NCBI GenBank assembly: GCA_015064585.1
Contig: SVRY01000011.1
Location: forward strand, 1-64,000
DNA length: 64,000 bases
Reading direction: 5' to 3'
DNA from: Oscillospiraceae bacterium
Lineage (GTDB): Bacteria > Bacillota > Clostridia > Oscillospirales > CAG-272
Of the stretch, positions 1 through 64,000 are shown piece after piece. Both the position numbers and the translations under genes were made by a program. Each line of letters opens with the position of its first letter. The first letter of the stretch is position 1. Below the pieces are notes generated by a model. The model saw only the letters and a list, made by a program, of their open reading frames with translations. It was not told where the DNA came from and ran no database searches.

Positions 1-153
1 AATAAATCTTCAAAAAGGAACTTTTTCCCTTTTACAGCATCATTATACCATAATTTTCACTTCTTGTAAATATCGCATTTTGCCGATTTTCATTTCCATT
101 TATTGTTTATATTATACAATTGTTTTTGCGTTTGTTCCATACATACCTATAAA

Positions 154-182
154 AAGAACCGTCTCACAAAGAAACGGTTCTT
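154..182 (-). terminator. Intrinsic terminator of the degV-family gene
   Basis: A 9-bp perfect stem (AAGAACCGT at 154-162 with ACGGTTCTT at 174-182) follows the DegV-family gene. On the minus strand it is followed by a run of five T. Positions 1-153 are AT-rich and hold no gene that I can see. Confidence 0.8.
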
Positions 183-199
183 ATAATCGTATTTGAATC

Positions 200-1045
200 C
201 TATTTTTTGAAAAACAGCACGCCCAGGCAATGCGGTCCGCAGTGACTGGAAATGGTACATCCGGCAATGGTTTCAATCACCTCGGTAAAAGGATGCAATT
301 CCTTTACCAAAGCAACCGCCTGATCAACGATCTCCTGCGGAACATGCGAATGCGTAATAAAAATTCGATCAAGCTTAATATCTTTTCTGCCTTCCAAGCG
401 TCCTTTGATATAATCGGCAATCGACTTATCCATTTTTCCGCGATACTTATTGCCAACTCCCATTTGACCGTTCTTAACTTCGATCTCGGGACGAAGATGC
501 AACAGGTTTGCACCCAGTGCTGTCAGCGCGGAGCATCTGCCGCCCTTCTTCAAATAATCAAGAGTCTGCAGTACAAAACTAACATCCAACTTTTCACGAA
601 GCAACGTCAGCTTTTGCGCAATCTGCTCTGCCGCCATACCCTCTTCTGCCATTTTAGCAGCTTCAATCACCAAATGACCCGATCCGCTGGAGAGATTCAA
701 GCTGTCGACAGGATATACATTTCCCACTTCCTTTGCCGCAATGCAAGCATTCTGATAGCAGGAAGAAAGATGGGAGGAAAGATTGATATGTACAACACTA
801 TATCCGTCATCCACATATTTTTTGAATACTTGCTCATATTCTCCAATGGAAATTGCCGATGTTTTCGGCAAAGTTCCGTTTTGAGAAACATAGGAGAAAA
901 TATCCTGCGCCTGAATATCCAAGCCATCGCGGTACAATTTATCGCCCAGAGAAACACAAAGAGATACGACCTCTACGTTATATTTTTCATACAACTCGGG
1001 CGTTAAGTCACAGGTCGAATCACATGTAATTTTAATCTTATTCAT
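200..1045 (-). CDS. DegV family protein (fatty-acid-binding)
   Basis: A 281-aa protein matching the DegV/EDD family, which binds a single fatty acid and in Gram-positives can act as FakB, presenting fatty acid to the FakA kinase for phospholipid synthesis. The N-terminus ITCDSTCDLTPEL is the family's nucleotide-like opening. The internal TSAISIGEY and SSGSGHLVIEA segments fit the ligand-binding loops, and TLDYLKKGGR is the usual second-domain motif. The length is normal for the family. It is monocistronic, with its own promoter and terminator. No fakA is in the window, so FakB function is inferred. Confidence 0.93.
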   Translation of the reverse strand: MNKIKITCDSTCDLTPELYEKYNVEVVSLCVSLGDKLYRDGLDIQAQDIFSYVSQNGTLPKTSAISIGEYEQVFKKYVDDGYSVVHINLSSHLSSCYQNACIAAKEVGNVYPVDSLNLSSGSGHLVIEAAKMAEEGMAAEQIAQKLTLLREKLDVSFVLQTLDYLKKGGRCSALTALGANLLHLRPEIEVKNGQMGVGNKYRGKMDKSIADYIKGRLEGRKDIKLDRIFITHSHVPQEIVDQAVALVKELHPFTEVIETIAGCTISSHCGPHCLGVLFFKK

Positions 1046-1122
1046 AGCATCCTCAAAAAATGTTATGGTATAAATTGAATATCGGACAAACTTTTCGCCG
1101 ACTTTTACGCGTATATAAGAAT

Positions 1123-1151
1123 ATTATACATATTCTTTCGAAAGATGTCAA
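1123..1151 (-). promoter_or_regulatory. SigA-type promoter of the degV-family gene
   Basis: On the minus strand TTGACA (1146-1151) and TATAAT (1123-1128) are separated by 17 bp, a perfect consensus. The spacer carries the palindrome CTTTCGAAAG, which could be an operator, though this is only a possibility. Confidence 0.75.
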
Positions 1152-1229
1152 CCTATTTACGGTGTTTTTTCGATATTCCTCACAACAAATCAATGATGAG
1201 GTCTATTTTACCGAATTTCTCTTCCGATA

Positions 1230-1862
1230 TCAATGCATATACGCAACCACACGGTGGATGGGAAAGCCTTTGGCGGAAAAGTTTCGTTCGTATTCGGTTT
1301 GAATATTTCCTTCGTTATACTCAGAGTTGTGCAGATCCCGGCAAATTTCTTCCATTCGAAATCCCGCCGCCGCAAATTCTTCCAAGGAAAAATCAAAAAG
1401 TCCCGCATTATCGGTCTTAAATACGATCTTACCATCATCCGAAAGCAGTTCTCTGTACAGCGCTAAAAAATTTCTGTGGGTCAAGCGTCGCTTTGCGTAA
1501 CCTTTTTTGGGCCAAGGATCGGAAAAATTCAAATACAAGGTATCTACTTCACCTTTTTGGAACAAATTTGGCAAAAGCAGCTCTGCATTTCCCACCACGA
1601 AGTGCAGGTTATCGCATCCTGCTGCCTTTGCCTTTTCCATGGCAACCACTGCCACATCGGAAGAACGCTCGATGGCAATAAAAGGGATATCGGTTCTTTG
1701 GGAGGCTTCTATGGCAAAATCGCCCTTGCCGCAACCGATTTCCAGTTGGCAGGCAGAGCCTTTATCTTTCAAAAAATTCTCAATTTCGGCGCGGTCAGTG
1801 AACAAAAGATCCGCGCAAGCCGCAATTCTTTCGGCTCCGTGCTTTTTTTTTCGCATTCTCAT
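1230..1862 (-). CDS. trmB: tRNA (guanine-N7-)-methyltransferase
   Basis: This enzyme uses SAM to form m7G46 in the tRNA variable loop. At 210 aa it is of typical length. LEIGCGKGDFAIEAS is the SAM-binding motif I, followed by FIAIERSSDVAVVAMEKA. The family signature NFSDPWPKKGYAKRRLTH is complete. The reading frame extends 28 codons further upstream, but the extension is unlike the family. The ATG at 1862 gives the usual MRMRKKK start, although its Shine-Dalgarno is weak. It is transcribed divergently from the DUF1700 gene. Confidence 0.95.
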   Translation of the reverse strand: MRMRKKKHGAERIAACADLLFTDRAEIENFLKDKGSACQLEIGCGKGDFAIEASQRTDIPFIAIERSSDVAVVAMEKAKAAGCDNLHFVVGNAELLLPNLFQKGEVDTLYLNFSDPWPKKGYAKRRLTHRNFLALYRELLSDDGKIVFKTDNAGLFDFSLEEFAAAGFRMEEICRDLHNSEYNEGNIQTEYERNFSAKGFPIHRVVAYMH

Positions 1863-1934
1863 ATTGAAAAACACCAAACTTTCTGATATAATGGAGTACA
1901 CGGTGTGGTCATATGCCGCCGCACCGATATTGAC

Positions 1935-1962
1935 ATTATAACACATATTTCAGAATTATCAA
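1935..1962 (-). promoter_or_regulatory. Likely trmB promoter
   Basis: On the minus strand TTGATA (1957-1962) and TATAAT (1935-1940) are 16 bp apart, placing the start point about 65 nt before the trmB ATG at 1862. This supports the shorter trmB start. Confidence 0.55.
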
Positions 1963-1993
1963 GAGTTTTTTGGCAAAAGGAGTAACGATACAT

Positions 1994-2908
1994 ATGGATC
2001 TGCAAAAATACTTTGCATCCCTTGGCGAAGCATTGGTTGCGGGCGGCATGCCGAAAGCGCAAAGCGAAGCATATTGCAAGCGTCTTTCTGCCATGCTTGA
2101 GAGTCTTGACGAAAATACACGGCAAGAAAAGCTGGCAAATTACGGTTCCCCCGAGGATCTGGCAAAAAGGGTGCTTTCCATTTCCGACAAACAAAAAGCC
2201 GAATCGCGGACAGATGCCGATCATAAAAAAGCCTCCGACGATACCGAGAACAAAAATCCTTCGCTTGAACATACAGTGAACGTAAGCCGCGATAACCGCA
2301 AGGCAATGCCAAAAATGGATGCTACCAAACCCATCCCTGTAGTTCACACAAATGAAAGCACCGTCGGCAGCAAAACCCAAAACATACAAGTTGCCTCCGC
2401 CCCGGAACGTGAGCCTGCCGCCGCATCCGCGAAACCTACGGTATCGGTCGCGGAAAAATCCGAGGAGAATAAAAAGCCTATCTCCAAACGCGGCATGCAG
2501 ATATTCTGGTGGACTGCGGGACTGTCCAGTCCTATCACCCTGTTTTTGCTTGGCTGCGTGGCAGGACTGTTTTTGCTTGGCTATCTGGCAATTTTGTTTA
2601 CAGCGGTATTTATGATCGTCGCTGTTACGGTCACTGTTGTTTTGGGCATTCTCTTGGCGCTTGTCTGCCTGGCTTTCGGCGTAGTGAAAATGCTTCCCGG
2701 CACAGATGCCTTTTTCATAGGTCTGTACGAATTTGGTCTGGGTATGATACTGGTAGGCGGCACCATTGTTTTCCCCATTCTGGAATACCATTGCGCCACC
2801 CTTCTCATGCCCTATGTTGCCAAAAAATTCACCGTATTTTTGCGTTTTACCATCCGTCAGATCAAGCGCTTGGTCATCTATTTGTATGACCTTTGCCGCA
2901 ATCTGTAA
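1994..2908 (+). CDS. DUF1700 (HAAS-like) membrane protein
   Basis: A 304-aa protein. The N-terminal ~75 residues resemble the DUF1700/HAAS domain, with the KYFASLGEAL opening and a helical repeat ending YGSPEDLAKRVL. A low-complexity linker rich in Ala, Lys and Pro follows, then several hydrophobic segments at about residues 175-235. A TTG lies 24 nt upstream in frame, but AAAAGGAG at 1975-1982 places the start at ATG 1994. Such proteins usually sit between a PadR regulator and a DUF4097 protein. Here the second partner follows directly, but no PadR gene is present. Its role in envelope signalling is inferred. Confidence 0.75.
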   Translation: MDLQKYFASLGEALVAGGMPKAQSEAYCKRLSAMLESLDENTRQEKLANYGSPEDLAKRVLSISDKQKAESRTDADHKKASDDTENKNPSLEHTVNVSRDNRKAMPKMDATKPIPVVHTNESTVGSKTQNIQVASAPEREPAAASAKPTVSVAEKSEENKKPISKRGMQIFWWTAGLSSPITLFLLGCVAGLFLLGYLAILFTAVFMIVAVTVTVVLGILLALVCLAFGVVKMLPGTDAFFIGLYEFGLGMILVGGTIVFPILEYHCATLLMPYVAKKFTVFLRFTIRQIKRLVIYLYDLCRNL

Positions 2909-2922
2909 GAAAGGAGCGAAAC

Positions 2923-3816
2923 ATGAAAATAACTTCTGTTATCTTTCTCGTCGTCGGCATTGTCATTTCCATCACAGGCTATATTCTCTGCAGTATTGCC
3001 GAGGGTATTGCAAAAGATGCGGGTGAATATGACCAGCTCTTTGAATACAGTTACGACGATGAGGGAAACATAGTCAACGAATTCGGTTTTTCCAAAGACG
3101 CCATGGTCGAGATTGACGAAGACGGCAATGAGATCAAAAAAAGCGCTGTGCGCAAAACCTCGTTGATCTTTAAAGATACCGATATTTTGGTTTTAGGCGG
3201 TGCAGAACGCTCCCGTGTTGTATTCCAAAACATGATGGAGGGGCGCTACACCTACCACATCAGCAACAACGCTCTGTATATGACCAACCAACCTGCTATC
3301 ACAGACATCCTGCAGTCCGAAGGCTTGCGATTTGACGGGCTTCGCAAATTTTTAAACATGAGCAAATACAATGGCGAACCCAAAGTCATTTTGTATATTT
3401 CCGATGCCGATGACCTCAAGCAGTACGACTTTGAGTTGACAAACTGTACTCTGCAAATGGTAAACATTGTGGGTTCTTACGATATGCGTCTAACTGCCAC
3501 AGATTCCACCATTTCCATGACCAACTGCACCACAGCCTCCACCATGCGTCTTGATCTAACCAATTGCAATACCACCCTTGAAACTGTAGATTATACCGAG
3601 CTTTTGATCCAAGGATCGGGCGGCGAACTGCGCTATGACGATACCGCCATTGCCTACCTGTTCCGTTACGACATCTCTTCCGAAGGCGGCAGTTTAAACT
3701 TGAACGGTATTGACCAAGAGCTTCCCAGTTACACAGCAAACCTATCAGGCGAAGATTTCCATTCCATGTCTTTGCACATGACAGGCACAAAACTCACCAT
3801 TCTCTGCAGCGGTTAA
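2923..3816 (+). CDS. Membrane-anchored adhesin-like protein (DUF4097-like)
   Basis: A 297-aa protein with an N-terminal hydrophobic anchor (residues ~3-25, SVIFLVVGIVISITGYIL) and an extracytoplasmic part rich in Asp, Asn, Thr and Ser. Repeated short strands such as TDSTISMTNCTTASTM and LDLTNCNTTLE suggest a beta-helix or beta-sandwich of the DUF4097 type. The GAAAGGAG site at the end of the DUF1700 gene sets the start at 2923, 14 bp after that gene's stop, so the two are co-transcribed. The function is not known. Confidence 0.6.
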   Translation: MKITSVIFLVVGIVISITGYILCSIAEGIAKDAGEYDQLFEYSYDDEGNIVNEFGFSKDAMVEIDEDGNEIKKSAVRKTSLIFKDTDILVLGGAERSRVVFQNMMEGRYTYHISNNALYMTNQPAITDILQSEGLRFDGLRKFLNMSKYNGEPKVILYISDADDLKQYDFELTNCTLQMVNIVGSYDMRLTATDSTISMTNCTTASTMRLDLTNCNTTLETVDYTELLIQGSGGELRYDDTAIAYLFRYDISSEGGSLNLNGIDQELPSYTANLSGEDFHSMSLHMTGTKLTILCSG

Positions 3817-3854
3817 ATTTTTGCATATAATATCACTTCCTGTGCATACTACAA

Positions 3855-3887
3855 GTGTTCTCACTTGTCTAGAACAAGCAAGAACAC
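3855..3887. repeat. Hairpin between the adhesin-like and DUF378 genes
   Basis: Two nested arms pair (GTGTTCT/AGAACAC and CTTGT/ACAAG) around a 5-nt loop, with one small internal loop. No T tract follows, so it may be a leader or processing element rather than a terminator. Confidence 0.5.
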
Positions 3888-3917
3888 AAAAACTATCTAG
3901 GAAAGGATATATATTGT

Positions 3918-4133
3918 ATGCTTGACAGGCTTGCACTCATTCTCACCATCATCGGCGGTCTTAACTGGGGCGGTATCGGTCTGTTCCGTTTTGACACAGT
4001 CGCATGGCTTTGCGGCGGTCAGACCTCCATCGTTGCCCGCATTATCTATACCGTGGTGGCGATTTCCGCACTTTGGTGCATTTCCCTCCTTGTCCGTGAA
4101 AGAAACGAGATCTTTGAATCCTCCGGCAAGTAA
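3918..4133 (+). CDS. DUF378 small membrane protein (YuzA-like)
   Basis: A 71-aa protein with two predicted membrane helices. The family hallmark GGLNWGG (residues 13-19) is intact, followed by a second helix (IVARIIYTVVAISALWCISLLV). The length and pattern fit DUF378/YuzA. The function of this family is not established. A strong terminator follows at 4151-4202. Confidence 0.85.
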   Translation: MLDRLALILTIIGGLNWGGIGLFRFDTVAWLCGGQTSIVARIIYTVVAISALWCISLLVRERNEIFESSGK

Positions 4134-4150
4134 ATTCATCTCAAATTGAC

Positions 4151-4202
4151 ATAATCCCCTGAATGCAGATATACCTGTCGGTATTTGCAATCAGGGGATT
4201 AT
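4151..4202. terminator. Long terminator-like hairpin
   Basis: An outer stem ATAATCCCCTGA (4151-4162) pairs with TCAGGGGATTAT (4191-4202). The interior (TGCAGATATACC against GGTATTTGCA) continues the stem almost to the tip. It lies between convergent genes and may serve both. Confidence 0.75.
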
Positions 4203-4224
4203 TGTTTTGGATATGTATTTTTGT

Positions 4225-4986
4225 TTACTGGAACGAAATATCCAGCTTGCTGAATTTTTCAAACAAAAGTTCATCATCCGAGGGAAAATCCGCCGCCGCT
4301 TCAATTTTTTTGCGAATACCCAGCATTTTTTCGTCTGTTTCGCATATAGTTTGGGCGCACTCCTTTAATTCTTCGGATATTGCCTCTTGATCGGGAATTT
4401 CCTGTTTGTATTTCATTTGATGCTCAAGGCTCGCCCAAAAGTCCATGGCAATGGTGCGTATTTGCACCTCCACCTTCATATCCTTCTTTTGTTTGGCGAA
4501 ATATACAGGAACTATGACGATCAAATGCAGGCTTCGGTAACCGTTTGGCTTTGGATTTTCAATATAGTCCTTTTTGGAGATCAGCGTAATATCATCCTGC
4601 TTTAAAAAAGCATCGGCAATCAGATAAATATCATCAATATACGGGCAAACGACCCGTACCCCCGCCACATCATGAACATTCTCTTCTATATTTTTCAGCG
4701 TAAACGGAATGTTTCGCTTGATCATTTTATCGGCAATGGCAGAGCTTTTTTTGAGTCTTGTTGTAATGGTACTGATGGGATTGCGCCGATAGCGCGCATT
4801 AAACTCTGTATTCAGAACATCAAATTTTGTACGTACTTCCTTAATGGCACAGGCATACATCATCATCAATTCCTTGTAACCCACCATTTTTTCCATTATC
4901 TGTTTAGCACTGTTATATAAAAAATCGGAAGCGTTTACCATTTCCTCGCTTTGAAAAACCTTTATGATATCTCTATCCATATTCAT
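4225..4986 (-). CDS. RelA/SpoT-domain small alarmone synthetase (GTP pyrophosphokinase family)
   Basis: A 253-aa single-domain protein with only the synthetase (RelA_SpoT) domain. There is no HD hydrolase, TGS or ACT part, as in YjbM/YwaC-type enzymes that make (p)ppGpp from ATP and GDP/GTP. The key motifs are RLKKSSAIADKM, DVAGVRVVCPYIDDIY, KPNGYRSLHLI and the catalytic EVQIRT, then DFWASLEHQMKYK. I chose ATG 4986 because AAGGAAA lies just upstream. A second paralogue lies at 17010-17663. It is unknown whether a long bifunctional Rel exists elsewhere in the genome. Confidence 0.9.
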   Translation of the reverse strand: MNMDRDIIKVFQSEEMVNASDFLYNSAKQIMEKMVGYKELMMMYACAIKEVRTKFDVLNTEFNARYRRNPISTITTRLKKSSAIADKMIKRNIPFTLKNIEENVHDVAGVRVVCPYIDDIYLIADAFLKQDDITLISKKDYIENPKPNGYRSLHLIVIVPVYFAKQKKDMKVEVQIRTIAMDFWASLEHQMKYKQEIPDQEAISEELKECAQTICETDEKMLGIRKKIEAAADFPSDDELLFEKFSKLDISFQ

Positions 4987-5176
4987 TATTCTTTCATTTC
5001 CTTTCTTTACACTTTTAGAGAACAAACACATTTTAGCAAATAATTATGTATATTTTACAAAGCTTATATTTCCAAATTGTTAAATTGATTCGAAACAAAA
5101 AATCAACCAAAACTCCCAAAGCCTTGATTGATTCTTGTTCTGAAACTGTCCGTAGGGGGGGAATGATGGATCGTAA

Positions 5177-5812
5177 TTATTCATCATCCTCGATATTCTT
5201 TTTGGTCACCGCCACTTTGCGAATTTTAACATCGGTTCCTTTGATTGCCTTGATCACGTTCTCAAAATGCATGATCATGATCAAAATTGCAGGAGCGGAC
5301 GCTAACAGAACCATGAGTAAACTCTGGGAATCGTACGCAACGTAAGCAACAAACACAATCGATGCGAAATAAGGCATAATAAAGCTGTAATTAACGATCA
5401 GCATCAAGATCGTACCGACCCCCAATACGAAAGCAAGTAACCACGGTTCGTACGCCATGATCAGTCCGCCAAAGGCAGCAAGCCCTTTGCCGCCTTTAAA
5501 TTTCATATAAAAGGGATAAATGTGACCGAGTATTGCCGCAATGCCGGCAAGCATTCCAACGTACGCCACATCAGGAAAAAAGTATTCCGCAAGTCTTGCG
5601 GCGGCAAAAGCCTTTCCAATGTCAAAAGCCATTACCAAAACACCGAATGCCTTTCCAAAATGCAGCATAACATTGGACGCACCCAGATTTCCCGTTCCGC
5701 TGTTTCTCAGATTCTTATTTTTCAGTTTCGAGATCAATGCAGCGGGACTCAGCGTACCCAGCAAATACCCCATCAAAATGCCCACTGCAATTCCAATCAT
5801 TGTTTCTTTCAT
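5177..5812 (-). CDS. plsY: Glycerol-3-phosphate acyltransferase PlsY
   Basis: An integral membrane acyltransferase that moves acyl groups from acyl-phosphate to glycerol-3-phosphate, the first step of phospholipid synthesis. It has 211 aa and at least five hydrophobic segments. The three PlsY motifs are recognisable: LLGTLSPAALISK, RNSGTGNLGASNVML (family SGNxGATN-like) and HIYPFYMKFKGGKGLA. AGGAGAG precedes the ATG. The C-terminus has a short charged tail ending NIEDDE. Confidence 0.94.
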   Translation of the reverse strand: MKETMIGIAVGILMGYLLGTLSPAALISKLKNKNLRNSGTGNLGASNVMLHFGKAFGVLVMAFDIGKAFAAARLAEYFFPDVAYVGMLAGIAAILGHIYPFYMKFKGGKGLAAFGGLIMAYEPWLLAFVLGVGTILMLIVNYSFIMPYFASIVFVAYVAYDSQSLLMVLLASAPAILIMIMHFENVIKAIKGTDVKIRKVAVTKKNIEDDE

Positions 5813-5857
5813 AGTCTCTCCTCATACAATAGAAATCTTTTGCCTCTTACACATTCT

Positions 5858-5885
5858 ATTATACAAATTTTTTGCATTCTTGCAA
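5858..5885 (-). promoter_or_regulatory. Likely plsY promoter
   Basis: On the minus strand TTGCAA (5880-5885), a 16-bp spacer and TATAAT (5858-5863) give a start point about 40 nt before the plsY ATG. Confidence 0.5.
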
Positions 5886-5985
5886 TACTGTTTTACACTA
5901 CATAAAAAAATTTTTAATGCTTCCGAATTGTTAAACACAAAAACACGCACAGAAAGCAAAATGTGTGGATTTACGGCAAAATATC

Positions 5986-6014
5986 TTGCTATTTTAGATG
6001 ATTGATGTTATAAT
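5986..6014 (+). promoter_or_regulatory. Likely promoter of the ABC exporter operon
   Basis: TTGCTA (5986-5991), 17 bp, then TATAAT (6009-6014), about 40 nt upstream of the first ABC gene. Confidence 0.6.
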
Positions 6015-6051
6015 ATAAAGGTTTCATTTGTGAACGGAAAGGAAGGATATC

Positions 6052-7842
6052 ATGCTATTCGGAAAGCATATCAACCGTTATTATCTGAAATATGCACCGT
6101 GGCTGATCTTCGGCGTTTTTTCGCTGATTCTGGTCGACTACATGCAGCTAAAACTACCCGAGATATACAAACTGGTAGTCAATGGGCTCAATGACGGATT
6201 TGTCATAATAGACGGAAAAGAGGTCATATTCAATACTGATTTTCTGTTGGACGAAATTTGTCTGCCCATGCTGTTTATCATACTCTTTTTGGTACTGGGA
6301 CGCTTTTTATGGCGTATCTGTTTCTTTGGTTCTGCCATTCGTGTGGAAACCGATCTGCGCGGCAAAATGTTTGACCGCTGTAAAGATCTATCCCAACAGT
6401 ACTACCAAGTGAATAAAGTGGGCAATCTCATGTCCCTTTTCACAAACGATTTGGAAACCGTACAGGACTGCTTCGGCTCGGGCATACTGATGTTCTTTGA
6501 TGCCGCACTGCTGGGGGTGCTTGCCATCGGAAAAATGGCAAATATGAACCCCATGCTCACTCTGCTTTGTATTTTGCCTATGATCCTGCTGTTGACCGCC
6601 AGCCTCATCGTGGGAAGATATATGACCCTAAAATGGAAGGCTCGTCAAGCGGCATTCTCCGATCTTTCGGATTTTTCTCAAGAAAGTTTTGCCGGCATTG
6701 CCGTGGTCAAAGCCTTTGTCAAGGAAACACTGGAGTTATCGGCATTTCGCAAGATCAATCAAAACAACGAAGAAACCAATGTGGCATATACCCGTCTTTC
6801 GGTCTGTTTGAATATCACAGTAACCCTGCTTGTAGAATCGGTGATCTGCGTTATTCTGGGCTACGGCGGCTATCTGGTATATATAGGGCGCTTTAATCCC
6901 GGACAACTGGTGGAATTCATCGGTTATTTCACTTCCATCGTATGGCCTGTCATGGCAGTTTCTCAGCTCATTGAGATTCGCTCCCGCGGCAAAGCATCTC
7001 TACAACGTATCAGCGTATTACTGGATGCCAAACCCGATGTTTGCGACCGCGAGCATACTGTTGATCCGCACACTATAAAAGGAAACATTGAGTTTAAAGA
7101 TCTCACCTTCCGTTACCCCGACGGCGGTCCCGATGTACTGAAAAATATTTCTTTTTCCATCAAAGCAGGTGAAAATGTGGGGATTGTAGGACGCACAGGC
7201 GCCGGCAAGACCACCCTTGTGGATCTGATTCTGCGCACCTACAATGTACCCGATAATACGGTATTTTTGGATGGATACGACATCAATACCCTGCCCATTA
7301 CCAAAGTGCGTCAAAGTTGTGCCTATGTTCCGCAGGACAATTTTCTGTTCAGCGACACCATTGAACGTAATATCACCTTTGGTACCGACGGATTCACCCA
7401 TGCGGATGTGGAAAAAGCCGCCCGTCTTTCGGATATTCACAGTAATATCATGGAATTTGCAAAAGGATATGACACCGTGCTTGGCGAACGGGGTGTAACC
7501 GTTTCGGGCGGTCAGAAGCAACGCATTTCCATCGCCAGAGCCCTTGCCAAAAATGCCCCCATTCTGATTTTGGACGACTCCGTTTCGGCGGTGGATGTCA
7601 AGACTGAAAAAACAATTCTTGAAAACTTGAGAAATCTGCGTCAAGGCAAAACCACCATCCTCATTGCACACCGTATCTCCACCATTGAAAAAATGGACAA
7701 GATCCTCTTCTTTGACGACAGTCAGCTAATCGCGGCAGGCACACACACAGAATTATATCATACCTGTCCGTCCTACCGCAACATGGTAGATCTGCAAAAG
7801 TTGGATGATCTGGAAGGAAAGGAGGGCACAAACCATGCGTGA
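6052..7842 (+). CDS. ABC exporter subunit, transmembrane-ATPase half-transporter (first of pair)
   Basis: A 596-aa half-transporter with an N-terminal six-helix exporter domain (~1-320) and a C-terminal ATPase (~340-590). Visible motifs are Walker A GRTGAGKTT, Q-loop YVPQDNF, signature VSGGQKQR, Walker B ILILDDSVSAVD and the H-loop IAHRIS. Walker B ends in Asp (ILDD) where the catalytic Glu normally lies. This is the usual sign of the degenerate site in heterodimeric exporters such as LmrCD/TM287-288. The next gene, which overlaps it by 8 bp, carries ILDEAT and so supplies the competent site. The substrate (drug or lipid) cannot be told. Confidence 0.93.
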   Translation: MLFGKHINRYYLKYAPWLIFGVFSLILVDYMQLKLPEIYKLVVNGLNDGFVIIDGKEVIFNTDFLLDEICLPMLFIILFLVLGRFLWRICFFGSAIRVETDLRGKMFDRCKDLSQQYYQVNKVGNLMSLFTNDLETVQDCFGSGILMFFDAALLGVLAIGKMANMNPMLTLLCILPMILLLTASLIVGRYMTLKWKARQAAFSDLSDFSQESFAGIAVVKAFVKETLELSAFRKINQNNEETNVAYTRLSVCLNITVTLLVESVICVILGYGGYLVYIGRFNPGQLVEFIGYFTSIVWPVMAVSQLIEIRSRGKASLQRISVLLDAKPDVCDREHTVDPHTIKGNIEFKDLTFRYPDGGPDVLKNISFSIKAGENVGIVGRTGAGKTTLVDLILRTYNVPDNTVFLDGYDINTLPITKVRQSCAYVPQDNFLFSDTIERNITFGTDGFTHADVEKAARLSDIHSNIMEFAKGYDTVLGERGVTVSGGQKQRISIARALAKNAPILILDDSVSAVDVKTEKTILENLRNLRQGKTTILIAHRISTIEKMDKILFFDDSQLIAAGTHTELYHTCPSYRNMVDLQKLDDLEGKEGTNHA

Positions 7843-9742
7843 ATATTATCCTCTTCTGATCTTGGGCGGCATTATCGGCACATTCTCTCTGATTTTCCTG
7901 ATTGCCTATTTGACCATGAAGGATAAGAAGGAAGCCATTGGCTTTGACCGTCATATGAAGGACTCCGAGATCGTAAAGCGTCTGTTGAAATACGCCCGTC
8001 CCCATATAAAGAGTTTTCTTTTAGTACTCTTTGTAATGCTGTTTTCCATTGCTTACGACATCATTTCTCCTCTTCTCATCGGAAACATTGAAGAAATGAT
8101 CAAGCTGGATTTTCCCATGAAAAAACTGCTCATCCTTGTGGCTGTCTATGCAGGCATCCTGGTTGTTTCATTGGTATGTACCTACATTCAAGCGATCGTT
8201 TTGCAAAAAACAGGACAAAAAATTCTTTCCGCTCTGCGTGAGGATCTGTTTGCTCATATTGAAAACCTTTCTCACAATCAGCTGAATAACATTCCCGTCG
8301 GCACCCTTGTCACCCGCGTAACCAACGACACCAATGCTATCTCCATGCTGTTTACCAACATTCTTGTAAACCTGATCAAAAACAGCTTTGTCATCGTGGG
8401 TGTGCTTACTGCCATGCTGTGTCTGAACTACCTGCTGACTCTGATGGTACTATGTTTTGTTCCCTTTATTGTGCTGTTCTCAGTGATCTTTCGCAAATTC
8501 TCAAGAAGAGCATACCGCAGAGTGAAAGACGGTACCACCGGAATCAACACCTTTCTTTCCGAGAATCTTTCCGGCATGAAGATTATTCAGATCTTTAACC
8601 GAGAAGAACAGAAAAAGCAAGAGTTTGACGCCAAAAACCGTGCCCTTGCGCAAGCAAAACGCCAGCAGATATTGGTGTTCGGTATCTTCCGTCCCGTAGT
8701 GTATATGCTGTATATCTCCTCTCTGCTCTGCCTGTTCTATCTTGGCGGAAAGGGCTATATCGAAAACTTCTCCTTTCTCGGACAGCAGATCACAAGCGGC
8801 GTTCTGGTCACCTTCTATATGTACATCTCCAAGTTCTTCAATCCCATCCAAAGCCTGGCAGAGCAGTTTAACTGGCTTCAATCCGCCTTTGCCAGCGCCG
8901 AAAAAATATTTACTGTTTTTGATATGCAGCCGCAAGTGATCGATACCGAAAACGCCATTGAACTCACCCATACCAAGGGCGAGATTGAATTCCGTGATGT
9001 TTGGTTTGCCTATAAAGATGAAGAGTGGGTACTCAAAGGGGTTTCCTTCAAGGTAAATGCCGGCGATACCGTAGCATTCGTCGGCTCCACAGGCTCGGGA
9101 AAAACCACCATTCTTTCTCTTCTCTGCCGCAATTATGATATCCAAAAGGGAGAGATCCTACTGGACGGTATCAACATCAAAAACATCAAGATCGCTTCCC
9201 TGCGCCGTCAATTCGGTCAAATGCTGCAGGATGTATTTCTCTTCTCGGGTACTGTCCGATCCAATATTCTGCTGCGCAAGGAAGGGATCCCGGACACAGA
9301 AGTCATGCAGGCATGCCGATATGTCAACGCGGATAAGATCATTGATCGCTTGCCAAACGGCCTGGACGAAGAGGTGCGCGAAAGGGGCAACAATTTCTCT
9401 CAAGGACAGCGCCAGCTCATTTCCTTTGCCCGTACCATTGTGCACAAGCCTGCAGTCATGATACTGGACGAAGCCACTGCCAACATCGACACCGAAACCG
9501 AGGTGTTGATTCAGGATTCTCTGGAAAAACTGATGAAGCTGGGGACTCTTTTGATGGTTGCCCACCGCCTTTCCACCATTCAGCATGCCGACAAGATCAT
9601 CTATCTGTCAAAGGGCAAGATTGTGGAAGAAGGCAGTCATAAAGAGCTTTTGGCAAAAAAGGGACGGTATTATGATCTCTATATGCTCCAGTATGACAAA
9701 GAACAAATCAAAAAATCCGCCAATTCACCCAAAACGGAGTGA
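7835..9742 (+). CDS. ABC exporter subunit, transmembrane-ATPase half-transporter (second of pair)
   Basis: A 635-aa partner half-transporter. It has an extra N-terminal hydrophobic segment (LLILGGIIGTFSLIFLIAYL) before the six-helix domain. The ATPase motifs are Walker A GSTGSGKTT, Q-loop QMLQDVF, signature FSQGQRQL (a variant of LSGGQ) and Walker B MILDEAT with the catalytic Glu. The start is ATG 7835 with AAGGAGGG just upstream, inside the end of the previous gene, so the pair is translationally coupled. The variant signature is common in this half of heterodimeric exporters. Confidence 0.93.
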   Translation: MREYYPLLILGGIIGTFSLIFLIAYLTMKDKKEAIGFDRHMKDSEIVKRLLKYARPHIKSFLLVLFVMLFSIAYDIISPLLIGNIEEMIKLDFPMKKLLILVAVYAGILVVSLVCTYIQAIVLQKTGQKILSALREDLFAHIENLSHNQLNNIPVGTLVTRVTNDTNAISMLFTNILVNLIKNSFVIVGVLTAMLCLNYLLTLMVLCFVPFIVLFSVIFRKFSRRAYRRVKDGTTGINTFLSENLSGMKIIQIFNREEQKKQEFDAKNRALAQAKRQQILVFGIFRPVVYMLYISSLLCLFYLGGKGYIENFSFLGQQITSGVLVTFYMYISKFFNPIQSLAEQFNWLQSAFASAEKIFTVFDMQPQVIDTENAIELTHTKGEIEFRDVWFAYKDEEWVLKGVSFKVNAGDTVAFVGSTGSGKTTILSLLCRNYDIQKGEILLDGINIKNIKIASLRRQFGQMLQDVFLFSGTVRSNILLRKEGIPDTEVMQACRYVNADKIIDRLPNGLDEEVRERGNNFSQGQRQLISFARTIVHKPAVMILDEATANIDTETEVLIQDSLEKLMKLGTLLMVAHRLSTIQHADKIIYLSKGKIVEEGSHKELLAKKGRYYDLYMLQYDKEQIKKSANSPKTE

Positions 9743-9745
9743 GTC

Positions 9746-10231
9746 ATGCCGATCCTGCACCCCATTGATCCCATTTACAATGAAGACTGCAGAATCTTGA
9801 TCCTGGGGAGTTTTCCTTCCGTGAAATCTCGTGAAAACGCATTTTTCTACAGTCATCCCCAAAACCGTTTCTGGAAAGTGCTTTGTGCCGTTTTACAAGA
9901 ACCTCTTGCGGAAACAACAGAAGAAAAGAAAGAACTGCTGCTTCGGCATCACATCGCCCTCTGGGATGTAATTGCATCCTGTGACATTACGGGAAGCGCA
10001 GACAGCACCATTCAAAATGTCATTCCAAACGACCTGTCCCCGATTATCAAAGCCTCACCCGACATCAAAATATTCACAAACGGCACTGTTGCCCATCGGT
10101 ACTACCGCCGTTACATGGAAAACCCAATGGGCAGACAAGCAATTGCACTGCCCTCCACAAGTCCTGCCAACGCCGCGTTTACGCTGTCCAAACTGATCGC
10201 AGCTTGGCAAGTGATCGGACAATATCTGTAA
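9746..10231 (+). CDS. DNA-deoxyinosine (hypoxanthine) glycosylase, UDG superfamily
   Basis: A 161-aa protein of the uracil-DNA-glycosylase fold. LILGSFPSVKSRE is the active-site loop, HPQNRFWKVL the family motif, and LPSTSPANA the second catalytic/minor-groove loop. These match the hypoxanthine-DNA glycosylase subfamily, which removes deaminated adenine in base-excision repair. It begins 3 bp after the ABC gene's stop and probably shares its transcript. A terminator follows. Confidence 0.88.
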   Translation: MPILHPIDPIYNEDCRILILGSFPSVKSRENAFFYSHPQNRFWKVLCAVLQEPLAETTEEKKELLLRHHIALWDVIASCDITGSADSTIQNVIPNDLSPIIKASPDIKIFTNGTVAHRYYRRYMENPMGRQAIALPSTSPANAAFTLSKLIAAWQVIGQYL

Positions 10232-10232
10232 C

Positions 10233-10264
10233 ATAAAAGCAAGGCATACCCGTCTTGCTTTTAT
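10233..10264. terminator. Terminator after the DNA glycosylase
   Basis: A perfect 11-bp stem ATAAAAGCAAG/CTTGCTTTTAT with a 10-nt loop lies immediately after the stop codon at 10231. Confidence 0.8.
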
Positions 10265-10321
10265 TCATATAATATTTACAAATAAGTCTTATAATAGATA
10301 CACATTCCATCTCTACTCGCA

Positions 10322-10350
10322 TTGACAAGCACCCCCGCATTTGATATAAT
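10322..10350 (+). promoter_or_regulatory. Perfect-consensus SigA promoter of the Cys-rich protein/radical SAM pair
   Basis: TTGACA (10322-10327), a 17-bp spacer and TATAAT (10345-10350). Both hexamers are exact consensus, so strong constitutive expression is expected. Confidence 0.85.
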
Positions 10351-10384
10351 AGGTATAGAAAATAACAGTAAAGGAGCAATGGCT

Positions 10385-10822
10385 ATGAAAGGAAAAGATA
10401 AATGCAAGATTCTCAAAGAGATTCGCGAAAAGATTGCCCATGAAAATGACATACCCTTTGTAACCTCCGAATGTAAGCACCAAGGAGATTGCCGCGGCAC
10501 CTGCCCCAAGTGCGAATCTGAACTGCAGTATTTGGAAAATGAGCTGGCAAAGCGTCAACGGCTAGGCAAGCGCATTGCCCTGGCGGGTCTTGTTGCCACC
10601 TTTACTTTGGCGGGTACTGCCTGCGATTTCGGGCAGGTCATCACCTCCACCCCCAACAAAAACGAAATTGACGGTGATATCATGCCGCCCGATGTACAAA
10701 CAGAAACCGAGGATCTCCCCACAGACAAAGATAATAATAACGATGATGACGTTACCCCCGGAGCTCCCCCCGCCGTAGACGAATATGATGATGACGACGT
10801 TACCGCCGGAGATCCTGCCTGA
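10385..10822 (+). CDS. Cys-rich, acidic-tailed small protein coupled to a radical SAM enzyme (unknown function)
   Basis: A 145-aa protein in three parts. Residues 1-55 are charged and helical, with the cluster CKHQGDCRGTCPKC (Cx5Cx3Cx2C, likely zinc or Fe-S binding). Residues ~60-80 form one hydrophobic segment, ALAGLVATFTLAGTAC. The tail is rich in Asp, Pro and Thr, with near-repeats DDDVTPGAPP and DDDVTAGDPA. AAGGAG at 10371-10376 fits ATG 10385 (8-nt spacing) better than ATG 10379. The stop overlaps the next gene's ATG (TGATG). It could be a substrate or an accessory protein of that enzyme. I do not recognise a function. Confidence 0.7.
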   Translation: MKGKDKCKILKEIREKIAHENDIPFVTSECKHQGDCRGTCPKCESELQYLENELAKRQRLGKRIALAGLVATFTLAGTACDFGQVITSTPNKNEIDGDIMPPDVQTETEDLPTDKDNNNDDDVTPGAPPAVDEYDDDDVTAGDPA

Positions 10823-11454
10823 TGAACACCGAGGCGCGTCCTTTTTTCGGCATAGCCCGTCACCGCATCGGCACCGACGGCAAAGGCATCACTACCCTTT
10901 GTACCTTCCACGGCTGTCCCCTTCGATGCAAATACTGCCTGAATCCGCAAGGGCTTGATCCCAATACCAATTGTGACCATCTCACCCCCGAAGAGCTTTA
11001 TCAAAAGGTCAAAATCGACGAACTTTACTTTTTGGCAACAGGCGGCGGGGTCACCTTCGGCGGCGGCGAACCCCTTTTGAATATTCCTTTTTTGGAGTCT
11101 TTCCGTGCACTGTGCGGCGATGCATGGCATTTGAGCGCCGAAACCTCTCTGCACGTATCGGAAGAAGCCGTGCGCCGCGCCGCCGGGGTCTTAGATTATT
11201 TTATTGTAGATATTAAAGATACCAATGCCGATATTTATCTTCGGTATACCGGAAAGCCCAACGGCATAGTCCTTCACAATCTGGAAATACTGCTATCGTT
11301 GGTGGGTCCTGAACGCATTACGGTGCGCGTTCCCAAAATTCCCCGCTTCAATACCGCAAAAGATATAGAAAGCAGCAAACAATACCTATCCCAAATGGGA
11401 ATCGTACATTTTAACTTTTTTGACTACATTATCCGACAACCGAGTGGGGTATGA
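10822..11454 (+). CDS. Radical SAM protein, activating-enzyme type
   Basis: A 210-aa radical SAM protein. CPLRCKYC supplies the CxxxCxxC that binds the 4Fe-4S cluster, and TFGGGEPLLN is the SAM-contacting GGE motif. The arrangement resembles glycyl-radical-enzyme activases, but it is shorter (pyruvate formate-lyase activase is about 246 aa). No SPASM or extra Fe-S cluster region is visible, and no glycyl radical enzyme is adjacent. Translation is coupled to the upstream Cys-rich protein. A GRE activase acting in trans, or an enzyme modifying the upstream protein, are both possible. Confidence 0.85.
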   Translation: MNTEARPFFGIARHRIGTDGKGITTLCTFHGCPLRCKYCLNPQGLDPNTNCDHLTPEELYQKVKIDELYFLATGGGVTFGGGEPLLNIPFLESFRALCGDAWHLSAETSLHVSEEAVRRAAGVLDYFIVDIKDTNADIYLRYTGKPNGIVLHNLEILLSLVGPERITVRVPKIPRFNTAKDIESSKQYLSQMGIVHFNFFDYIIRQPSGV

Positions 11455-11478
11455 TCTACCCCACTCAAATTATGTCGG
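11433..11478. terminator. Perfect hairpin overlapping the radical SAM stop codon
   Basis: GAGTGGGGTA (11442-11451) pairs perfectly with TACCCCACTC (11457-11466) around a 5-nt loop that contains the stop TGA. The outer arms CCGACA (11433-11438) and TGTCGG (11473-11478) also pair. No T tract follows, so it may act as an mRNA 3' stabiliser or attenuator ahead of the MATE gene. Confidence 0.65.
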
Positions 11479-11512
11479 CGTTTATAAAAAACACCTAAAA
11501 ACGGAGTCCTCC

Positions 11513-12844
11513 ATGAGAATTCAACTATCCGAACATTTTACCTACAAAAAACTTCTTAAATTCGTATTTCCCTCCATCATAATGATGATCTTCACCTCCA
11601 TTTACAGCGTTGTGGACGGTCTGTTTGTATCTAATTTTGCGGGGAAAACGCCCTTTGCCGCCGTTAATTTGATCATGCCTCTTCTGATCATTCTGGGCGC
11701 ACTCGGTTTCATGGTAGGTGCAGGCGGCACAGCGATTGTTGCCAAAACCTTGGGAGAAGGAAACGGCAAAAAAGCAAACAAATACTTTTCGCTTTTGGTC
11801 TATACGGTATTGATAGGCGGAACACTGCTGGCACTGCTCGGGATCCTGTTTGCCAAACCCGTGGCGATCATGTTGGGAGCTGAAGGAGAAATGCTTGATT
11901 GTTGTGCACGATATGCTCGTATTGTACTAATCGCACTTCCCTTTTTTATGTTGCAAAATGTATTCCAAAGCTTTTTCGTCACTGCTGAGAAACCAAGTTT
12001 GGGGCTCTTTTTTACAGTGGCGGCAGGAATAACCAATATTCTTTTGGATGCCCTTCTGGTGGGCATTTGTTCATTTGGGTTGGAAGGGGCCGCCATTGCA
12101 ACCGCCGTCAGCCAATTTATCGGCGGATTTTTGCCGATTTTGTATTTTATTCGTCCCAATAACAGTCTTTTGCGATTAGGGAAAACGCAGTTTTACGGCA
12201 AGATCCTTTTAAAAACCATTACCAACGGATCCTCGGAATTGATGAATAATATTGCATCCTCCATCGTCACTGTTTTCTACAATTTTCAGCTGATGAAATA
12301 TGCCGGCGAAGACGGAATCGCAGCATATGGCGCTATTATGTATGTCAGTTTCTTTTTTGTGGCAGTTTTCATCGGCTATGCCGTGGGAAGCGCTCCTATT
12401 GTCAGCTTCCACTATGGAGCAGCCAATCATACTGAACTAAAAAACCTCTTTCGCAAAAGCATTATTCTGTTAATCGCTTTTGGCTTTAGCATGACAGCTC
12501 TGGGAATTCTGCTCAGTGCGCCGCTTTCAAGCATTTTTGTCGGATATGACAACGCGCTTATGGAAATGACTAAACGAGGCTTTATCATATTCTCACTTCA
12601 CTTTATGATCTGCGGTCTGAATATTTATGCCTCCAGCCTTTTTACCGCACTGAACAACGGCGTTATTTCTGCAATCCTGGCATTTTTGAGGACCTTTGTA
12701 TTTCAATCGGCAAGTGTATTGCTTCTGCCAATATTTTGGAAACTGGACGGTATTTGGTTGTCAGTTCTGGTTTCAGAGACGTTAGCACTGATAATAAGCG
12801 CAATTTTTGTCATAAGAAAGCGCAAAGAATACCGGTATTTATAA
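11513..12844 (+). CDS. MATE family efflux transporter
   Basis: A 443-aa, about 12-helix multidrug and toxin extrusion protein. The start region FPSIIMMIFTSIYSVVDGLFVSNF and the mirrored second half (PIVSFHYGAANHTELKNLF) are typical of the two six-helix bundles. Export is driven by a Na+ or H+ gradient and the substrate is unknown. The frame is open 93 nt further upstream, overlapping the radical SAM gene, but GGAG at 11503-11506 and the family's N-terminus support ATG 11513. It lies on the same strand as the radical SAM pair, separated by the hairpin. Confidence 0.92.
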   Translation: MRIQLSEHFTYKKLLKFVFPSIIMMIFTSIYSVVDGLFVSNFAGKTPFAAVNLIMPLLIILGALGFMVGAGGTAIVAKTLGEGNGKKANKYFSLLVYTVLIGGTLLALLGILFAKPVAIMLGAEGEMLDCCARYARIVLIALPFFMLQNVFQSFFVTAEKPSLGLFFTVAAGITNILLDALLVGICSFGLEGAAIATAVSQFIGGFLPILYFIRPNNSLLRLGKTQFYGKILLKTITNGSSELMNNIASSIVTVFYNFQLMKYAGEDGIAAYGAIMYVSFFFVAVFIGYAVGSAPIVSFHYGAANHTELKNLFRKSIILLIAFGFSMTALGILLSAPLSSIFVGYDNALMEMTKRGFIIFSLHFMICGLNIYASSLFTALNNGVISAILAFLRTFVFQSASVLLLPIFWKLDGIWLSVLVSETLALIISAIFVIRKRKEYRYL

Positions 12845-12894
12845 GGAAACAACGCCATTTTTCGATATTTTTTTGTCAAAGCGATGTTTAAATC

Positions 12895-12923
12895 TTGACA
12901 AATTGTTCATATAATGATATAAT
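12895..12923 (+). promoter_or_regulatory. SigA promoter of the AI-2E family gene
   Basis: TTGACA (12895-12900) and TATAAT (12918-12923) with a 17-bp spacer, both exact consensus, about 40 nt upstream of the start codon. Confidence 0.8.
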
Positions 12924-12964
12924 AATTAACTGATGATATATGTCATCCAATCGGAGGATTCTCA

Positions 12965-14188
12965 ATGGATCAAAACAAGCAGTCACCAAAATTCAAGTAC
13001 ACCTTATTGCTTGTGGCACTGGGTGCAATCATTCTTGCTGCCGCCTGGCATTTTAAATCTGTACTTGGTTTTTTCTCAACGATCTTCGACTTTTTGAGTC
13101 CTGCCATTTTGGGCTTTGTCATTGCCTTTATTTTAAATGTTCCCATGTCGGCTTTTGAGCGTTTATTCGCTCATATACAGAAAAAGCGCAATAAAAAAGT
13201 AACGCAAAACCGCAATACGATTTTGGCTCTCGTCATCACTCTGATCCTTGCAGCCACCGTGATTGGTTTGATCATTTGGGGTATTGTCCCTCTTTTGATC
13301 GATTCGATCAAAACAGCAGTCGTATCGGTGCGTGCCAATTATCCGCATGCCCTTGCCTTTATGGAAAGCCATGGTATTGAAACCGACCAAATCAAAGAGT
13401 TTATCAATTCCTTTAACTTAAACGATTTGGCAGTTCGTATTCAAAAGGATCTGGAGCAAATTGTAAAAGTCTCCTATACGGCACTTTCTTCGGTCTTGTC
13501 CTCGATTTTTGTGTACTTCACCTCTTTTATTCTCTCAATCTACATGCTAACTAGCAAACATCACACCAAAGAACAATTTAACCGACTGCTGGGTGCTGTA
13601 TGCTCTCCTGCCATAGCCCAAAAAACACGCCATGTACTCTCGCTCTCTTACCGATGTTTCAGAAACTTCATTGCGGGACAGTGTTTGGAGGCACTGATAC
13701 TGGGGACCATGTTTTTCATTGTGCTGTCCTTAATGCGTATGCCCTACACATTCCTGATATCGGTACTGATCGCCGTTACGGCAATTATCCCCTATGTGGG
13801 TGCATTTATCGGTTTCTTTGTGGGCGGCATAATGATCCTGATGACCGACCCTGTCAAAGCGCTCATTTTCGCCGTCACCTTCCTTGTGATACAACAACTG
13901 GAAGAACAGCTCGTATATCCCCGTGTAGTAGGCAAATACGTAGGATTGCCTCCCGTTTGGGCACTGTCAGCATTGCTGATAGGCGGGCAGATAGGCGGTA
14001 TTTTGGGTATGTTGACCTTTATTCCACTAACCTCGATCCTGTACGCCCTCACGCGTGAGTATGTTATTTCAAAAGAAACCGCTGCCGGATCTGCTCCGAC
14101 CTCAGGGGGAGATGGGAAAGAGACTGCTGACGCAACACACGACACTACCGATCCTGCCAAAGCAATTCCTGAGCAGAATCATTCATAA
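12965..14188 (+). CDS. AI-2E family transporter (PerM/YdiK-type)
   Basis: A 407-aa membrane protein of the AI-2E transporter family, with about eight hydrophobic segments. Characteristic parts are FLSPAILGFVIAFILNVP near the N-terminus, the FIAGQCLEALILGTMFF region, and the C-terminal VAVTAIIPYVGAFIGFFVGG-like block with LEEQLVYPRVVGKYVGLPP. The last ~50 residues are hydrophilic (Gly, Thr, Asp-rich). Family members have been linked to autoinducer-2 export or Na+/H+ exchange, so the substrate is uncertain. Confidence 0.9.
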   Translation: MDQNKQSPKFKYTLLLVALGAIILAAAWHFKSVLGFFSTIFDFLSPAILGFVIAFILNVPMSAFERLFAHIQKKRNKKVTQNRNTILALVITLILAATVIGLIIWGIVPLLIDSIKTAVVSVRANYPHALAFMESHGIETDQIKEFINSFNLNDLAVRIQKDLEQIVKVSYTALSSVLSSIFVYFTSFILSIYMLTSKHHTKEQFNRLLGAVCSPAIAQKTRHVLSLSYRCFRNFIAGQCLEALILGTMFFIVLSLMRMPYTFLISVLIAVTAIIPYVGAFIGFFVGGIMILMTDPVKALIFAVTFLVIQQLEEQLVYPRVVGKYVGLPPVWALSALLIGGQIGGILGMLTFIPLTSILYALTREYVISKETAAGSAPTSGGDGKETADATHDTTDPAKAIPEQNHS

Positions 14189-14286
14189 TCGACAGATACC
14201 CATAAAAATTACCACAGAATTCACAAATTATTCACAAATATATGCTATGCTATTTCTAACGAAAAGGAAAAGGAGAATTGTAAGCC

Positions 14287-15330
14287 ATGGATACCGTCAT
14301 TCTTATACCCGCATACAAACCAGACATGGCGCTCATTCAGCTCGTTGAGCAGCTCCACAAAAAAGACGGTCTGGAAATTCTTGTGGTAGACGATGGAAGC
14401 GGAGAAGAATTTGCACCCGTGTTTGCCAAGTTAACAGGCATGGCAGCTTTCACCGGCTATGAAATCAATCAGGGCAAAGGTCATGCTTTGAAATTCGGAT
14501 TTAAAGCCATACAGGAGTTTTATCCAAATGCAAAATATATCATCACCGCCGATGCAGACGGTCAACACAAGCCCGATGATATTTTAGCTATACGTGATCA
14601 CCTTATGCAAGGAAAGCGTTTTGTGATCGGTGCGCGTCGATTCCAAGGAGAAGTACCCTTCCGTTCTCGTTTCGGCAACACCATTACGCAGTTTGTATTC
14701 CGTTTCCTTGCACAGACCAATGTCAGCGATACCCAAACCGGACTGAGAGGTTTTGCTGTGGATCTGATCCCTGATCTATTGTCGATCCCCGGTGCAAGAT
14801 ACGAATACGAGACCTATATGCTGCTGCATTTTTCCGAACAGCATGTCCCGATCGATGAATGTCCCATCGCAACCATTTACGAAAACAATAATCAATCCTC
14901 TCACTTCCATCCCTTAAGAGACTCCTTCAAGATATACAAAGCAATCTTTTCCTTCAGCAAGCCTGCTAAATTCCTTGTTTCGTCTTTTTTAGCTTTCTTG
15001 GTAGACACCATTCTCTTAATGCTTATGCTGTCTCTCGATGTATCGAAAGCCATCAGCATCGGTGTTGCATGGGTTGTTTCTTCCCTTTTGAACTTTACCG
15101 TCAACCAATTTCTTGTTTTCCGCGCCCACAATCGCATTATCCCTGCGCTCGGAAAGTACTATTTACTGGCAATCATTATATTGTGTTTAAAGAACTATGG
15201 TCTGTTTATGCTGTTGACAGACGCGCTTTGCCTGCCCGCACTGCCCGGTAAGCTGCTTGCAGAAATTTCCTTCTTCATTCTAAACTATATTGCACAAAAA
15301 AAGCTAATTTTCCGCATTAAAAGGAGTTGA
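14287..15330 (+). CDS. Bifunctional glycosyltransferase family 2 / GtrA family protein
   Basis: A 347-aa fusion. Residues ~1-220 are a GT2 glycosyltransferase, with VILIPAYKPD, LVVDDGSG, the metal-binding TADADGQHKPDD and the acceptor-side TQTGLRGF. Residues ~225-345 are a GtrA-like four-helix domain (FLVSSFLAFLVDTILLML, FTVNQFLVFRA) that often flips lipid-linked sugars. It probably builds a polyprenyl-linked sugar for envelope glycans. AAGGAG lies 13 nt upstream of the ATG. The next gene starts 12 bp after the stop. Confidence 0.92.
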   Translation: MDTVILIPAYKPDMALIQLVEQLHKKDGLEILVVDDGSGEEFAPVFAKLTGMAAFTGYEINQGKGHALKFGFKAIQEFYPNAKYIITADADGQHKPDDILAIRDHLMQGKRFVIGARRFQGEVPFRSRFGNTITQFVFRFLAQTNVSDTQTGLRGFAVDLIPDLLSIPGARYEYETYMLLHFSEQHVPIDECPIATIYENNNQSSHFHPLRDSFKIYKAIFSFSKPAKFLVSSFLAFLVDTILLMLMLSLDVSKAISIGVAWVVSSLLNFTVNQFLVFRAHNRIIPALGKYYLLAIIILCLKNYGLFMLLTDALCLPALPGKLLAEISFFILNYIAQKKLIFRIKRS

Positions 15331-15342
15331 CACTTCTCCCAT

Positions 15343-16524
15343 ATGAAAAGAAAACTGTTCCCTTTGTGGCTGGTAATCGTTGCCGATATTCTTCTGTTGG
15401 CAATCGGTTTGTGTACATTTGCCTATTTCCATCACATCAGAATTCTTTGGGCGCCCTTTGACCTTCATGAACCCACAGCGTTGGAAATTTACCAAAAACC
15501 AAATAAAAACTCCAACGAAAAGGTTTTGGACATCAAAAACCCCGATGATAATACGCCTTTGACACACGGCGATTTTGGAGAACGTTTCGGATCGTTTTTC
15601 ACAAACTCGGTCACCAAAGTAAATAACTTGACCAAAGACGCCGAAATCCGCGGATTCCTTGAGTTACACGGCTTTACAGTTTCAGACAACCTCAACAGCA
15701 AGTACATCGGACTGTATCAAAGCAAGGATGTATTTATTACCGTTGAGAAAATCAACGACCTGGGATATGTAGTCAGCGCGGATGAAACGATGATGGAAAC
15801 CATATATATTTACGATATCTATATTCGTAATATTGAAAACTTTTATACTTCCGCCTACGAAACACGTACATCTCTTTCCAACTTGATCAAAAATGTCGGC
15901 TACTTAACCAATGCAAACGGGATCAGTTTTGCCGCAGGGCTTCCCATTGCGGCAATCAACGGCGATTACTGGGGAAATACAAATCAGACCTTGACCGCTG
16001 TACGTAACGGCAAATTGTATTTGGAAACCGATGAACTCCAGACAGATATTCTGGTACTCTACTATGACGGTGCCATGGAAGTTTATACCAAGGATACATA
16101 CGACAAAGAGGCAATCAATCAAAGAGGCCCCTATCAAATTTGGAACTTTGGTCCCGGTCTGCTTGACGATCAAGGCTATGCCATCAAACAATTCAGTTCC
16201 GACTTTTACGACAACAATGTCATTACCACAGCCCACCCTCGCACCGGCATCGGCTATTACGAGCCCGGTCACTACTGCTTTGTGACCGTTGAAGGACGCA
16301 AAGCAAAAGCACAAGGGTTCCGTATGGTTCATTTGGCAAGCTTCTTTGAAAAGCTGGGTTGCAGCGTCGCTTATAATATGGATGGCGGCGGAAGCAGCCA
16401 ATCCTATTTCAACGGCAAAATTTTGTACAATGGTGACGGACGGCATTTATTTGACATTATTTGTATCGGCGAAGTCAAATCAACTGCCAACACAAGGCGT
16501 ACCTCAGGAGGTAACGCATCATGA
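15343..16524 (+). CDS. Phosphodiester glycosidase family protein (NAGPA domain), exported
   Basis: A 393-aa protein with an N-terminal signal-anchor (LFPLWLVIVADILLLAIGLCTFAYF) and a C-terminal NAGPA-type domain. The family signature is seen in AAINGDYWG, HPRTGIGYYEPG and YNMDGGGSSQSYFNG. Bacterial members cleave or edit GlcNAc-type phosphodiesters in surface glycans. It sits with the GT2-GtrA gene, which suggests wall or exopolysaccharide assembly. The stop overlaps the start of the next gene by 4 bp (ATGA). Confidence 0.88.
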   Translation: MKRKLFPLWLVIVADILLLAIGLCTFAYFHHIRILWAPFDLHEPTALEIYQKPNKNSNEKVLDIKNPDDNTPLTHGDFGERFGSFFTNSVTKVNNLTKDAEIRGFLELHGFTVSDNLNSKYIGLYQSKDVFITVEKINDLGYVVSADETMMETIYIYDIYIRNIENFYTSAYETRTSLSNLIKNVGYLTNANGISFAAGLPIAAINGDYWGNTNQTLTAVRNGKLYLETDELQTDILVLYYDGAMEVYTKDTYDKEAINQRGPYQIWNFGPGLLDDQGYAIKQFSSDFYDNNVITTAHPRTGIGYYEPGHYCFVTVEGRKAKAQGFRMVHLASFFEKLGCSVAYNMDGGGSSQSYFNGKILYNGDGRHLFDIICIGEVKSTANTRRTSGGNAS

Positions 16525-16946
16525 AAATAAATCGGAAGCGCTTCTTGGAAGTGATTTACGATATCACTCCCCATCTATCCTTAGTTCTTTGCCTGATGCA
16601 CATTACCTTTTTGATCGTAGACCTGTTTAACCGCGCTATGGCATTTGTTAATAATGATATTACCAAGTGGCTGTTATTGGTGTCTGCTGTTTTGGCACTG
16701 ACCATGTGCAGTGATCTGCATGCACACGCCGACAAAACTTCACGGCTCTTCCGCGTCAGTTTGCGTGTATCCGTAATAACCGCCTGTTTAATACTCTTTG
16801 TTTTCATATTGGATCACGAAACAAAGATCATCAATACCACTACCACTAAGTACATGTTGTATATCTATACTCTTAACACAGCAATTCTCTCATTTTGCGG
16901 CATTCTGCACCGCCGCAAGGTATATGAACAAAAGAATTATCAGTAA
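16521..16946 (+). CDS. Small four-helix membrane protein, function unknown
   Basis: A 141-aa protein with about four hydrophobic segments, including LSLVLCLMHITFLIVDLF, WLLLVSAVLALTMC, VITACLILFVFIL and YMLYIYTLNTAILSFCGIL. AGGAGG precedes the start, which overlaps the glycosidase stop, so the two are translationally coupled. I do not recognise a family. The context suggests a helper for envelope glycan assembly. Confidence 0.7.
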   Translation: MKINRKRFLEVIYDITPHLSLVLCLMHITFLIVDLFNRAMAFVNNDITKWLLLVSAVLALTMCSDLHAHADKTSRLFRVSLRVSVITACLILFVFILDHETKIINTTTTKYMLYIYTLNTAILSFCGILHRRKVYEQKNYQ

Positions 16947-16948
16947 AA

Positions 16949-16982
16949 ACGGATCGGCTTCCCAAAGGAAGACCGACCCGTT
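16949..16982. terminator. Bidirectional-type terminator between convergent genes
   Basis: An interrupted stem (ACGG, TCGG and TTCC pairing with GGAA, CCGA and CCGT) lies between the small membrane protein and the convergent alarmone synthetase. It is T-rich on the plus side. Confidence 0.65.
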
Positions 16983-17009
16983 TCATTTTATATTGTATTG
17001 TTTTATGAT

Positions 17010-17663
17010 TCATTTTAATTCTCTGATCGCCTTGTAAATAGCTTGCATTTTACCATCAATAAGCGCAATATCATCAGCACACCGCAGCATTTCGGTGGCA
17101 ATATTCCTCGGTATGTTTTTGTCCGATTTATAGCGCAGATCATGTTCAAGACTTGCCCAAAAATCCATAGCTACCGTACGCAACTGCACCTCGGCGGTTG
17201 CATACATTTTTTGATCGGATAAATAGATCGGAATTCTGAAATCCAAATGCAAAGAACGATATCCATTGTAATTCGGTTCTTGAATATAGTCTTTACGCTT
17301 GATAAGCTCCAAATCCTGTTGGGAAGAAAGCATATCGGCAACACTGTAAACATCATCGATATAACAGCAAACCACACGCACCCCGGCAATATCATTGATA
17401 TACCGCATGGCGTTTTCCACCGTTGGCTCCATCCCTTTTTTTATCAGTTTCTTGGCAATGCTTTTACGGGATTTAAGTCTGGATTCCACATGGTGAATGG
17501 GATTATGCGCATATCGGGTTTGAAACTCTTCATTCAAAATCTCAAGCTTTAGTTCCAACTGACGAATTGCTGCACGATTGAGCAGTTCAAACTCCAATAT
17601 TTTCTGTTCATCGCCAAATAGTGTGATCTTTCTCTTTCCTTCGCTGTTTTCTTTCTCAAACAT
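17010..17663 (-). CDS. RelA/SpoT-domain small alarmone synthetase (second paralogue)
   Basis: A 217-aa synthetase-only protein. Motifs are ESRLKSRKSIAKKL, DIAGVRVVCCYIDDVY, EPNYNGYRSLHLD, the catalytic EVQLRT and DFWASLEHDLRYK. The start is ATG 17663, which has GGAG six bases upstream. The three in-frame ATGs before it lack a good ribosome site. It shares most motifs with the synthetase at 4225-4986, but the N- and C-terminal extensions differ, so the two may be regulated separately. Confidence 0.9.
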   Translation of the reverse strand: MFEKENSEGKRKITLFGDEQKILEFELLNRAAIRQLELKLEILNEEFQTRYAHNPIHHVESRLKSRKSIAKKLIKKGMEPTVENAMRYINDIAGVRVVCCYIDDVYSVADMLSSQQDLELIKRKDYIQEPNYNGYRSLHLDFRIPIYLSDQKMYATAEVQLRTVAMDFWASLEHDLRYKSDKNIPRNIATEMLRCADDIALIDGKMQAIYKAIRELK

Positions 17664-17783
17664 CGTAAACTCCATTCTGATGCAATGCATCAGCACAAAC
17701 AGTGCTGTTATTTTAGTGCCGCTATATTATGGCATTCTATCATGATAACACAATCATATTTTGTTGAACTTTGGCTGAAAATA

Positions 17784-18584
17784 TCATGAAATACACAATT
17801 CATCGGTGGGCAGTTTTCCCATAACCTTTTTATATGTCAGAGAAAAATACGAATAATTGGTGAATCCGCACTGTTCTGCCACAGTTTTAACTTTATATTT
17901 TCCTGTTCGAAGCATTTTTGCCGCACTTTGACAACGCACTAAATTCACGTAGTTCACCACGGTAAACCCTGTAATCTGTTTAAATATACGTGAAAAATAC
18001 GCGCGTGACAATCCGGCAGCCTGGCAAATATCCTTTACTCCGATATTTTTAGAATAGTTTTCTTTGATATAGCGAATGGCCTCCTTCACATTTTCCAAAT
18101 GCGGAATGGCATCCGCTTGATCCGACTTCTCCACCGCATATCGTTCCGCCAAAAAAAGCAACATTCCCAGCGTCTCGTGCTTCACCTTCGCCTCTTTGTA
18201 AGGATCACTTCCTTCAAAAGCATCCACCACACGCAAATATTTTTCACGCAGTTCATCGTCAACAATGCGCTCCTTGTAGGAAACCTCTCCCACCGGAATG
18301 CCGTTTTGACGGCAAAATTCCGCATCTACAATCAAGCAGTAATACAGTATTTCGCTGTCGCTTTGCACCATATGCAATTGTTCGGAGTTGATCACAAAAA
18401 TATCTCCTGCGCCAACCGTTGTCTTTGCAAAATCGCAAATAACTTCACCGACTCCTTTGTGAAAACAAAGTATTTCCAAATTTTCATGCCAATGGGTATA
18501 GTCTTTGGTATCTTTATTCATCAGATCCCGGTGAAAGATAAAGGGCAATTTTCGCTGATTGAGATCATGTATTTCATATTTCAT
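17784..18584 (-). CDS. AraC family transcriptional regulator
   Basis: A 266-aa regulator. The N-terminal cupin-like half (~1-150) contains HWHENLEILCFHKGVGE and GDIFVINSEQLH, typical of sugar-sensing AraC proteins. The C-terminal ~100 residues carry two helix-turn-helix motifs: GVKDICQAAGLSRAYFSRIF and VKTVAEQCGFTNYSYFSLTY. It is divergent from the sugar isomerase gene across 137 bp, so it most likely controls that operon. The intergenic region holds a CACAATTGTG palindrome at 18625-18634, a candidate operator. Confidence 0.92.
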   Translation of the reverse strand: MKYEIHDLNQRKLPFIFHRDLMNKDTKDYTHWHENLEILCFHKGVGEVICDFAKTTVGAGDIFVINSEQLHMVQSDSEILYYCLIVDAEFCRQNGIPVGEVSYKERIVDDELREKYLRVVDAFEGSDPYKEAKVKHETLGMLLFLAERYAVEKSDQADAIPHLENVKEAIRYIKENYSKNIGVKDICQAAGLSRAYFSRIFKQITGFTVVNYVNLVRCQSAAKMLRTGKYKVKTVAEQCGFTNYSYFSLTYKKVMGKLPTDELCIS

Positions 18585-18624
18585 ATATTTATTCGCTCCA
18601 AAATTGGCAAAAACTCAAAAAAAG

Positions 18625-18634
18625 CACAATTGTG
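18625..18634. promoter_or_regulatory. Candidate operator in the AraC/isomerase intergenic region
   Basis: A 10-bp perfect palindrome CACAATTGTG lies between the divergent regulator and the isomerase gene. Its role is inferred from position only. Confidence 0.35.
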
Positions 18635-18721
18635 TTATAAATTCTTTGAAATATGGCTTGCTTTTTTTCTAACAATATTATACAATAGAAATAACAAAAA
18701 ATCAATACGAGGTGAAAAATT

Positions 18722-19675
18722 ATGTACAATTATCCGATTGGTGTCATTGTTGAATCCTTCCCCGGTCGTACCGAAGACAGCATCAAGAAGGCTGCCGCTA
18801 TCGGCGCGCAGGGTATTCAGATGTACATGACTGCGTACGGTCTTGCTGAAAACCACGTTGACAACATGACCACAGAGCGTCAGAAGATGCTGCTTGACAT
18901 GGTTAAGAGCGAAGGTATGGTCTTCTCCGCAATTTGCGGCGACCTTGGCGGCGATGCCGGTATGCGCGGCGGTTTCCAATACAAGGAAAACAATGCCAAA
19001 AAGATTGAAAAATCCAAGCGCATCATGGAATTCGCTAAGGAATTCGGTACTGACGTGGTTACCACCCACATCGGTCAAGTTCCCGTTGATACCACCTGCG
19101 ATCAGTACAAGGTAATGCAGGAAGCATGCTTCGAGCTGGCTGAATTCGCTGATGCTATGGGTTCTCACTTCGCAATCGAAACCGGTCCCGAACCTGCAGC
19201 ACGTTTGGGTGACTTCCTTGACACCCTGAATTCCACCGGTGTAGCAGTTAACTTCGACCCTGCAAACCTGGTTATGTGCTCCGCTGACAACGATCTGGCT
19301 GTTGCTGTTCATCGTCTGTCCAAGTACATCGTTCACACCCATGCAAAAGACGGTATGATGCTCAAGAATGTTGACCCCGCCAAGCTGTATGCAGGCGATA
19401 TCGTTGACTTCATCAAAGAAGGCGGCGACGCAAAGGCTGAAGAGTCCACCGGCAACCCCGTTCTCGACTCTATTATCGCTGCTACCAAGAAGGGCGCTCC
19501 CTTTATCGAACTGCCTCTCGGCTACGGTAACGTTAACTGGAACGGCTACCTCAGAGCTTTGCAGGATATCGGCTACAAGGGCTTCCTGACTATCGAACGT
19601 GAATGCGGTGCAGATCCCGCAGCTGACATTGTTATGGCTGCCGACTTCCTGCGCGGCAAGATGAAGATGCTGTAA
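18722..19675 (+). CDS. Sugar phosphate isomerase/epimerase (xylose-isomerase-like TIM barrel)
   Basis: A 317-aa TIM-barrel protein of the AP_endonuc_2 superfamily. Metal and substrate residues are suggested by VVTTHIGQVP, HFAIETGPE, AVNFDPANLV and YIVHTHAKDG, with GFLTIERECG near the end. The codon choice is strongly biased to a narrow set, as in the aldolase gene, which points to abundant expression. With the following oxidoreductase and the divergent AraC regulator it looks like a sugar or polyol catabolic pair. The substrate is unknown. Confidence 0.88.
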   Translation: MYNYPIGVIVESFPGRTEDSIKKAAAIGAQGIQMYMTAYGLAENHVDNMTTERQKMLLDMVKSEGMVFSAICGDLGGDAGMRGGFQYKENNAKKIEKSKRIMEFAKEFGTDVVTTHIGQVPVDTTCDQYKVMQEACFELAEFADAMGSHFAIETGPEPAARLGDFLDTLNSTGVAVNFDPANLVMCSADNDLAVAVHRLSKYIVHTHAKDGMMLKNVDPAKLYAGDIVDFIKEGGDAKAEESTGNPVLDSIIAATKKGAPFIELPLGYGNVNWNGYLRALQDIGYKGFLTIERECGADPAADIVMAADFLRGKMKML

Positions 19676-19726
19676 TTCGGACAACCGTCCAAATTAAATT
19701 TATTAAAACAATAGGAGATCACGAAC

Positions 19727-20794
19727 ATGATGAAAGTTGCTGTTATCGGCGTCGGTTCCATTTCCGATTGCCATCTGGATTCTTACGTTAAGAATCCAGA
19801 AACCGAACTGTACGCCATCTGCGACATCAACCCTAAGACTCTGAAGGCTCAGGGCGATCGTTATAACATTCCCGAAGAACGCCGTTTCCTCGACTACAAT
19901 GAACTGCTCAAGCTCGAAGAGATCGAAGCAGTTTCCGTTTGTACCTGGAACAGCGAACACGCTCCCGTTACCATTGCTGCTCTGAAGGCAGGCAAGCACG
20001 TTATGTGCGAAAAGCCCATGGCTACCAACGTTGAAGACGCTAAGGCAATGCTGGCTGCTGCTAAGGAAAGCGGCAAGCACCTGCAAATCGGCTTCGTTCG
20101 CCGTTTCGGTAACGATACCGAAGTTCTGAAGGATCTTTACAAGAACGATTTCTTCGGCGAACTGTACTACGCTAAAGTTTCCTATCTGCGTCGTAACGGT
20201 AACCCCGAAGGCTGGTTCGGTGACAAGTCCCGTTCCGGCGGCGGTCCTCTGATCGACCTGGGCGTACACGTAATCGACATGGTTCGTTACCTGGCAGGCA
20301 ATAAGAAGCCCGTATCCGTTTTCGGTGCTACCTTCCAGAAGCTGCTCAACCGTCCTAACCTGAAGACTCCCAAAGGCTACTACTCTGCTTCCAGAAGCGA
20401 AAACGACATCTGCAACGTAGAAGACCTGGCTACCGCTATGATCCGTTTTGAAGACGGTTTCGTAATGAGTGTAGAAGCATCCTTCTCTCTGAACATTAAG
20501 AAGGGCTCCGGTGCTATCGAACTGTTCGGTACCAAGGGCGGTGCTAAGCTCGACGGTGCTACTCTCGACCTGACCTCCGAAGCACTCAACTACATGACCG
20601 ACATCACTCTGTCTGAATGCAAGACCGCTATGGGCGCTGATGCTTATCAGAAGGAAGTTGACCACTTCGTTGAATGCATCAAGGATCGTACCTTAGTTTG
20701 CGAAGCTCCCGCAGAAGACGGTGTAACTCTGATGAAGATCCTCTGCGCTATCTATGAATCCGCAGAAACCGGTCACGAAGTTACCATCGACTAA
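19727..20794 (+). CDS. Gfo/Idh/MocA family NAD(P)-dependent oxidoreductase
   Basis: A 355-aa oxidoreductase. The N-terminal Rossmann fold begins KVAVIGVGSISDCHL, and MCEKPMATN holds the EKP motif. The C-terminal substrate domain contains DLGVHVIDMVRYLAG with the conserved D..xH. Family members oxidise or epimerise sugars and inositols with bound NAD(P). It follows the isomerase by 51 bp, in one transcript and with the same strongly biased codon use. A terminator follows at 20811-20838. Confidence 0.93.
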   Translation: MMKVAVIGVGSISDCHLDSYVKNPETELYAICDINPKTLKAQGDRYNIPEERRFLDYNELLKLEEIEAVSVCTWNSEHAPVTIAALKAGKHVMCEKPMATNVEDAKAMLAAAKESGKHLQIGFVRRFGNDTEVLKDLYKNDFFGELYYAKVSYLRRNGNPEGWFGDKSRSGGGPLIDLGVHVIDMVRYLAGNKKPVSVFGATFQKLLNRPNLKTPKGYYSASRSENDICNVEDLATAMIRFEDGFVMSVEASFSLNIKKGSGAIELFGTKGGAKLDGATLDLTSEALNYMTDITLSECKTAMGADAYQKEVDHFVECIKDRTLVCEAPAEDGVTLMKILCAIYESAETGHEVTID

Positions 20795-20810
20795 TTCAAA
20801 TTCAATAAAA

Positions 20811-20838
20811 AACAAGGGGTTTGAAAATTCCCCTTGTT
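20811..20838 (+). terminator. Terminator of the isomerase/oxidoreductase operon
   Basis: Stem AACAAGGGG (20811-20819) pairs with CCCCTTGTT (20830-20838), followed by a T-rich tract. Confidence 0.9.
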
Positions 20839-20858
20839 TTTTGTTTTGCAACAAAACA

Positions 20859-20887
20859 AAAAGGTTGTTCCTTAAAAACAACCTTTT
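20859..20887 (-). terminator. Terminator of the phosphofructokinase gene
   Basis: Perfect 11-bp stem AAAAGGTTGTT (20859-20869) with AACAACCTTTT (20877-20887). On the minus strand it follows the PFK stop and continues into T-rich sequence. Confidence 0.88.
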
Positions 20888-20899
20888 CATATTATTGAG

Positions 20900-22153
20900 T
20901 TATACAGTAGGCTTGATTTTCTTCAGACGAGTAAATCTGGGCAAACCGTCTTCCTTTACCATTTGGGTTTCACCCTGAATCAAAGGAAGCGCATATGCAA
21001 TATACTTTTCATTCAATCCATCCTTGGTTTCGTTGAACCAATCAGCAGGGATTTTCTTTTCGGTGTTCGCAACGCCGGTCAAATCGAATACGCCGTACTC
21101 GCAAACATAATTGCCATTCTCATCGGAGCTGCGCAGATAGCCAACCATTCTATCGGTCATGCCTTCTACAGCCTTTTCTACCGCAATTCTGCCCGCATTG
21201 AAGGATTCTTCAATATCGGTCTGAGAAGCGCAGTGAGCTGCACATCTCTGCAACAGAGAGAGCTCAATGCCTCTTACCTTTGCATCGGTCTTAGCCTTCA
21301 GCACACCTGCCAGATAAGCAGCCAAACCGCCAAGCTGTGCATGACCGAAGCCGTCCTTTGCATTAGACAAGTCATTTCCGTATTCGGAAATATATTTGCC
21401 CTTACCATCGCGAATACCTTCGGAAACAGCAATGATGCACTTGCCTTCTTTTTCGTAAATGCCCTTTACTCTTTCCACAAAAGCATCTACTTCAAATGCA
21501 TTTTCGGGGCAGTAGATCAGGTCGGGACCGCAGCCCTTTTCGGTAGCAAGCGCAGCAGCAGCGGTCAGCCATCCTGCATTACGACCCATAATTTCAACTA
21601 CGGTGATTGTGCCAATATCGTAGACTCTTGCATCGTGGTAGATTTCCATCATAGAAGTAGCTATATACTTCGCAGCAGAAGGATAACCGGGGCAGTGGTC
21701 GGTACCGGCAAGGTCGTTGTCGATGGTCTTGGGAATACCCATTACGCGGCAATCATAGTCATGCTCCAACATATACTTGGAGATCTTGTTGCAGGTATCC
21801 ATAGAGTCATTACCGCCATTGTAGAAGAAGTAACGAACACCATATTTCTTAAAGGTTTCCAAAATACATTTATAATCGGTATCATCAACAGAAGCGTCCT
21901 TCAGCTTGTAACGGCAGGAGCCGAGGATAGAAGAAGGGGTATACTTCATCAAAGCAAGCTCTGCGGGATCTTCCTTGGACATATCGATCAGATTGTCGTT
22001 CAGAACACCCTTAATACCATTAAGAGAGCCGTAAACGGCAGTAATATTTTCATTTTCAAGTGCTGTTTTGATACAGCCATATGCAGATGCATTGATAACA
22101 GAAGTAGGACCTCCCGACTGGGCTATAATGCATGCGCCTTTGAGTGCGGACAT
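20900..22153 (-). CDS. pfp: 6-phosphofructokinase, probably pyrophosphate-dependent
   Basis: A 417-aa glycolytic enzyme phosphorylating fructose-6-phosphate. The N-terminus IAQSGGPTSVINAS is the PFK nucleotide-binding loop. PKTIDND carries the Lys typical of PPi-dependent enzymes (ATP-PFKs have PGTIDND). The adjacent loop reads GGNDSMDT, with Asp at the position that selects PPi and Asn where GGDD enzymes have Asp. The MGRNAGWL motif is present. ATG 22153 is preferred over upstream TTG and GTG codons because it matches the family's start. Phosphoryl donor specificity is inferred from motifs. Confidence 0.88.
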   Translation of the reverse strand: MSALKGACIIAQSGGPTSVINASAYGCIKTALENENITAVYGSLNGIKGVLNDNLIDMSKEDPAELALMKYTPSSILGSCRYKLKDASVDDTDYKCILETFKKYGVRYFFYNGGNDSMDTCNKISKYMLEHDYDCRVMGIPKTIDNDLAGTDHCPGYPSAAKYIATSMMEIYHDARVYDIGTITVVEIMGRNAGWLTAAAALATEKGCGPDLIYCPENAFEVDAFVERVKGIYEKEGKCIIAVSEGIRDGKGKYISEYGNDLSNAKDGFGHAQLGGLAAYLAGVLKAKTDAKVRGIELSLLQRCAAHCASQTDIEESFNAGRIAVEKAVEGMTDRMVGYLRSSDENGNYVCEYGVFDLTGVANTEKKIPADWFNETKDGLNEKYIAYALPLIQGETQMVKEDGLPRFTRLKKIKPTV

Positions 22154-22316
22154 AGTGTTCACCAATTCCTTTTCATGTATTGATTGTTGTAAATTTTAGA
22201 AAAAACATCTTTTTTATTATATCATATATTTAGCCAAAAATCAATGTAAATTTAACATAAAATACAATATATTCGCATTTTTCCTTTGTAACAAGTGACA
22301 AATCAGGTAAAAACTA

Positions 22317-22345
22317 TTGACAAATCAATAATTTATTGATAGAAT
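22317..22345 (+). promoter_or_regulatory. Promoter of the aldolase gene
   Basis: TTGACA (22317-22322), 17 bp, then TAGAAT (22340-22345), about 40 nt before the start codon. Confidence 0.75.
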
Positions 22346-22392
22346 AAGTCGATAACGAAAGTTTATATTATTTACAAAGGAGTATGATATTT

Positions 22393-23331
22393 ATGGCACT
22401 CGTAACCAGTAAAGAAATGTTCGAGAAAGCATATGCCGGCAAGTACGCTGTTGGTGCTTTCAACGTAAACAACATGGAGATCGTTCAGGCGATCACCGAA
22501 GCCTGCAAGGAAGAAAAGGCTCCCGTAATTCTGCAGGTATCCAAGGGTGCACGTGCATATGCTAACCACACTTACCTCGTTAAGCTGGTTGAAGCAGCCG
22601 TCATCGAATGTCCCGAAATTCCGATCGTTCTGCACCTTGACCACGGCGACAGCTTCGAAACCTGTAAGTCCTGCATCGACGGCGGCTTTACCTCCGTTAT
22701 GATCGACGCTTCTTCCAAGCCCTTCGAAGAAAACATCGAAATCACCCGCAAGGTTGTTGAATACGCACACGCACGCGGCGTAGTTGTAGAAGCTGAGCTG
22801 GGCGCACTGGCAGGCGTTGAAGACGAAGTAAATGTTTCTGCAGAAAGTGCACACTACACCCGTCCCGAAGAAGTAGAAGAATTCGTAAGCAGAACCGGAT
22901 GCGACTCTTTGGCTATCGCCATCGGCACCAGCCACGGCGCATACAAGTTCAAGCCCGGCACCAATCCTCAGCTGCGCTTTGACATTCTGGAAGAAGTATC
23001 CAAGAAGCTGCCCAACTTCCCCATCGTTCTGCACGGTTCCTCTTCCGTTCCTCAGGACTATGTTAAGATGGTAAACGAAAACGGCGGCAAGATGCCCGGT
23101 GCGATCGGCGTTCCCGAAGAACAGCTGCGCCGCGCAGCCGAACTGGCTGTCTGCAAGATCAACATCGACTCCGACCTGCGTCTTGCTATGACCGGTACCA
23201 TCCGTAAGTTCTACAACGAACATCCCGACAAGTTCGACCCCAGAGAATACCTGAAGCCCGCTCGTGCCAACATCAAGGAACTGGTTCGCCACAAGCTGAT
23301 CAATGTTCTGGGTTGCAACGGCAAGGCATAA
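22393..23331 (+). CDS. fba: Class II fructose-bisphosphate aldolase
   Basis: A 312-aa zinc-dependent aldolase that cleaves fructose-1,6-bisphosphate. Visible landmarks are GAFNVNNMEIVQAI, HLDHGDSFETCKSC with the zinc-binding His, EAELGALAG, GTSHGAYKF, HGSSSVPQ and KINIDSDLRLA. AAAGGAG at 22376-22382 fits ATG 22393 and is too close to the in-frame ATG at 22384. Codon use is extremely biased, consistent with an abundant glycolytic enzyme. It lies next to, but divergent from, the phosphofructokinase gene. Confidence 0.96.
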   Translation: MALVTSKEMFEKAYAGKYAVGAFNVNNMEIVQAITEACKEEKAPVILQVSKGARAYANHTYLVKLVEAAVIECPEIPIVLHLDHGDSFETCKSCIDGGFTSVMIDASSKPFEENIEITRKVVEYAHARGVVVEAELGALAGVEDEVNVSAESAHYTRPEEVEEFVSRTGCDSLAIAIGTSHGAYKFKPGTNPQLRFDILEEVSKKLPNFPIVLHGSSSVPQDYVKMVNENGGKMPGAIGVPEEQLRRAAELAVCKINIDSDLRLAMTGTIRKFYNEHPDKFDPREYLKPARANIKELVRHKLINVLGCNGKA

Positions 23332-23341
23332 TTTGGATATA

Positions 23342-23383
23342 CAATCAAAAAGAAGTTGCCCTACAGCAACTTCTTTTTGATTG
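23342..23383. terminator. Very stable terminator after the aldolase
   Basis: An 18-bp perfect stem (23342-23359 with 23366-23383) and a 6-nt loop. The arms read CAATCAAAAAGAAGTTGC and its complement. The following ~190 bases to the nrdG stop hold no gene that I can see. Confidence 0.92.
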
Positions 23384-23569
23384 CCTCCTTACCGACAAAA
23401 GATTGCATCCTCACTGATTATGGTTTCTGTCAGATCGGCTTTTCAGTATCCCCTATCGCAGCATCAATTATAAAATGACATCAATTACTATCATTCAGGC
23501 TTTGTCTCACCCTCCAAATTGAAAATATGATTGCAGAGATAAAGCCTCAATTGTATTTTTTATATTCAA

Positions 23570-24130
23570 TTATTTATCGTATATATTACCGCTTCCCATA
23601 TTGCGTTGCCAACTGCCGTCAAGCCATATTGCTTCACCTTTTTCCAGAGAAGCTTTTACATCCAATATCCGTTGATTGGAAGAACCGCGAAAGAGCAAAG
23701 ACAAATCTTTTAGTTCTTCCACAAACTTGCCGTCCACCAGCACATCAATATAAGAAAGAAGTGTGTTGGCAACAGACCACTCTCCCACCTTGCCGTCACG
23801 GATGTTTTCAAACAAAAAGCCTGTGTAGCACCATATATTCTTTTCAGGCAATGCTTCCTTTACCTTTTTCACAAGAGAAAGCACCGCCCCTTGATTTTCC
23901 GGCTCAAAGGGTTCTCCTCCCAAAAGCGACAGCCCTGCCACATAGCCGGGAGTCAACGCCGAAAGAATCTCTTCTTCGGTTTGGAAAGTGTAGGGTTCGC
24001 CATAAGAAAAATCCCATGCTTCGCTGTTAAAACAATTTTTGCAGTGGTGACGACAGCCGGACACAAACAAAGAAACGCGCACGCCTTCGCCGTTTGCTAT
24101 ATCGTTTTTTTTGATGACTGCGTAATTCAT
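23570..24130 (-). CDS. nrdG: Anaerobic ribonucleoside-triphosphate reductase activating protein
   Basis: A 186-aa radical SAM activase that installs the glycyl radical on NrdD. CRHHCKNC supplies CxxxCxxC, and SLLGGEPFEPENQ is the SAM-binding GGEP motif. The N-terminus (NYAVIKKNDIANGEGVRVSLF) is typical. AAAGGAG precedes the ATG. Its partner nrdD lies 7.6 kb away on the other strand, whereas nrdDG is usually a single operon. No NrdR-like box is visible upstream of this gene. Confidence 0.93.
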   Translation of the reverse strand: MNYAVIKKNDIANGEGVRVSLFVSGCRHHCKNCFNSEAWDFSYGEPYTFQTEEEILSALTPGYVAGLSLLGGEPFEPENQGAVLSLVKKVKEALPEKNIWCYTGFLFENIRDGKVGEWSVANTLLSYIDVLVDGKFVEELKDLSLLFRGSSNQRILDVKASLEKGEAIWLDGSWQRNMGSGNIYDK

Positions 24131-24151
24131 GATAACTCCTTTTTATGAAGC

Positions 24152-24178
24152 AATGGCTGTTGCCGAGCAACAGCCATT
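24152..24178. terminator. Hairpin between the Na/Pi cotransporter and nrdG
   Basis: Perfect 12-bp stem AATGGCTGTTGC/GCAACAGCCATT with a 3-nt loop. The T tract is on the plus side, so on the minus strand it may only attenuate or stabilise transcripts running from the cotransporter into nrdG. Confidence 0.7.
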
Positions 24179-24187
24179 CTTTTTTAT

Positions 24188-25933
24188 TTATACAGTATAT
24201 TTTACCTTAAATTGTTCGTAACGGCGGTTAAATTCCTCCGCATTGCCTTCCTTAACATTGCGCAAATAACTGTGCATGTCCATACTTTCGTGGGACATTT
24301 CCAAAATACAACCTGCGATATTGGAGCAATGGTCGGAAATACGTTCCAAGTTATTGATGATATCGGAATGTACAAATCCAAGTTCAATGGTACAAACACC
24401 CTGCTTGAGTCGCATAATGTGCTGTTTTTTCAATTGTTCACGCAAAAGGTCAACAACCTGTTCCAAAGGCTCGATCATGATCGCTGTATCCAAATCGCCA
24501 TCCACGAATGCTTTCAGAGTCATATCCAAAATCTCACTGACCGCATTCACCATCACAGACAGCTCCCTCTGAGCATCCTCAGAGAAAACAACCTTCTTTT
24601 CGTAGATTTCAGTCGCCGATTCCATGATGTTTACTGCATGGTCGGAAATGCGTTCAAAGTCACCAATCACATGTAGCAACTTACTGGTTTCATCAGAGTC
24701 ATTTTTCGTCATATCCACAGCAGCAAGCTGTACCATGTAGCTTCCCAGCTTATCCTCATACATATCCACCAAATTTTCTTCGGCGCGAATCTGTTCAGCC
24801 ACCTTGGCATCGTAGTTATCAAGCAGCTTCAGAGAGGTTTGCAAAGAGGTAACGGAAAGTTTTGCCATATCCATAGCTACAGCCTTACAACGCACAACCG
24901 CAACAGTAGGCGTTGCTAAAAGACGTGTATCCAACAGTTCTGTTTTTTCTGCTTCCTTTCCTTCGGGAACAATTTTGTATGTCATCTTTTCCAACAAATT
25001 GGTCATGGGCAGGAAGAAGACAAGCGCCAACAATTTGAAGCAGGTGTGCACAACAGCAATACCCACAGGAGAAGCCGCAGAATTGACGATCTCAGGTTTG
25101 AAAATATAGTAAACCAGATAGAACAAAGGCAATTCCACCAAAGTGGCACATACGTTAAATATCAAGTGAACCAGTGCGGCACGGCGCGCATTTTTAGTAG
25201 CGCCCACAGAGGAAATCAACGCTGTCACGCAAGTACCGATGTTCTGACCCATAATAATGGGGAAACAAGCTAAGTAAGAAATACTACCCGTTGTAGCAAG
25301 CGCCTGCAAAATACCGACAGATGCTGAGGACGACTGAATGATCGCAGTCAAAATAGTACCCACCAACACACCGGCAATGGGATTTTCAAACAGCGTAAAC
25401 ATTCTTACGAAACCGGGTACTTCCTTCAGTCCCGATACAGCCGCCGACATGGTATCCATACCAAACATCAAAACTGCAAATCCCAGCAAGATCACACCAA
25501 CATCCTTCTTCTTGGCATTCTTTACGAACATCAGAAGAATAATACCGATCAAAGCAATAATAGGTGTAAAGGAGGAAGGTTTGAGCATCTTGATCCAAAG
25601 AGCATCGCCGTCAATGCTGCTCATCGATAAAATCCACGAAGTTACCGATGTGCCAAGGTTAGCGCCAAAAATAACACCGATTGCTTGCTTCAGTGTCATA
25701 ACGCCGGAGTTTACAAAACCGACGACCATAACCGTCGTTGCCGAGGATGACTGAATTACAGTAGTAACACCCAAGCCCAAAAAGAATCCGCGCAGGGTGC
25801 TGGAAGTCATGGTGGCAAGAATGCTCTTTAGCCGATTACCTGCACTCTTTTCGAGTCCTGCGCTCATCACGTGCATACCGTAGAGGAACAGAGCAAGACC
25901 GCTGATCATTTCAAGAACTTTAAATAAATCCAT
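24188..25933 (-). CDS. Na/Pi cotransporter family protein with PhoU-like domain
   Basis: A 581-aa protein. The N-terminal half (~1-320) has two inverted Na_Pi_cotrans repeats, each marked by a QSSSA motif (TTVIQSSSATTVM and TAIIQSSSASVG). The C-terminal ~240 residues form a PhoU-like helical bundle (LHVIGDFERISDHAVNIME and NNLERISDHCSNIAG). It is expected to take up phosphate with sodium, with the PhoU part regulating it. GAGG precedes the ATG. Confidence 0.92.
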   Translation of the reverse strand: MDLFKVLEMISGLALFLYGMHVMSAGLEKSAGNRLKSILATMTSSTLRGFFLGLGVTTVIQSSSATTVMVVGFVNSGVMTLKQAIGVIFGANLGTSVTSWILSMSSIDGDALWIKMLKPSSFTPIIALIGIILLMFVKNAKKKDVGVILLGFAVLMFGMDTMSAAVSGLKEVPGFVRMFTLFENPIAGVLVGTILTAIIQSSSASVGILQALATTGSISYLACFPIIMGQNIGTCVTALISSVGATKNARRAALVHLIFNVCATLVELPLFYLVYYIFKPEIVNSAASPVGIAVVHTCFKLLALVFFLPMTNLLEKMTYKIVPEGKEAEKTELLDTRLLATPTVAVVRCKAVAMDMAKLSVTSLQTSLKLLDNYDAKVAEQIRAEENLVDMYEDKLGSYMVQLAAVDMTKNDSDETSKLLHVIGDFERISDHAVNIMESATEIYEKKVVFSEDAQRELSVMVNAVSEILDMTLKAFVDGDLDTAIMIEPLEQVVDLLREQLKKQHIMRLKQGVCTIELGFVHSDIINNLERISDHCSNIAGCILEMSHESMDMHSYLRNVKEGNAEEFNRRYEQFKVKYTV

Positions 25934-26091
25934 TTGAACCTCTTTTGTTTTTCATAAATTTAGTCAGATATTCTAATATATATCAAATCCGCCAAGCGGA
26001 TAGATACCATGGTTATGTCTCCACCTGCCAAACGCAAAGCCGACACTTACTGTCCGCCCCGCTGCATTCATTTCACATAGAGACAAGAGGA

Positions 26092-27090
26092 TTATTCTTC
26101 CGCACTTGGCCGCGGCGTTCCATCAGGATAATAATAAGGTTTAATCATAATCTCGTCGATCTTGGGCCATGCAGCATAGGTCATGATAAACAAGATGATT
26201 CCAAAAGTAACAATAATAGGGATCATGATTCCCAATGGCACATATATCACTGCAATCATAAGGTTAAGCAGGATCACAATCGCGCAACCCAACAAAGCAA
26301 GCAAATTACGGCCAAAGCCAAGGAATGTGAATATAAACGAATTTTTCAAGATCTTACCGATGCTGAGACGGAAAGTAATGAGCATCGGATAGATATACAT
26401 ACGCATGATCAAATAGCAAAGCGCAATAAAAATAGAGATCCAGAACATCAATCCGTTGACAAAGGTGCTTCCGCCGTATTCCACCTGGATCTTAAAGAAT
26501 CGAATATCATATATAATCAGCATCAAGAACACACCGTCCAAAAATCCGACAATGATCGCCTGACGCAAATTCTTTTTGATGGTAGAAAAAAAATCCTGAA
26601 AGAAAAATACCGGTTCGCCCTTCACTATATTGCGCAAAATTCGAGTTAAGCCGCAGGTAACAGGTCCGATGGTAAACAGTATTAGTGCACCGAGAACAAA
26701 GAACACTATAGTAGTTGCGGTGGTGACAGATTGCGGAATTTGAACACCGTGCACACCAAACAGTGCTGCAGAGAGCGGTGTAGCGGCAGTGTTTGCCATA
26801 CTGCTTACCGCCGGAAACAACGATGAACGAGCGGCAACAGCAGTATCGTTAAAATAGCCGGCAAAGCCTATCATCAAGAAAATAATCGGGAAATTGCCCA
26901 GAATAAACACTATATTGATGGGCAAAATTCTGGAAAACTCCATTCCAAACAATTTGAAAAAGAATTTTAGGTTTCGAGGTGCCTCCATATCCTTTCTGCC
27001 GGCATCCTTACGGCTGGTACGGTTACCGGTCAGGGTATCAAACAAATTAAATTTTTTGCGGTTGTTATTATTTTCTTTCAAGATCAACAT
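26092..27090 (-). CDS. DUF624/YesL-like membrane protein
   Basis: A 332-aa protein with about six hydrophobic helices. The pattern FFFKLFGMEFSRILPINIVFILGNFP, the GPVTCGLTRILRNIVKGEPVFFFQDFF block and the C-terminal YAAWPKIDEIMIKPYY resemble the DUF624 (YesL) family, often linked to carbohydrate uptake genes. No sugar transporter is adjacent here. The start is uncertain: ATG 27090 is too close to its AAAGG, and the TTG at 27081 has better spacing. The function is unknown. Confidence 0.65.
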   Translation of the reverse strand: MLILKENNNNRKKFNLFDTLTGNRTSRKDAGRKDMEAPRNLKFFFKLFGMEFSRILPINIVFILGNFPIIFLMIGFAGYFNDTAVAARSSLFPAVSSMANTAATPLSAALFGVHGVQIPQSVTTATTIVFFVLGALILFTIGPVTCGLTRILRNIVKGEPVFFFQDFFSTIKKNLRQAIIVGFLDGVFLMLIIYDIRFFKIQVEYGGSTFVNGLMFWISIFIALCYLIMRMYIYPMLITFRLSIGKILKNSFIFTFLGFGRNLLALLGCAIVILLNLMIAVIYVPLGIMIPIIVTFGIILFIMTYAAWPKIDEIMIKPYYYPDGTPRPSAEE

Positions 27091-27109
27091 CCTTTCTATG
27101 AGACATATA

Positions 27110-27703
27110 TCATAAAATATTATGAATTACAGGCAATGCAGAGAGCAGACTGCCGATTCCGCATTGAAACAAATAATCCCCTAAAAACTGAATAAAATAC
27201 CGCTTTCTGTTTTGCGTATTTTTACGATATGCACAGGCAAACAAATATGAAAGCCTGCAAAAAACAAGAAACATCAGTCCTTTGATGCCCGACAAGAACA
27301 GCCCTTGGGCAATACCCACCCCGGATTGATACAAACATAGCAAATAACAGGTAAATGTCAAAGAAAAAAAACGGATAAATGTTATCATTGCCAAAAAAGG
27401 AAGTGCGCATCCCAAAAAGCCCACAAAGAAAGCAATGGACAAAGATAAAAGCATACCTCCAAAACTGTCAATCACTTCAAAAACCGTTTTGGGTGCCTTT
27501 ACAACATCCGGCAAGAGCTGCACAGGCAAAACCATGTAGACAAGCGACGCCAATGCAAAACCCAAAACCGCAAAAACAAACAGGACTACCGTCCCAAACA
27601 TACCGTTTCTTCTCACCATAATTGCCCTCTTCCCTTTCCGAATTAACCGCAACCGCCAATTCCAATGGACAGCACCGCCCACTGAGTAATGGATTTTCCC
27701 CAT
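27110..27703 (-). CDS. Multi-helix membrane protein, possibly SpoIIM-like
   Basis: A 197-aa protein with about five hydrophobic segments (TVVLFVFAVLGFALASLVYMVL, MLLSLSIAFFVGFLGCALPFLAM, LTFTCYLLCLY, GIKGLMFLVFCRLSYLFACAY and the C-terminus). I chose ATG 27703 because GAGG lies seven bases upstream. The size and topology recall the stage II sporulation protein M family, but no clear motif supports this. It is upstream of and probably co-transcribed with the DUF624-like gene. Confidence 0.55.
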   Translation of the reverse strand: MGKIHYSVGGAVHWNWRLRLIRKGKRAIMVRRNGMFGTVVLFVFAVLGFALASLVYMVLPVQLLPDVVKAPKTVFEVIDSFGGMLLSLSIAFFVGFLGCALPFLAMITFIRFFSLTFTCYLLCLYQSGVGIAQGLFLSGIKGLMFLVFCRLSYLFACAYRKNTQNRKRYFIQFLGDYLFQCGIGSLLSALPVIHNIL

Positions 27704-27923
27704 CGGCAAACCTCGCTGTTCTAGTATCATACGAAAGGAAACAGGATCATATGCATATATTAGTATAGCATATGTTTGGTTATTCTGCAAGAGTCAGTTT
27801 GACAAAAATCGAGATTCCTTAATATTTTTTTGCAAAATGACGAATTTTTTATATGGTAATATTGCAAATGCACTGAATTTGATGTATAATAAAGGTGCTT
27901 GTTGCTAGTGAGAAGGTGAAGAT

Positions 27924-28514
27924 ATGCCCATCGATTTTTTTAAACAATTTATTTCTCCGCCTACATTGACCACTCCGCGTTTGATCCTGCGAAAAATACT
28001 GCCGCAGGATGCAAACGATATGTTCTCATATGCCTCCAGACAGGATGTCACCGCTTACCTACTTTGGAGTCCGCATCCCGATTTGGCATATACGGTCAAA
28101 TACCTCAAATATGTACAAGGCGAATATAAAAAAGGACGTTTTTTTGATTGGGCGATCATTCTTGCCGAAACAGAGCGCATGATCGGAACCGTCGGATTCA
28201 CAGAACTGGATCGAGTAAACATGACAGCGGAGATCGGTTATGTTGTCAATCCCGATTATCATGGCATGGGTATTGCCACAGAGGCAGTTTCGGCTGTGAT
28301 CGGTTATGCTTTTTGTGAACTGAAGATCGAACGGGTAGAGGCACGTTACATGGTGGGAAACACTGCCAGTTTACGCGTCATGGAAAAATGCGGAATGAAA
28401 AAAGAAGGCATACTGCGTTCCTTGATGGAAGTAAAAGGGATTCGTCGCGACATCGGCATCTGCTCGATTTTAAAAAATGAATATTTCGCAAACAAAAAGC
28501 AGTCGGAATTCTAA
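27924..28514 (+). CDS. GNAT family N-acetyltransferase (RimJ/RimL-type)
   Basis: A 196-aa acetyltransferase. LTTPRLILRKILPQDANDMFSY is the usual opening of RimJ/RimL-like proteins. EIGYVVNPDYHGMGIATEAV carries the acetyl-CoA pyrophosphate-binding Q/RxxGxG-like loop (here HGMGIA), and ARYMVGNTASLRVMEKCGMKKEG is the terminal motif. The substrate could be a ribosomal protein N-terminus, an aminoglycoside or a metabolite, and cannot be told. AGAAGGTGA precedes the ATG. Confidence 0.88.
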   Translation: MPIDFFKQFISPPTLTTPRLILRKILPQDANDMFSYASRQDVTAYLLWSPHPDLAYTVKYLKYVQGEYKKGRFFDWAIILAETERMIGTVGFTELDRVNMTAEIGYVVNPDYHGMGIATEAVSAVIGYAFCELKIERVEARYMVGNTASLRVMEKCGMKKEGILRSLMEVKGIRRDIGICSILKNEYFANKKQSEF

Positions 28515-28570
28515 TACTTGCAAAATTCATTTCATTGATACCGACACACTATGTCAAAATGGAGACTACA

Positions 28571-29986
28571 ATGAATATAAAAAAAGATGTCGTACAACAG
28601 GAGCACCCGTTAAAACGTTATCAGCATTTATCTCCCGGGCTGATCATTATTTTTGGTTTTGCTCTGGTCATCATATTGGGAGCCACTTTACTTTGGCTGC
28701 CCATTTCATCACGGACAGGCAGTTTTACAAATTACCTTGACTGTTTGTTCACATCGGTCAGTGCAACCTGTGTAACCGGATTATCTGTCGTAGATACATT
28801 CAGCCATTGGAATGATTTCGGGCATTTTGTTATATTGGCAATGATCCAGATCGGCGGTCTGGGATTCATGACAATGGCAATGATGCTGTCTATGCTTGTC
28901 AAACGAACCGTTTCCCCCAGAGAACGGCTGATTTTGGCACAATCCTTCAGCGTGGACGGCAGCGGAAATGCACTGCCTATGATGAAAAAAATCGTAAAAC
29001 GGACCTTTGCTTTTGAAATGGTCGGCATGATGCTCCTGCTGCCCCGCTTCCGCATGGCACACGGCATTTGGACAGCTCTAAAAATGAGTATTTTCCATTC
29101 AATTTCGGCATTTTGTAATGCGGGATTTGATATACTCGGCATTACAGAAGACGGAAGATCTTCCATGGCAATCATGGAAGATGACCCTATGGTATTGCTC
29201 ACCATCACAGGACTCATTATTGTGGGCGGAATCGGCTTTCTGGTTTGGGACGAATTGGGCGAACGATTTGTAAAAAAACGCACCAAGCTTTCTGCCTACA
29301 GCCGCTTTGTTTTGATCATTACCGGTATTCTTTTGCTCTCCGGTACCGCTTTAACGCTCTTTTTTGAATGGGGCAACCCCGTAACGCTTGGCGGGCACAA
29401 TGTGTGCGATAAAATTATAATGGCGCTCTTCCATTCCACAACGCTACGTACAGCCGGTTTCGCGGTATTTAATTGCGGTGGCATGACAGGCGGTACCATT
29501 ATGATATCCGTCATTTTAATGCTCATTGGCGGTGCCTCCGGCTCTACTGCGGGCGGTGTTAAGGTGGGTACCTTCGGGCTTGTGCTTTACAGTGCATTCT
29601 ATATTGCCGCGGGTCGCACCGATGTTATCCTCTTCCGCCGAAGGATCTCTTCTACCGATGTTTTACGCGCCATCTCATTAGTGGTCATATGTATTCTGCT
29701 GGTATTCTCCTTCACTATCATAATCATGCAGATCGAAGGAGCCGCGCTTACCCCCGGAGAAGATATTTCGTTTGTTACCATACTGTTTGAAACCGCATCC
29801 GCATTCTCCACCTGCGGTTTAACAATGGGGATTACATCCCTGCTCTCCCCTGCTAGCCATATACTGCTGATGACACTAATGTTCCTTGGCAGAATTGGAA
29901 TTTTTACCGTGACAGTCACAGCTTTTTCCAAAAGTGCGGAAGAATCGGCTGTTCGATTCCCTGTTACACATATGTTGATCGGTTAA
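28571..29986 (+). CDS. trkH: TrkH/KtrB-type potassium uptake membrane subunit
   Basis: A 471-aa K+ channel-like subunit built from four M1-P-M2 repeats. Selectivity-filter segments are seen at TSVSATCVTGLSV, SISAFCNAGFDI, STTLRTAGFAVFN and ETASAFSTCGLTMG, each with the conserved Gly. GGAG six bases upstream supports ATG 28571 over the earlier in-frame ATGs. The regulatory partner TrkA follows after 18 bp, so both form one operon. The length fits KtrB-type proteins. Confidence 0.94.
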   Translation: MNIKKDVVQQEHPLKRYQHLSPGLIIIFGFALVIILGATLLWLPISSRTGSFTNYLDCLFTSVSATCVTGLSVVDTFSHWNDFGHFVILAMIQIGGLGFMTMAMMLSMLVKRTVSPRERLILAQSFSVDGSGNALPMMKKIVKRTFAFEMVGMMLLLPRFRMAHGIWTALKMSIFHSISAFCNAGFDILGITEDGRSSMAIMEDDPMVLLTITGLIIVGGIGFLVWDELGERFVKKRTKLSAYSRFVLIITGILLLSGTALTLFFEWGNPVTLGGHNVCDKIIMALFHSTTLRTAGFAVFNCGGMTGGTIMISVILMLIGGASGSTAGGVKVGTFGLVLYSAFYIAAGRTDVILFRRRISSTDVLRAISLVVICILLVFSFTIIIMQIEGAALTPGEDISFVTILFETASAFSTCGLTMGITSLLSPASHILLMTLMFLGRIGIFTVTVTAFSKSAEESAVRFPVTHMLIG

Positions 29987-30004
29987 AAGAAAGGATTGAA
30001 TACA

Positions 30005-30658
30005 ATGAAAAGTTTTTGTATTATAGGACTTGGAAGATTTGGACAAACGCTTGCCAAATCGTTGGTACGCAACGGTCACGAGGTAGTCATCGTAGACGAG
30101 GATGAAGAATCCATCAATGCATTAGCAGATTATGTTTCAGATGCCGTCATTGGGGACCCTACCAATGAGGCAGTTTTACGGCAAGCAGGCGTCGCTGATG
30201 CCGATTGCGTAGTCATTTCCATTTCCAACAATCTCAACGACTGCATTATCACTACGTTGCTTCTCAAAGATATGGGCGTAAAAAAAGTGGTTGTTCGTGC
30301 CAATTCGGATCTGGAGTGGCGCGTGCTGGAAAAAGTAGGCGCTGATATGGTGGTATTCCCCGAAAAACAAATGGGAGAAAAATTGGCATATACGCTGGAT
30401 AAAAATAACGTCATGGATCATATACAGTTTTCCAATGAATACTCCATTGTGGAAACCTCTGCTCCTTCGCAGTGGATCGGGAAATCCATGATCGAATTGA
30501 ATATCCGCCGCGATTACGGTGTAAACGTCATTGCCGTTTCGGGAGAAGACGGAAAAATGAACATTTCTCCCGACCCCAAAAAGCCTTTCTCAGCGGGAGA
30601 TACCGTCACTGTAATCGGTGAAAACCGAAACATAGATAAACTGGTAAAAATGAAATGA
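30005..30658 (+). CDS. trkA: TrkA/KtrA-type potassium channel regulator
   Basis: A 217-aa cytosolic gating subunit. The RCK_N domain begins FCIIGLGRFGQTLAKSL (Rossmann GxGxxG) with VIVDEDEE as the NAD/ATP ribose-binding acidic end. The C-terminal ~75 residues form the RCK_C domain, ending FSAGDTVTVIGENRNIDKL. One RCK unit is as in KtrA, whereas E. coli TrkA has two. It is co-transcribed with trkH. Confidence 0.94.
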   Translation: MKSFCIIGLGRFGQTLAKSLVRNGHEVVIVDEDEESINALADYVSDAVIGDPTNEAVLRQAGVADADCVVISISNNLNDCIITTLLLKDMGVKKVVVRANSDLEWRVLEKVGADMVVFPEKQMGEKLAYTLDKNNVMDHIQFSNEYSIVETSAPSQWIGKSMIELNIRRDYGVNVIAVSGEDGKMNISPDPKKPFSAGDTVTVIGENRNIDKLVKMK

Positions 30659-30666
30659 AATTGCTC

Positions 30667-30695
30667 TTGACATAAGAGGCAATTTCTGTTATACT
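30667..30695 (+). promoter_or_regulatory. Promoter of yajC
   Basis: TTGACA (30667-30672), 17 bp, then TATACT (30690-30695), just after the trkA stop. Confidence 0.75.
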
Positions 30696-30732
30696 GAATT
30701 GGTATTGAACCAATAAAGGAGAGTAATATATT

Positions 30733-31023
30733 ATGGGAAATGTTGGTACACTCGCTATATATGGCGTTATGATTTTAATGATCGTTGGTATGATGTGGTT
30801 CTCCAGCCGTTCGCAGAAGAGACAGGAAAGAGAAATCAACGAAATGCGCGACGGTCTGCAGGTTGGCGATGAGATCACCACCATTGGCGGTATCATCGGC
30901 AAGATCGTCAGCATCAAAGAAGAAACCTGCTTGATCGAAACAGGCAGAGATAAAACTCGCATCCGTATTTTGAAATCCGCTGTTAAGACTGTTGATGTAA
31001 AAGCAGAAGACGCGCAGCCCTAA
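30733..31023 (+). CDS. yajC: Preprotein translocase subunit YajC
   Basis: A 96-aa protein with one N-terminal membrane helix (LAIYGVMILMIVGMMWFSS) and the YajC signature: RSQKRQEREINEMRDGLQVGDEITTIGGIIG followed by a small beta domain. It associates with SecDF at the membrane. AAAGGAG lies upstream. In many Clostridia it is followed by a TIGR04086-type gene, as here. Confidence 0.93.
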   Translation: MGNVGTLAIYGVMILMIVGMMWFSSRSQKRQEREINEMRDGLQVGDEITTIGGIIGKIVSIKEETCLIETGRDKTRIRILKSAVKTVDVKAEDAQP

Positions 31024-31078
31024 TCATAATTCGGTACATTTTCGCATATTCTTTTCATATACGAAAGGAGTGTGCTGT

Positions 31079-31510
31079 ATGAATGCAAAACTTTGGAAAA
31101 CAGCCTCCATTGCCGCAGGAATTTCGGCATTGACGGCTGTTTTTCTTTTGATCATAGCGATACTGTTATCGCTTCGTTTGGACGACCCTGCCGCCAATAT
31201 TGGTCTTTGGGGCTGTCTTTGTACCATAATCGGCGGTGCCGTAGGCGGATGGCTCAGCGCCAAATTATACGCAGAACGTTCGTTTATCCCACCTTTTATA
31301 TGCGGCATCCTATATGTTTCCATATTGACAGTGCTGACCCTTCCCTTTAGCGATGGTTTTGGATTGGGACGTTTTCTCCTAAATGCAGGGCTTCCCCTTG
31401 CCTCTTCTACCGTGGTTGGCACTTTACTTGGCATGCGCGGTACTTCTCGATTCGGGAACACAAGAAAAGCGGCAAAACACGCTGGAAGAATTTATAAAGG
31501 GAAACGATAA
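31079..31510 (+). CDS. TIGR04086-like membrane protein
   Basis: A 143-aa protein with four predicted helices, including the glycine-rich GLWGCLCTIIGGAVGGWLSAKL. Its location just after yajC and its size match the TIGR04086 family of Clostridia, whose role is not known. GAAAGGAG at 31063-31070 sets ATG 31079. The C-terminal ~20 residues are very basic (RKAAKHAGRIYKGKR). Confidence 0.75.
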   Translation: MNAKLWKTASIAAGISALTAVFLLIIAILLSLRLDDPAANIGLWGCLCTIIGGAVGGWLSAKLYAERSFIPPFICGILYVSILTVLTLPFSDGFGLGRFLLNAGLPLASSTVVGTLLGMRGTSRFGNTRKAAKHAGRIYKGKR

Positions 31511-31637
31511 TCTCTATTTCAACATACTTATTAAATAGCTTTTGAAAATTTAAAAGTATAACAAACAAGTTCGCTTACTGCTCGGATGAAAAATCCACCA
31601 AAAAGAGACAGCAAATTGTGTGCACTATTTACAAAAA

Positions 31638-31649
31638 ACAAGATATTGT
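31638..31649. promoter_or_regulatory. NrdR-like box 1 upstream of nrdD
   Basis: ACAAGATATTGT, a near-palindrome resembling NrdR binding boxes. An identical copy lies exactly 32 bp downstream, about three helical turns, which is the usual spacing of paired NrdR boxes. Confidence 0.75.
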
Positions 31650-31658
31650 GAAAATCGG

Positions 31659-31687
31659 TTGACAAAACCACAAGATATTGTTATAAT
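31659..31687 (+). promoter_or_regulatory. Promoter of nrdD
   Basis: TTGACA (31659-31664), 17 bp, then TATAAT (31682-31687). The second NrdR-like box fills the spacer next to the -10, so repressor binding would block polymerase. Confidence 0.85.
31670..31681. promoter_or_regulatory. NrdR-like box 2 overlapping the nrdD promoter
   Basis: An identical ACAAGATATTGT lying between the -35 and -10 elements. Together with box 1 it indicates repression by NrdR when dNTP/dATP is sufficient. The nrdR gene is not in the window. Confidence 0.75.
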
Positions 31688-31758
31688 GGTTTTGATGCAC
31701 GTACAAATATCAAATCAAATAACGTCCTATTATAAACATTAACATGAGGTAGTAAAAA

Positions 31759-33933
31759 ATGAAGATTATCAAAAGAAGCGGATCCGAGGTCACTTTTGAT
31801 CCTCAAAAAATCATTATTGCCGTAACCAAAGCAAATGAAAGCGTTGTTCCCAGCGCACGCATGACCCCCATTCAAATTAAGCGTATTGCGGAAGATGTGG
31901 AAAGTGCGGCAATGAACATGAATCGTTCTCTCAGTGTAGAAGAAATTCAGGATATGGTCGAAGATCAGATCATGAATCAACGTGCTTTTGAAGTGGCACG
32001 CCGCTATATCACCTACCGTTATACCCGTGCACTTGTCCGTAAATCCAATACCACCGATGAGCAGATCCTTTCCCTGCTGGAATGCAACAATGAAGAAGTA
32101 AAGCAGGAAAACTCCAACAAGAATCCCACTGTCAACAGTGTACAAAGAGACTATATGGCAGGCGAAGTCAGCAAGGATATCACCAAACGCATCCTTCTTC
32201 CCAAAGATGTAGTGGAAGCGCATGAGCAAGGCGTGATTCACTTCCATGATGCCGATTATTTCGCTCAGCATATGCACAACTGCGATTTGGTCAATCTGGA
32301 AGATATGTTGCAAAACGGCACTGTGATCAGCGGCACCATGATCGAAAAGCCGCATAGCTTTTCCACAGCTTGCAATATCGCCACCCAGATCATCGCACAG
32401 GTTGCATCCTGCCAATACGGCGGACAGAGTATCAGCCTTACGCATCTGGCTCCCTTTGTGGACATCAGCCGTAAAAAACTGCGCAAGCAAGTTATCTCCG
32501 AAATGGCAGCCATTGATGCCACTCTCACCGAAGAACAGCTCGACCGCGTCACCGAGAAACGTCTGCGCGACGAAGTACGCAGCGGCATCCAAATGATTCA
32601 ATATCAAGTCGTTACTTTAATGACCACAAACGGCCAAGCTCCCTTTGTTACGGTGTTTATGTATCTGAACGAAGCAACTAACGAACAGGAAAAGGCTGAC
32701 CTGGCTCTCATCATCGAAGAAACTCTGAAACAGCGTTATCAAGGTGTAAAAAATGAAAAGGGCGTATGGATCACACCTGCTTTCCCCAAGTTGATCTATG
32801 TTTTGGAAGAAGACAACATCTATCCCCACAGTAAATACTATTATCTGACCGAACTTGCCGCTAAGTGTACTGCCAAGCGTATGGTTCCCGACTACATTTC
32901 CGAAAAAATCATGCTGCAAAACAAAATTGATAAAAACGGAGACGGACACTGCTACACCTGCATGGGCTGCCGCAGCTTCCTGACCCCCTTTGTGGATGAA
33001 AACGGAAAGCCCAAGTATTACGGCAGATTCAATCAAGGTGTCGTTACCGTTAACCTGGTGGATATCGGTCTGGCTGCCGATCACGATATGGATCGTTTCT
33101 GGGAAATCTTTGATACCCGTATGGAGCTTTGCCACCGTGCGCTCCAATGCCGTCACGAACGTTTGACAGGCACTGTATCCGACGCTGCCCCCATTCTGTG
33201 GCAACACGGCGCTCTGCTCCGTCTGAAGAAGGGTGAAACCATCGACAAGTATCTGCATGGCGGTTACTCCACACTTTCTTTGGGTTATGCGGGCCTTTGG
33301 GAATGCGTCTATGCCCTTAGCGGAAAGAAGCTGACCGAGCCGGACGGCGAAGCACTGGGTCTTGCCATTATGCGCAAATTAAACGAATACACCACCAAGT
33401 GGAAGGCCGCTGAAAACATCGACTATTCCCTGTACGGAACTCCTCTGGAAAGCACCACCTACAAATTTGCAAAATGTCTGCAAAAGCGTTACGGTATCAT
33501 TCGCGGTGTAACCGATAAGAGCTACATCACCAATAGTTATCACGTACATGTTACCGAGCCCATCGATGCATTCGACAAATTGGCACTGGAAGCTAAGTTC
33601 CAGGCATTGTCTCCCGGCGGCGCAATCTCCTATGTAGAAGTGCCCAATATGCAAAACAACATTCCCGCCGTTTTGTCGGTTATGCAGTTTATCTACGACA
33701 ATATCATGTATGCAGAACTCAACACTAAGAGCGACTACTGCCAGCACTGCGGATACGACGGTGAGATACTGGTAGAAGATCATGACGGCAAACTGATATG
33801 GCGTTGTCCCAACTGCGGAAACACCGATCAGAACACTCTGAATGTCGCCAGACGCACCTGTGGATACATCGGTACGCAGTTCTGGAATCAAGGCAGAACA
33901 CAAGAGATCAAAGAACGGGTATTGCATCTGTGA
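31759..33933 (+). CDS. nrdD: Anaerobic ribonucleoside-triphosphate reductase
   Basis: A 724-aa class III reductase making dNTPs without oxygen. An N-terminal ATP-cone (KIIKRSGSEVTFDPQKI, about residues 1-95) gives allosteric control. The catalytic ten-stranded barrel follows. The C-terminal zinc site has CQHC and CPNC, and the glycyl-radical motif RRTCGYIG is near the end. Radical formation needs NrdG, encoded at 23570-24130. Its control region has two NrdR-like boxes. Confidence 0.97.
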   Translation: MKIIKRSGSEVTFDPQKIIIAVTKANESVVPSARMTPIQIKRIAEDVESAAMNMNRSLSVEEIQDMVEDQIMNQRAFEVARRYITYRYTRALVRKSNTTDEQILSLLECNNEEVKQENSNKNPTVNSVQRDYMAGEVSKDITKRILLPKDVVEAHEQGVIHFHDADYFAQHMHNCDLVNLEDMLQNGTVISGTMIEKPHSFSTACNIATQIIAQVASCQYGGQSISLTHLAPFVDISRKKLRKQVISEMAAIDATLTEEQLDRVTEKRLRDEVRSGIQMIQYQVVTLMTTNGQAPFVTVFMYLNEATNEQEKADLALIIEETLKQRYQGVKNEKGVWITPAFPKLIYVLEEDNIYPHSKYYYLTELAAKCTAKRMVPDYISEKIMLQNKIDKNGDGHCYTCMGCRSFLTPFVDENGKPKYYGRFNQGVVTVNLVDIGLAADHDMDRFWEIFDTRMELCHRALQCRHERLTGTVSDAAPILWQHGALLRLKKGETIDKYLHGGYSTLSLGYAGLWECVYALSGKKLTEPDGEALGLAIMRKLNEYTTKWKAAENIDYSLYGTPLESTTYKFAKCLQKRYGIIRGVTDKSYITNSYHVHVTEPIDAFDKLALEAKFQALSPGGAISYVEVPNMQNNIPAVLSVMQFIYDNIMYAELNTKSDYCQHCGYDGEILVEDHDGKLIWRCPNCGNTDQNTLNVARRTCGYIGTQFWNQGRTQEIKERVLHL

Positions 33934-33958
33934 TTTTATTTAAATTTACAAAATGCAT

Positions 33959-33997
33959 AAAAAGAAGCGATTGCTACCAAAGCAACCGCTTCTTTTT
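33959..33997. terminator. Bidirectional terminator between nrdD and the dockerin gene
   Basis: A ~16-bp stem (AAAAAGAAGCG plus TTGC pairing with GCAA plus CGCTTCTTTTT, one A-C mismatch) between convergent genes, with T runs on both strands. Confidence 0.88.
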
Positions 33998-35543
33998 ATA
34001 CATCCTCTGTCATTACGATCAGCAGTAAATTCAGATCTTCCACATTGACAACGCCATCGTTATCCACATCCACATGATAGGAGGGATTCTCGCTAATCCC
34101 CGACAAATGATACAACAGCGCATAGACATCTTCCATATCTATCTTGCCATCACAATTTACATCTTCGGCAGCGTATATCGGAACATCGGGAATGGTATAC
34201 GAAAGAATGGAGGTAATATTACTTTTTACATCGGGAGCAATGGCATAACAGATCGTATTATTCCCCACATAGCAAAGTCCAATAATATCGTCGTTTGTTC
34301 CTGTTTTATCCAGTGTAATCAAATTTTTGGAAGCTTTTTGTACAGGGTCATAGCAATAAACCCCCGATGAGGTATTGTAATACAATTTATCTTTTACAGA
34401 TGCCAAGCCGCTATAAGTTCCCGGATAATAATATCCGTTATGATCTTTGGTAAACCATATATCCTCAATGGCAAGCACAGCCTCCCCTTCGGCAAACGGG
34501 TTTTTATACATACACAAATATCCCGACACAAAATCAATATAATAGATTTCATCTCCGCATAAAACAAAGGGACTGCGGGCATTTGTAAACACATTTTCAT
34601 CATATATATCGCTATCGCACACAATTCCATCGGAAGAGACCCAGCCATAGTGCCTATTACCGGGACCGTTCGTTGTAATATATGCGTCGGAGAGCATAAA
34701 ATAATTGTGAGAAACAAGTGAATATTGGTCACTTGTGGGATCTGCCCAGGTCACATCCACATGGTAATAATGTTCCCCGATCTTCACAAGATTCCATATA
34801 TGATTCATAGCTGTGCTACGTGCGTATCCGTTTTCTATACCGCATTCGGTCAACAGTGCATCATATAAAAGTGTATATCCTTGGCAAACTGCTTTACCAT
34901 ACTTTAACATATCGTATGCGTTATAGATCGAATAGGATAAGTCATACTGATAATGCGATGCAATATAGTCATTGAGCAGTAGCGCCTGAATTAGGTCGTC
35001 CTCCACCATCAGCGCTCCGCTTTCTTCCAAAATACGGTCAATCTCCGATTCATAGAAATCGATCGCCTCTTGCAACACATCACCCTGCATTGTATATCTG
35101 GGATAGCAATAGGCTACCGTATTATCTGACCACTTTGAATAGCTGAAACCTCTGTCCAAATAAAACAAGGACGGCTCACTGTCATTCAGATCCTGCATCA
35201 TAACAACAAAATCATCCACCGAAATTTTGTACTCAGTAAGTTCGATTTCTTCTTCCTGCGCTTGTATTCCCCGGAGCACGCGCTGTCTGACCTGTGCCAA
35301 ATCAACCTGAGAGCCACTCTTCGTTACCGGATTTCCATTCCCCAAAATTTCAATGACATGATATACCATGACCGGCTCTTCTACGTCCGTGGTTGCATGA
35401 TAATTATCCGTCTGATCATCTTTTGCAACAAACACTTCAGAGGTTTTTGGATCCGCTCTTGACTCTACGTTTTGTGCCGTGGCAGGCATTTGACCAACCA
35501 AAAACAACACTGCCATCAAGCATAGAAAAATGCGTCTTTTCAT
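33996..35543 (-). CDS. Secreted transglutaminase-like protein with C-terminal dockerin
   Basis: A 515-aa exported protein. The signal peptide is MKRRIFLCLMAVLFLVGQMPATAQ. A transglutaminase/protease-like core shows the Cys in YGKAVCQGYTLLYDALL, the His in MNHIWNLVKIG and the Asp in YHVDVTWADP. A propeller-like middle follows. The C-terminal ~60 residues hold two dockerin-type calcium loops: DVNCDGKIDMEDV and DVDNDGVVNVEDL. GGAGG five bases upstream sets ATG 35543; the longer frame lacks a site. A dockerin implies docking to a cohesin-bearing surface protein, but none is in the window. Confidence 0.85.
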   Translation of the reverse strand: MKRRIFLCLMAVLFLVGQMPATAQNVESRADPKTSEVFVAKDDQTDNYHATTDVEEPVMVYHVIEILGNGNPVTKSGSQVDLAQVRQRVLRGIQAQEEEIELTEYKISVDDFVVMMQDLNDSEPSLFYLDRGFSYSKWSDNTVAYCYPRYTMQGDVLQEAIDFYESEIDRILEESGALMVEDDLIQALLLNDYIASHYQYDLSYSIYNAYDMLKYGKAVCQGYTLLYDALLTECGIENGYARSTAMNHIWNLVKIGEHYYHVDVTWADPTSDQYSLVSHNYFMLSDAYITTNGPGNRHYGWVSSDGIVCDSDIYDENVFTNARSPFVLCGDEIYYIDFVSGYLCMYKNPFAEGEAVLAIEDIWFTKDHNGYYYPGTYSGLASVKDKLYYNTSSGVYCYDPVQKASKNLITLDKTGTNDDIIGLCYVGNNTICYAIAPDVKSNITSILSYTIPDVPIYAAEDVNCDGKIDMEDVYALLYHLSGISENPSYHVDVDNDGVVNVEDLNLLLIVMTEDV

Positions 35544-35651
35544 GGTTCCCTCCGAATAAAATACTATATTCATTATAATAACTTTTCTTTTGGATGTCAA
35601 GGGCTGCTCCCAAAAGATTCTCTTTAATTCTAAGAATAAAATAAAAAATGA

Positions 35652-35680
35652 TTGATTTTCTTGAAAAAATATGTTAGAAT
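35652..35680 (+). promoter_or_regulatory. Promoter of the HD-domain gene
   Basis: TTGATT (35652-35657), 17 bp, then TAGAAT (35675-35680), 30 nt upstream of the GTG start. Confidence 0.6.
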
Positions 35681-35709
35681 GAGTCAATATTCCAAATTAG
35701 GAGGCTCTT

Positions 35710-36291
35710 GTGACAGTAAAGGAACGTTTTATCGAAATTTACAACCAAAATATCAAAAGAGAAGGTGCTGATAAACTGCTCGACTACCTCTGTCGATCGG
35801 ATTTTTTCACTTCTCCTGCCAGCGCCCGCTATCACGGTGCATATGCAGGCGGACTTTGCGAACATTCGCTCAATGTTTACGATTGTCTTTCGGCATACTT
35901 AGCCAGAGAACGCGTAAAAAATGAGTACGGATTCACAACAGATGCCGAATCCATTGCCATTGTGGCGCTGCTTCATGATATCTGTAAGATCGGATGCTAC
36001 AAAACCTCCATGCGCAACGTAAAAGACGAAAACGGCAGGTGGCAAAGTGTACCCTACTATGAATTTCAAGACCCCCTACCCTATGGTCACGGTGAAAAAT
36101 CGGTATATATCGCCAGCGGCTATATGCGCTTGACCAGAGAAGAAGCCTTCGCCATCCGTTATCATATGGGATTTTCGGGCATTGAAGAAAAACGGGATGT
36201 AGGAACGGTATTTGAAACGTATCCTCTTGCATTTGCACTTTCAGTTGCCGATATGGAAGCAACCTATTTCTTAGAAGGAAAAAAAGATTGA
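35710..36291 (+). CDS. HD-domain metal-dependent phosphohydrolase-like protein
   Basis: A 193-aa protein. The His in LCEHSLNVY, the HD pair in LLHDICKIG and a late Asp (LSVADMEATYF) form the HD metal site. These proteins hydrolyse nucleotides or phosphodiesters, and the substrate here is unknown. The start is GTG at 35710 with AGGAGG upstream. A peptidyl-prolyl isomerase gene follows after 24 bp on the same strand. Confidence 0.82.
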   Translation: MTVKERFIEIYNQNIKREGADKLLDYLCRSDFFTSPASARYHGAYAGGLCEHSLNVYDCLSAYLARERVKNEYGFTTDAESIAIVALLHDICKIGCYKTSMRNVKDENGRWQSVPYYEFQDPLPYGHGEKSVYIASGYMRLTREEAFAIRYHMGFSGIEEKRDVGTVFETYPLAFALSVADMEATYFLEGKKD

Positions 36292-36315
36292 TATAAAACA
36301 AGGAGAATGATGAAC

Positions 36316-36900
36316 ATGAAAAAATTATTATCTGTACTGTTGGCATTTTGTCTGATTATGGGAAGTTCCCTGCTATTCTCTGCCTGCGGAGAAGAAAAAG
36401 AACCCGTAAAGGTAATTTTGACGGTTGAAAACTACGGTGAGATCACCCTGGAGCTGTATCCCGAGCACGCTCCCATCACAGTTGACAACTTCCTTTCCCT
36501 GGTGGATGACGGTTTCTATGACGGCTTGACCTTCCACCGCATTTACAAGGGCTTTATGATCCAGGGCGGAGACCCCGAAGGGGATGGAACAGGCGATTCC
36601 GGCAAGAATATTAAAGGCGAATTTTCCGCAAACGGCGTTGATAATCCTCTCTCCCATACCCGCGGAACCATTTCTATGGCAAGAGGAGCATACAGCATGG
36701 ACTCTGCTTCCTGTCAATTTTTTATCTGCGATGCGGACAGCACATTTCTTGACGGTCAGTATGCCGCGTTCGGCAAAGTAATTGCCGGTATGGATGTGGT
36801 AGATGCCATCGCGTCAGTGGCAGTATCCGCCAATCCCTTAAACGGCGAAATGTCAGTTCCCAATGAAACCGTAACCATCGAAAGTATTCGCCGCGCATAA
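36316..36900 (+). CDS. Cyclophilin-type peptidyl-prolyl isomerase lipoprotein
   Basis: A 194-aa protein with a lipoprotein signal (SSLLFSAC lipobox) and a complete cyclophilin domain. Landmarks are LYPEHAPITVDNFLSLV, FHRIYKGFMIQGGDP and the S-C-Q-F-F-I strand. It is expected to be tethered outside the membrane and to assist folding of secreted proteins. Three nearby ATGs are in frame. Spacing from AAGGAG favours ATG 36316, which also starts the signal peptide cleanly. Confidence 0.93.
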   Translation: MKKLLSVLLAFCLIMGSSLLFSACGEEKEPVKVILTVENYGEITLELYPEHAPITVDNFLSLVDDGFYDGLTFHRIYKGFMIQGGDPEGDGTGDSGKNIKGEFSANGVDNPLSHTRGTISMARGAYSMDSASCQFFICDADSTFLDGQYAAFGKVIAGMDVVDAIASVAVSANPLNGEMSVPNETVTIESIRRA

Positions 36901-36916
36901 AGTATATTTTTTAGTT

Positions 36917-36980
36917 AAAAATCCCTTCGGTACAAGCACATAAAAACGACCGTTTTTAATGCTGCATCCGAGGGATTTTT
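36917..36980. terminator. Terminator between the cyclophilin and Nif3-like genes
   Basis: ATCCC/GGGAT and TCGG/CCGA arms with a single bulge close a ~37-nt loop that holds its own small hairpin (AAAAACG/CGTTTTT). T tracts flank both sides, and the genes are convergent. Confidence 0.7.
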
Positions 36981-36993
36981 TGTTTTATCTATC

Positions 36994-37785
36994 TTAGCCG
37001 ATCTCGTATACTTCGCCGCATTCCATATAGCGAACTTCCAATTCGGGCAGTTTGTTTTGAAGGATATCAGCCAGATAACGCATACCCTCTCGCTCAGAAC
37101 CGATATGTCCCATCACGATCATAGCCTTGGTAAAGCCCAGCTGTCCCGCTTCCTTTACCTTCTCGGCAAAGCTCCATTCGTCGCTTTCGCCTGTTAAGAT
37201 CAGTTCAACATCCTCCGAGAGAAGTTCATCGTTCAGATGCCCGGGCGTTCCGAATGCAGCCGAAATACGGGTAATGGGTGTATCCAGCGCGCCGCACATT
37301 TTGGGGGCAGCCAGTCCCAATTTTTCACGCATCAAGCGCCCCAATGCACGTACGGTAATGGGTTCATCCAATATAATGCGGTTTACAGCGTAATAAGGGC
37401 CCTTTTCAAATCTCCCCGACAGTCCCATTGCCCTAAACTGTCCCATTCCGATCATATCCGGCACATGATGGTGCATATGGTCGTGATAGCGATATACCGC
37501 CATACCGCTCTCTTTCGCCGCCTCTATTTTGGAAAGAATGATCGGATCGGTGCAATCCGAAGCAATGTGATCTCCGTGTACAAAGTACATCGGCTCATGT
37601 ACGATCAGCATATCTGCGCCCCAAGCGGCAGCTTCCTTTAGCAGATCGGGCGTACCAAACATCGTAACCGCTACTTTCTTTACCTCTTTTTCAGCATCGC
37701 CCGCCTTTAGAGTATCACAGGTATGACTGTAATTTGCCGTTGTTTCCATGGCATACAGCTCATCCATAATTTTGTTTGCTTTCAT
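36994..37785 (-). CDS. Nif3-like dinuclear metal centre hexameric protein
   Basis: A 263-aa member of the NIF3/DUF34 family. Metal ligands are suggested by MLIVHEPMYF, the His-rich YRYHDHMHHHVPDM and the late GHIGSEREGM. The family's usual opening, DxxxNxG, is altered. The biochemical role is unsettled (GTP cyclohydrolase-like fold). AAGGAG nine bases upstream supports the ATG. Confidence 0.87.
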   Translation of the reverse strand: MKANKIMDELYAMETTANYSHTCDTLKAGDAEKEVKKVAVTMFGTPDLLKEAAAWGADMLIVHEPMYFVHGDHIASDCTDPIILSKIEAAKESGMAVYRYHDHMHHHVPDMIGMGQFRAMGLSGRFEKGPYYAVNRIILDEPITVRALGRLMREKLGLAAPKMCGALDTPITRISAAFGTPGHLNDELLSEDVELILTGESDEWSFAEKVKEAGQLGFTKAMIVMGHIGSEREGMRYLADILQNKLPELEVRYMECGEVYEIG

Positions 37786-37807
37786 GGGTTTTCACTCCTT
37801 TTTTGTA

Positions 37808-37842
37808 AAAAGGCGAAAGAATCGGAAACTCTTTCGCCTTTT
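37808..37842 (-). terminator. Terminator after the CoaE-aminopeptidase gene
   Basis: A 13-bp stem AAAAGGCGAAAGA/TCTTTCGCCTTTT, placed directly after the stop at 37855 on the minus strand and T-rich downstream. Confidence 0.88.
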
Positions 37843-37854
37843 ATCTGTCAATTA

Positions 37855-39843
37855 TTAGTGAATGTTAAAGGACTTAAATGCCAAATAGGTCATGTACAGG
37901 TCAGACTTGGAAATGCATTCATAAGGAGCATGCATTGAAAGCACCGGTACACCAAGATCTACTACATCAATATTCTTTTCAGCAATGTACACCGCAACGG
38001 TTCCGCCGCCGCCCTGGTCGACTTTACCCAGTTCACCGGTCTGCCACAGAACATTTTCGCCCTCAAAGGATTTGCGAACAAATGCAATCAATTCAGCGGA
38101 AGCATCATTGGTACCGCCCTTACCGCCGGAACCGGTATACTTGGTCAATACCACACCGCCGCCCAGTACGCAGGTGTTGTTCTTTTCGTATACTTCGGCA
38201 AAAGCAGGGTCATACGCCGCATTCACATCAGCAGACAGACACTTAGAATTATGCTTCACCGCATTGTTGTTAGCACCCAGCGCCTTGGAGATCTCTTCGA
38301 TGATATCCATGAAGATACCGCTCTTCATACCGGTATTACCGCCGCTGCCAACTTCTTCCTTATCTGCGAGGATCGCCATGCAGGTGTGCACGCTGTCATC
38401 GCTTTCAATGAGAGCGCGGATAGCAGGATGCGCGCAAACGCGGTCATCATGGCCGTAGCCTGCAATCATAGAGCGGTCAAATCCCACAAAACGGCTCTTG
38501 AATGCGGGAACAACCGAAATTTCAGCAGATTGGAAATCAGATTCCACAATGCCGTACTTTTCGTTGATCAGATGCATCATATGCAGCTTTACAGTGCCGT
38601 CGGGAGTGGCGTCATAGGGAGTAGAGCCGATCATAATGTTCAGCTTTTCTCCGGGGATCGCATCGCGCAGAGTCTTGCTCATCTGATCCTTTGCCAGGTG
38701 AGGAAGCAGGTCACTGATATAGAAAATCGGATCGTTATCGTCTTCACCAATAACAATTTCAACCTTTTCGCCATTGTTCTTGATCACAACGCCGTGCAGA
38801 GCCAAAGGAATGGCAGTCCACTGATACTTTTTAACGCCGCCATAGTAGTGGGTCTTCAGATAGCCAAATCCACCTTCTTCAAACAGGGGATTGGGCTTGA
38901 GATCCAAACGGGGAGAGTCAACGTGTGCAGCGGAAATACGGATACCGTTTTCTACATTCTCAGTACCAATGCGGAACATGTACAGTGCCTTTCCGCGGTT
39001 GTTCATATAATACTTACCGCCAACCTCGATCTTGTCTCCGAAAGAATACGGAACAAATCCTGCTTCTTCGGCACGGCGTATACCTTCGGTCACCGCTTCG
39101 CGTTCGGTTTTGGCGCTGTCAAGGAACTGCATATAGTCCTTGGCATATGCTTCCATACCAATCTTCTGTTCCTCGGTCATCACCTCAGTGGCAGTCTTTC
39201 TGGTGTACAGAAGTTCTTTTTTCAGATCTTTCGCTTCCATTGTAATTTCCTCCTTTGGTTGAAAAATCATTTTTATAAGTTTTTCGATCTGTAAATGCAG
39301 ATCGGAATTTCCGTTATTATAAATTGTAATATCAGCTCTTTTGCTGTAATCAGCTTCGGAAAGCTGATTTTTCATGCGTTTGTATGCCATCTCAGGGGTG
39401 ATGCCGTCCCTCTTACAAATACGGTGCAACCTGACATCCTTATCTGCAACAACAGCAATCACAGGATCAAAATCCTTCTCCATACCTGCCTCAAACAATT
39501 GAGGTGCATCTACCGCAGCAGCAGGACAGCCTTCTTTTTCGCGCGCACTCAACCATTGCGTTGCTTCTTTTTTCACAGCACCATGCACCAATTTGTTCAA
39601 CCGAAGCAGCGCTTCCTTATCGGAAAACACGATCGCGCCCAGTTTTTTGCGATCCACGCTGCCGTTTGCGGAAAGCACATTTTCTCCGAACAGTTCCCCG
39701 ATCTGCCAAGCAAGCGTTCCGCCCGCATACAGATTATGCACCAACCAATCGGTATCCAAAACGGGAATTCCCTGCATGGCAAGCAGTTTTCCAACATATC
39801 CTTTTCCGGCACCGCTGGGACCGGTCAATGCGATGCGAATCAT
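37855..39843 (-). CDS. coaE: In-frame fusion: dephospho-CoA kinase (N) and M18 aminopeptidase (C)
   Basis: One uninterrupted 662-aa frame. Residues 1-201 are a dephospho-CoA kinase (P-loop LTGPSGAGKGYVGKLL, VLDTDWLVHNLY), the last step of CoA synthesis. From residue 202 (ATG 39240) comes a complete 461-aa M18 aspartyl-aminopeptidase with metal motifs SAAHVDSPRLDLKP, DKEEVGSGGNTG and VLSMHAPYE. No stop separates them. An AAAGGAGG ribosome site lies in frame inside the kinase tail, 8 nt before ATG 39240, so a free aminopeptidase could also be made. The start is ATG 39843 with AAGGAG upstream; the in-frame GTG at 39852 is too close. See the findings. Confidence 0.85.
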   Translation of the reverse strand: MIRIALTGPSGAGKGYVGKLLAMQGIPVLDTDWLVHNLYAGGTLAWQIGELFGENVLSANGSVDRKKLGAIVFSDKEALLRLNKLVHGAVKKEATQWLSAREKEGCPAAAVDAPQLFEAGMEKDFDPVIAVVADKDVRLHRICKRDGITPEMAYKRMKNQLSEADYSKRADITIYNNGNSDLHLQIEKLIKMIFQPKEEITMEAKDLKKELLYTRKTATEVMTEEQKIGMEAYAKDYMQFLDSAKTEREAVTEGIRRAEEAGFVPYSFGDKIEVGGKYYMNNRGKALYMFRIGTENVENGIRISAAHVDSPRLDLKPNPLFEEGGFGYLKTHYYGGVKKYQWTAIPLALHGVVIKNNGEKVEIVIGEDDNDPIFYISDLLPHLAKDQMSKTLRDAIPGEKLNIMIGSTPYDATPDGTVKLHMMHLINEKYGIVESDFQSAEISVVPAFKSRFVGFDRSMIAGYGHDDRVCAHPAIRALIESDDSVHTCMAILADKEEVGSGGNTGMKSGIFMDIIEEISKALGANNNAVKHNSKCLSADVNAAYDPAFAEVYEKNNTCVLGGGVVLTKYTGSGGKGGTNDASAELIAFVRKSFEGENVLWQTGELGKVDQGGGGTVAVYIAEKNIDVVDLGVPVLSMHAPYECISKSDLYMTYLAFKSFNIH
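39240..39256 (-). promoter_or_regulatory. Internal ribosome-binding site for the M18 aminopeptidase
   Basis: On the minus strand AAAGGAGG stands 8 nt before the ATG at 39240, inside the open kinase frame (codons for QPKEEIT-M). This is one of the stronger Shine-Dalgarno sites in the window, so independent initiation at the aminopeptidase is likely. Confidence 0.75.
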
Positions 39844-39996
39844 AGGGCACACTCCTTTTCGATTTTCTCCAGTATATAACTATTTTTACCAAATGTCAAC
39901 CTTTGAAATGTTTTTTCAAAAAAATACGCTCTCTGTGCAATCTTTCGGCGCAAATGCACATACTGTAGATAGTAATGATAAAGGAGAATAATGAAC

Positions 39997-40197
39997 ATGA
40001 AAAATGAAATGTCCTGCTATGAAAAAGAAAAATGCGGCATTGGAAAATGGATCGTTTCCATCAGTGCCATCGTCGGGTTTGTGGGCATGGCAACCATCGT
40101 CACGTTATGGCTTTGCAAAAAATACAAGAAATGCGTAGCACCCTTTTCGGATGACGAAAATCTTGACTGCACCTTAGACGATATCTGCGAAAACTAA
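39997..40197 (+). CDS. Small single-pass membrane protein, function unknown
   Basis: A 66-aa protein with one membrane helix (WIVSISAIVGFVGMATIVTLWL) between a short charged N-terminus and an acidic C-terminus (FSDDENLDCTLDDICEN). It has six Cys. AAGGAG fits ATG 39997 (10-nt spacing) better than ATG 39991. It is followed by its own terminator, which supports it being a real gene. I do not recognise a family. Confidence 0.65.
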   Translation: MKNEMSCYEKEKCGIGKWIVSISAIVGFVGMATIVTLWLCKKYKKCVAPFSDDENLDCTLDDICEN

Positions 40198-40201
40198 AAG
40201 G

Positions 40202-40232
40202 GGGAATGTATTGTTTTTGGCAATACATTCCC
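40202..40232. terminator. Terminator between the small membrane protein and the GH43 gene
   Basis: Perfect 12-bp stem GGGAATGTATTG/CAATACATTCCC with a 7-nt loop, flanked by A and T runs, between convergent genes. Confidence 0.9.
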
Positions 40233-40245
40233 TTTTATCTTGGGA

Positions 40246-41133
40246 TCAGGTCATTACAACCGGAATAATATTGCCCTTTTCATCAAAGTTCAAGTCATCA
40301 ATGCACAGATAGCGGTGATTGCCGTTTTTGTCGCCTACCACACGGCGGTGATATACGATCTTCCACGTATCCTCCTTACCGGCAACCTTGAGAAAACCAT
40401 GGTGCCCGGGGCCGTCAGCAAGCGGAGGCTGGGATTTGAGAATGGTTTCGGCAGAAGTGAACGGACCATACGGTGAAGATGCACGGCAATATGCCACATG
40501 ATAATCATCTGCGGTCCAGTTCCCGCCCGACCACATGAAATAGTATTCGCCGTTTCTTTTCAGCATACAAGGACCTTCCACGTAGTCATCGGGAGTAACT
40601 TCCATAAACAGTTCGCCATTCGGCAGAGGTTCAAAGCCGTCCATAGTTTCGTTCATTTTACAAACATTGCAATGTCCCCAACCGCCAAAATACATATAAA
40701 TGCTTCCGTCGTCATCCTTGAACAGATGGGCATCAATGGGCTGTGCTCCGTTGATAAAATGATCTACCAGCGGCTTATCCAAATAGCCCACGAAGGGTCC
40801 TTCGGGATTTTCGCTGCGCGCGATCTCAATTCCGCCCAACTGTGCGTCAGACTGAATATTATTGGAGGCAAATACATAATAGTAAATACCGTTCTTTTCA
40901 ATAATGGTGGGAGCCCATACGGCATTTGTAATATGCGTAAAACCGCTCATGTCAATAATATCCGTCACCTTGCGAAAGTTTATCAGATCTTCCGATACAA
41001 AACAGTCTTGGTTCATCTGATCTTTAAACGGAAGAGATCTGGTTACATAAATGTAATACTTCCCTTCATAGTATCTTGCTTCCGGATCCGCATAACAGCC
41101 GGGATCAATGGGGTTCTTGCATTTCATATACAT
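40246..41133 (-). CDS. Glycoside hydrolase family 43 protein
   Basis: A 295-aa five-bladed propeller enzyme. The three GH43 acidic residues are recognisable: the base Asp in YADPEARYY, the pKa-modulating Asp in QPIDAHLFKDDDG, and the acid Glu in YVEGPCMLKR. No signal peptide is seen, so it probably acts in the cytoplasm on imported arabino- or xylo-oligosaccharides. Its start overlaps the prmC stop by 10 bp, an odd pairing of a sugar hydrolase with a translation-factor gene. Confidence 0.92.
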   Translation of the reverse strand: MYMKCKNPIDPGCYADPEARYYEGKYYIYVTRSLPFKDQMNQDCFVSEDLINFRKVTDIIDMSGFTHITNAVWAPTIIEKNGIYYYVFASNNIQSDAQLGGIEIARSENPEGPFVGYLDKPLVDHFINGAQPIDAHLFKDDDGSIYMYFGGWGHCNVCKMNETMDGFEPLPNGELFMEVTPDDYVEGPCMLKRNGEYYFMWSGGNWTADDYHVAYCRASSPYGPFTSAETILKSQPPLADGPGHHGFLKVAGKEDTWKIVYHRRVVGDKNGNHRYLCIDDLNFDEKGNIIPVVMT

Positions 41134-41873
41134 ATTTCCTTTCTCCTCGGGTGCATGATTGCTACCCGGTCATTTTTACCGTAGTCTTTATATATCTGAC
41201 AGTCAAATCCATATTGATCTGCCAAATTCAGCATATCTTCCTTTTGATCGTAGCCGATCTCAAAAATAAAACATCCGTCCAATTTTAAATACGCCGCAAA
41301 ACGTGCAAGGATCGCACGGTAGAAAATCATTCCGTCCGCCCCGCCGTCAAAGGCGATGCGGGGCTCATAGCCGCATTCAGGCTCCAAGGTATCCACCACT
41401 TCGCTTTTCACATAGGGCGGATTGGAAACGATCACATCAAAAAGCGCTCCTTCGGGCAAGAAAACATCCTTGGTCAAATCGGCATTAACAAAGGAGACCC
41501 GATCATCCACACCGTTGCGCTGTGCGTTACGCTGTGCCACCGCCAAGGCGCCTTTGCTGATATCCACCCCGATAGATGCGGTTCCTTGGCTATGCTTGAT
41601 AGCGGAAATACCAATGCAGCCGCTGCCGCAGCAAAGATCCAGCAGCCTCCCGCCCACGGGGAGTTTTTTAAGAACCCATTCCACCACCCGCTCGGTATCC
41701 GGACGGGGAATCAGGGTATCGGGAGTAACATAATAGTATTCATCAAAAAACACAGTTTCTCCGAGAATATAGGCAAGCGGCTCATTATTTAAAAGCCGTT
41801 TACGTGCGTCTGCCATAGCGTTTTCATCGTTTCCGAAATATTCCCGCAACAACCGCTCTTCCATTGTTTCCAC
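41124..41873 (-). CDS. prmC: Peptide chain release factor N5-glutamine methyltransferase
   Basis: A 249-aa enzyme that methylates the GGQ glutamine of RF1/RF2. LDLCCGSGCIGISA is the SAM motif, and VSNPPYV is the NPPY catalytic motif. The substrate-contact region IPRPDTERVVEWVL is present. The N-terminal helical domain is shorter than usual (family members are about 280 aa). The start may be GTG 41873 or ATG 41864, since no strong ribosome site decides. No prfA is adjacent. Confidence 0.93.
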   Translation of the reverse strand: METMEERLLREYFGNDENAMADARKRLLNNEPLAYILGETVFFDEYYYVTPDTLIPRPDTERVVEWVLKKLPVGGRLLDLCCGSGCIGISAIKHSQGTASIGVDISKGALAVAQRNAQRNGVDDRVSFVNADLTKDVFLPEGALFDVIVSNPPYVKSEVVDTLEPECGYEPRIAFDGGADGMIFYRAILARFAAYLKLDGCFIFEIGYDQKEDMLNLADQYGFDCQIYKDYGKNDRVAIMHPRRKEICI

Positions 41874-42072
41874 TGCCGCTTCACCGCCTTCTGCATCTTC
41901 TTACAATGTATCATATTTTTGAAAAAAATGCAAGTTCCTATTGCAGTTTTTTTCAATTTGCGATATACTGAATGGGTAAAAATCAAATAGAACAATTATT
42001 GCTGACGCAAAGCGGCACAAAAATTTAATGGCAATTTTTGTGTTGATGCGAAACGTCAGAATGGAGATTATT

Positions 42073-42627
42073 ATGATTGACTTACTTACCCTGCAAAAAG
42101 ATTTTATTACCCCCCATCTGAAAGAAGGGGGTGTTGCCGCCGACTTTACCATGGGAAACGGAAATGATACCCTTTGGCTGTCCCGCGCCATGGGCGAAAA
42201 CGGGAAAGTATATGCCTTTGATATTCAAGAATTGGCACTGGAAAACACCAAAAAGCGGCTGGTTTCAGAAAATGCTCCCGAAAACTATACACTGATCTTA
42301 GATTCACACAGCAATCTTAAAAAATATATCACGGAGCCCATCTGCGTGGGCATGTTCAATCTGGGGTATCTTCCGGGCAGCGGTAACAAAGCGCTGACCA
42401 CTTTGCGGGAAACCACCAAAATTGCCGTCACCGATGCCATTGATATGTTGGATCACGACGGAATTCTCATGATCGCGGTCTACCCCGGGCACGAGGAAGG
42501 GGCGTTGGAGGGCGAAATGTTGGAAGAGATCCTTTCGGGCTATAGCCGCTTTCGTTACTGCGTTTCCAAATTCCGTATCATCAATTCCCCCACATCGCCC
42601 TTTTTCTTCATCATCGAACGTAAATAA
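42073..42627 (+). CDS. Class I SAM-dependent methyltransferase (YtqB/rRNA-methylase-like)
   Basis: A 184-aa methyltransferase. AADFTMGNGNDTLWLS is SAM motif I, VYAFDIQELALENTKKRL motif II, and FNLGYLPGSG the conserved family block of YtqB-type proteins. The C-terminus SPFFFIIERK also fits. GGAG six bases before ATG 42073 chooses this start over several upstream ATGs. The target is not established, although the family is annotated as rRNA-methylase-like. Confidence 0.87.
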   Translation: MIDLLTLQKDFITPHLKEGGVAADFTMGNGNDTLWLSRAMGENGKVYAFDIQELALENTKKRLVSENAPENYTLILDSHSNLKKYITEPICVGMFNLGYLPGSGNKALTTLRETTKIAVTDAIDMLDHDGILMIAVYPGHEEGALEGEMLEEILSGYSRFRYCVSKFRIINSPTSPFFFIIERK

Positions 42628-42632
42628 AGCAA

Positions 42633-43619
42633 TCAGGATGCCAAATAATCCATGAAGTCTGCCACAAAGCTTTCCGCATCGGTTTCTGTACCGAATACAG
42701 CCAAAGAGCTCTTGGCAATATGCGAGGGCAACAGCAAACGGCATACCATAGACCGTTCTTCCCCATTTTCCGAAAGAAACATTTCGATTTCAATGCCCTT
42801 GCGTTTGAGCAGTTCAAAAATAATAAATGCATCCGGTGAAGAATCGTCGGGCAGTGCCTGCGGCATTTTCAGAGCTACTTTTAATGAGATCACTGCCTGC
42901 ATCGCTTCGGAATATATATCCAAACCAATCCGATGCGTATGGGTATGCTCAATCAACAATTCAATCAGCGAAAGCAAAAGCACTGTTAAACTCCGATGGT
43001 CATAAAAGACATATCCGCATTCCTTTGCGGTTTGGGACAGTGACAGAAGCACCCCTTGATGGCGGAACACCTGCTTGTAAAAAAAGGAAATGACCGATAT
43101 AAAATAGGAGACACCTTGGAATGTATCGGCATTTTCTTCATTGGGATCCGAAAGATACAGATCCAACAGCTTGCACATCAGTGCCGCCCTCTGCATGAAA
43201 AAGGAGTTCTTTTCTTTCTCATATAGAAAATTCTCCCGGCTTTCCTGCATTTGCATCAGCATCTTACCAAGCGGCAAAGCCAATTTCAAAAGTATTTTTT
43301 CGTTTTCCGTATTCTGCCTTTTTCCCAAAAGCACATTTGGAAACAGCATGGCAATTACGCGTTTTTGGTCAATCGTGACAGGAACTGCAAGCGCGCGGCA
43401 GGAATCCAACCTGCCCAGGATCGTTAAAAATACACCCTTGGCAGGCATCTCTTTAAACAGCGTCTTTGAAGGAGCATCCATTCTGTGGGTAAGATCACTT
43501 CCCACGCGCATCAGATCCATTTCCCGCGCCAATTCGTTTTTATATAAGATCCGACCATCGGGATCGGTCAGCAAAAGCGGCACCATTAAGTAATCGTATC
43601 GCTTACCATCTAAATACAT
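42633..43619 (-). CDS. Protein with PAS-like N-terminus, function unknown
   Basis: A 328-aa soluble protein. The segment LLLTDPDGRILYKNELARE near the N-terminus resembles a PAS sensory domain, and the middle is helical with possible coiled coil (~120-150). The last ~130 residues have a shape recalling a histidine-kinase ATPase fold, but no N, G1 or G2 box is recognisable. GAGG eight bases upstream supports ATG 43619. It diverges from cysK across a 7-4-7 inverted repeat. I cannot assign a function. Confidence 0.55.
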   Translation of the reverse strand: MYLDGKRYDYLMVPLLLTDPDGRILYKNELAREMDLMRVGSDLTHRMDAPSKTLFKEMPAKGVFLTILGRLDSCRALAVPVTIDQKRVIAMLFPNVLLGKRQNTENEKILLKLALPLGKMLMQMQESRENFLYEKEKNSFFMQRAALMCKLLDLYLSDPNEENADTFQGVSYFISVISFFYKQVFRHQGVLLSLSQTAKECGYVFYDHRSLTVLLLSLIELLIEHTHTHRIGLDIYSEAMQAVISLKVALKMPQALPDDSSPDAFIIFELLKRKGIEIEMFLSENGEERSMVCRLLLPSHIAKSSLAVFGTETDAESFVADFMDYLAS

Positions 43620-43638
43620 GACATACACCTCGATTGTC

Positions 43639-43656
43639 TACAATACTTTTATTGTA
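43639..43656. promoter_or_regulatory. Inverted repeat in the cysK / PAS-like gene intergenic region
   Basis: TACAATA (43639-43645) and TATTGTA (43650-43656) are perfect inverted arms with a 4-nt spacer. TACAAT-like -10 elements lie on both strands, so this is a plausible shared operator or back-to-back promoter. Confidence 0.45.
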
Positions 43657-43705
43657 CCAAAAACAAAGAAAAATTGCAATAGAAAAACACAGAAAGGAAT
43701 AACAC

Positions 43706-44635
43706 ATGGCAAATATTTATACCTGCGTCGATCAGCTGATCGGAAATACCCCCCTGCTTCGGCTTTGCCGTCTGGAAGCAAAACACGGTCTTGATGCGGT
43801 TTTGCTTGCCAAATTAGAGTCCTTCAATCCTGCCGGCTCGGTCAAAGACCGCGTGGCGGCACAAATGATCCTTGACGCCGAAAAAAAGGGGCTTTTAAAG
43901 CCCGATTCGGTCATCATAGAACCCACCTCGGGCAATACAGGCATCGGACTATGCGCCATTGCCGCCACCAAAGGGTATCGTGTCATCATCGTTATGCCCG
44001 ACAGTATGTCCGTAGAGCGGCGTCTTCTCATGACTGCCTACGGCGCGGAATTGGTGCTGACCGACGGCAAACTCGGCATGGAAGGTGCCATTGCCAAAGC
44101 AAAAGAACTGGCAAGCAACATAAAAAACAGTTTTATTCCCGCTCAATTTGACAATCCCGCCAATCCCATAGCGCACTACTTGACCACAGGACCGGAAATT
44201 TACCAAGACACCGACGGCAAAGTGGATATCTTTGTTTGCGGCGTAGGTACCGGCGGTACCATTACGGGTACGGGTAAATATCTGAAAGAAAAACGACCCG
44301 ATGTGAAAATTGTGGCTGTGGAACCCGATTCCTCAGCTGTTCTCTCGGGCGAAAAGGCAGGATCTCACGGCATTCAAGGTATTGGCGCGGGCTTTATCCC
44401 TTCCATACTGGAAACATCGATATACGACGAAATTATCCGTGTCAGAAATGAAGAAGCTTATGCAATGGGCGCGGATATTGCCAAGACCGAGGGCGTTTTG
44501 GTGGGCATCAGCGCAGGAGCGGCACTGCACGCCGCAATCCTGCTTGCAAAGCGCCCCGAAAATAAAGGCAAAAACATCGTGGTTCTTTTGCCCGACACAG
44601 GCGGCCGTTATCTTTCCACTCCCATGTTCCAATAA
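43706..44635 (+). CDS. cysK: Cysteine synthase A (O-acetylserine sulfhydrylase)
   Basis: A 309-aa PLP enzyme making cysteine from O-acetylserine and sulfide. The PLP lysine lies in [11 protein letters not shown], the phosphate loop in [10 protein letters not shown], and the substrate loop is [11 protein letters not shown]. The length is standard. AAAGGAA precedes the ATG. No cysE or sulfate gene is adjacent. Confidence 0.96.
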
Positions 44636-44725
44636 AGAAAAAACTGTCTACAAGCTGCACTTTGTTTCGGAAATCGAACTTCAATTTTCCGCTAACTGTG
44701 CACGCTGTCGGGCAGTTTTTTCTTT
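44634..44725. terminator. Terminator with long loop after cysK
   Basis: A 13-bp stem AAAGAAAAAACTG (44634-44646) with CAGTTTTTTCTTT (44713-44725) closes a 66-nt interior. It sits between convergent cysK and the cytidylate-kinase-like gene. Confidence 0.65.
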
Positions 44726-44737
44726 ATATTGTTTTAT

Positions 44738-45340
44738 TTAAAGGTTCAGCAAGCTTTTCAGCACAGCCACGCATCCTTCAATACCAAGCACACCGCTGTC
44801 CAGAACAAGATCGTAATTGCGTAAATCGTCCCATTTTTTGAGGGTGTTGGCATAGTAATAATTGGCGCGCTTTTTATCGAATCTGCGTCTGACAGTATCC
44901 GCCTTTTCAGGAAAAATACCGTAAGAGACAATGCGCCCGGTTCTGGCTTTTTCATCAGAACAGCGAATGAACACATTCAGTACCCCGTCAAAATCCTTGA
45001 GTGCCTCACAAGCGCAGTGCCCGAGGAACACAGACGAGCCTAAGTTTGCAAAGCGACGGATCACCGCCTGCTCAGCCACATAGATATGCCCTTCTTCCAT
45101 AAGCATATCGGTATCTCCCGACGCCGCCTTTGCCATCACAAATACCGAGTAAAGAAAGCTGTTCGACACCGTTTCTTCATAATTTTCGATCTGATCAACA
45201 GATATCTCATTCTCTTTGGATACCTGCTCCAGAATCTCTCTTCCATAGCAGGAGATTCCGGTTTCTTTGGCGAGCCGACGGGCGATCTCTGTGCCGCCGC
45301 TGCCGTATTCACGTTCAATGGTAATATACTTGATATTCAT
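44738..45340 (-). CDS. Cytidylate kinase-like family protein
   Basis: A 200-aa P-loop kinase-like protein. ITIEREYGSGGTEIARRLA is a modified Walker A (GSGGTE), and RRFDKKRANYYYANTLKKW is a lid-like block. It belongs to the cytidylate-kinase-like family common in Clostridia. The true substrate is unknown. AAGGAG nine bases upstream supports the start. Confidence 0.85.
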   Translation of the reverse strand: MNIKYITIEREYGSGGTEIARRLAKETGISCYGREILEQVSKENEISVDQIENYEETVSNSFLYSVFVMAKAASGDTDMLMEEGHIYVAEQAVIRRFANLGSSVFLGHCACEALKDFDGVLNVFIRCSDEKARTGRIVSYGIFPEKADTVRRRFDKKRANYYYANTLKKWDDLRNYDLVLDSGVLGIEGCVAVLKSLLNL

Positions 45341-45371
45341 ATGACAAACTCCTTACTATAAAAATCATTTC

Positions 45372-46121
45372 TTAAAAAAGCAAAAGCAAAGACTCCAACA
45401 AAATGGGCATAAACAGTGCGGGCAAGAAATTTGCCACGCGGATCTTGGTAAAACCCAGCATATTCATGCCGATGGCAAAAATGACAATTGATCCGCAAAG
45501 AGACATCTCATTGAGTATTTTCCCAAACAGCGCTCCCGCCATCAAGTTCTCCATACCGCTGCCAGCAAGCCATGCAATCACAGTAATGATCGCTTGATAC
45601 AAAAATGTGGGAATGGCGGCAAACGCACACCCAATGCCAAAATTGGTTGCCATAAAAAAGCAGGTAATACAGTCAATCAGTGCCTTTGCCAGAATGGTGT
45701 CGTGGTCAAGGGAAATACCGCTGTTGATGGAACCGACAATTGCCATGGCACCCACCGAGAAAATCACGGTACAGGAAACGAATCCGTCGGCAAAAGAATG
45801 ATCCTTATCACCCCTGCCCATTTTTTTCTGCACCCAGTTTCCAAAGGTCTGCATCCCTTTGTCGATATTGATGAGTTCCCCAATCAAAACACCAAGCGCC
45901 ATAGCAACGATGCAAAGAATCACATTGACTCCCGCCTGCGGATATTTGAAATGGATCATGCCGTCAATGCCGATATACATTACGCACAAAGCCATCGCTG
46001 CCATCATACCGCTGCTGATGCGCTCAGGCACCTTTATCTTTCGGAAAAGTGCACCGGCTGTTCCGCCGATCACAACGGTAAAGAAATTCACAAGCGAGCC
46101 AAACAGGATAAAATTCTGCAA
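45372..46121 (-). CDS. DUF554 family membrane protein (YdfK-like)
   Basis: A 249-aa protein with about seven hydrophobic segments. The family block is evident: FGSLVNFFTVVIGGTAGALF at the start, ALGVLIGELINIDKG, SCTVIFSVGAMAIVGSINSG and the C-terminal KIRVANFLPALFMP. The start appears to be TTG 46121, because the family's first helix begins right there and no ATG is available. The function is unknown. Confidence 0.88.
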   Translation of the reverse strand: MQNFILFGSLVNFFTVVIGGTAGALFRKIKVPERISSGMMAAMALCVMYIGIDGMIHFKYPQAGVNVILCIVAMALGVLIGELINIDKGMQTFGNWVQKKMGRGDKDHSFADGFVSCTVIFSVGAMAIVGSINSGISLDHDTILAKALIDCITCFFMATNFGIGCAFAAIPTFLYQAIITVIAWLAGSGMENLMAGALFGKILNEMSLCGSIVIFAIGMNMLGFTKIRVANFLPALFMPILLESLLLLF

Positions 46122-46155
46122 AAAAACAACACTTCTTTTCCCTTAGAGTACTATA

Positions 46156-46184
46156 ATTTTATCAAAATCTTGCATTTCTGTCAA
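46156..46184 (-). promoter_or_regulatory. Promoter of the DUF554 gene
   Basis: On the minus strand TTGACA (46179-46184), 17 bp, TAAAAT (46156-46161). The leader would be only about 30 nt, consistent with the TTG start at 46121. Confidence 0.7.
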
Positions 46185-46234
46185 GTCTTCTTCATAAATT
46201 CGCAAAGGTTTTCCCTTTTTTAATTCCTCCAAAC

Positions 46235-46260
46235 AAAAAAAGCGGCAATGCCGCTTTTTT
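46235..46260. terminator. Terminator at the end of the SipW-TasA-like operon
   Basis: AGCGGC/GCCGCT stem with a 3-nt loop, extended by A and T runs on both sides. On the minus strand a seven-T tract follows. It ends the surface operon and the structured element before it. Confidence 0.9.
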
Positions 46261-46262
46261 GC

Positions 46263-46399
46263 GAGAAGGGTCTTTCCCTTCTCTTGGCAGTCTATCCCCT
46301 TGAAGGAACCGTTGGTTCAAACAGCAACACCATTGAGAATCATCCCGACAGTGGAAATGCAAGCTCCTTTAGACCGCCATGTAATCGCTCCTCACATGG
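46263..46399 (-). ncRNA. Candidate structured RNA element downstream of the surface operon
   Basis: The 315 bases between DUF554 and the last surface gene hold no credible ORF but several perfect stems. These are GAGAAGGG/CCCTTCTC (46263-46283), GAACC/GGTTC (46306-46318), CCATGT/ACATGG (46377-46399) and a long-range 9-bp stem, 46286-46294 with 46370-46378. In the long-range stem one pair is G-U on the minus strand but A-C on the plus strand, which favours the minus strand. The terminator follows. It matches no RNA family I know. It could be a 3'UTR, an attenuator or a small RNA. Confidence 0.5.
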
Positions 46400-46435
46400 T
46401 TATATCGGATGCGATGCCTTGGAAAAACAGTACGA

Positions 46436-46984
46436 TCACTCGCGTATTGCAAAAATCGAAACCGTCTCCCCTTCTATAATATAAAGTTCGTTTGTGTCCC
46501 CCGCCGTTTTATATTCGACGTAATGGGTCGAAGTGCCCCAATGGGGGACAAAATGTACTTCTGTGCCGTCTTCCTTTACGCTCAAAATGAAGCTAAGCTC
46601 GGTACAGTCACCGTTAAGCGCGTCTTTTCCGATCTGCGCTGTATTATAAGTATTACCGCCTGCGACCTGCACCACGCAAAAACCGGTGCTTGCCTGCCCC
46701 TTCTTGGTCATCACCACGCTGTGATTCCCTGCCGATAAACGCAGCGGCAAAGAAAGATCGATCTCGGCGCCGTTTACAGTGATATCCAGGTCATAATTGG
46801 CAGACACTACCTGATTGTTGCCGCCGTTTACCGAACCTGTAAAGTGCGCGTAGGCAGTTACACCCAAGCCCAAAATACAAATTAAAATCAAAACGATCGA
46901 AAACGTCAACCGTCCCATAAATGCCTTTTCGTGCATTTTTCCTTCCTTCGGAATGAAAAAATATTCTTTTATCAGTTCCCGCAT
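46436..46984 (-). CDS. TasA/CalY-like exported protein, last gene of the surface operon
   Basis: A 182-aa protein. A basic N-terminus is followed by one strong hydrophobic signal (LTFSIVLILICILGLGVTAYAHFTGS) like those processed by SipW. A compact beta-rich mature region of ~120 aa follows, starting NQVVSANYDLDITVNG. AAAGGAGG seven bases upstream sets ATG 46984. It follows the giant Hint protein after 108 bp containing the third double-hairpin element. It is a probable minor fibre or matrix component. Confidence 0.65.
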   Translation of the reverse strand: MRELIKEYFFIPKEGKMHEKAFMGRLTFSIVLILICILGLGVTAYAHFTGSVNGGNNQVVSANYDLDITVNGAEIDLSLPLRLSAGNHSVVMTKKGQASTGFCVVQVAGGNTYNTAQIGKDALNGDCTELSFILSVKEDGTEVHFVPHWGTSTHYVEYKTAGDTNELYIIEGETVSIFAIRE

Positions 46985-47031
46985 GCGGATCCCTCCTTTA
47001 TTCACAAAATGTATCCTTTCGGCAATCAAAA

Positions 47032-47083
47032 GGCATAAACCGGTTATGCCCTTTGGTTACCCCCCAACCCTTACGGGTTGGGG
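47032..47083 (-). repeat. Intercistronic double hairpin, copy C
   Basis: Hairpin 1 is CCCCAACCC/GGGTTGGGG (47062-47070, 47075-47083). Hairpin 2 is GGCATAA/TTATGCC (47032-47038, 47044-47050). It lies between the giant protein stop and the last operon gene. The same arrangement occurs at 52740 and 54969. Confidence 0.75.
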
Positions 47084-47092
47084 AGGGGGTTA

Positions 47093-50000
47093 TTAAATAG
47101 GCTGAACATCAACGTCAAAGTATATATCAATCAGAGCGAGAATATCGTCCCAAGTAATATATCCCTTGCCGACTGCAATCTTCAAATACTGTGCATTATA
47201 CAATTCAAAGGCTTCTTCAGTAATCAATCCTTCAAAATCTTCGTATGTATACAGTCCGTAAGTTGCAATATCCTCTTGTACCTTTTCTGCAGAATAAGTC
47301 ATCGTATCGGGATCGATATCAAAAATATTAAGCAGTTTGTCAAGATAAGCAGAGGTGGAGAGAACGTTGTTGGTAAAGCAGGTCAGGTGCTGATAAGAAA
47401 CCACTTCATAAACGCTTGTTTCTTCCATATACTGCTCAATATCAATCAGCGTAATCGACGTCAACGCATCATTATCTGCATTGACACCAACAAATTGATG
47501 TCCGATAAATTCTTTTGCATTTTCTGCAGTCAGCGCAATATACCTGTTCAAGGTAGCGTCATAGAATACGTGCTCACCTATGATCTTAATGCTGCTTCCG
47601 TCAGAGAAATACAGCTTTGTAATCAATTCGTTGCGAATTTCTTCGTTGTGGTTAACAATGTAAGCAACGGGAACGCTTTCAAAGGAACCGGTTTGATGAT
47701 TCCATACAAGCAGTTCTTCGTTACCGGTCAGCGAATCTACGCGTACCTGTGTACCGTCTGCGAGGGTTACAAGGGTGTCGGGAGTGACGCAGCCGCCACC
47801 ACTACTCGCCTCTTTCAAAGTACCGTTTACAAAATCACTATAAGAATACTGTTTACCATTCTTATAATCCGCATAATTGAATTGCCATGTCTTGCTGAAG
47901 GTTAAGGTCTTGCCGTTGGGGTCGGTAAATTCATAAGTCAGTGTAACAGTTCTTGCCGCAGTGCTTGTAGAAACATATCCGTTGGTAGAGCTAATTGTAA
48001 AGTACATCTTATTTCCGTCATTGTTAACAACAACGGGCATACCGTATATCTGCTTGGTGTCGTGAATATAACCGCAGGTCACCTTTAAGGTATATCCATC
48101 CTTGGTAGTTACCCAGTAATTATTGGTACCGTTCTGCTTGCCCGTACTTGTAGGAGTCAGCGTAGCAAGATCAAGAGTTACAGAATTGCCGGCAGAAGTA
48201 TAGTACTTGATCTTAATGCCCTCCAGTGCGGGAATCGCACAGCTCCAGTCGCTATTTTTACTCTTTACAACCAAAAGTGGTGTGCCGCCGGTGGTATCTG
48301 CTACTTCCGGTTCGGGGATACTGGTTTTGGTTGCTGTCAGAATAAAGTACACCGTATATATTGGCTCTCTATCACTTACCGTCAGAACATACTCGGTAAC
48401 CCCAGAAGCGGTCAGCGCGATCGGATTAGAAGTATCAACAGCCGCTCCACCCGCTATATTTACAGTATAGGTCAGATTTTCACCGTATTTTTGTACCAAC
48501 AGATTAGTAAAGCTGAATTGGTAGTCTTCGTTATCCAAATTGACCGTCAAGGTAGATTCCCATCTGTTATCGCTACTGTCAAACACGGTTTCAAACACGC
48601 GGTCAGCGTTCGTATCGTTAAAGGAAATTTTAGGGGATGTCACACCCTGAGCAAATGGTGCAAAGTCTTTTACATCTATAAAGTCATCGGACGTACCTTC
48701 GTCATTCTTGTAGGAATATACCTTTGCAGATGCAATCGTATTTTTTACTTCCACAACTTCATACGGTACAGTAGCTATATCGGTTCGGTTGTCTTTCACA
48801 TTGATTTCTGTGACTCCACTCACACTCTGAGGAATATACGCAAATCCCAAATTCAAGGATTCCTTTGTTCCATCACCATCAAGGTCATGCAGATACTCGT
48901 TTTTCTTTAAAGCTGCCCCTATGATAGACGATGCCTCCGATGGTACATACTGTTGATAGGACTCATTGATCCAGGCATCCTGAATCAAGGTTCCTTCCAA
49001 AATCAAGGGCGTAGAATTGCCGCTTTCATCACATTCAAAAAGTCCGCTAAAGCCCATCAACGTTTTAGAAGTATCGTGAACGGTAGCTTTGAAGGGTTTC
49101 TGAATCAGTGTCGCATTGCGTAAGGTCAGACTCTGTGCGGAAAGAGCATGAATATTGGCTGCCGCGCCGCCGCTAATGGTGGAACCGTCTACCACAAGAT
49201 TACCGGATCTCAGGAAGATAGCCGCTCTGCCGCCATGGATATAAGAATTGACGATCTTGCTGTTTCCGTCAGCCATTACTGCACTTCTGACATTACCGCG
49301 TGCATCGTTAGAAGAATCACTCGGTTTTGCAGTATTATCGTTGTCTTTAATTTGGTTATTATATATAATTGCATACGAGAAATCGGGGCAAATGATCTGA
49401 ACATTGTCAAGTGTTCCGTTTTTTAAAGTAACAAATCCAACACCCATGGCATCATACATCACGTCACTTTTTGCAGTCATCTTAAAGCCGTTTCCGTACA
49501 AGGTATAGCCGTTCGAAACTTCGATGGTATGCAAGTTGACATCATTCAAAAGAACAACATTATTTTTAGTGGCACTTACTGCAGAGGTAGCATTGACAGC
49601 ATCTACAACTTCAAGATCCAAAGTGGTAGGAGCGCAATAGTTATCATCTTGAATAGTAACTTCTACAATACCTGTGCCGCTAAACTGAATGGTGCCCTTT
49701 GTCCAGTCGGAAGTGTTGGCTGTGTAAGTGCCGGAAGCATTTCCCTGCGTTGTTTTAACGGTAACCGTAACATTTCCGATTGTCACGCCATCCTTGGCTG
49801 CAAACAGCGAGCCGAGGGCTACGGAGTTTTGATTACCTACACGGTAGAAATAATCGTTTGTAAATTTGCTGTCGAATTTTACAACAGAGTCGGGTTCTGT
49901 AACTGTAATGGTAATCGTGGTAGGAATACAGAAATAGTAGTCGGTGATCGTGATCGTAGCTGCGCCAAGACCGCTAAAGGTTAACGTACCTTTTGTCCAG

Positions 50001-52699
50001 TCGGTGAGGTCGGCCGCATAGGTAGCACCGGCAGTACTGTTCGTACCGTAAACGGGAGAAACGGTAACCTGTACGTTTTCCTGCTTGATGGTTATATCGT
50101 TCGCAATGCCCGCCGTCTTGAACAGTTCTCCGATGGTTACGATTGTACCGGTAGTAAAGCTATCTTTTGCACCATCATCCTTATCAAACTTTACAACGGA
50201 ATCTGCGTATTCTCTATCAAGGATAGTGATGCCTTCAAAAGCATAATCTTCACCGTTGTACACAGGAATATGCTTCACGCCCCAGCCGTAGCCGGTGAAG
50301 AGCTGATTGAAGGGCAGGTATACGATCTGCTTATCTTCCTTCAACACGGTTTCGCCGTTAACGGTTTCTTCACCCGCATCGGTGTGCAGATGCTGTTGCA
50401 AAACGCCGTCTTTTTCAACAATGTGATAGCAGGTCTTGGTATCGCCGGAAATCAGCAAAAAGTTTCCTGCCTTTTTCCAAGCATCACCGCTCTTGATCTC
50501 GTCAAGGCTGCCTTTCTGTTCCAAACGGCTGAACTGATGGTCGTGCGTGTAGGAAGCCGGTGAATTGGCAACCAGTTCGCAGTAGTAATAGTCATTCCAT
50601 TCACCAAAGTGTACGGTACAGTCTTTTGCATGGAATTTGGAGGTTTCGGGAACGGTGTAGCCGTTCTCATCGGTAATCATATTTTTGTTAGTACCGATCA
50701 TCATACCGCTGTAACGGTACCAGTAATACTGGTAGTTACCGCAAACGTCGTTATAAACGTCAATCTGTGCCGCCACATGGCAGTTGGTCATATGGGCATG
50801 CCCAGCACCCTGGAACATACCCACAAGACCGCCGCAGGCAACGTCCCAAGAGCCCCAAAGTGCTGTGATCTTGTTAGAATTGTCAATGGTAATATTGGTA
50901 AAGGTTAATTCATAGGTGTCAGGATCGTTGCTGTTACCGCCGATGCCCACGATACCGCCGTTACCTGTGTTATATACGCGGGGGTTGCAGTCTACGATCG
51001 CGATATTTTCAAACGCAGCATTCACAGCATACGCCGCAATCACACCGGTAGGCGTAAATTCGCCGTCGCTGGAGAAATTTTTGACGGTCAGGTTCTTGAC
51101 GGTACCTCCGTTTACATATCCGAAAAGACCCATTGCATCTTTGTAATGATTGGGAGTGCCGCTATATCCGTCATTATAATCGCCAAACATTTCCCAAGTA
51201 TTTTGGTAGAAGTTCGCAATGGTGTGGCCGTTTCCGTCAAAGGCTCCCTTAAAGGAGGAAACGCTGCTTGTCACCTCGCCGCCGCTCACCTTATCATAAC
51301 TTTTCTCACTGTTATAATAACCGATGGGATAGAAAATGAGGTCGGGGTTGTTTTCGGCTTCACTATCGCCGAGGTTGATATCGGAAAGGAGCTTGACGGT
51401 CTTACCAGCAAAGGAATCCGCTGTTTGACCGTTCATGCCGCCGACAATGGCACCGAAGGCTGCCAGCTGGTCGGCATTGGCAATGGTATATTCACCATTC
51501 TCGGCAACATACCAAGAATAGTCGAAATTGCCTTCCCACGCCTTTTCGGTATCAGCCACAATCGCTACCTCGGAGAAGGTAGCCATTGCCAGCGTAACGT
51601 CACCGGTGGCAGGATCATATGTAAAGTTATTGTGGGCATTGGGGGAATCGGTTACCAGGCTCATGGGATTGGAAACGCCCTTTTCCACATGGTAAAGCTG
51701 ATAATTGCCCAGGTTCAAGCCGGTCATGAGGGCTCTATCGATCCAAATGACGGCGGGAACCGTATTATCTTGGGCAATTCCCTCTACGTGTACATCCAAA
51801 GAACGCAAGATCTCATCCTTGCCCAAAACGACATTGGCTTGGCTTTCATCCATTTCCAAAACCTTTGCGGTCAGCTTTTTCACACCGGGCGCCAATTTAA
51901 CACCTGCCGGTACGGTAACACGGACACTGCCGTCTTTGTTTTGCATGGTCACGCCGCCTGCAGGCACTTTACCGTCGGCAGTGGGTGTAACGGTTGCCGA
52001 CATTTCGGCAGGCAGTTCCAGCTCGGGGAAGGTGGCATTTTCGTCATACTTATCGCCAAAGCTGTCGCTTTCCCAATTGAACTGAGTTGCCAAAAGATTG
52101 ATGGAGAATCCGTCGCCGATACTTTCGTTCTGATATTCATTGCCTGCGTCTTCCTGCATCTTCATTGCCACAGCAATGATGGTTTCGCCGGAAGTGTACA
52201 GGGGCGACTCTGCCTCTTTGGGAAGCAGTACGCCATCGGAAGAAAGATTGCCTTCAATCACGCCTACCAGAGTGGAAACGGGATTCAGATTCGCCAGCGC
52301 TTCTCTGCCCTTTAAATTTTCGGTGATATTTTCAATGTAATATACATCGATCACTTCGGCAAGCTTGCCGATCACACCTTCGGGATCAATGGTCATGCGG
52401 TAACGGAAGGCAAGGCTTCCTGCGTTCACGATCTTAATATAGCGAACCTCGGTATAGCCGGGCTCCCAATTATCGTATGCAAAGACCGCGCCCGCACTGT
52501 CATTTTCCGCATTGTTCCATTCGCCGCTTGTCATGTCGTCGGTCCAATACATCTCGATGTCCAGATTACCGGAGGTAATGATGTTGTTCGAACTGTTTGC
52601 ATTGTCGGTAAACCATGCGTAGGTGGTACCCATCAGCATGGAAATACACAGCACCAATGAAAGGACGCTGTATAAAAACGAGCGTTTTGTGTTTTTCAT
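47093..52699 (-). CDS. Giant SipW-type surface protein with C-terminal Hint (intein-like) domain
   Basis: An 1868-aa protein. The SipW-type signal reads LCISMLMGTTYAWFTDNANS, followed by a TasA-like domain (~25-250). A GLUG/beta-helix section includes FKGAFDGNGHTIANFY. Two ~104-aa Ig-like repeats start at DSVVKFD residues 833 and 937, each ending PTT plus a valine-rich strand. A right-handed beta-helix and low-complexity regions follow. At Cys1637, after SSGGG, a Hint domain starts (CVTPDTLVTLADG), with block-B His in IGEHVFYD and a C-terminal block near YQHLTCFTNNVLSTS. GAGGAG supports ATG 52699. No sortase motif is seen. Confidence 0.85.
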   Translation of the reverse strand: MKNTKRSFLYSVLSLVLCISMLMGTTYAWFTDNANSSNNIITSGNLDIEMYWTDDMTSGEWNNAENDSAGAVFAYDNWEPGYTEVRYIKIVNAGSLAFRYRMTIDPEGVIGKLAEVIDVYYIENITENLKGREALANLNPVSTLVGVIEGNLSSDGVLLPKEAESPLYTSGETIIAVAMKMQEDAGNEYQNESIGDGFSINLLATQFNWESDSFGDKYDENATFPELELPAEMSATVTPTADGKVPAGGVTMQNKDGSVRVTVPAGVKLAPGVKKLTAKVLEMDESQANVVLGKDEILRSLDVHVEGIAQDNTVPAVIWIDRALMTGLNLGNYQLYHVEKGVSNPMSLVTDSPNAHNNFTYDPATGDVTLAMATFSEVAIVADTEKAWEGNFDYSWYVAENGEYTIANADQLAAFGAIVGGMNGQTADSFAGKTVKLLSDINLGDSEAENNPDLIFYPIGYYNSEKSYDKVSGGEVTSSVSSFKGAFDGNGHTIANFYQNTWEMFGDYNDGYSGTPNHYKDAMGLFGYVNGGTVKNLTVKNFSSDGEFTPTGVIAAYAVNAAFENIAIVDCNPRVYNTGNGGIVGIGGNSNDPDTYELTFTNITIDNSNKITALWGSWDVACGGLVGMFQGAGHAHMTNCHVAAQIDVYNDVCGNYQYYWYRYSGMMIGTNKNMITDENGYTVPETSKFHAKDCTVHFGEWNDYYYCELVANSPASYTHDHQFSRLEQKGSLDEIKSGDAWKKAGNFLLISGDTKTCYHIVEKDGVLQQHLHTDAGEETVNGETVLKEDKQIVYLPFNQLFTGYGWGVKHIPVYNGEDYAFEGITILDREYADSVVKFDKDDGAKDSFTTGTIVTIGELFKTAGIANDITIKQENVQVTVSPVYGTNSTAGATYAADLTDWTKGTLTFSGLGAATITITDYYFCIPTTITITVTEPDSVVKFDSKFTNDYFYRVGNQNSVALGSLFAAKDGVTIGNVTVTVKTTQGNASGTYTANTSDWTKGTIQFSGTGIVEVTIQDDNYCAPTTLDLEVVDAVNATSAVSATKNNVVLLNDVNLHTIEVSNGYTLYGNGFKMTAKSDVMYDAMGVGFVTLKNGTLDNVQIICPDFSYAIIYNNQIKDNDNTAKPSDSSNDARGNVRSAVMADGNSKIVNSYIHGGRAAIFLRSGNLVVDGSTISGGAAANIHALSAQSLTLRNATLIQKPFKATVHDTSKTLMGFSGLFECDESGNSTPLILEGTLIQDAWINESYQQYVPSEASSIIGAALKKNEYLHDLDGDGTKESLNLGFAYIPQSVSGVTEINVKDNRTDIATVPYEVVEVKNTIASAKVYSYKNDEGTSDDFIDVKDFAPFAQGVTSPKISFNDTNADRVFETVFDSSDNRWESTLTVNLDNEDYQFSFTNLLVQKYGENLTYTVNIAGGAAVDTSNPIALTASGVTEYVLTVSDREPIYTVYFILTATKTSIPEPEVADTTGGTPLLVVKSKNSDWSCAIPALEGIKIKYYTSAGNSVTLDLATLTPTSTGKQNGTNNYWVTTKDGYTLKVTCGYIHDTKQIYGMPVVVNNDGNKMYFTISSTNGYVSTSTAARTVTLTYEFTDPNGKTLTFSKTWQFNYADYKNGKQYSYSDFVNGTLKEASSGGGCVTPDTLVTLADGTQVRVDSLTGNEELLVWNHQTGSFESVPVAYIVNHNEEIRNELITKLYFSDGSSIKIIGEHVFYDATLNRYIALTAENAKEFIGHQFVGVNADNDALTSITLIDIEQYMEETSVYEVVSYQHLTCFTNNVLSTSAYLDKLLNIFDIDPDTMTYSAEKVQEDIATYGLYTYEDFEGLITEEAFELYNAQYLKIAVGKGYITWDDILALIDIYFDVDVQPI

Positions 52700-52739
52700 T
52701 GTCTTACTCCTCTTTATCTTTGTTTTACGGTAAGCAAAG

Positions 52740-52799
52740 GGCATAAACCGGTTATGCCCTTAGGTTACCTCCCAACTCCCGCCGGGGGGAGTTGGGAGG
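52740..52799 (-). repeat. Intercistronic double hairpin, copy B
   Basis: Hairpin 1 is a perfect 13-bp stem, CCTCCCAACTCCC (52768-52780) with GGGAGTTGGGAGG (52787-52799). Hairpin 2 is GGCATAA/TTATGCC (52740-52746, 52752-52758). It is placed between the 693-aa and giant surface genes. Confidence 0.8.
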
Positions 52800-52818
52800 A
52801 GGATATCAATTGACAAAA

Positions 52819-54900
52819 TCAATGAATGGTAAGAATGCTGTTAGCATCTACGCCATTGGTGCTGTAACCTTCAGTGATGGTACATCCGGTGAAGGTTGCA
52901 GATTCACTGGAGCCACGGAAGTTTACAAGATTGTTTTCTGCCTCAAAGGTGTTGACAGTAATCTTGGTATTTTCTGCAACCAGATTAGCGCCGGTGCCGT
53001 TTGTAGCAGTACGGAAGAAGTACTTGCCGCAAGTGATATCGCAGTTATCAACGGTTACAGTGCCGGCGGTCGACTTGTTGATAAAGCCATTCTGATTGTT
53101 AACAGTGGTATCGGCAACATTCAGAGTATTCACATAACCGGACAGAGTTCCGCCGTTTTCAAAAGTACAACCGGTGAAAGAAACTGTACCGACTGCATTA
53201 GAACCCGAGCCGCCCAGAGTAACGTGGGTAGCATTTTGGAAGGTGCAGTTTTCGAAGGTTACGTTATTGGCAGCCGCAACTACGTACAACGCAATGGAAT
53301 CTTCTCCATTGGATTCAACACTGTTGGAAGCGTCAAAGGTTACGTTACGGAAGGTGGTGGTAGCTTTTGCATTGGTAAAGCCGTTTTGTGCGTTACCAAA
53401 GCCGTTTACGGTTACGTTACCGGTAAACTGAACGCCGTCCTCAGCCACAAAGATGAGGTTGAGAACATTTTCACTACCGTTCAGAGACGGCAAGTTGTTA
53501 TGAGAAGCACCTGCGCCAACTACACCGTTCCATTCGGGATACTGATCGATAATATGGTCAGCAGCATAGTTATTGGCTGCGAGGTTAATTACAACTTCTT
53601 TGTTCCAGAATTCGGAATTGCCTTTGAGCTCTGCCAATCTGGCTGCCAATTCAGCATCGGATCTGACAGCGTCAACACCAAAGGTGTGAGTGTAGGTGCC
53701 AATGATAATATAGTTACCGGTTTCTTCGTTCTTATTGCCGGTATTGGTTGCAGGATCTGCAGTGGTTTCATACAGACGCAGTTCAACAGTCAAAGTGGTG
53801 CCCTTGTTTGTGCCGTCCAAATCAGCAGCGCCGCACAGGAACTCAGGAACCCACTGGCAAAGCTCTTGATAGTTCATGGAGCCGCCATTCAACATTAAAT
53901 CCAGAAGACGAATTTCCTGCCCTGCAGAAATAGTCTCACCATCATTTACCAGTGCAACCCATTTGCCGTCATTATAGTCATCGCTAAATGCGCTGTAATA
54001 GCCGGCAAGTGCCATAGAACCGGCAGCTACATCGTTGTTTGCGGAAACAACAAAGTCTGCATGCCAGTATCTGTAGCCGCTCTTGACTGCTTCGTCATAA
54101 CTATCGGTGGTAGCAAAACGGAATGCGGTATCCAACTCGATGTCAGAATCAGGACCGTTCATACCCAGAGTGGACTCAACAGTGGTAGCGTCGATTCTGT
54201 TTACGGAAGCAACGGGAACAAATGCCAAACCGTCATAATATTCATTAAAGGAATCTTCTTCGTAAACATACTGAGTAGCAAACAGGTTAATACCCAGCTT
54301 GATTTCAGGAGCAGGAGTACCTGTCTTATGGTTAGCTTCGTTGCCAACGGTTTCGGGCATATAAACTACCAGAGTTACATACTCGGAATCTTCGTCAGGC
54401 AGAATGCTGCCAACCTTTACGTAGCTGCTAGAAAGCTTGGCAGACTTGCCAAATACATCTTTGCGAGCATCCGCACGGGTTTCATAAAATTTTTCGGTTG
54501 TGTTTTCAACTGCACCGTAGTAGATGTAATCAGAAAGCTTGAAGGTTTCATCTGCAACATTGGTGCCGGCAATCTCAGAATAAATGTTCACGTCCAGAGC
54601 ATACTTCAGAGACAGAGAACCAAGGTTGGAAACCTTGAGGTAAACCACTTGCGTGTGGCCGGGTTCCCACAATTCATCGGAGAACACGTTCGTTTCTTCA
54701 TCAACAATAGTCCATTCCTTCGCATCTTCATCGAAATATTCCAATTCGACATCCAGATTACCGGACTTGATGATGTTGTTTACAGAGCCAACGGAGTCTG
54801 TAAACCACGCGTAGGTTGTGCCCATCAACATGGATACCGAAAGTACCATTGCCAACAAACTAAGAACCAGTGCGCGTTTGGTTGTTTTTTTGTTTGTCAT
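52819..54900 (-). CDS. SipW-type surface protein with TasA-like and beta-helix domains
   Basis: A 693-aa protein. The signal VLSVSMLMGTTYAWFTDSVGS is nearly identical to that of the giant protein and is followed by NNIIKSGNLDVELEYF, the TasA/camelysin start. Residues ~50-260 form the TasA-like domain. The C-terminal ~300 residues have repeated strands (TFRNVTFDASNS, VTFENCTFQNA, VSFTGCTFENGG, TVDNCDITCG), the pattern of a right-handed beta-helix adhesin. AAGGAGG precedes ATG 54900. It is presumably processed by the SipW encoded just upstream and assembled at the surface. Confidence 0.85.
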   Translation of the reverse strand: MTNKKTTKRALVLSLLAMVLSVSMLMGTTYAWFTDSVGSVNNIIKSGNLDVELEYFDEDAKEWTIVDEETNVFSDELWEPGHTQVVYLKVSNLGSLSLKYALDVNIYSEIAGTNVADETFKLSDYIYYGAVENTTEKFYETRADARKDVFGKSAKLSSSYVKVGSILPDEDSEYVTLVVYMPETVGNEANHKTGTPAPEIKLGINLFATQYVYEEDSFNEYYDGLAFVPVASVNRIDATTVESTLGMNGPDSDIELDTAFRFATTDSYDEAVKSGYRYWHADFVVSANNDVAAGSMALAGYYSAFSDDYNDGKWVALVNDGETISAGQEIRLLDLMLNGGSMNYQELCQWVPEFLCGAADLDGTNKGTTLTVELRLYETTADPATNTGNKNEETGNYIIIGTYTHTFGVDAVRSDAELAARLAELKGNSEFWNKEVVINLAANNYAADHIIDQYPEWNGVVGAGASHNNLPSLNGSENVLNLIFVAEDGVQFTGNVTVNGFGNAQNGFTNAKATTTFRNVTFDASNSVESNGEDSIALYVVAAANNVTFENCTFQNATHVTLGGSGSNAVGTVSFTGCTFENGGTLSGYVNTLNVADTTVNNQNGFINKSTAGTVTVDNCDITCGKYFFRTATNGTGANLVAENTKITVNTFEAENNLVNFRGSSESATFTGCTITEGYSTNGVDANSILTIH

Positions 54901-54968
54901 TTTGTTTTTCCTCCTTATTTATTTTTTTTGGTGACAAACCATGTCGTATTTTCATACGGCAATCAAAA

Positions 54969-55024
54969 GGCATAAACGAGTTATGCCCTTTGGTTGCCGC
55001 CTCACTTCGCTTGGAGAAGTGAGG
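54969..55024 (-). repeat. Intercistronic double hairpin, copy A
   Basis: Hairpin 1 is CCTCACTTC/GAAGTGAGG (55000-55008, 55016-55024). Hairpin 2 is GGCATAA/TTATGCC (54969-54975, 54981-54987). It lies between sipW and the 693-aa gene. Stem 1 differs fully in sequence from copies B and C but keeps perfect pairing. Confidence 0.75.
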
Positions 55025-55035
55025 AAGCATGCATT

Positions 55036-55773
55036 TTACAATTGTTCTTCGGTTTTCTGCTCTGCAGTGGGGGCAGCTTGCTCCGTCGGAGCAGACGCCT
55101 CGCTCGCTGCGTTGGCGGCAAGCTGTTTTTTCAGTTCCAAAAGCTCTGCCATCATCTTTTGGTTTTCTTCCTTTTCTCTTGCCAGCTGATCCTTTTCAGC
55201 CTGCATTTCTTCCATCTGCTCTGCTTTGTATCGACGGAAGAGTCTGACACAATTGATGCCTTGAGAAAGAATAAGCAGCAGAAAGGGGATCAGAATGCAC
55301 ACAATATAACCGGAGGTTGTTTTGAGAAACACAAAAAAGGAACCGAGATTGGGAATATGCCCCTGGTATTTACCGATGATAAAGGGATATGTTACCACAG
55401 TTTCATCATCCACGCCTGTGGTGGTACCGTATGTAATAAACCCGCGGTCTCCGTTTGCATCCACTGTTACACTGCGGATTTTATGCGTTACGGTCTCGCC
55501 GTAGTTCGCACTGTTCTGGGATACAAAGGTGATAATATCGCCTTCTTTCAAGGTAGAGGGATCCACTTCCTTGGCAATGGCAATATCTCCTGCGTCAAAA
55601 TCGGTTTTGGACATGGAGTCGGTCTGTACAATGAAGAATTTATAACCGAATAGTGTGCGGTCGTTTTTATCAAACACATTCACCGAAACGAGCGTAAAGA
55701 TCATCATGCATACGGCAATGGCAACTACCAGCCAAATCAGCACGTTTTTTATAATATTCAATGTCTTTTTCAC
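55036..55773 (-). CDS. sipW: SipW-type signal peptidase I
   Basis: A 245-aa ER-type signal peptidase with two membrane helices (LIWLVVAIAVCMMIFTLVSV and YIVCILIPFLLLIL). The catalytic Ser lies in QTDSMSKTDF. The base is His, in ETVTHKIRSV, rather than the Lys of ordinary SipS enzymes, as in Bacillus SipW, which processes TasA. A ~70-aa cytosolic tail forms a coiled coil (AEQMEEMQAEKDQLAREKEEN) and ends in Ala/Glu/Pro repeats. Start GTG 55773 has AAAGGT eight bases upstream. It is the processing enzyme for the surrounding surface proteins. Confidence 0.93.
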   Translation of the reverse strand: MKKTLNIIKNVLIWLVVAIAVCMMIFTLVSVNVFDKNDRTLFGYKFFIVQTDSMSKTDFDAGDIAIAKEVDPSTLKEGDIITFVSQNSANYGETVTHKIRSVTVDANGDRGFITYGTTTGVDDETVVTYPFIIGKYQGHIPNLGSFFVFLKTTSGYIVCILIPFLLLILSQGINCVRLFRRYKAEQMEEMQAEKDQLAREKEENQKMMAELLELKKQLAANAASEASAPTEQAAPTAEQKTEEQL

Positions 55774-55801
55774 AGTATTTTACCTTTCAATTACTAATTG
55801 A

Positions 55802-56347
55802 TTATTCAAAAAGCTTATTGGGATTGTTCTTTGTTTGTACCGCATCGGCGCACAAGTCAAAGGAAAGCGTTGCATTTTTCATTTCATTGCCTGCAGTTTC
55901 AGGGAAATGAAACAACACTGTCAACCATTTCTTTTCCCCGATGGCAAGGGTATCATCCGCGGCAGCAACCCCTTTGCGGTGAAGCTCAGCGGCTGTGCCC
56001 GACCATAATACCATGTCGCCTTCCAAAATTTTTATTTCCAATATGTCTTTGAGTGTACCTTCCACATTGCCGAAATAGATCTTGTAATAAACATCAAGAG
56101 TACTGTTATTTTCAATAAAGAAATCCTTTTTTACAGTCATTCCGGGTTCAAACAGAAATTCATCTTCGCGTATGATGGGTTCGCTGTTATTGAGATTGAT
56201 CTCAACTTTACCCGTATGAAATACGTTGTACTCCACAAGCACCGTGGTATATGCCAGCGCGAAGGTGGTTACAGCCAAGCAAGTTGCCAACACAATTACG
56301 GTAACAATACCGCCTGTCAATTTAAGGACCGTTTTATTCACTTTCAT
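55802..56347 (-). CDS. TasA-like exported protein
   Basis: A 181-aa protein with an N-terminal hydrophobic signal (GGIVTVIVLATCLAVTTFALAYTT) and a beta-rich mature part with TasA/camelysin-type features (KVEINLNNSEPI, FEPGMTVKKDFFIENNSTLDVYYKIYF, FHFPETAGNEMKNATLSFDL). Start ATG 56347 overlaps the previous stop by 4 bp (ATGA), with AGGGG upstream. It is a likely major or minor fibre subunit processed by the SipW encoded 28 bp downstream. Confidence 0.78.
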   Translation of the reverse strand: MKVNKTVLKLTGGIVTVIVLATCLAVTTFALAYTTVLVEYNVFHTGKVEINLNNSEPIIREDEFLFEPGMTVKKDFFIENNSTLDVYYKIYFGNVEGTLKDILEIKILEGDMVLWSGTAAELHRKGVAAADDTLAIGEKKWLTVLFHFPETAGNEMKNATLSFDLCADAVQTKNNPNKLFE

Positions 56348-57171
56348 ATTCTGCCCCTCTTTCGTTTCAGAATAAGGAGCAAAAGTGCAACAACCGAGCC
56401 CAAAGTCAGCGCACCATATTGAAGATAATCAACCGCGTCTCCTGTTTGGGCAGGGGGATCCAGGTTCTCTGTCTCCTCTACCCACCAACGGAAATCGGCA
56501 ATCAGATCCTTGTTTTGGTATTCATTGCCTACACTCGTATCCAGATAGGCAACGATTTGATAATACAGTTCGGTGGACGTGCTTTCTTCGGAATACAGAA
56601 CGTGATTTACCGATTCTGGCATATCCCGCATCAATCCTTCATATAACACCGCATCGGTATTGAGCAGTGTGACCCTGCAGTTCATCACTTCGGCAAGTTT
56701 TTCATAGCCGTGCCGCACCTCTGCGCGAAAACGCACCGTAACCTCGCTGTGATAATAAACCTTCACGCAGTAGTACCCGGTTTCCGCGTCTCCCGGGAAC
56801 ATATTGCCCACATCAAACGGAATGTTATCGCCTTCGTTTTTATTATGTAATATGAGTGCGCTTGCCTTGGTTTCAGCTGTGGGAGCTGCCGCCATGGGCG
56901 CACCGTAGTTCGGAATAACAGTATTTCCCGCCGCAGGATCCTTTACAGGCGGAAGGGTATCCTCTATGAGATCATCTTCTGTAAGAATATCCTCTTCCGA
57001 TTCAGTCTCGCCGCTTCCTTTATTTATGTAGTTATCCGGAATGGTTACCTGATACGGCTCGTCGTTTGCAAAAAATCGATACGCCCAAACGATGCCCAAT
57101 ACAATCACACTGATTCCCAGCAGTACCGACAGAATCACAATCAATTTACGCATTGTTTTTTCTTTATTCAC
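56344..57171 (-). CDS. Exported protein with sortase-like C-terminal anchor, surface operon
   Basis: A ~275-aa protein. It has an N-terminal signal-anchor (LIVILSVLLGISVIVLGIVWAYRFF), an acidic/Pro linker (~40-100), and a middle domain with TasA-like features (MFPGDAETGYYCVKVYYHSEVTVRFRAEV, VGNEYQNKDL). The C-terminus has a sorting signal: PPAQTGD, a hydrophobic stretch (GALTLGSVVALLLLILK) and the basic tail KRKRGRI. This would anchor the fibre to the wall, a TapA-like role (inferred). The start is uncertain: GTG 57171 has AAGGAGG 11 nt upstream, ATG 57153 lacks a site, and GTG 57183 is too close. No sortase gene is nearby. Confidence 0.75.
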   Translation of the reverse strand: MNKEKTMRKLIVILSVLLGISVIVLGIVWAYRFFANDEPYQVTIPDNYINKGSGETESEEDILTEDDLIEDTLPPVKDPAAGNTVIPNYGAPMAAAPTAETKASALILHNKNEGDNIPFDVGNMFPGDAETGYYCVKVYYHSEVTVRFRAEVRHGYEKLAEVMNCRVTLLNTDAVLYEGLMRDMPESVNHVLYSEESTSTELYYQIVAYLDTSVGNEYQNKDLIADFRWWVEETENLDPPAQTGDAVDYLQYGALTLGSVVALLLLILKRKRGRI

Positions 57172-57277
57172 GGATAACAACACCTCCTTCTGTATTTTTA
57201 ATAATTGAATTGTAACTTTCCCATTTCAAAAGCATGTCAGTTGCCAAAATGTTTTTACCCATTAACAAAAACATTTT

Positions 57278-57505
57278 TTAATACCGAACAAAAGGAATGA
57301 TCGAAAGCCAAAGTCTGCGTTTTCTTCTGATCCAATGTCTTTTATCTTCTCCTTCGGTTCTTCCGATCTCAATATTGATGGTTCTCAATTCTCTCATAAA
57401 AGCATATAACCACACGAAAAAATGCAACAGAAGCCCTGCTAACACTATGATGGCAACCAATATCGCTAAACCGTAAATTATAATTTGTTTTGCCACAGCT
57501 TTCAA
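57278..57505 (-). CDS. 75-aa membrane protein in the surface operon leader region
   Basis: A small protein with one long membrane helix (IIIYGLAILVAIIVLAGLLLHFFVWLYAF) and a basic C-terminus (KRHWIRRKRRLWLSIIPFVRY). The TTG at 57505 overlaps the stop of the upstream 35-aa gene (TTGA). GTG 57496 is an alternative, with AGGAG 11 nt upstream. I do not recognise a family. Its position as the second gene after the switch promoter suggests a role in surface assembly or regulation. Confidence 0.6.
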   Translation of the reverse strand: MKAVAKQIIIYGLAILVAIIVLAGLLLHFFVWLYAFMRELRTINIEIGRTEGEDKRHWIRRKRRLWLSIIPFVRY

Positions 57506-57609
57506 TTCTCCTCATCATCACGTCTTGTAATATTGAAAACACACATTGCAAAAAACACAACGCCGCCGCCCAACATAAATCCCAAAACAAACATCAACAC
57601 GTTCATCAT
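57502..57609 (-). CDS. 35-aa DUF3789-like small membrane peptide
   Basis: A 35-codon frame reading MMNVLMFVLGFMLGGG, then a hydrophobic stretch and the tail NITRRDDEEN. One glycine-rich helix plus a short charged tail is the pattern of DUF3789 peptides. Its stop overlaps the next start (TTGA), which supports a real coupled gene. The ribosome site is weak (AAAGCGGG). It is the first gene downstream of the invertible promoter. Confidence 0.55.
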   Translation of the reverse strand: MMNVLMFVLGFMLGGGVVFFAMCVFNITRRDDEEN

Positions 57610-57641
57610 CCCGCTTTCCGCCAAACTCTAATCTCGGCGCA

Positions 57642-57663
57642 ACATAATTATAGTTATGTTGTA
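57642..57663 (+). repeat. Left inverted repeat of the putative promoter switch
   Basis: A 22-bp sequence identical to the reverse complement of 57884-57905. It is itself dyad-like (ACATAA, 6-nt asymmetric core TTATAG, TTATGT), the layout of a tyrosine-recombinase crossover site. Confidence 0.85.
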
Positions 57664-57705
57664 TTTTATATGTTTACATATATTTGCGTACAAATACTGC
57701 ATCTT

Positions 57706-57735
57706 ATTATAGCATACTTCTTGATTGTATTGCAA
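57706..57735 (-). promoter_or_regulatory. Promoter inside the invertible segment, driving the surface operon
   Basis: On the minus strand TTGCAA (57730-57735), 18 bp, TATAAT (57706-57711), with an extended TG motif (TATGC) before the -10. Transcription would start near 57699, run through the left repeat and reach the first gene at 57609. Confidence 0.78.
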
Positions 57736-57774
57736 GAGGTTTGGAAAAAAAAACAGCAAAAATTAAATTTATGC

Positions 57775-57825
57775 ATAGCCAAAAAACCTTTTTAAAGTGT
57801 TTTTTTAAAAAGGTTTTTTGGCTAT
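57775..57825. terminator. Symmetrical 22-bp-stem hairpin inside the invertible segment
   Basis: Arms 57775-57796 and 57804-57825 are perfect inverted repeats around a 7-nt loop, with the ends reading ATAGCC...GGCTAT. It sits between the recombinase gene's end and the promoter and would stop read-through. Being symmetrical, it works in either orientation of the segment. Confidence 0.85.
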
Positions 57826-57865
57826 ATTTATTTTTATAAAATATTGTTTTAATTTGTAATTACGA

Positions 57866-57883
57866 TATAAAAACAAGGACCTT
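57866..57883. other. Right flank of the invertible segment (weak outward promoter possible)
   Basis: TTGTTT (57844-57849), 16 bp and TATAAA (57866-57871) on the plus strand could be a weak promoter pointing right. In AT-rich DNA such matches are common, so this is only a candidate. If real, it would drive the operon weakly in the flipped state. Confidence 0.25.
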
Positions 57884-57905
57884 TACAACATAACTATAAT
57901 TATGT
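57884..57905 (-). repeat. Right inverted repeat of the putative promoter switch
   Basis: Perfect 22-bp inverted copy of 57642-57663. The match ends abruptly on both sides (positions 57641/57906 and 57664/57883 do not pair), as expected for a discrete recombination site. It is 36 bp from the recombinase stop codon. Confidence 0.85.
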
Positions 57906-57941
57906 GATATACACTTCCAATCCGTCATTTTCAGACATTTT

Positions 57942-58784
57942 TCATGTGACAAGTTGCATATTTTCCAGTTTCTGTATATGCTCAGCTCCTGTGGTCATGA
58001 TATAAATCCGTGTTGTATTGATATTGGCATGGCCCAAAATATCTGCCAATTTGGCAATATCTTTTTCCAGTGTATAAAAGGTTTTTGCAAACAAATGACG
58101 CAAATTATGCGGAAACACCTTGTCCGGCAATACATTTGCCATATCACAAAGCGCCTTCATTTCCCGCCAAATATTGCTTCTGTTCATTGTTTTGCCTGTT
58201 TTGGTTACAAAGATCTCCCCGGAAGCAATATTTTCTTTCTTAACATACATCAGCAGTTTTTTTCTCAGTCTTCCCACAAGAAATACCGTTCTGGTCTTTC
58301 CTTTGCAGGAAACATCCGCTCTTCCGCTTTTTAACGCCTCCACCGTAATATACCTTAGTTCGCTCACGCGGATTCCGGTTGCGCAAATGCATTGGATCAC
58401 CAAAGACAATCTGTCGTTACCTTTGCTTTCAGCTGTTTGGATCAATCGGATATATTCGTCTTTTCCCAATTCTTTTTCAATTGAACAGTATACTTTTTTC
58501 TGCACCCGATACTGTTTCACGCAGAATTCCTGCCAACCTGCAAAACGCAAAAACGAATTCATTGCCGCCAGCATTGAATTCGCGCTGGAAACAGTATACT
58601 TCTCAGTCAACTCTGCTTTATAGGCAAGCGTCAGCGATTTATCGATAATTCTGTCTTTTGCATATGCGGCAAAATAGCATACATCCCGCATATACTTTGC
58701 CACAGTCGCCGAACTCTTTTCATCATCCTTTAAGTGTTGGCAGTATTTTTCGATTATTGTCTTTGTAATTCTTTTTTCTTTCAT
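57942..58784 (-). CDS. Tyrosine recombinase (probable DNA invertase of the promoter switch)
   Basis: A 280-aa tyrosine recombinase with an N-terminal core-binding (SAM-like) domain (~1-95) and a catalytic domain (~105-275). All catalytic residues are visible: Arg139 (ATGIRVSELR), a Lys at about 163 (CKGKTRT), His226 and Arg229 (HNLRH), His252 (LGHANINTT) and Tyr261 (RIYIM). The size fits XerC/D and stand-alone invertases such as RecV, with no phage-type N-terminal arm domain. GAGG five bases upstream supports ATG 58784. Its gene reads toward the inverted repeats, and the internal hairpin would end its transcript. Confidence 0.93.
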   Translation of the reverse strand: MKEKRITKTIIEKYCQHLKDDEKSSATVAKYMRDVCYFAAYAKDRIIDKSLTLAYKAELTEKYTVSSANSMLAAMNSFLRFAGWQEFCVKQYRVQKKVYCSIEKELGKDEYIRLIQTAESKGNDRLSLVIQCICATGIRVSELRYITVEALKSGRADVSCKGKTRTVFLVGRLRKKLLMYVKKENIASGEIFVTKTGKTMNRSNIWREMKALCDMANVLPDKVFPHNLRHLFAKTFYTLEKDIAKLADILGHANINTTRIYIMTTGAEHIQKLENMQLVT

Positions 58785-58836
58785 ATCATCCTCTACCCAA
58801 ATTCAGCATATAATGTATAAATTATAATATAAAAAT

Positions 58837-58872
58837 AACCGATTGAAAGCACTTTTATACTTTCAATCGGTT
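58837..58872 (-). terminator. spoIIE terminator
   Basis: Perfect 13-bp stem AACCGATTGAAAG/CTTTCAATCGGTT with a 10-nt loop just after the spoIIE stop. T-rich sequence follows on the minus strand. It separates spoIIE from the recombinase gene. Confidence 0.9.
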
Positions 58873-58877
58873 GTTTT

Positions 58878-61202
58878 TTATATTGCCAAAATTTTTACAA
58901 CACACACGCTCATGTCATCACTGCGCCGAAGCTCTGCCGCGTCTTGACAGTCTTTACCGCATCGGTCAAGAATATGCCAAGCGAGCTCCTCCGGCGTTTC
59001 GTTTTCATAGCCGGAAACGATAGCGGCAAGCGCTACCGCATCTTCAAAATCAGCGGCAATCCCATCGCTTGCCATGACAACCAGATCCCCCGCCTGCAGT
59101 TGCATACGGATCTGCTCGGGACAAGGATCAGATATCACCCCAAGAGGCGGGGTCCCTGCCGAAAGTTTATATGCCTTTCCCTGCCGAAACACCAATGTGG
59201 GTGCCGCACCGCTTTTGATAAAAGTTCCCATACCACAATAGCGGTCAAAAGAAAACAGATCGAATGTACAGCTGTCCTCTCTCTGTCGGTGTCTGAGTGT
59301 TGTGTTTAGTAATTCGGTAATCAAACGAGGAGTTGCGCCCGCCTGTGCCAAACACTCGGAGACAGTGCAACCGATTCCCGAAGCGATTGCCGCCTGCACA
59401 CCGCTGCCCATGCCATCGCAAAGAAGCAGGCAGGGATTTTGATCCGCATCGGCAAACATATGTACGCGATCCCCGCATATTTTCTGTCCTTGCTTCGGTT
59501 TTTTTGCCTCAGCATGCTGTATGCTATACGCAGGCACTGTCTCCAATAGAATCATGCTGTCCGTTTGTTCAATTACCGAACGAGGATAGGACATCTTACA
59601 CCGGATCACCTCTTCACAGAGTTTTTGCAGTCCTTCCCCTCCCCCGCGGCAATTGACCGCCGGGCAATCACAAAAAAATACAAACACCTTCTTATTTCCG
59701 TAAACACCTACATTTGAAAAGGAAAGCCCCAATTTCCTTGCCTTTTCCTTTAATATATCTGCCAAATCATTGCGAGGCGTGTTCGCTTGGTAACGGTACT
59801 GCTTTTGCTCGAAAAGCAGTTTTGATACCGCTTCAAACCCGGCAGCGTAAGCATCCGCAGCCTGCGGCAGGGTCTTTTGGCGGTAAAGGCGCGCATAATC
59901 CACCGTCAATTCCTCAGCAATCTCCGCTGAATAAGCACAACCGATGTCACTTAAAAATCTGCCGTCCACCCTGCCGTCTTTGCTAAGTTCCTTTGAAGCA
60001 AAAGAAAACGCCTGTCTGCGAAAGGGATCATTCTCTCCTCTGCATCGAACACCTCCCTTACAGGCACCGCAACGTTTTTCCATGCAGGCATTGGCAATAC
60101 TCTCACATTCCTCTGCATCGGGAAAGCGGTTGTCTGTCAAAGTAAAAAACACCTGTGAAAGCCGATGCATACTTTGAGCAGTATTTTCCTGTTGTTTTTC
60201 CCAAATTTCTCTCTCTTTTTTATCTAAAAACTGCCTTGCCGCCACGGGCGATTTTTTCGTAACAGTATCCGCTTCACCTCCTGCCATGCGCCATACGGGA
60301 AGTATCAACAGTCCTCCGCAGACAAGATCGGGCAAAACGGTAAAAAACGCGCGCAAGCCCAGTACAGCATACGCATATGCCATTCCGGCAAGCAAACCTG
60401 TACCAAGCGATGCTTTTTTATAAAAGCGGTGTACTACCCCCCCTATCAGCGAAACTGCCGCCACCATCACCCCATAATGGATCCCGATTGCCAATCCCGA
60501 AAAAAAACCGGAAAAACAAGCACTGATCGGGTTGGTTTTTGTATACACCCAAACAGAAATAAGCGTTGCCACCGTTAGTGCGGGAGTAAACCCAAATATG
60601 GAAAACTCTTTGCAAGCAAGCACCAAGCAAAAACGAAGCAGCCACCAACCGCCATCCGAAAAAAGTGTACTTGTCCTGCCCGCGAGAAAGGCGCCGCTAA
60701 ACAGCAAGGTCATGGACGGGCAGGCAAAAACCATAAAAAAGGCGCCAAATAACCCGTAAAAAGTAAAATTGCCGATCATGGGAATCCCTGAAACCAATAA
60801 AGCCCCCGCCGCACTGATCACACAGCGAAGAAACAGAGATTCTTCTGTACGCCCCTTGCCGTCATCCTCTGCCAAAAACCGCACGATCTGCGTGCGCACA
60901 AGCAGGATCAAGGTATATCCGACAAGCATATAAGGCAAAAAGCCCCTGCCAAACAGTGCGCCGAGACAAGCGCCGGCGTAGGCAAACCCGATTTGATCGG
61001 GCAGCGCCGAAAGCAGTGCCAACGCAAAGGGGAGGGTGTCAAACAGTCCCTCGGTCACCGAAAGTAAATATGTATAGACCAAAAGCATTGCGCCCTTTCC
61101 CAATCTGCGCAATTGCTCTTCCCTGCTTCCCGTTCCCGCAAACCGTTCATATATGCCTTTAAAATGCAAGCGCAGACGCTTTGTATCTATCTTTACATCC
61201 AT
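58878..61202 (-). CDS. spoIIE: Stage II sporulation protein E
   Basis: A 774-aa protein. The N-terminal ~310 residues contain about ten membrane helices. A central regulatory region has a Cys-rich patch (CMEKRCGACKGGVRC) common in clostridial SpoIIE. The C-terminal ~200 residues are a PP2C phosphatase, with metal-binding LLCDGMGSGVQAA and VMASDGIAADFED. It dephosphorylates SpoIIAA to activate sigma-F in the forespore and acts at the polar septum. AAGGAAGG upstream sets ATG 61202; the longer frame has no site. It shows the organism is, or recently was, a spore former. Confidence 0.95.
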   Translation of the reverse strand: MDVKIDTKRLRLHFKGIYERFAGTGSREEQLRRLGKGAMLLVYTYLLSVTEGLFDTLPFALALLSALPDQIGFAYAGACLGALFGRGFLPYMLVGYTLILLVRTQIVRFLAEDDGKGRTEESLFLRCVISAAGALLVSGIPMIGNFTFYGLFGAFFMVFACPSMTLLFSGAFLAGRTSTLFSDGGWWLLRFCLVLACKEFSIFGFTPALTVATLISVWVYTKTNPISACFSGFFSGLAIGIHYGVMVAAVSLIGGVVHRFYKKASLGTGLLAGMAYAYAVLGLRAFFTVLPDLVCGGLLILPVWRMAGGEADTVTKKSPVAARQFLDKKEREIWEKQQENTAQSMHRLSQVFFTLTDNRFPDAEECESIANACMEKRCGACKGGVRCRGENDPFRRQAFSFASKELSKDGRVDGRFLSDIGCAYSAEIAEELTVDYARLYRQKTLPQAADAYAAGFEAVSKLLFEQKQYRYQANTPRNDLADILKEKARKLGLSFSNVGVYGNKKVFVFFCDCPAVNCRGGGEGLQKLCEEVIRCKMSYPRSVIEQTDSMILLETVPAYSIQHAEAKKPKQGQKICGDRVHMFADADQNPCLLLCDGMGSGVQAAIASGIGCTVSECLAQAGATPRLITELLNTTLRHRQREDSCTFDLFSFDRYCGMGTFIKSGAAPTLVFRQGKAYKLSAGTPPLGVISDPCPEQIRMQLQAGDLVVMASDGIAADFEDAVALAAIVSGYENETPEELAWHILDRCGKDCQDAAELRRSDDMSVCVVKILAI

Positions 61203-61298
61203 TGTTTTTCCTTCCTTTACTGATATACTTTGCTGTTTTTTTATTTTATCAGACAGAAGGAGCAAGTTTTGTCGAAATCCCGATGCGGACAAAAAAAG

Positions 61299-61325
61299 GG
61301 ATCGACACGCATTTCGCATCGATCC
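61299..61325 (-). terminator. Terminator of the PH-like membrane protein gene
   Basis: GGATCGA/TCGATCC arms with an inner small stem. On the minus strand a seven-T run follows. Confidence 0.8.
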
Positions 61326-61341
61326 TCTTCTATGTTATTTA

Positions 61342-61908
61342 TCAGTCTCTTCCCAACTGTTCAGAGATCAAGTTATAGACCATATGTACATTATCAATCA
61401 TCAAAAATGCAGTGGTGAGATCGGGGGCGGTATTTCTGCGGTTTCCCCTGTGATCATAATAAACCTGATGGGGAGCCAGGCGGATAGTACCGCTGTTTTC
61501 CTTCACATTCTCCAAACTGATCCCGGTCAAATTGGAAAGCACATATTCACAGCAATTCAAGCCGTTCTTTCCCTTTGTAATAATCAATGCACGGCGGTCG
61601 GTCACGGCATATACCGTTTCCGAAAGCGTCTTACGCTGTCCCACTGTCACAGAATATACCAAATAGCAACCAATTATCATAAACGGAACGCCAAACAGCC
61701 CGAAAGCCCCTCCCGCAGCAGTCGCTCCCACCGTCCAGAAAATTGAAAAAACCAACCAAAAAATCGAAAATAATACCAAAAAAACCGAACTGCGGTAGGG
61801 TTGCGTAGCATAAGGACGTCCCGTCCAAAGCAGTTCTTCATCGCTGTGCAAAAAGGATCTGACCGTCAAAGACAAATCTTTATAATTTGGATCGGTCGTA
61901 TATCTCAT
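61342..61908 (-). CDS. Membrane protein with bacterial PH-like domain
   Basis: A 188-aa protein. The N-terminal motif LHSDEELLWTGRP is typical of bPH2/DUF304-like proteins. Two membrane helices follow (SSVFLVLFSIFWLVFSIFWTVG and GLFGVPFMIIGCYLVYSVTVG), and then a PH-like domain (YAVTDRRALIITKG). AAGGTGGGA precedes the ATG. It lies 66 bp after gpmI on the same strand. The function is unknown. Confidence 0.72.
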   Translation of the reverse strand: MRYTTDPNYKDLSLTVRSFLHSDEELLWTGRPYATQPYRSSVFLVLFSIFWLVFSIFWTVGATAAGGAFGLFGVPFMIIGCYLVYSVTVGQRKTLSETVYAVTDRRALIITKGKNGLNCCEYVLSNLTGISLENVKENSGTIRLAPHQVYYDHRGNRRNTAPDLTTAFLMIDNVHMVYNLISEQLGRD

Positions 61909-61974
61909 TTTGGTCCCACCTTTCTTGATAGTGCAAACGCCGCAAAGATAGACCCTGCAGCGTTTGGAATTTGT

Positions 61975-63621
61975 TTATTTAGTCTCAATCAGAGATTCAT
62001 TCCACATATCAGGTGCTTCATAGCCAAGCAAATTAACGGTGGTAGCCGCTACATTGGCAAGACCAAAATCGCCCTGTGCTTTTACTGTGTACTTGTCAGC
62101 ATAGAAGTTATCGTAGATAATGCAAGGAACGGGATTGAGGGTATGACTGGTCTTAGCCTTAAAGCCGTTTCCGCTTGCCTTGGGCTGACCCTTCTTGTCC
62201 AGTTCATACATTTCATCCGCGTTGCCGTGGTCTGCAGTGATAATGGCAACGCCCTTTGCCGCGTCAATAACGGGAAGGAGTCTTGCCAACTGCAGGTCAA
62301 GGGAAGCTACAGAGATCTTGGTTGCTTCCAAATTACCGGTGTGCCCTACCATGTCGCCGTTGGGGAAATTGCAACGGATGTACTTATATTCACCCGACTG
62401 GATCATTTCGATCAATTTATCGGTGATTTCAGCACACTTCATCCAGGGTCTTTGTTCAAAGGGAACAACGTCGGAAGGAACCTCTAGATAGGTTTCCAGT
62501 TCCTCGCTAAATTTACCGGAGCGGTTTCCGTTCCAGAAATAGGTTACATGACCGTACTTCTGTGTTTCGGATACTGCCGCTTGCTTAATACCGCAATCTG
62601 CCAAATACTCACCCATGGTGTTGGTGATTTCGGGAGGATTTACCAGGTAACGGGAGGGGATGTGCGCATCGCCGTCATATTCCAGCATACCTGCGTACAT
62701 GACCTTGGGGTAGCGAACACGGTCAAACTTATCAAATGCCTCGTCATCAAATGCTTTGGAAATTTCAATGGCACGGTCGCCGCGGAAGTTGAAGAAGATC
62801 ACGCTGTCGCCGTCTTCTACAGTGCCCACAGGGATGCCGTTTTCAGCAATAACAAATGCAGGCAGATCCTGGTCAATGGCACCGGTCTCGGCGCGGTAGG
62901 TATTCACTGCTTCTTCTGCAGAGGCAAACTGTCTGCCCTGACCCAGCACGTGGGTCTTCCAGCCCGCTTCCACCATTGCCCAGTTTGCTTCGTAACGGTC
63001 CATGGTGATCTGCATTCTGCCACCGCCCGATGCGATCTTTACATCGTAGTTTTCGCTGCGCAGGTCAGCAAGAAAGGCTTCAAAAGGCAGAATATATTCA
63101 AGAGCGGAGGTCTCGCCCACGTCACGCCCGTCCAGCAAAATATGAACACGTACCTTTGCAATACCCTCTTCCTTGGCTCTGACGATCATTGCTTTCAAGT
63201 GATCAATGTGGGAATGCACATTACCGTCGGAGAAAAGCCCAAGGAAATGCAGGGTGGAGCCGTTTTCTTTTACATTGCCGCAAAGGGTCTGCCAAGAGCC
63301 GGAAGCGAACATCTTTCCGCTTTCAATGGACTGAGAAACCAGCTTTGCGCCCTGCGCAAACACCTGACCTGCGCCAAGCGCATTGTGACCAACCTCGGAG
63401 TTACCCATATCGTCATCGGAGGGAAGACCGACTGCCGTACCGTGTGCCTTCAGCGCGCGGCAGGGATAATCTTTCATCAAACGGTCAAGAGTGGGGGTGG
63501 AAGCGGCGATCACCGCATTGCCGGCAGTTGCGGGCGCAATGCCGATACCGTCCATAACAATGGTAACAACAGGACCTTCAACCCCTGCAAAACCGTCAAT
63601 TTTTTTCAAATTCTTTGCCAT
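61975..63621 (-). CDS. gpmI: 2,3-bisphosphoglycerate-independent phosphoglycerate mutase
   Basis: A 548-aa Mn-dependent glycolytic mutase (3-PG to 2-PG). The metal/phosphoserine sites are evident: VMDGIGIAP (Asp), DDMGNSEVGHNALGAG (nucleophilic Ser), and TADHGNADEM near the C-terminus with KASGNGFKAKTSHT. It is slightly longer than Bacillus GpmI (~511 aa). GAGAGG eight bases upstream sets ATG 63621; the frame opens 45 nt further up without a site. Codon use is strongly biased, as expected for a glycolytic enzyme. Confidence 0.96.
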   Translation of the reverse strand: MAKNLKKIDGFAGVEGPVVTIVMDGIGIAPATAGNAVIAASTPTLDRLMKDYPCRALKAHGTAVGLPSDDDMGNSEVGHNALGAGQVFAQGAKLVSQSIESGKMFASGSWQTLCGNVKENGSTLHFLGLFSDGNVHSHIDHLKAMIVRAKEEGIAKVRVHILLDGRDVGETSALEYILPFEAFLADLRSENYDVKIASGGGRMQITMDRYEANWAMVEAGWKTHVLGQGRQFASAEEAVNTYRAETGAIDQDLPAFVIAENGIPVGTVEDGDSVIFFNFRGDRAIEISKAFDDEAFDKFDRVRYPKVMYAGMLEYDGDAHIPSRYLVNPPEITNTMGEYLADCGIKQAAVSETQKYGHVTYFWNGNRSGKFSEELETYLEVPSDVVPFEQRPWMKCAEITDKLIEMIQSGEYKYIRCNFPNGDMVGHTGNLEATKISVASLDLQLARLLPVIDAAKGVAIITADHGNADEMYELDKKGQPKASGNGFKAKTSHTLNPVPCIIYDNFYADKYTVKAQGDFGLANVAATTVNLLGYEAPDMWNESLIETK

Positions 63622-63799
63622 ATACAATACCTCTCTGTCATATGATAATAGGTTATTTATACACATCTTCTTTATTATATCACAGTTTTTTCCTTTTGAA
63701 AAGAGGATTTTAAATTTTTTTTAAATTGATCAGCCTCTTTCCCAACAATATTTTATGTGCTATACTGATTTATCATGTGCCAAACCAATTTTTCAAAAT

Positions 63800-64000
63800 A
63801 TTTAAAATTTTCTTCAAATGCATGTTAGGTTTTTTAAACTTTGTTGTCTTATATAGGTGAAGGGCAAAACGCCCCCCTTGAAAACCAAAACTTTTTTGAA
63901 AAAATTTTAAAATTTTTTCAAAAGCATGTTAGGTTTTTTCAGTCTTGTTGTCTTATATAGGTGAAGGGTAAAACACCCCTCTTGAAAACCAAAACTTTTT
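63800..64000. repeat. 104-bp direct repeats at the right edge (two copies, second cut by the window)
   Basis: Bases 63622-64000 hold no gene that I can see. Two direct copies with a 104-bp period run about 63800-63903 and 63904-64000. They share GCATGTTAGGTTTTTT (63820, 63924), TTGTTGTCTTATATAGGTGA and TTGAAAACCAAAACTTTTT. Each contains a small hairpin, GGGC/GCCC in copy 1 (63862-63874) and GGGT/ACCC in copy 2 (63966-63978), with the same loop AAAAC. More copies may lie beyond the window. Confidence 0.8.

Follow-up and report, generated by a model that had tools for sequence, protein, structure and literature searches.

In Bacillus, the matrix operons tapA-sipW-tasA and sipW-calY combine a SipW-type signal peptidase with TasA/camelysin-like fibre proteins and are controlled by repressors such as SinR rather than by DNA inversion. 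The operon described here has TasA/camelysin-like proteins in common with them, together with a putative SipW-type signal peptidase. Our search of the literature found no paper joining DNA inversion with TasA, camelysin or SipW. An earlier sequence-only reading of this DNA knew of no described switch with such a target. A surface-fibre operon is driven from an invertible segment at fimS of Escherichia coli, where, as here, the promoter lies on a segment (~300 bp) between inverted repeats and tyrosine recombinases (FimB/FimE) are encoded alongside; at fimS the transcript from the recombinase side meets a terminator whose action depends on the phase. Unlike fimS, the present locus has a single, larger (280 aa) Xer-like recombinase, which carries an N-terminal SAM-like domain and is encoded running towards the segment, has sites of 18-22 bp with a 6-bp core, and has a TasA/SipW-type target.

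The sequence-only reading had named cwpV and RecV of Clostridioides difficile as an example of the same plan, but the match is poor: no promoter lies within the inverting DNA of cwpV, its switching is attributed to the formation of a terminator, and recV is located away from it (PMC2784873). Here, in contrast, the promoter lies inside the segment, and whereas RecV is encoded elsewhere and has several sites, this recombinase is encoded 36 bp away and has one pair of sites in the genome. It is the fim layout, not that of cwpV, that fits. Inversions are common in Clostridia (PMC5903667). Compared by description, the closest published system is inverton group 139, linked in 2025 to invertase group 35 in Clostridia of the hCom2 community, in which a tyrosine-type recombinase likewise lies beside a short invertible segment (PMC11892184). 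In its Clostridium sp. D5 example, 26-bp repeats lie ~205 bp apart by the printed coordinates and orientation shifted between passages; judged by the main text, which prints neither repeat nor recombinase sequences, this geometry is compatible with ours, and the present switch may belong to that group (PMC11892184). The main text on this group does not mention TasA, camelysin or SipW (PMC11892184). We conclude that the general switch type is known from fimS, that the target appears to be new, and that the family to which the switch belongs is large and little described.

The window (the whole stretch of 64,000 nucleotides that was analysed) contains a 264-bp segment that is, very probably, an invertible promoter that the neighbouring XerC/D-like tyrosine recombinase flips, switching a TasA/SipW operon. 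The segment is bounded by two 22-nt arms, the left site on the operon side (57642-57663) and the right site on the recombinase side (57884-57905), which are 100% complementary, each being the reverse complement of the other, and which hold the core TTATAG in the pattern ACATAA-N6-TTATGT. Between them lies a spacer of 220 bp (57664-57883), the counterparts of which in relatives are found in both orientations. At 22 bp, this is the longest perfect inverted repeat with a spacing of 60-700 bp in the whole 64-kb window; the best repeat in dinucleotide shuffles of the whole window (n=60) was 15 bp, and local 1-kb shuffles reached at most 16 bp and never attained 22 bp (0/1000), so the repeats are well beyond chance. 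Perfect 22-bp repeats around 220 bp, and an arm-core-arm layout, had been claimed from the sequence alone; both are borne out, the second by a profile of 170 sites in which ACATAA-N6-TTATGT is kept. The claim that the segment is free of genes also stands, as the sole open reading frame of at least 60 aa that enters it, a 101-aa plus-strand frame (57490-57795), has no relative among the 60 loci compared. A search for the 22-bp site elsewhere had been proposed, and we ran it: the 2.39-Mb genome contains no further copy with its own core at up to two mismatches, and no further ACATAA-N6-TTATGT with any core, and hence no trans targets. A 31-bp A/T-rich stretch of the segment (57747-57777) has a 90% match at G000:C6:6259-6289, which is probably due to chance.

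The recombinase (57942-58784, minus strand) is a protein of 280 aa with SAM-like and Phage_integrase domains. Its gene runs from 58784 to 57942, towards the segment, and stops 36 bp from the right repeat; the reading frame, the domains and the conserved catalytic residues confirm that a complete tyrosine recombinase is encoded just outside the segment. The residues in question are R139, K161/K163, H226, R229, H252 and Y261, and the catalytic set R, K, H, R, H, Y is invariant across 112 homologs. The best relatives with a solved structure are XerC-like, XerD, XerA and XerH, and models of tyrosine-type DNA invertases match weakly (NF007370, E 1e-4). When the recombinase was used as a query against genome contigs, a single, distant match was obtained.

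Both elements that had been noted inside the segment, a minus-strand promoter and a hairpin, were found. The promoter (57706-57735, minus strand) matches the sigma-A consensus as TTGCAA-18-TATAAT with TG before the -10 element; all promoter calls in this work are matches to consensus. In the assembled orientation it faces the operon, as expected of the ON state to which the assembly had been assigned, and both here and in relatives the promoter within the segment faces a gene in one orientation only. A second promoter-like match (TTGAAA-17-TATAAT, 11/12; 57477-57505, minus strand) is located beyond the segment, within the second small open reading frame of the operon, and may be a source of leakage in the OFF state or a chance match. 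The long hairpin (57777-57823, 20 pairs) has its T-rich tail on the plus strand as assembled and, in the ON orientation, lies between the recombinase gene and the promoter; its fold greatly exceeds those of shuffled sequences in stability (z about -12). Strong hairpins are also present in L039, L046, L058 and L062. Of 14 strong hairpins, 11 carry the T-rich tail on the side that inversion would turn towards the operon, 1 carries it on the opposite side and 2 are tied, but among the 77 hairpins of at least 10 pairs the bias is not clear (36 versus 30). The simplest reading, drawn from few loci, is that the hairpin may act as a terminator, which in the OFF state would keep transcripts of the recombinase gene from leaking into the operon.

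The presumed operon consists of eight minus-strand open reading frames that extend leftward down to 46436. The first, which starts at 57609, 32 bp from the left repeat, encodes a membrane peptide of 35 aa (57502-57609) that resembles DUF3789 in a sub-threshold Pfam match; it is followed by a 75-aa frame with a TTG start and a membrane segment (57278-57505) and by an exported or anchored protein of 279 aa (56344-57183), which has a counterpart in the operon of the switch-less genome G007. Next come a TasA/camelysin-like protein of 181 aa (55802-56347, Peptidase_M73), a putative SipW-type signal peptidase I of 245 aa (55036-55773, TIGR02228) and two further TasA/camelysin-like proteins, of 693 aa (52819-54900, Peptidase_M73) and 1883 aa (47093-52744), the latter with a SipW-type signal (TIGR04088) and a weak C-terminal Hint match. 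The last frame, of 197 aa (46436-47029), has a hydrophobic N-terminal segment. Three of the proteins are above the Pfam cut-off for Peptidase_M73 (camelysin/TasA). The peptidase scores 64.8 against TIGR02228 (cut-off 51.85) and 70.8 against the SipW equivalog NF046067, which is below the cut-off of 190. The earlier description of eight surface genes is therefore supported in part: models support the three M73/TasA-like proteins and the one SipW-type peptidase, and the others are small or without assignment. No relative of the 693-aa protein was found among solved structures, and no known RNA element from Rfam was found in the operon region. A hairpin element, AACCAAAGGGCATAA ... TTATGCCTTTTGATT, occurs in varied copies just before the last three genes of the operon (54961-54995, 52732-52766 and 47024-47058), and further near matches to the half-element in the genome resemble background; such elements between structural genes could serve mRNA processing or attenuation.

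The arrangement is not confined to this genome. Recombinase homologs are common in the same GTDB family, and at E 1e-30 or better 70 of the 391 genomes sampled from the class contain one, as do 8 of the 299 from the phylum. We analysed 100 loci from the family together with 38 shorter loci from the class and phylum searches. An inverted site pair lies just 3' of a homologous recombinase in 116 loci (the window included, and one probably a duplicate), and all share a layout in which the recombinase gene is followed by two inverted ACATAA-N6-TTATGT sites, usually enclosing a segment of 240-300 bp. Most of the loci without a site pair are truncated by a contig end, and some have distant recombinases with other arms. 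The profile of 170 sites reads ACATAA-Y-N4-R-TTATGT and extends more weakly to TACA and TGTA; the inner extension, on the segment side, is better conserved than the outer one. A search of 196 genomes with the bare two-site pattern returned 26 pairs, and the reversed-pattern control none; 24 of the 26 adjoin a recombinase gene and the other two are apparently at contig ends. These counts support the view that the recombinase and its site pair travel together.

The 6-bp core is identical within a pair and widely different among loci. We considered whether the core is an address code that separates paralogous switches and rejected the idea, as there is no sign of avoidance: 62 different cores occur in 85 loci, and a core is shared in 2 of 33 within-genome pairs as against 1.8% between genomes. 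More distant recombinases are accompanied by other arms, namely ACATTA-N6-TAATGT, ACAAAA-N6-TTTTGT and AAATCAATATTTCGTC (L126 and L127 of G301; L176, L177, L180, L181), and site and enzyme appear to change together. In L044, L045, L046, L048, L050 and L063, extra copies of the site in direct orientation lie beside the inverted pair, often ~31 bp apart.

The relatives show that segments of this class invert. As a rule, a segment has one clear sigma-A-type promoter, ~73, 84 or 95 bp from one end, and of the 116 loci 37 have it directed away from the recombinase and 74 towards it, with 5 unclear, so both orientations are present among the species of the family. In 39 of 40 informative pairs, the promoter-based call of orientation matches whichever alignment of the segments, direct or reversed, is better. 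A natural inversion between sister species is seen on comparing L074 with L079, which come from separate species within a genus: the end of the recombinase gene and the start of the target gene are nearly identical, and a good alignment of the segment between them is obtained only after flipping one copy, the break falling at the sites. On the recombinase tree (n=82), orientation changes 23 times, against a mean of 22.4 for shuffled labels; such randomness is as expected if switching outpaces the splitting of lineages. We suggest from these comparisons that the segment would also invert in the window's own species. Contig ends clustering at the segment were considered as a sign of mixed orientation and rejected (13 downstream versus 8 upstream, p 0.38).

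The geometry of the segments follows the DNA helix. Across the family, the spacing of the sites has a period of 10.6 bp, about one helical turn (R 0.52, against at most 0.35 in the null), with centre-to-centre distances near whole turns of 10.5 bp, and the distance from promoter to site has a period of 10.7 bp (R 0.67, again against at most 0.35); in the null, values were jittered by up to 8 bp, and none of 300 trials came close. Because related loci are not independent, the analysis was repeated with one representative per similarity cluster (n=27), and the periodicity persisted (2/500 and 0/500). The centre-to-centre spacing in the window, 246 bp, corresponds to 23.4 turns and is about half a turn off; several other loci are also off phase.

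We propose that the recombinase would bind both sites through the arms ACATAA and TTATGT, extended to about TACAACATAA and TTATGTTGTA, which flank the 6-bp core TTATAG. The sites would be paired across a short loop, strands would be exchanged within the identical core and the segment would be reversed. In the ON state, as assembled, the promoter (57735-57706) would drive the leftward operon of TasA/camelysin-like fibre proteins and the SipW-type peptidase. In the OFF state, it would be aimed at the 3' end of the recombinase gene, in antisense, and the terminator side of the hairpin would face the operon and cut read-through from the recombinase gene. The outcome would be a mixed population of cells with and without surface fibres.

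The protein belongs to the same broad family as XerC and XerD, and arm-core-arm sites serve integration and resolution too; the recombinase might on these grounds be a mobile-element integrase or a resolvase of the Xer type, the repeats being attachment or resolution sites with no promoter switch. We regard this as exceedingly unlikely, since the paired sites are inverted at every locus, lie a few hundred base pairs apart around a promoter with no genes of an element, and number one pair per recombinase, and since the segment is found in both orientations within fixed flanks. A different role for inversion would be to act mainly through the terminator, either in the manner of cwpV, which operates by terminator formation (PMC2784873), or by control of the recombinase transcript, and not through a promoter for the operon. 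The segment does hold a strong hairpin, the T-rich side of which reverses with inversion. However, in nearly all loci a single clear sigma-A-type promoter sits at a quantised distance from one end of the segment, the genes beyond the segment are oriented away from the switch, and in cwpV the promoter is outside the inverted region; we consider this role very unlikely.

It is also conceivable that the switch is real in the family but frozen ON here, with an inactive recombinase or sites out of phase, so that the operon would be constitutive. The spacing half a turn from the preferred phase would agree with this, as would the promoter-like match outside the segment, and there is one assembled orientation to go by. 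On the other hand, the recombinase frame is intact with every catalytic residue kept, several other loci are likewise off phase, and the repeats match perfectly along 22 bp, further than the 18 bp conserved in the site, which counts against a frozen switch because unused sites are expected to drift. We judge a frozen switch unlikely and favour an active invertible promoter in front of the TasA/SipW operon.

The genes downstream of the switch run away from it in nearly all loci, and they vary widely in kind. Apart from the window, 17 loci have a SipW homolog no more than 8.5 kb away; other targets include Big_3/MACPF, dockerin, cohesin/SLH/collagen and leucine-rich repeat proteins, M23 with C-type lectin, type IV pilin-like proteins and capsule genes, and a few are not surface-like, such as a pyruvate-formate-lyase-like enzyme. 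On the tree, the target type (SipW or other) changes 9 times against 15.3 for shuffles, which indicates that the target is inherited yet repeatedly exchanged. The sister species G007, the only other member of the genus compared, has the same operon with neither sites nor recombinase, on a contig that includes the start of the operon and the preceding gene. Among 29 strong SipW loci in the 196 genomes, the cassette is present in 11 and none was seen in 18, although for 6 of these 18 the upstream DNA is shorter than 5 kb and the absence is less certain. Related genomes that keep the operon and lack the repeats had been named in advance as grounds for abandoning the switch; such genomes exist (G007 and others), but they mean that the switch is modular, not that it is false. 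A wider proposal, which we advance tentatively and as somewhat short of probable, is that the recombinase and promoter form a self-contained, exchangeable cassette that has spread class-wide and come to stand before many unrelated surface operons, from TasA/SipW fibres and Ig-like or cohesin/S-layer proteins to leucine-rich-repeat proteins, type IV pilin-like genes and capsule genes. On this proposal its geometry is under a helical-phase constraint: with the sites, and the promoter relative to a site, at whole turns of DNA, synapsis across a short loop would be coupled to the promoter.

If the switch operates as we propose, TasA/SipW fibres, which are regulated matrix components in Bacillus, would be phase-variable in a lineage of Oscillospiraceae, and single cells would commit to a fibre-on or a fibre-off state. 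The same cassette precedes many other surface operons in relatives. An ACATAA-N6-TTATGT pair beside a recombinase would serve as a signature with which ON and OFF could be read from existing metagenomes, and the family would be a compact one in which to probe how site cores and helical phase set switching.

Some loci have further peculiarities. In L069, L074, L079 and L098, the first gene after the switch is helicase-like (cluster c9); the protein of L069 has ResIII, Helicase_C and helicase-associated domains, and in L074 and its relatives capsule-type genes follow the helicase-like gene. A CVTPDTLVTLADGTQV-type motif and weak matches to Hint (intein/hedgehog-like) domains are found near the C-terminus of both the 1883-aa protein of the window and a protein of L094 (E 0.01 and 0.04), and self-processing of such large surface proteins at Hint-like C-termini is possible. 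L088 alone has an extra long open reading frame within its segment: the switch segment there is 2.3 kb (3361-5681) and contains a reversed frame of 642 aa, probably a transposable element that inserted into the invertible segment.
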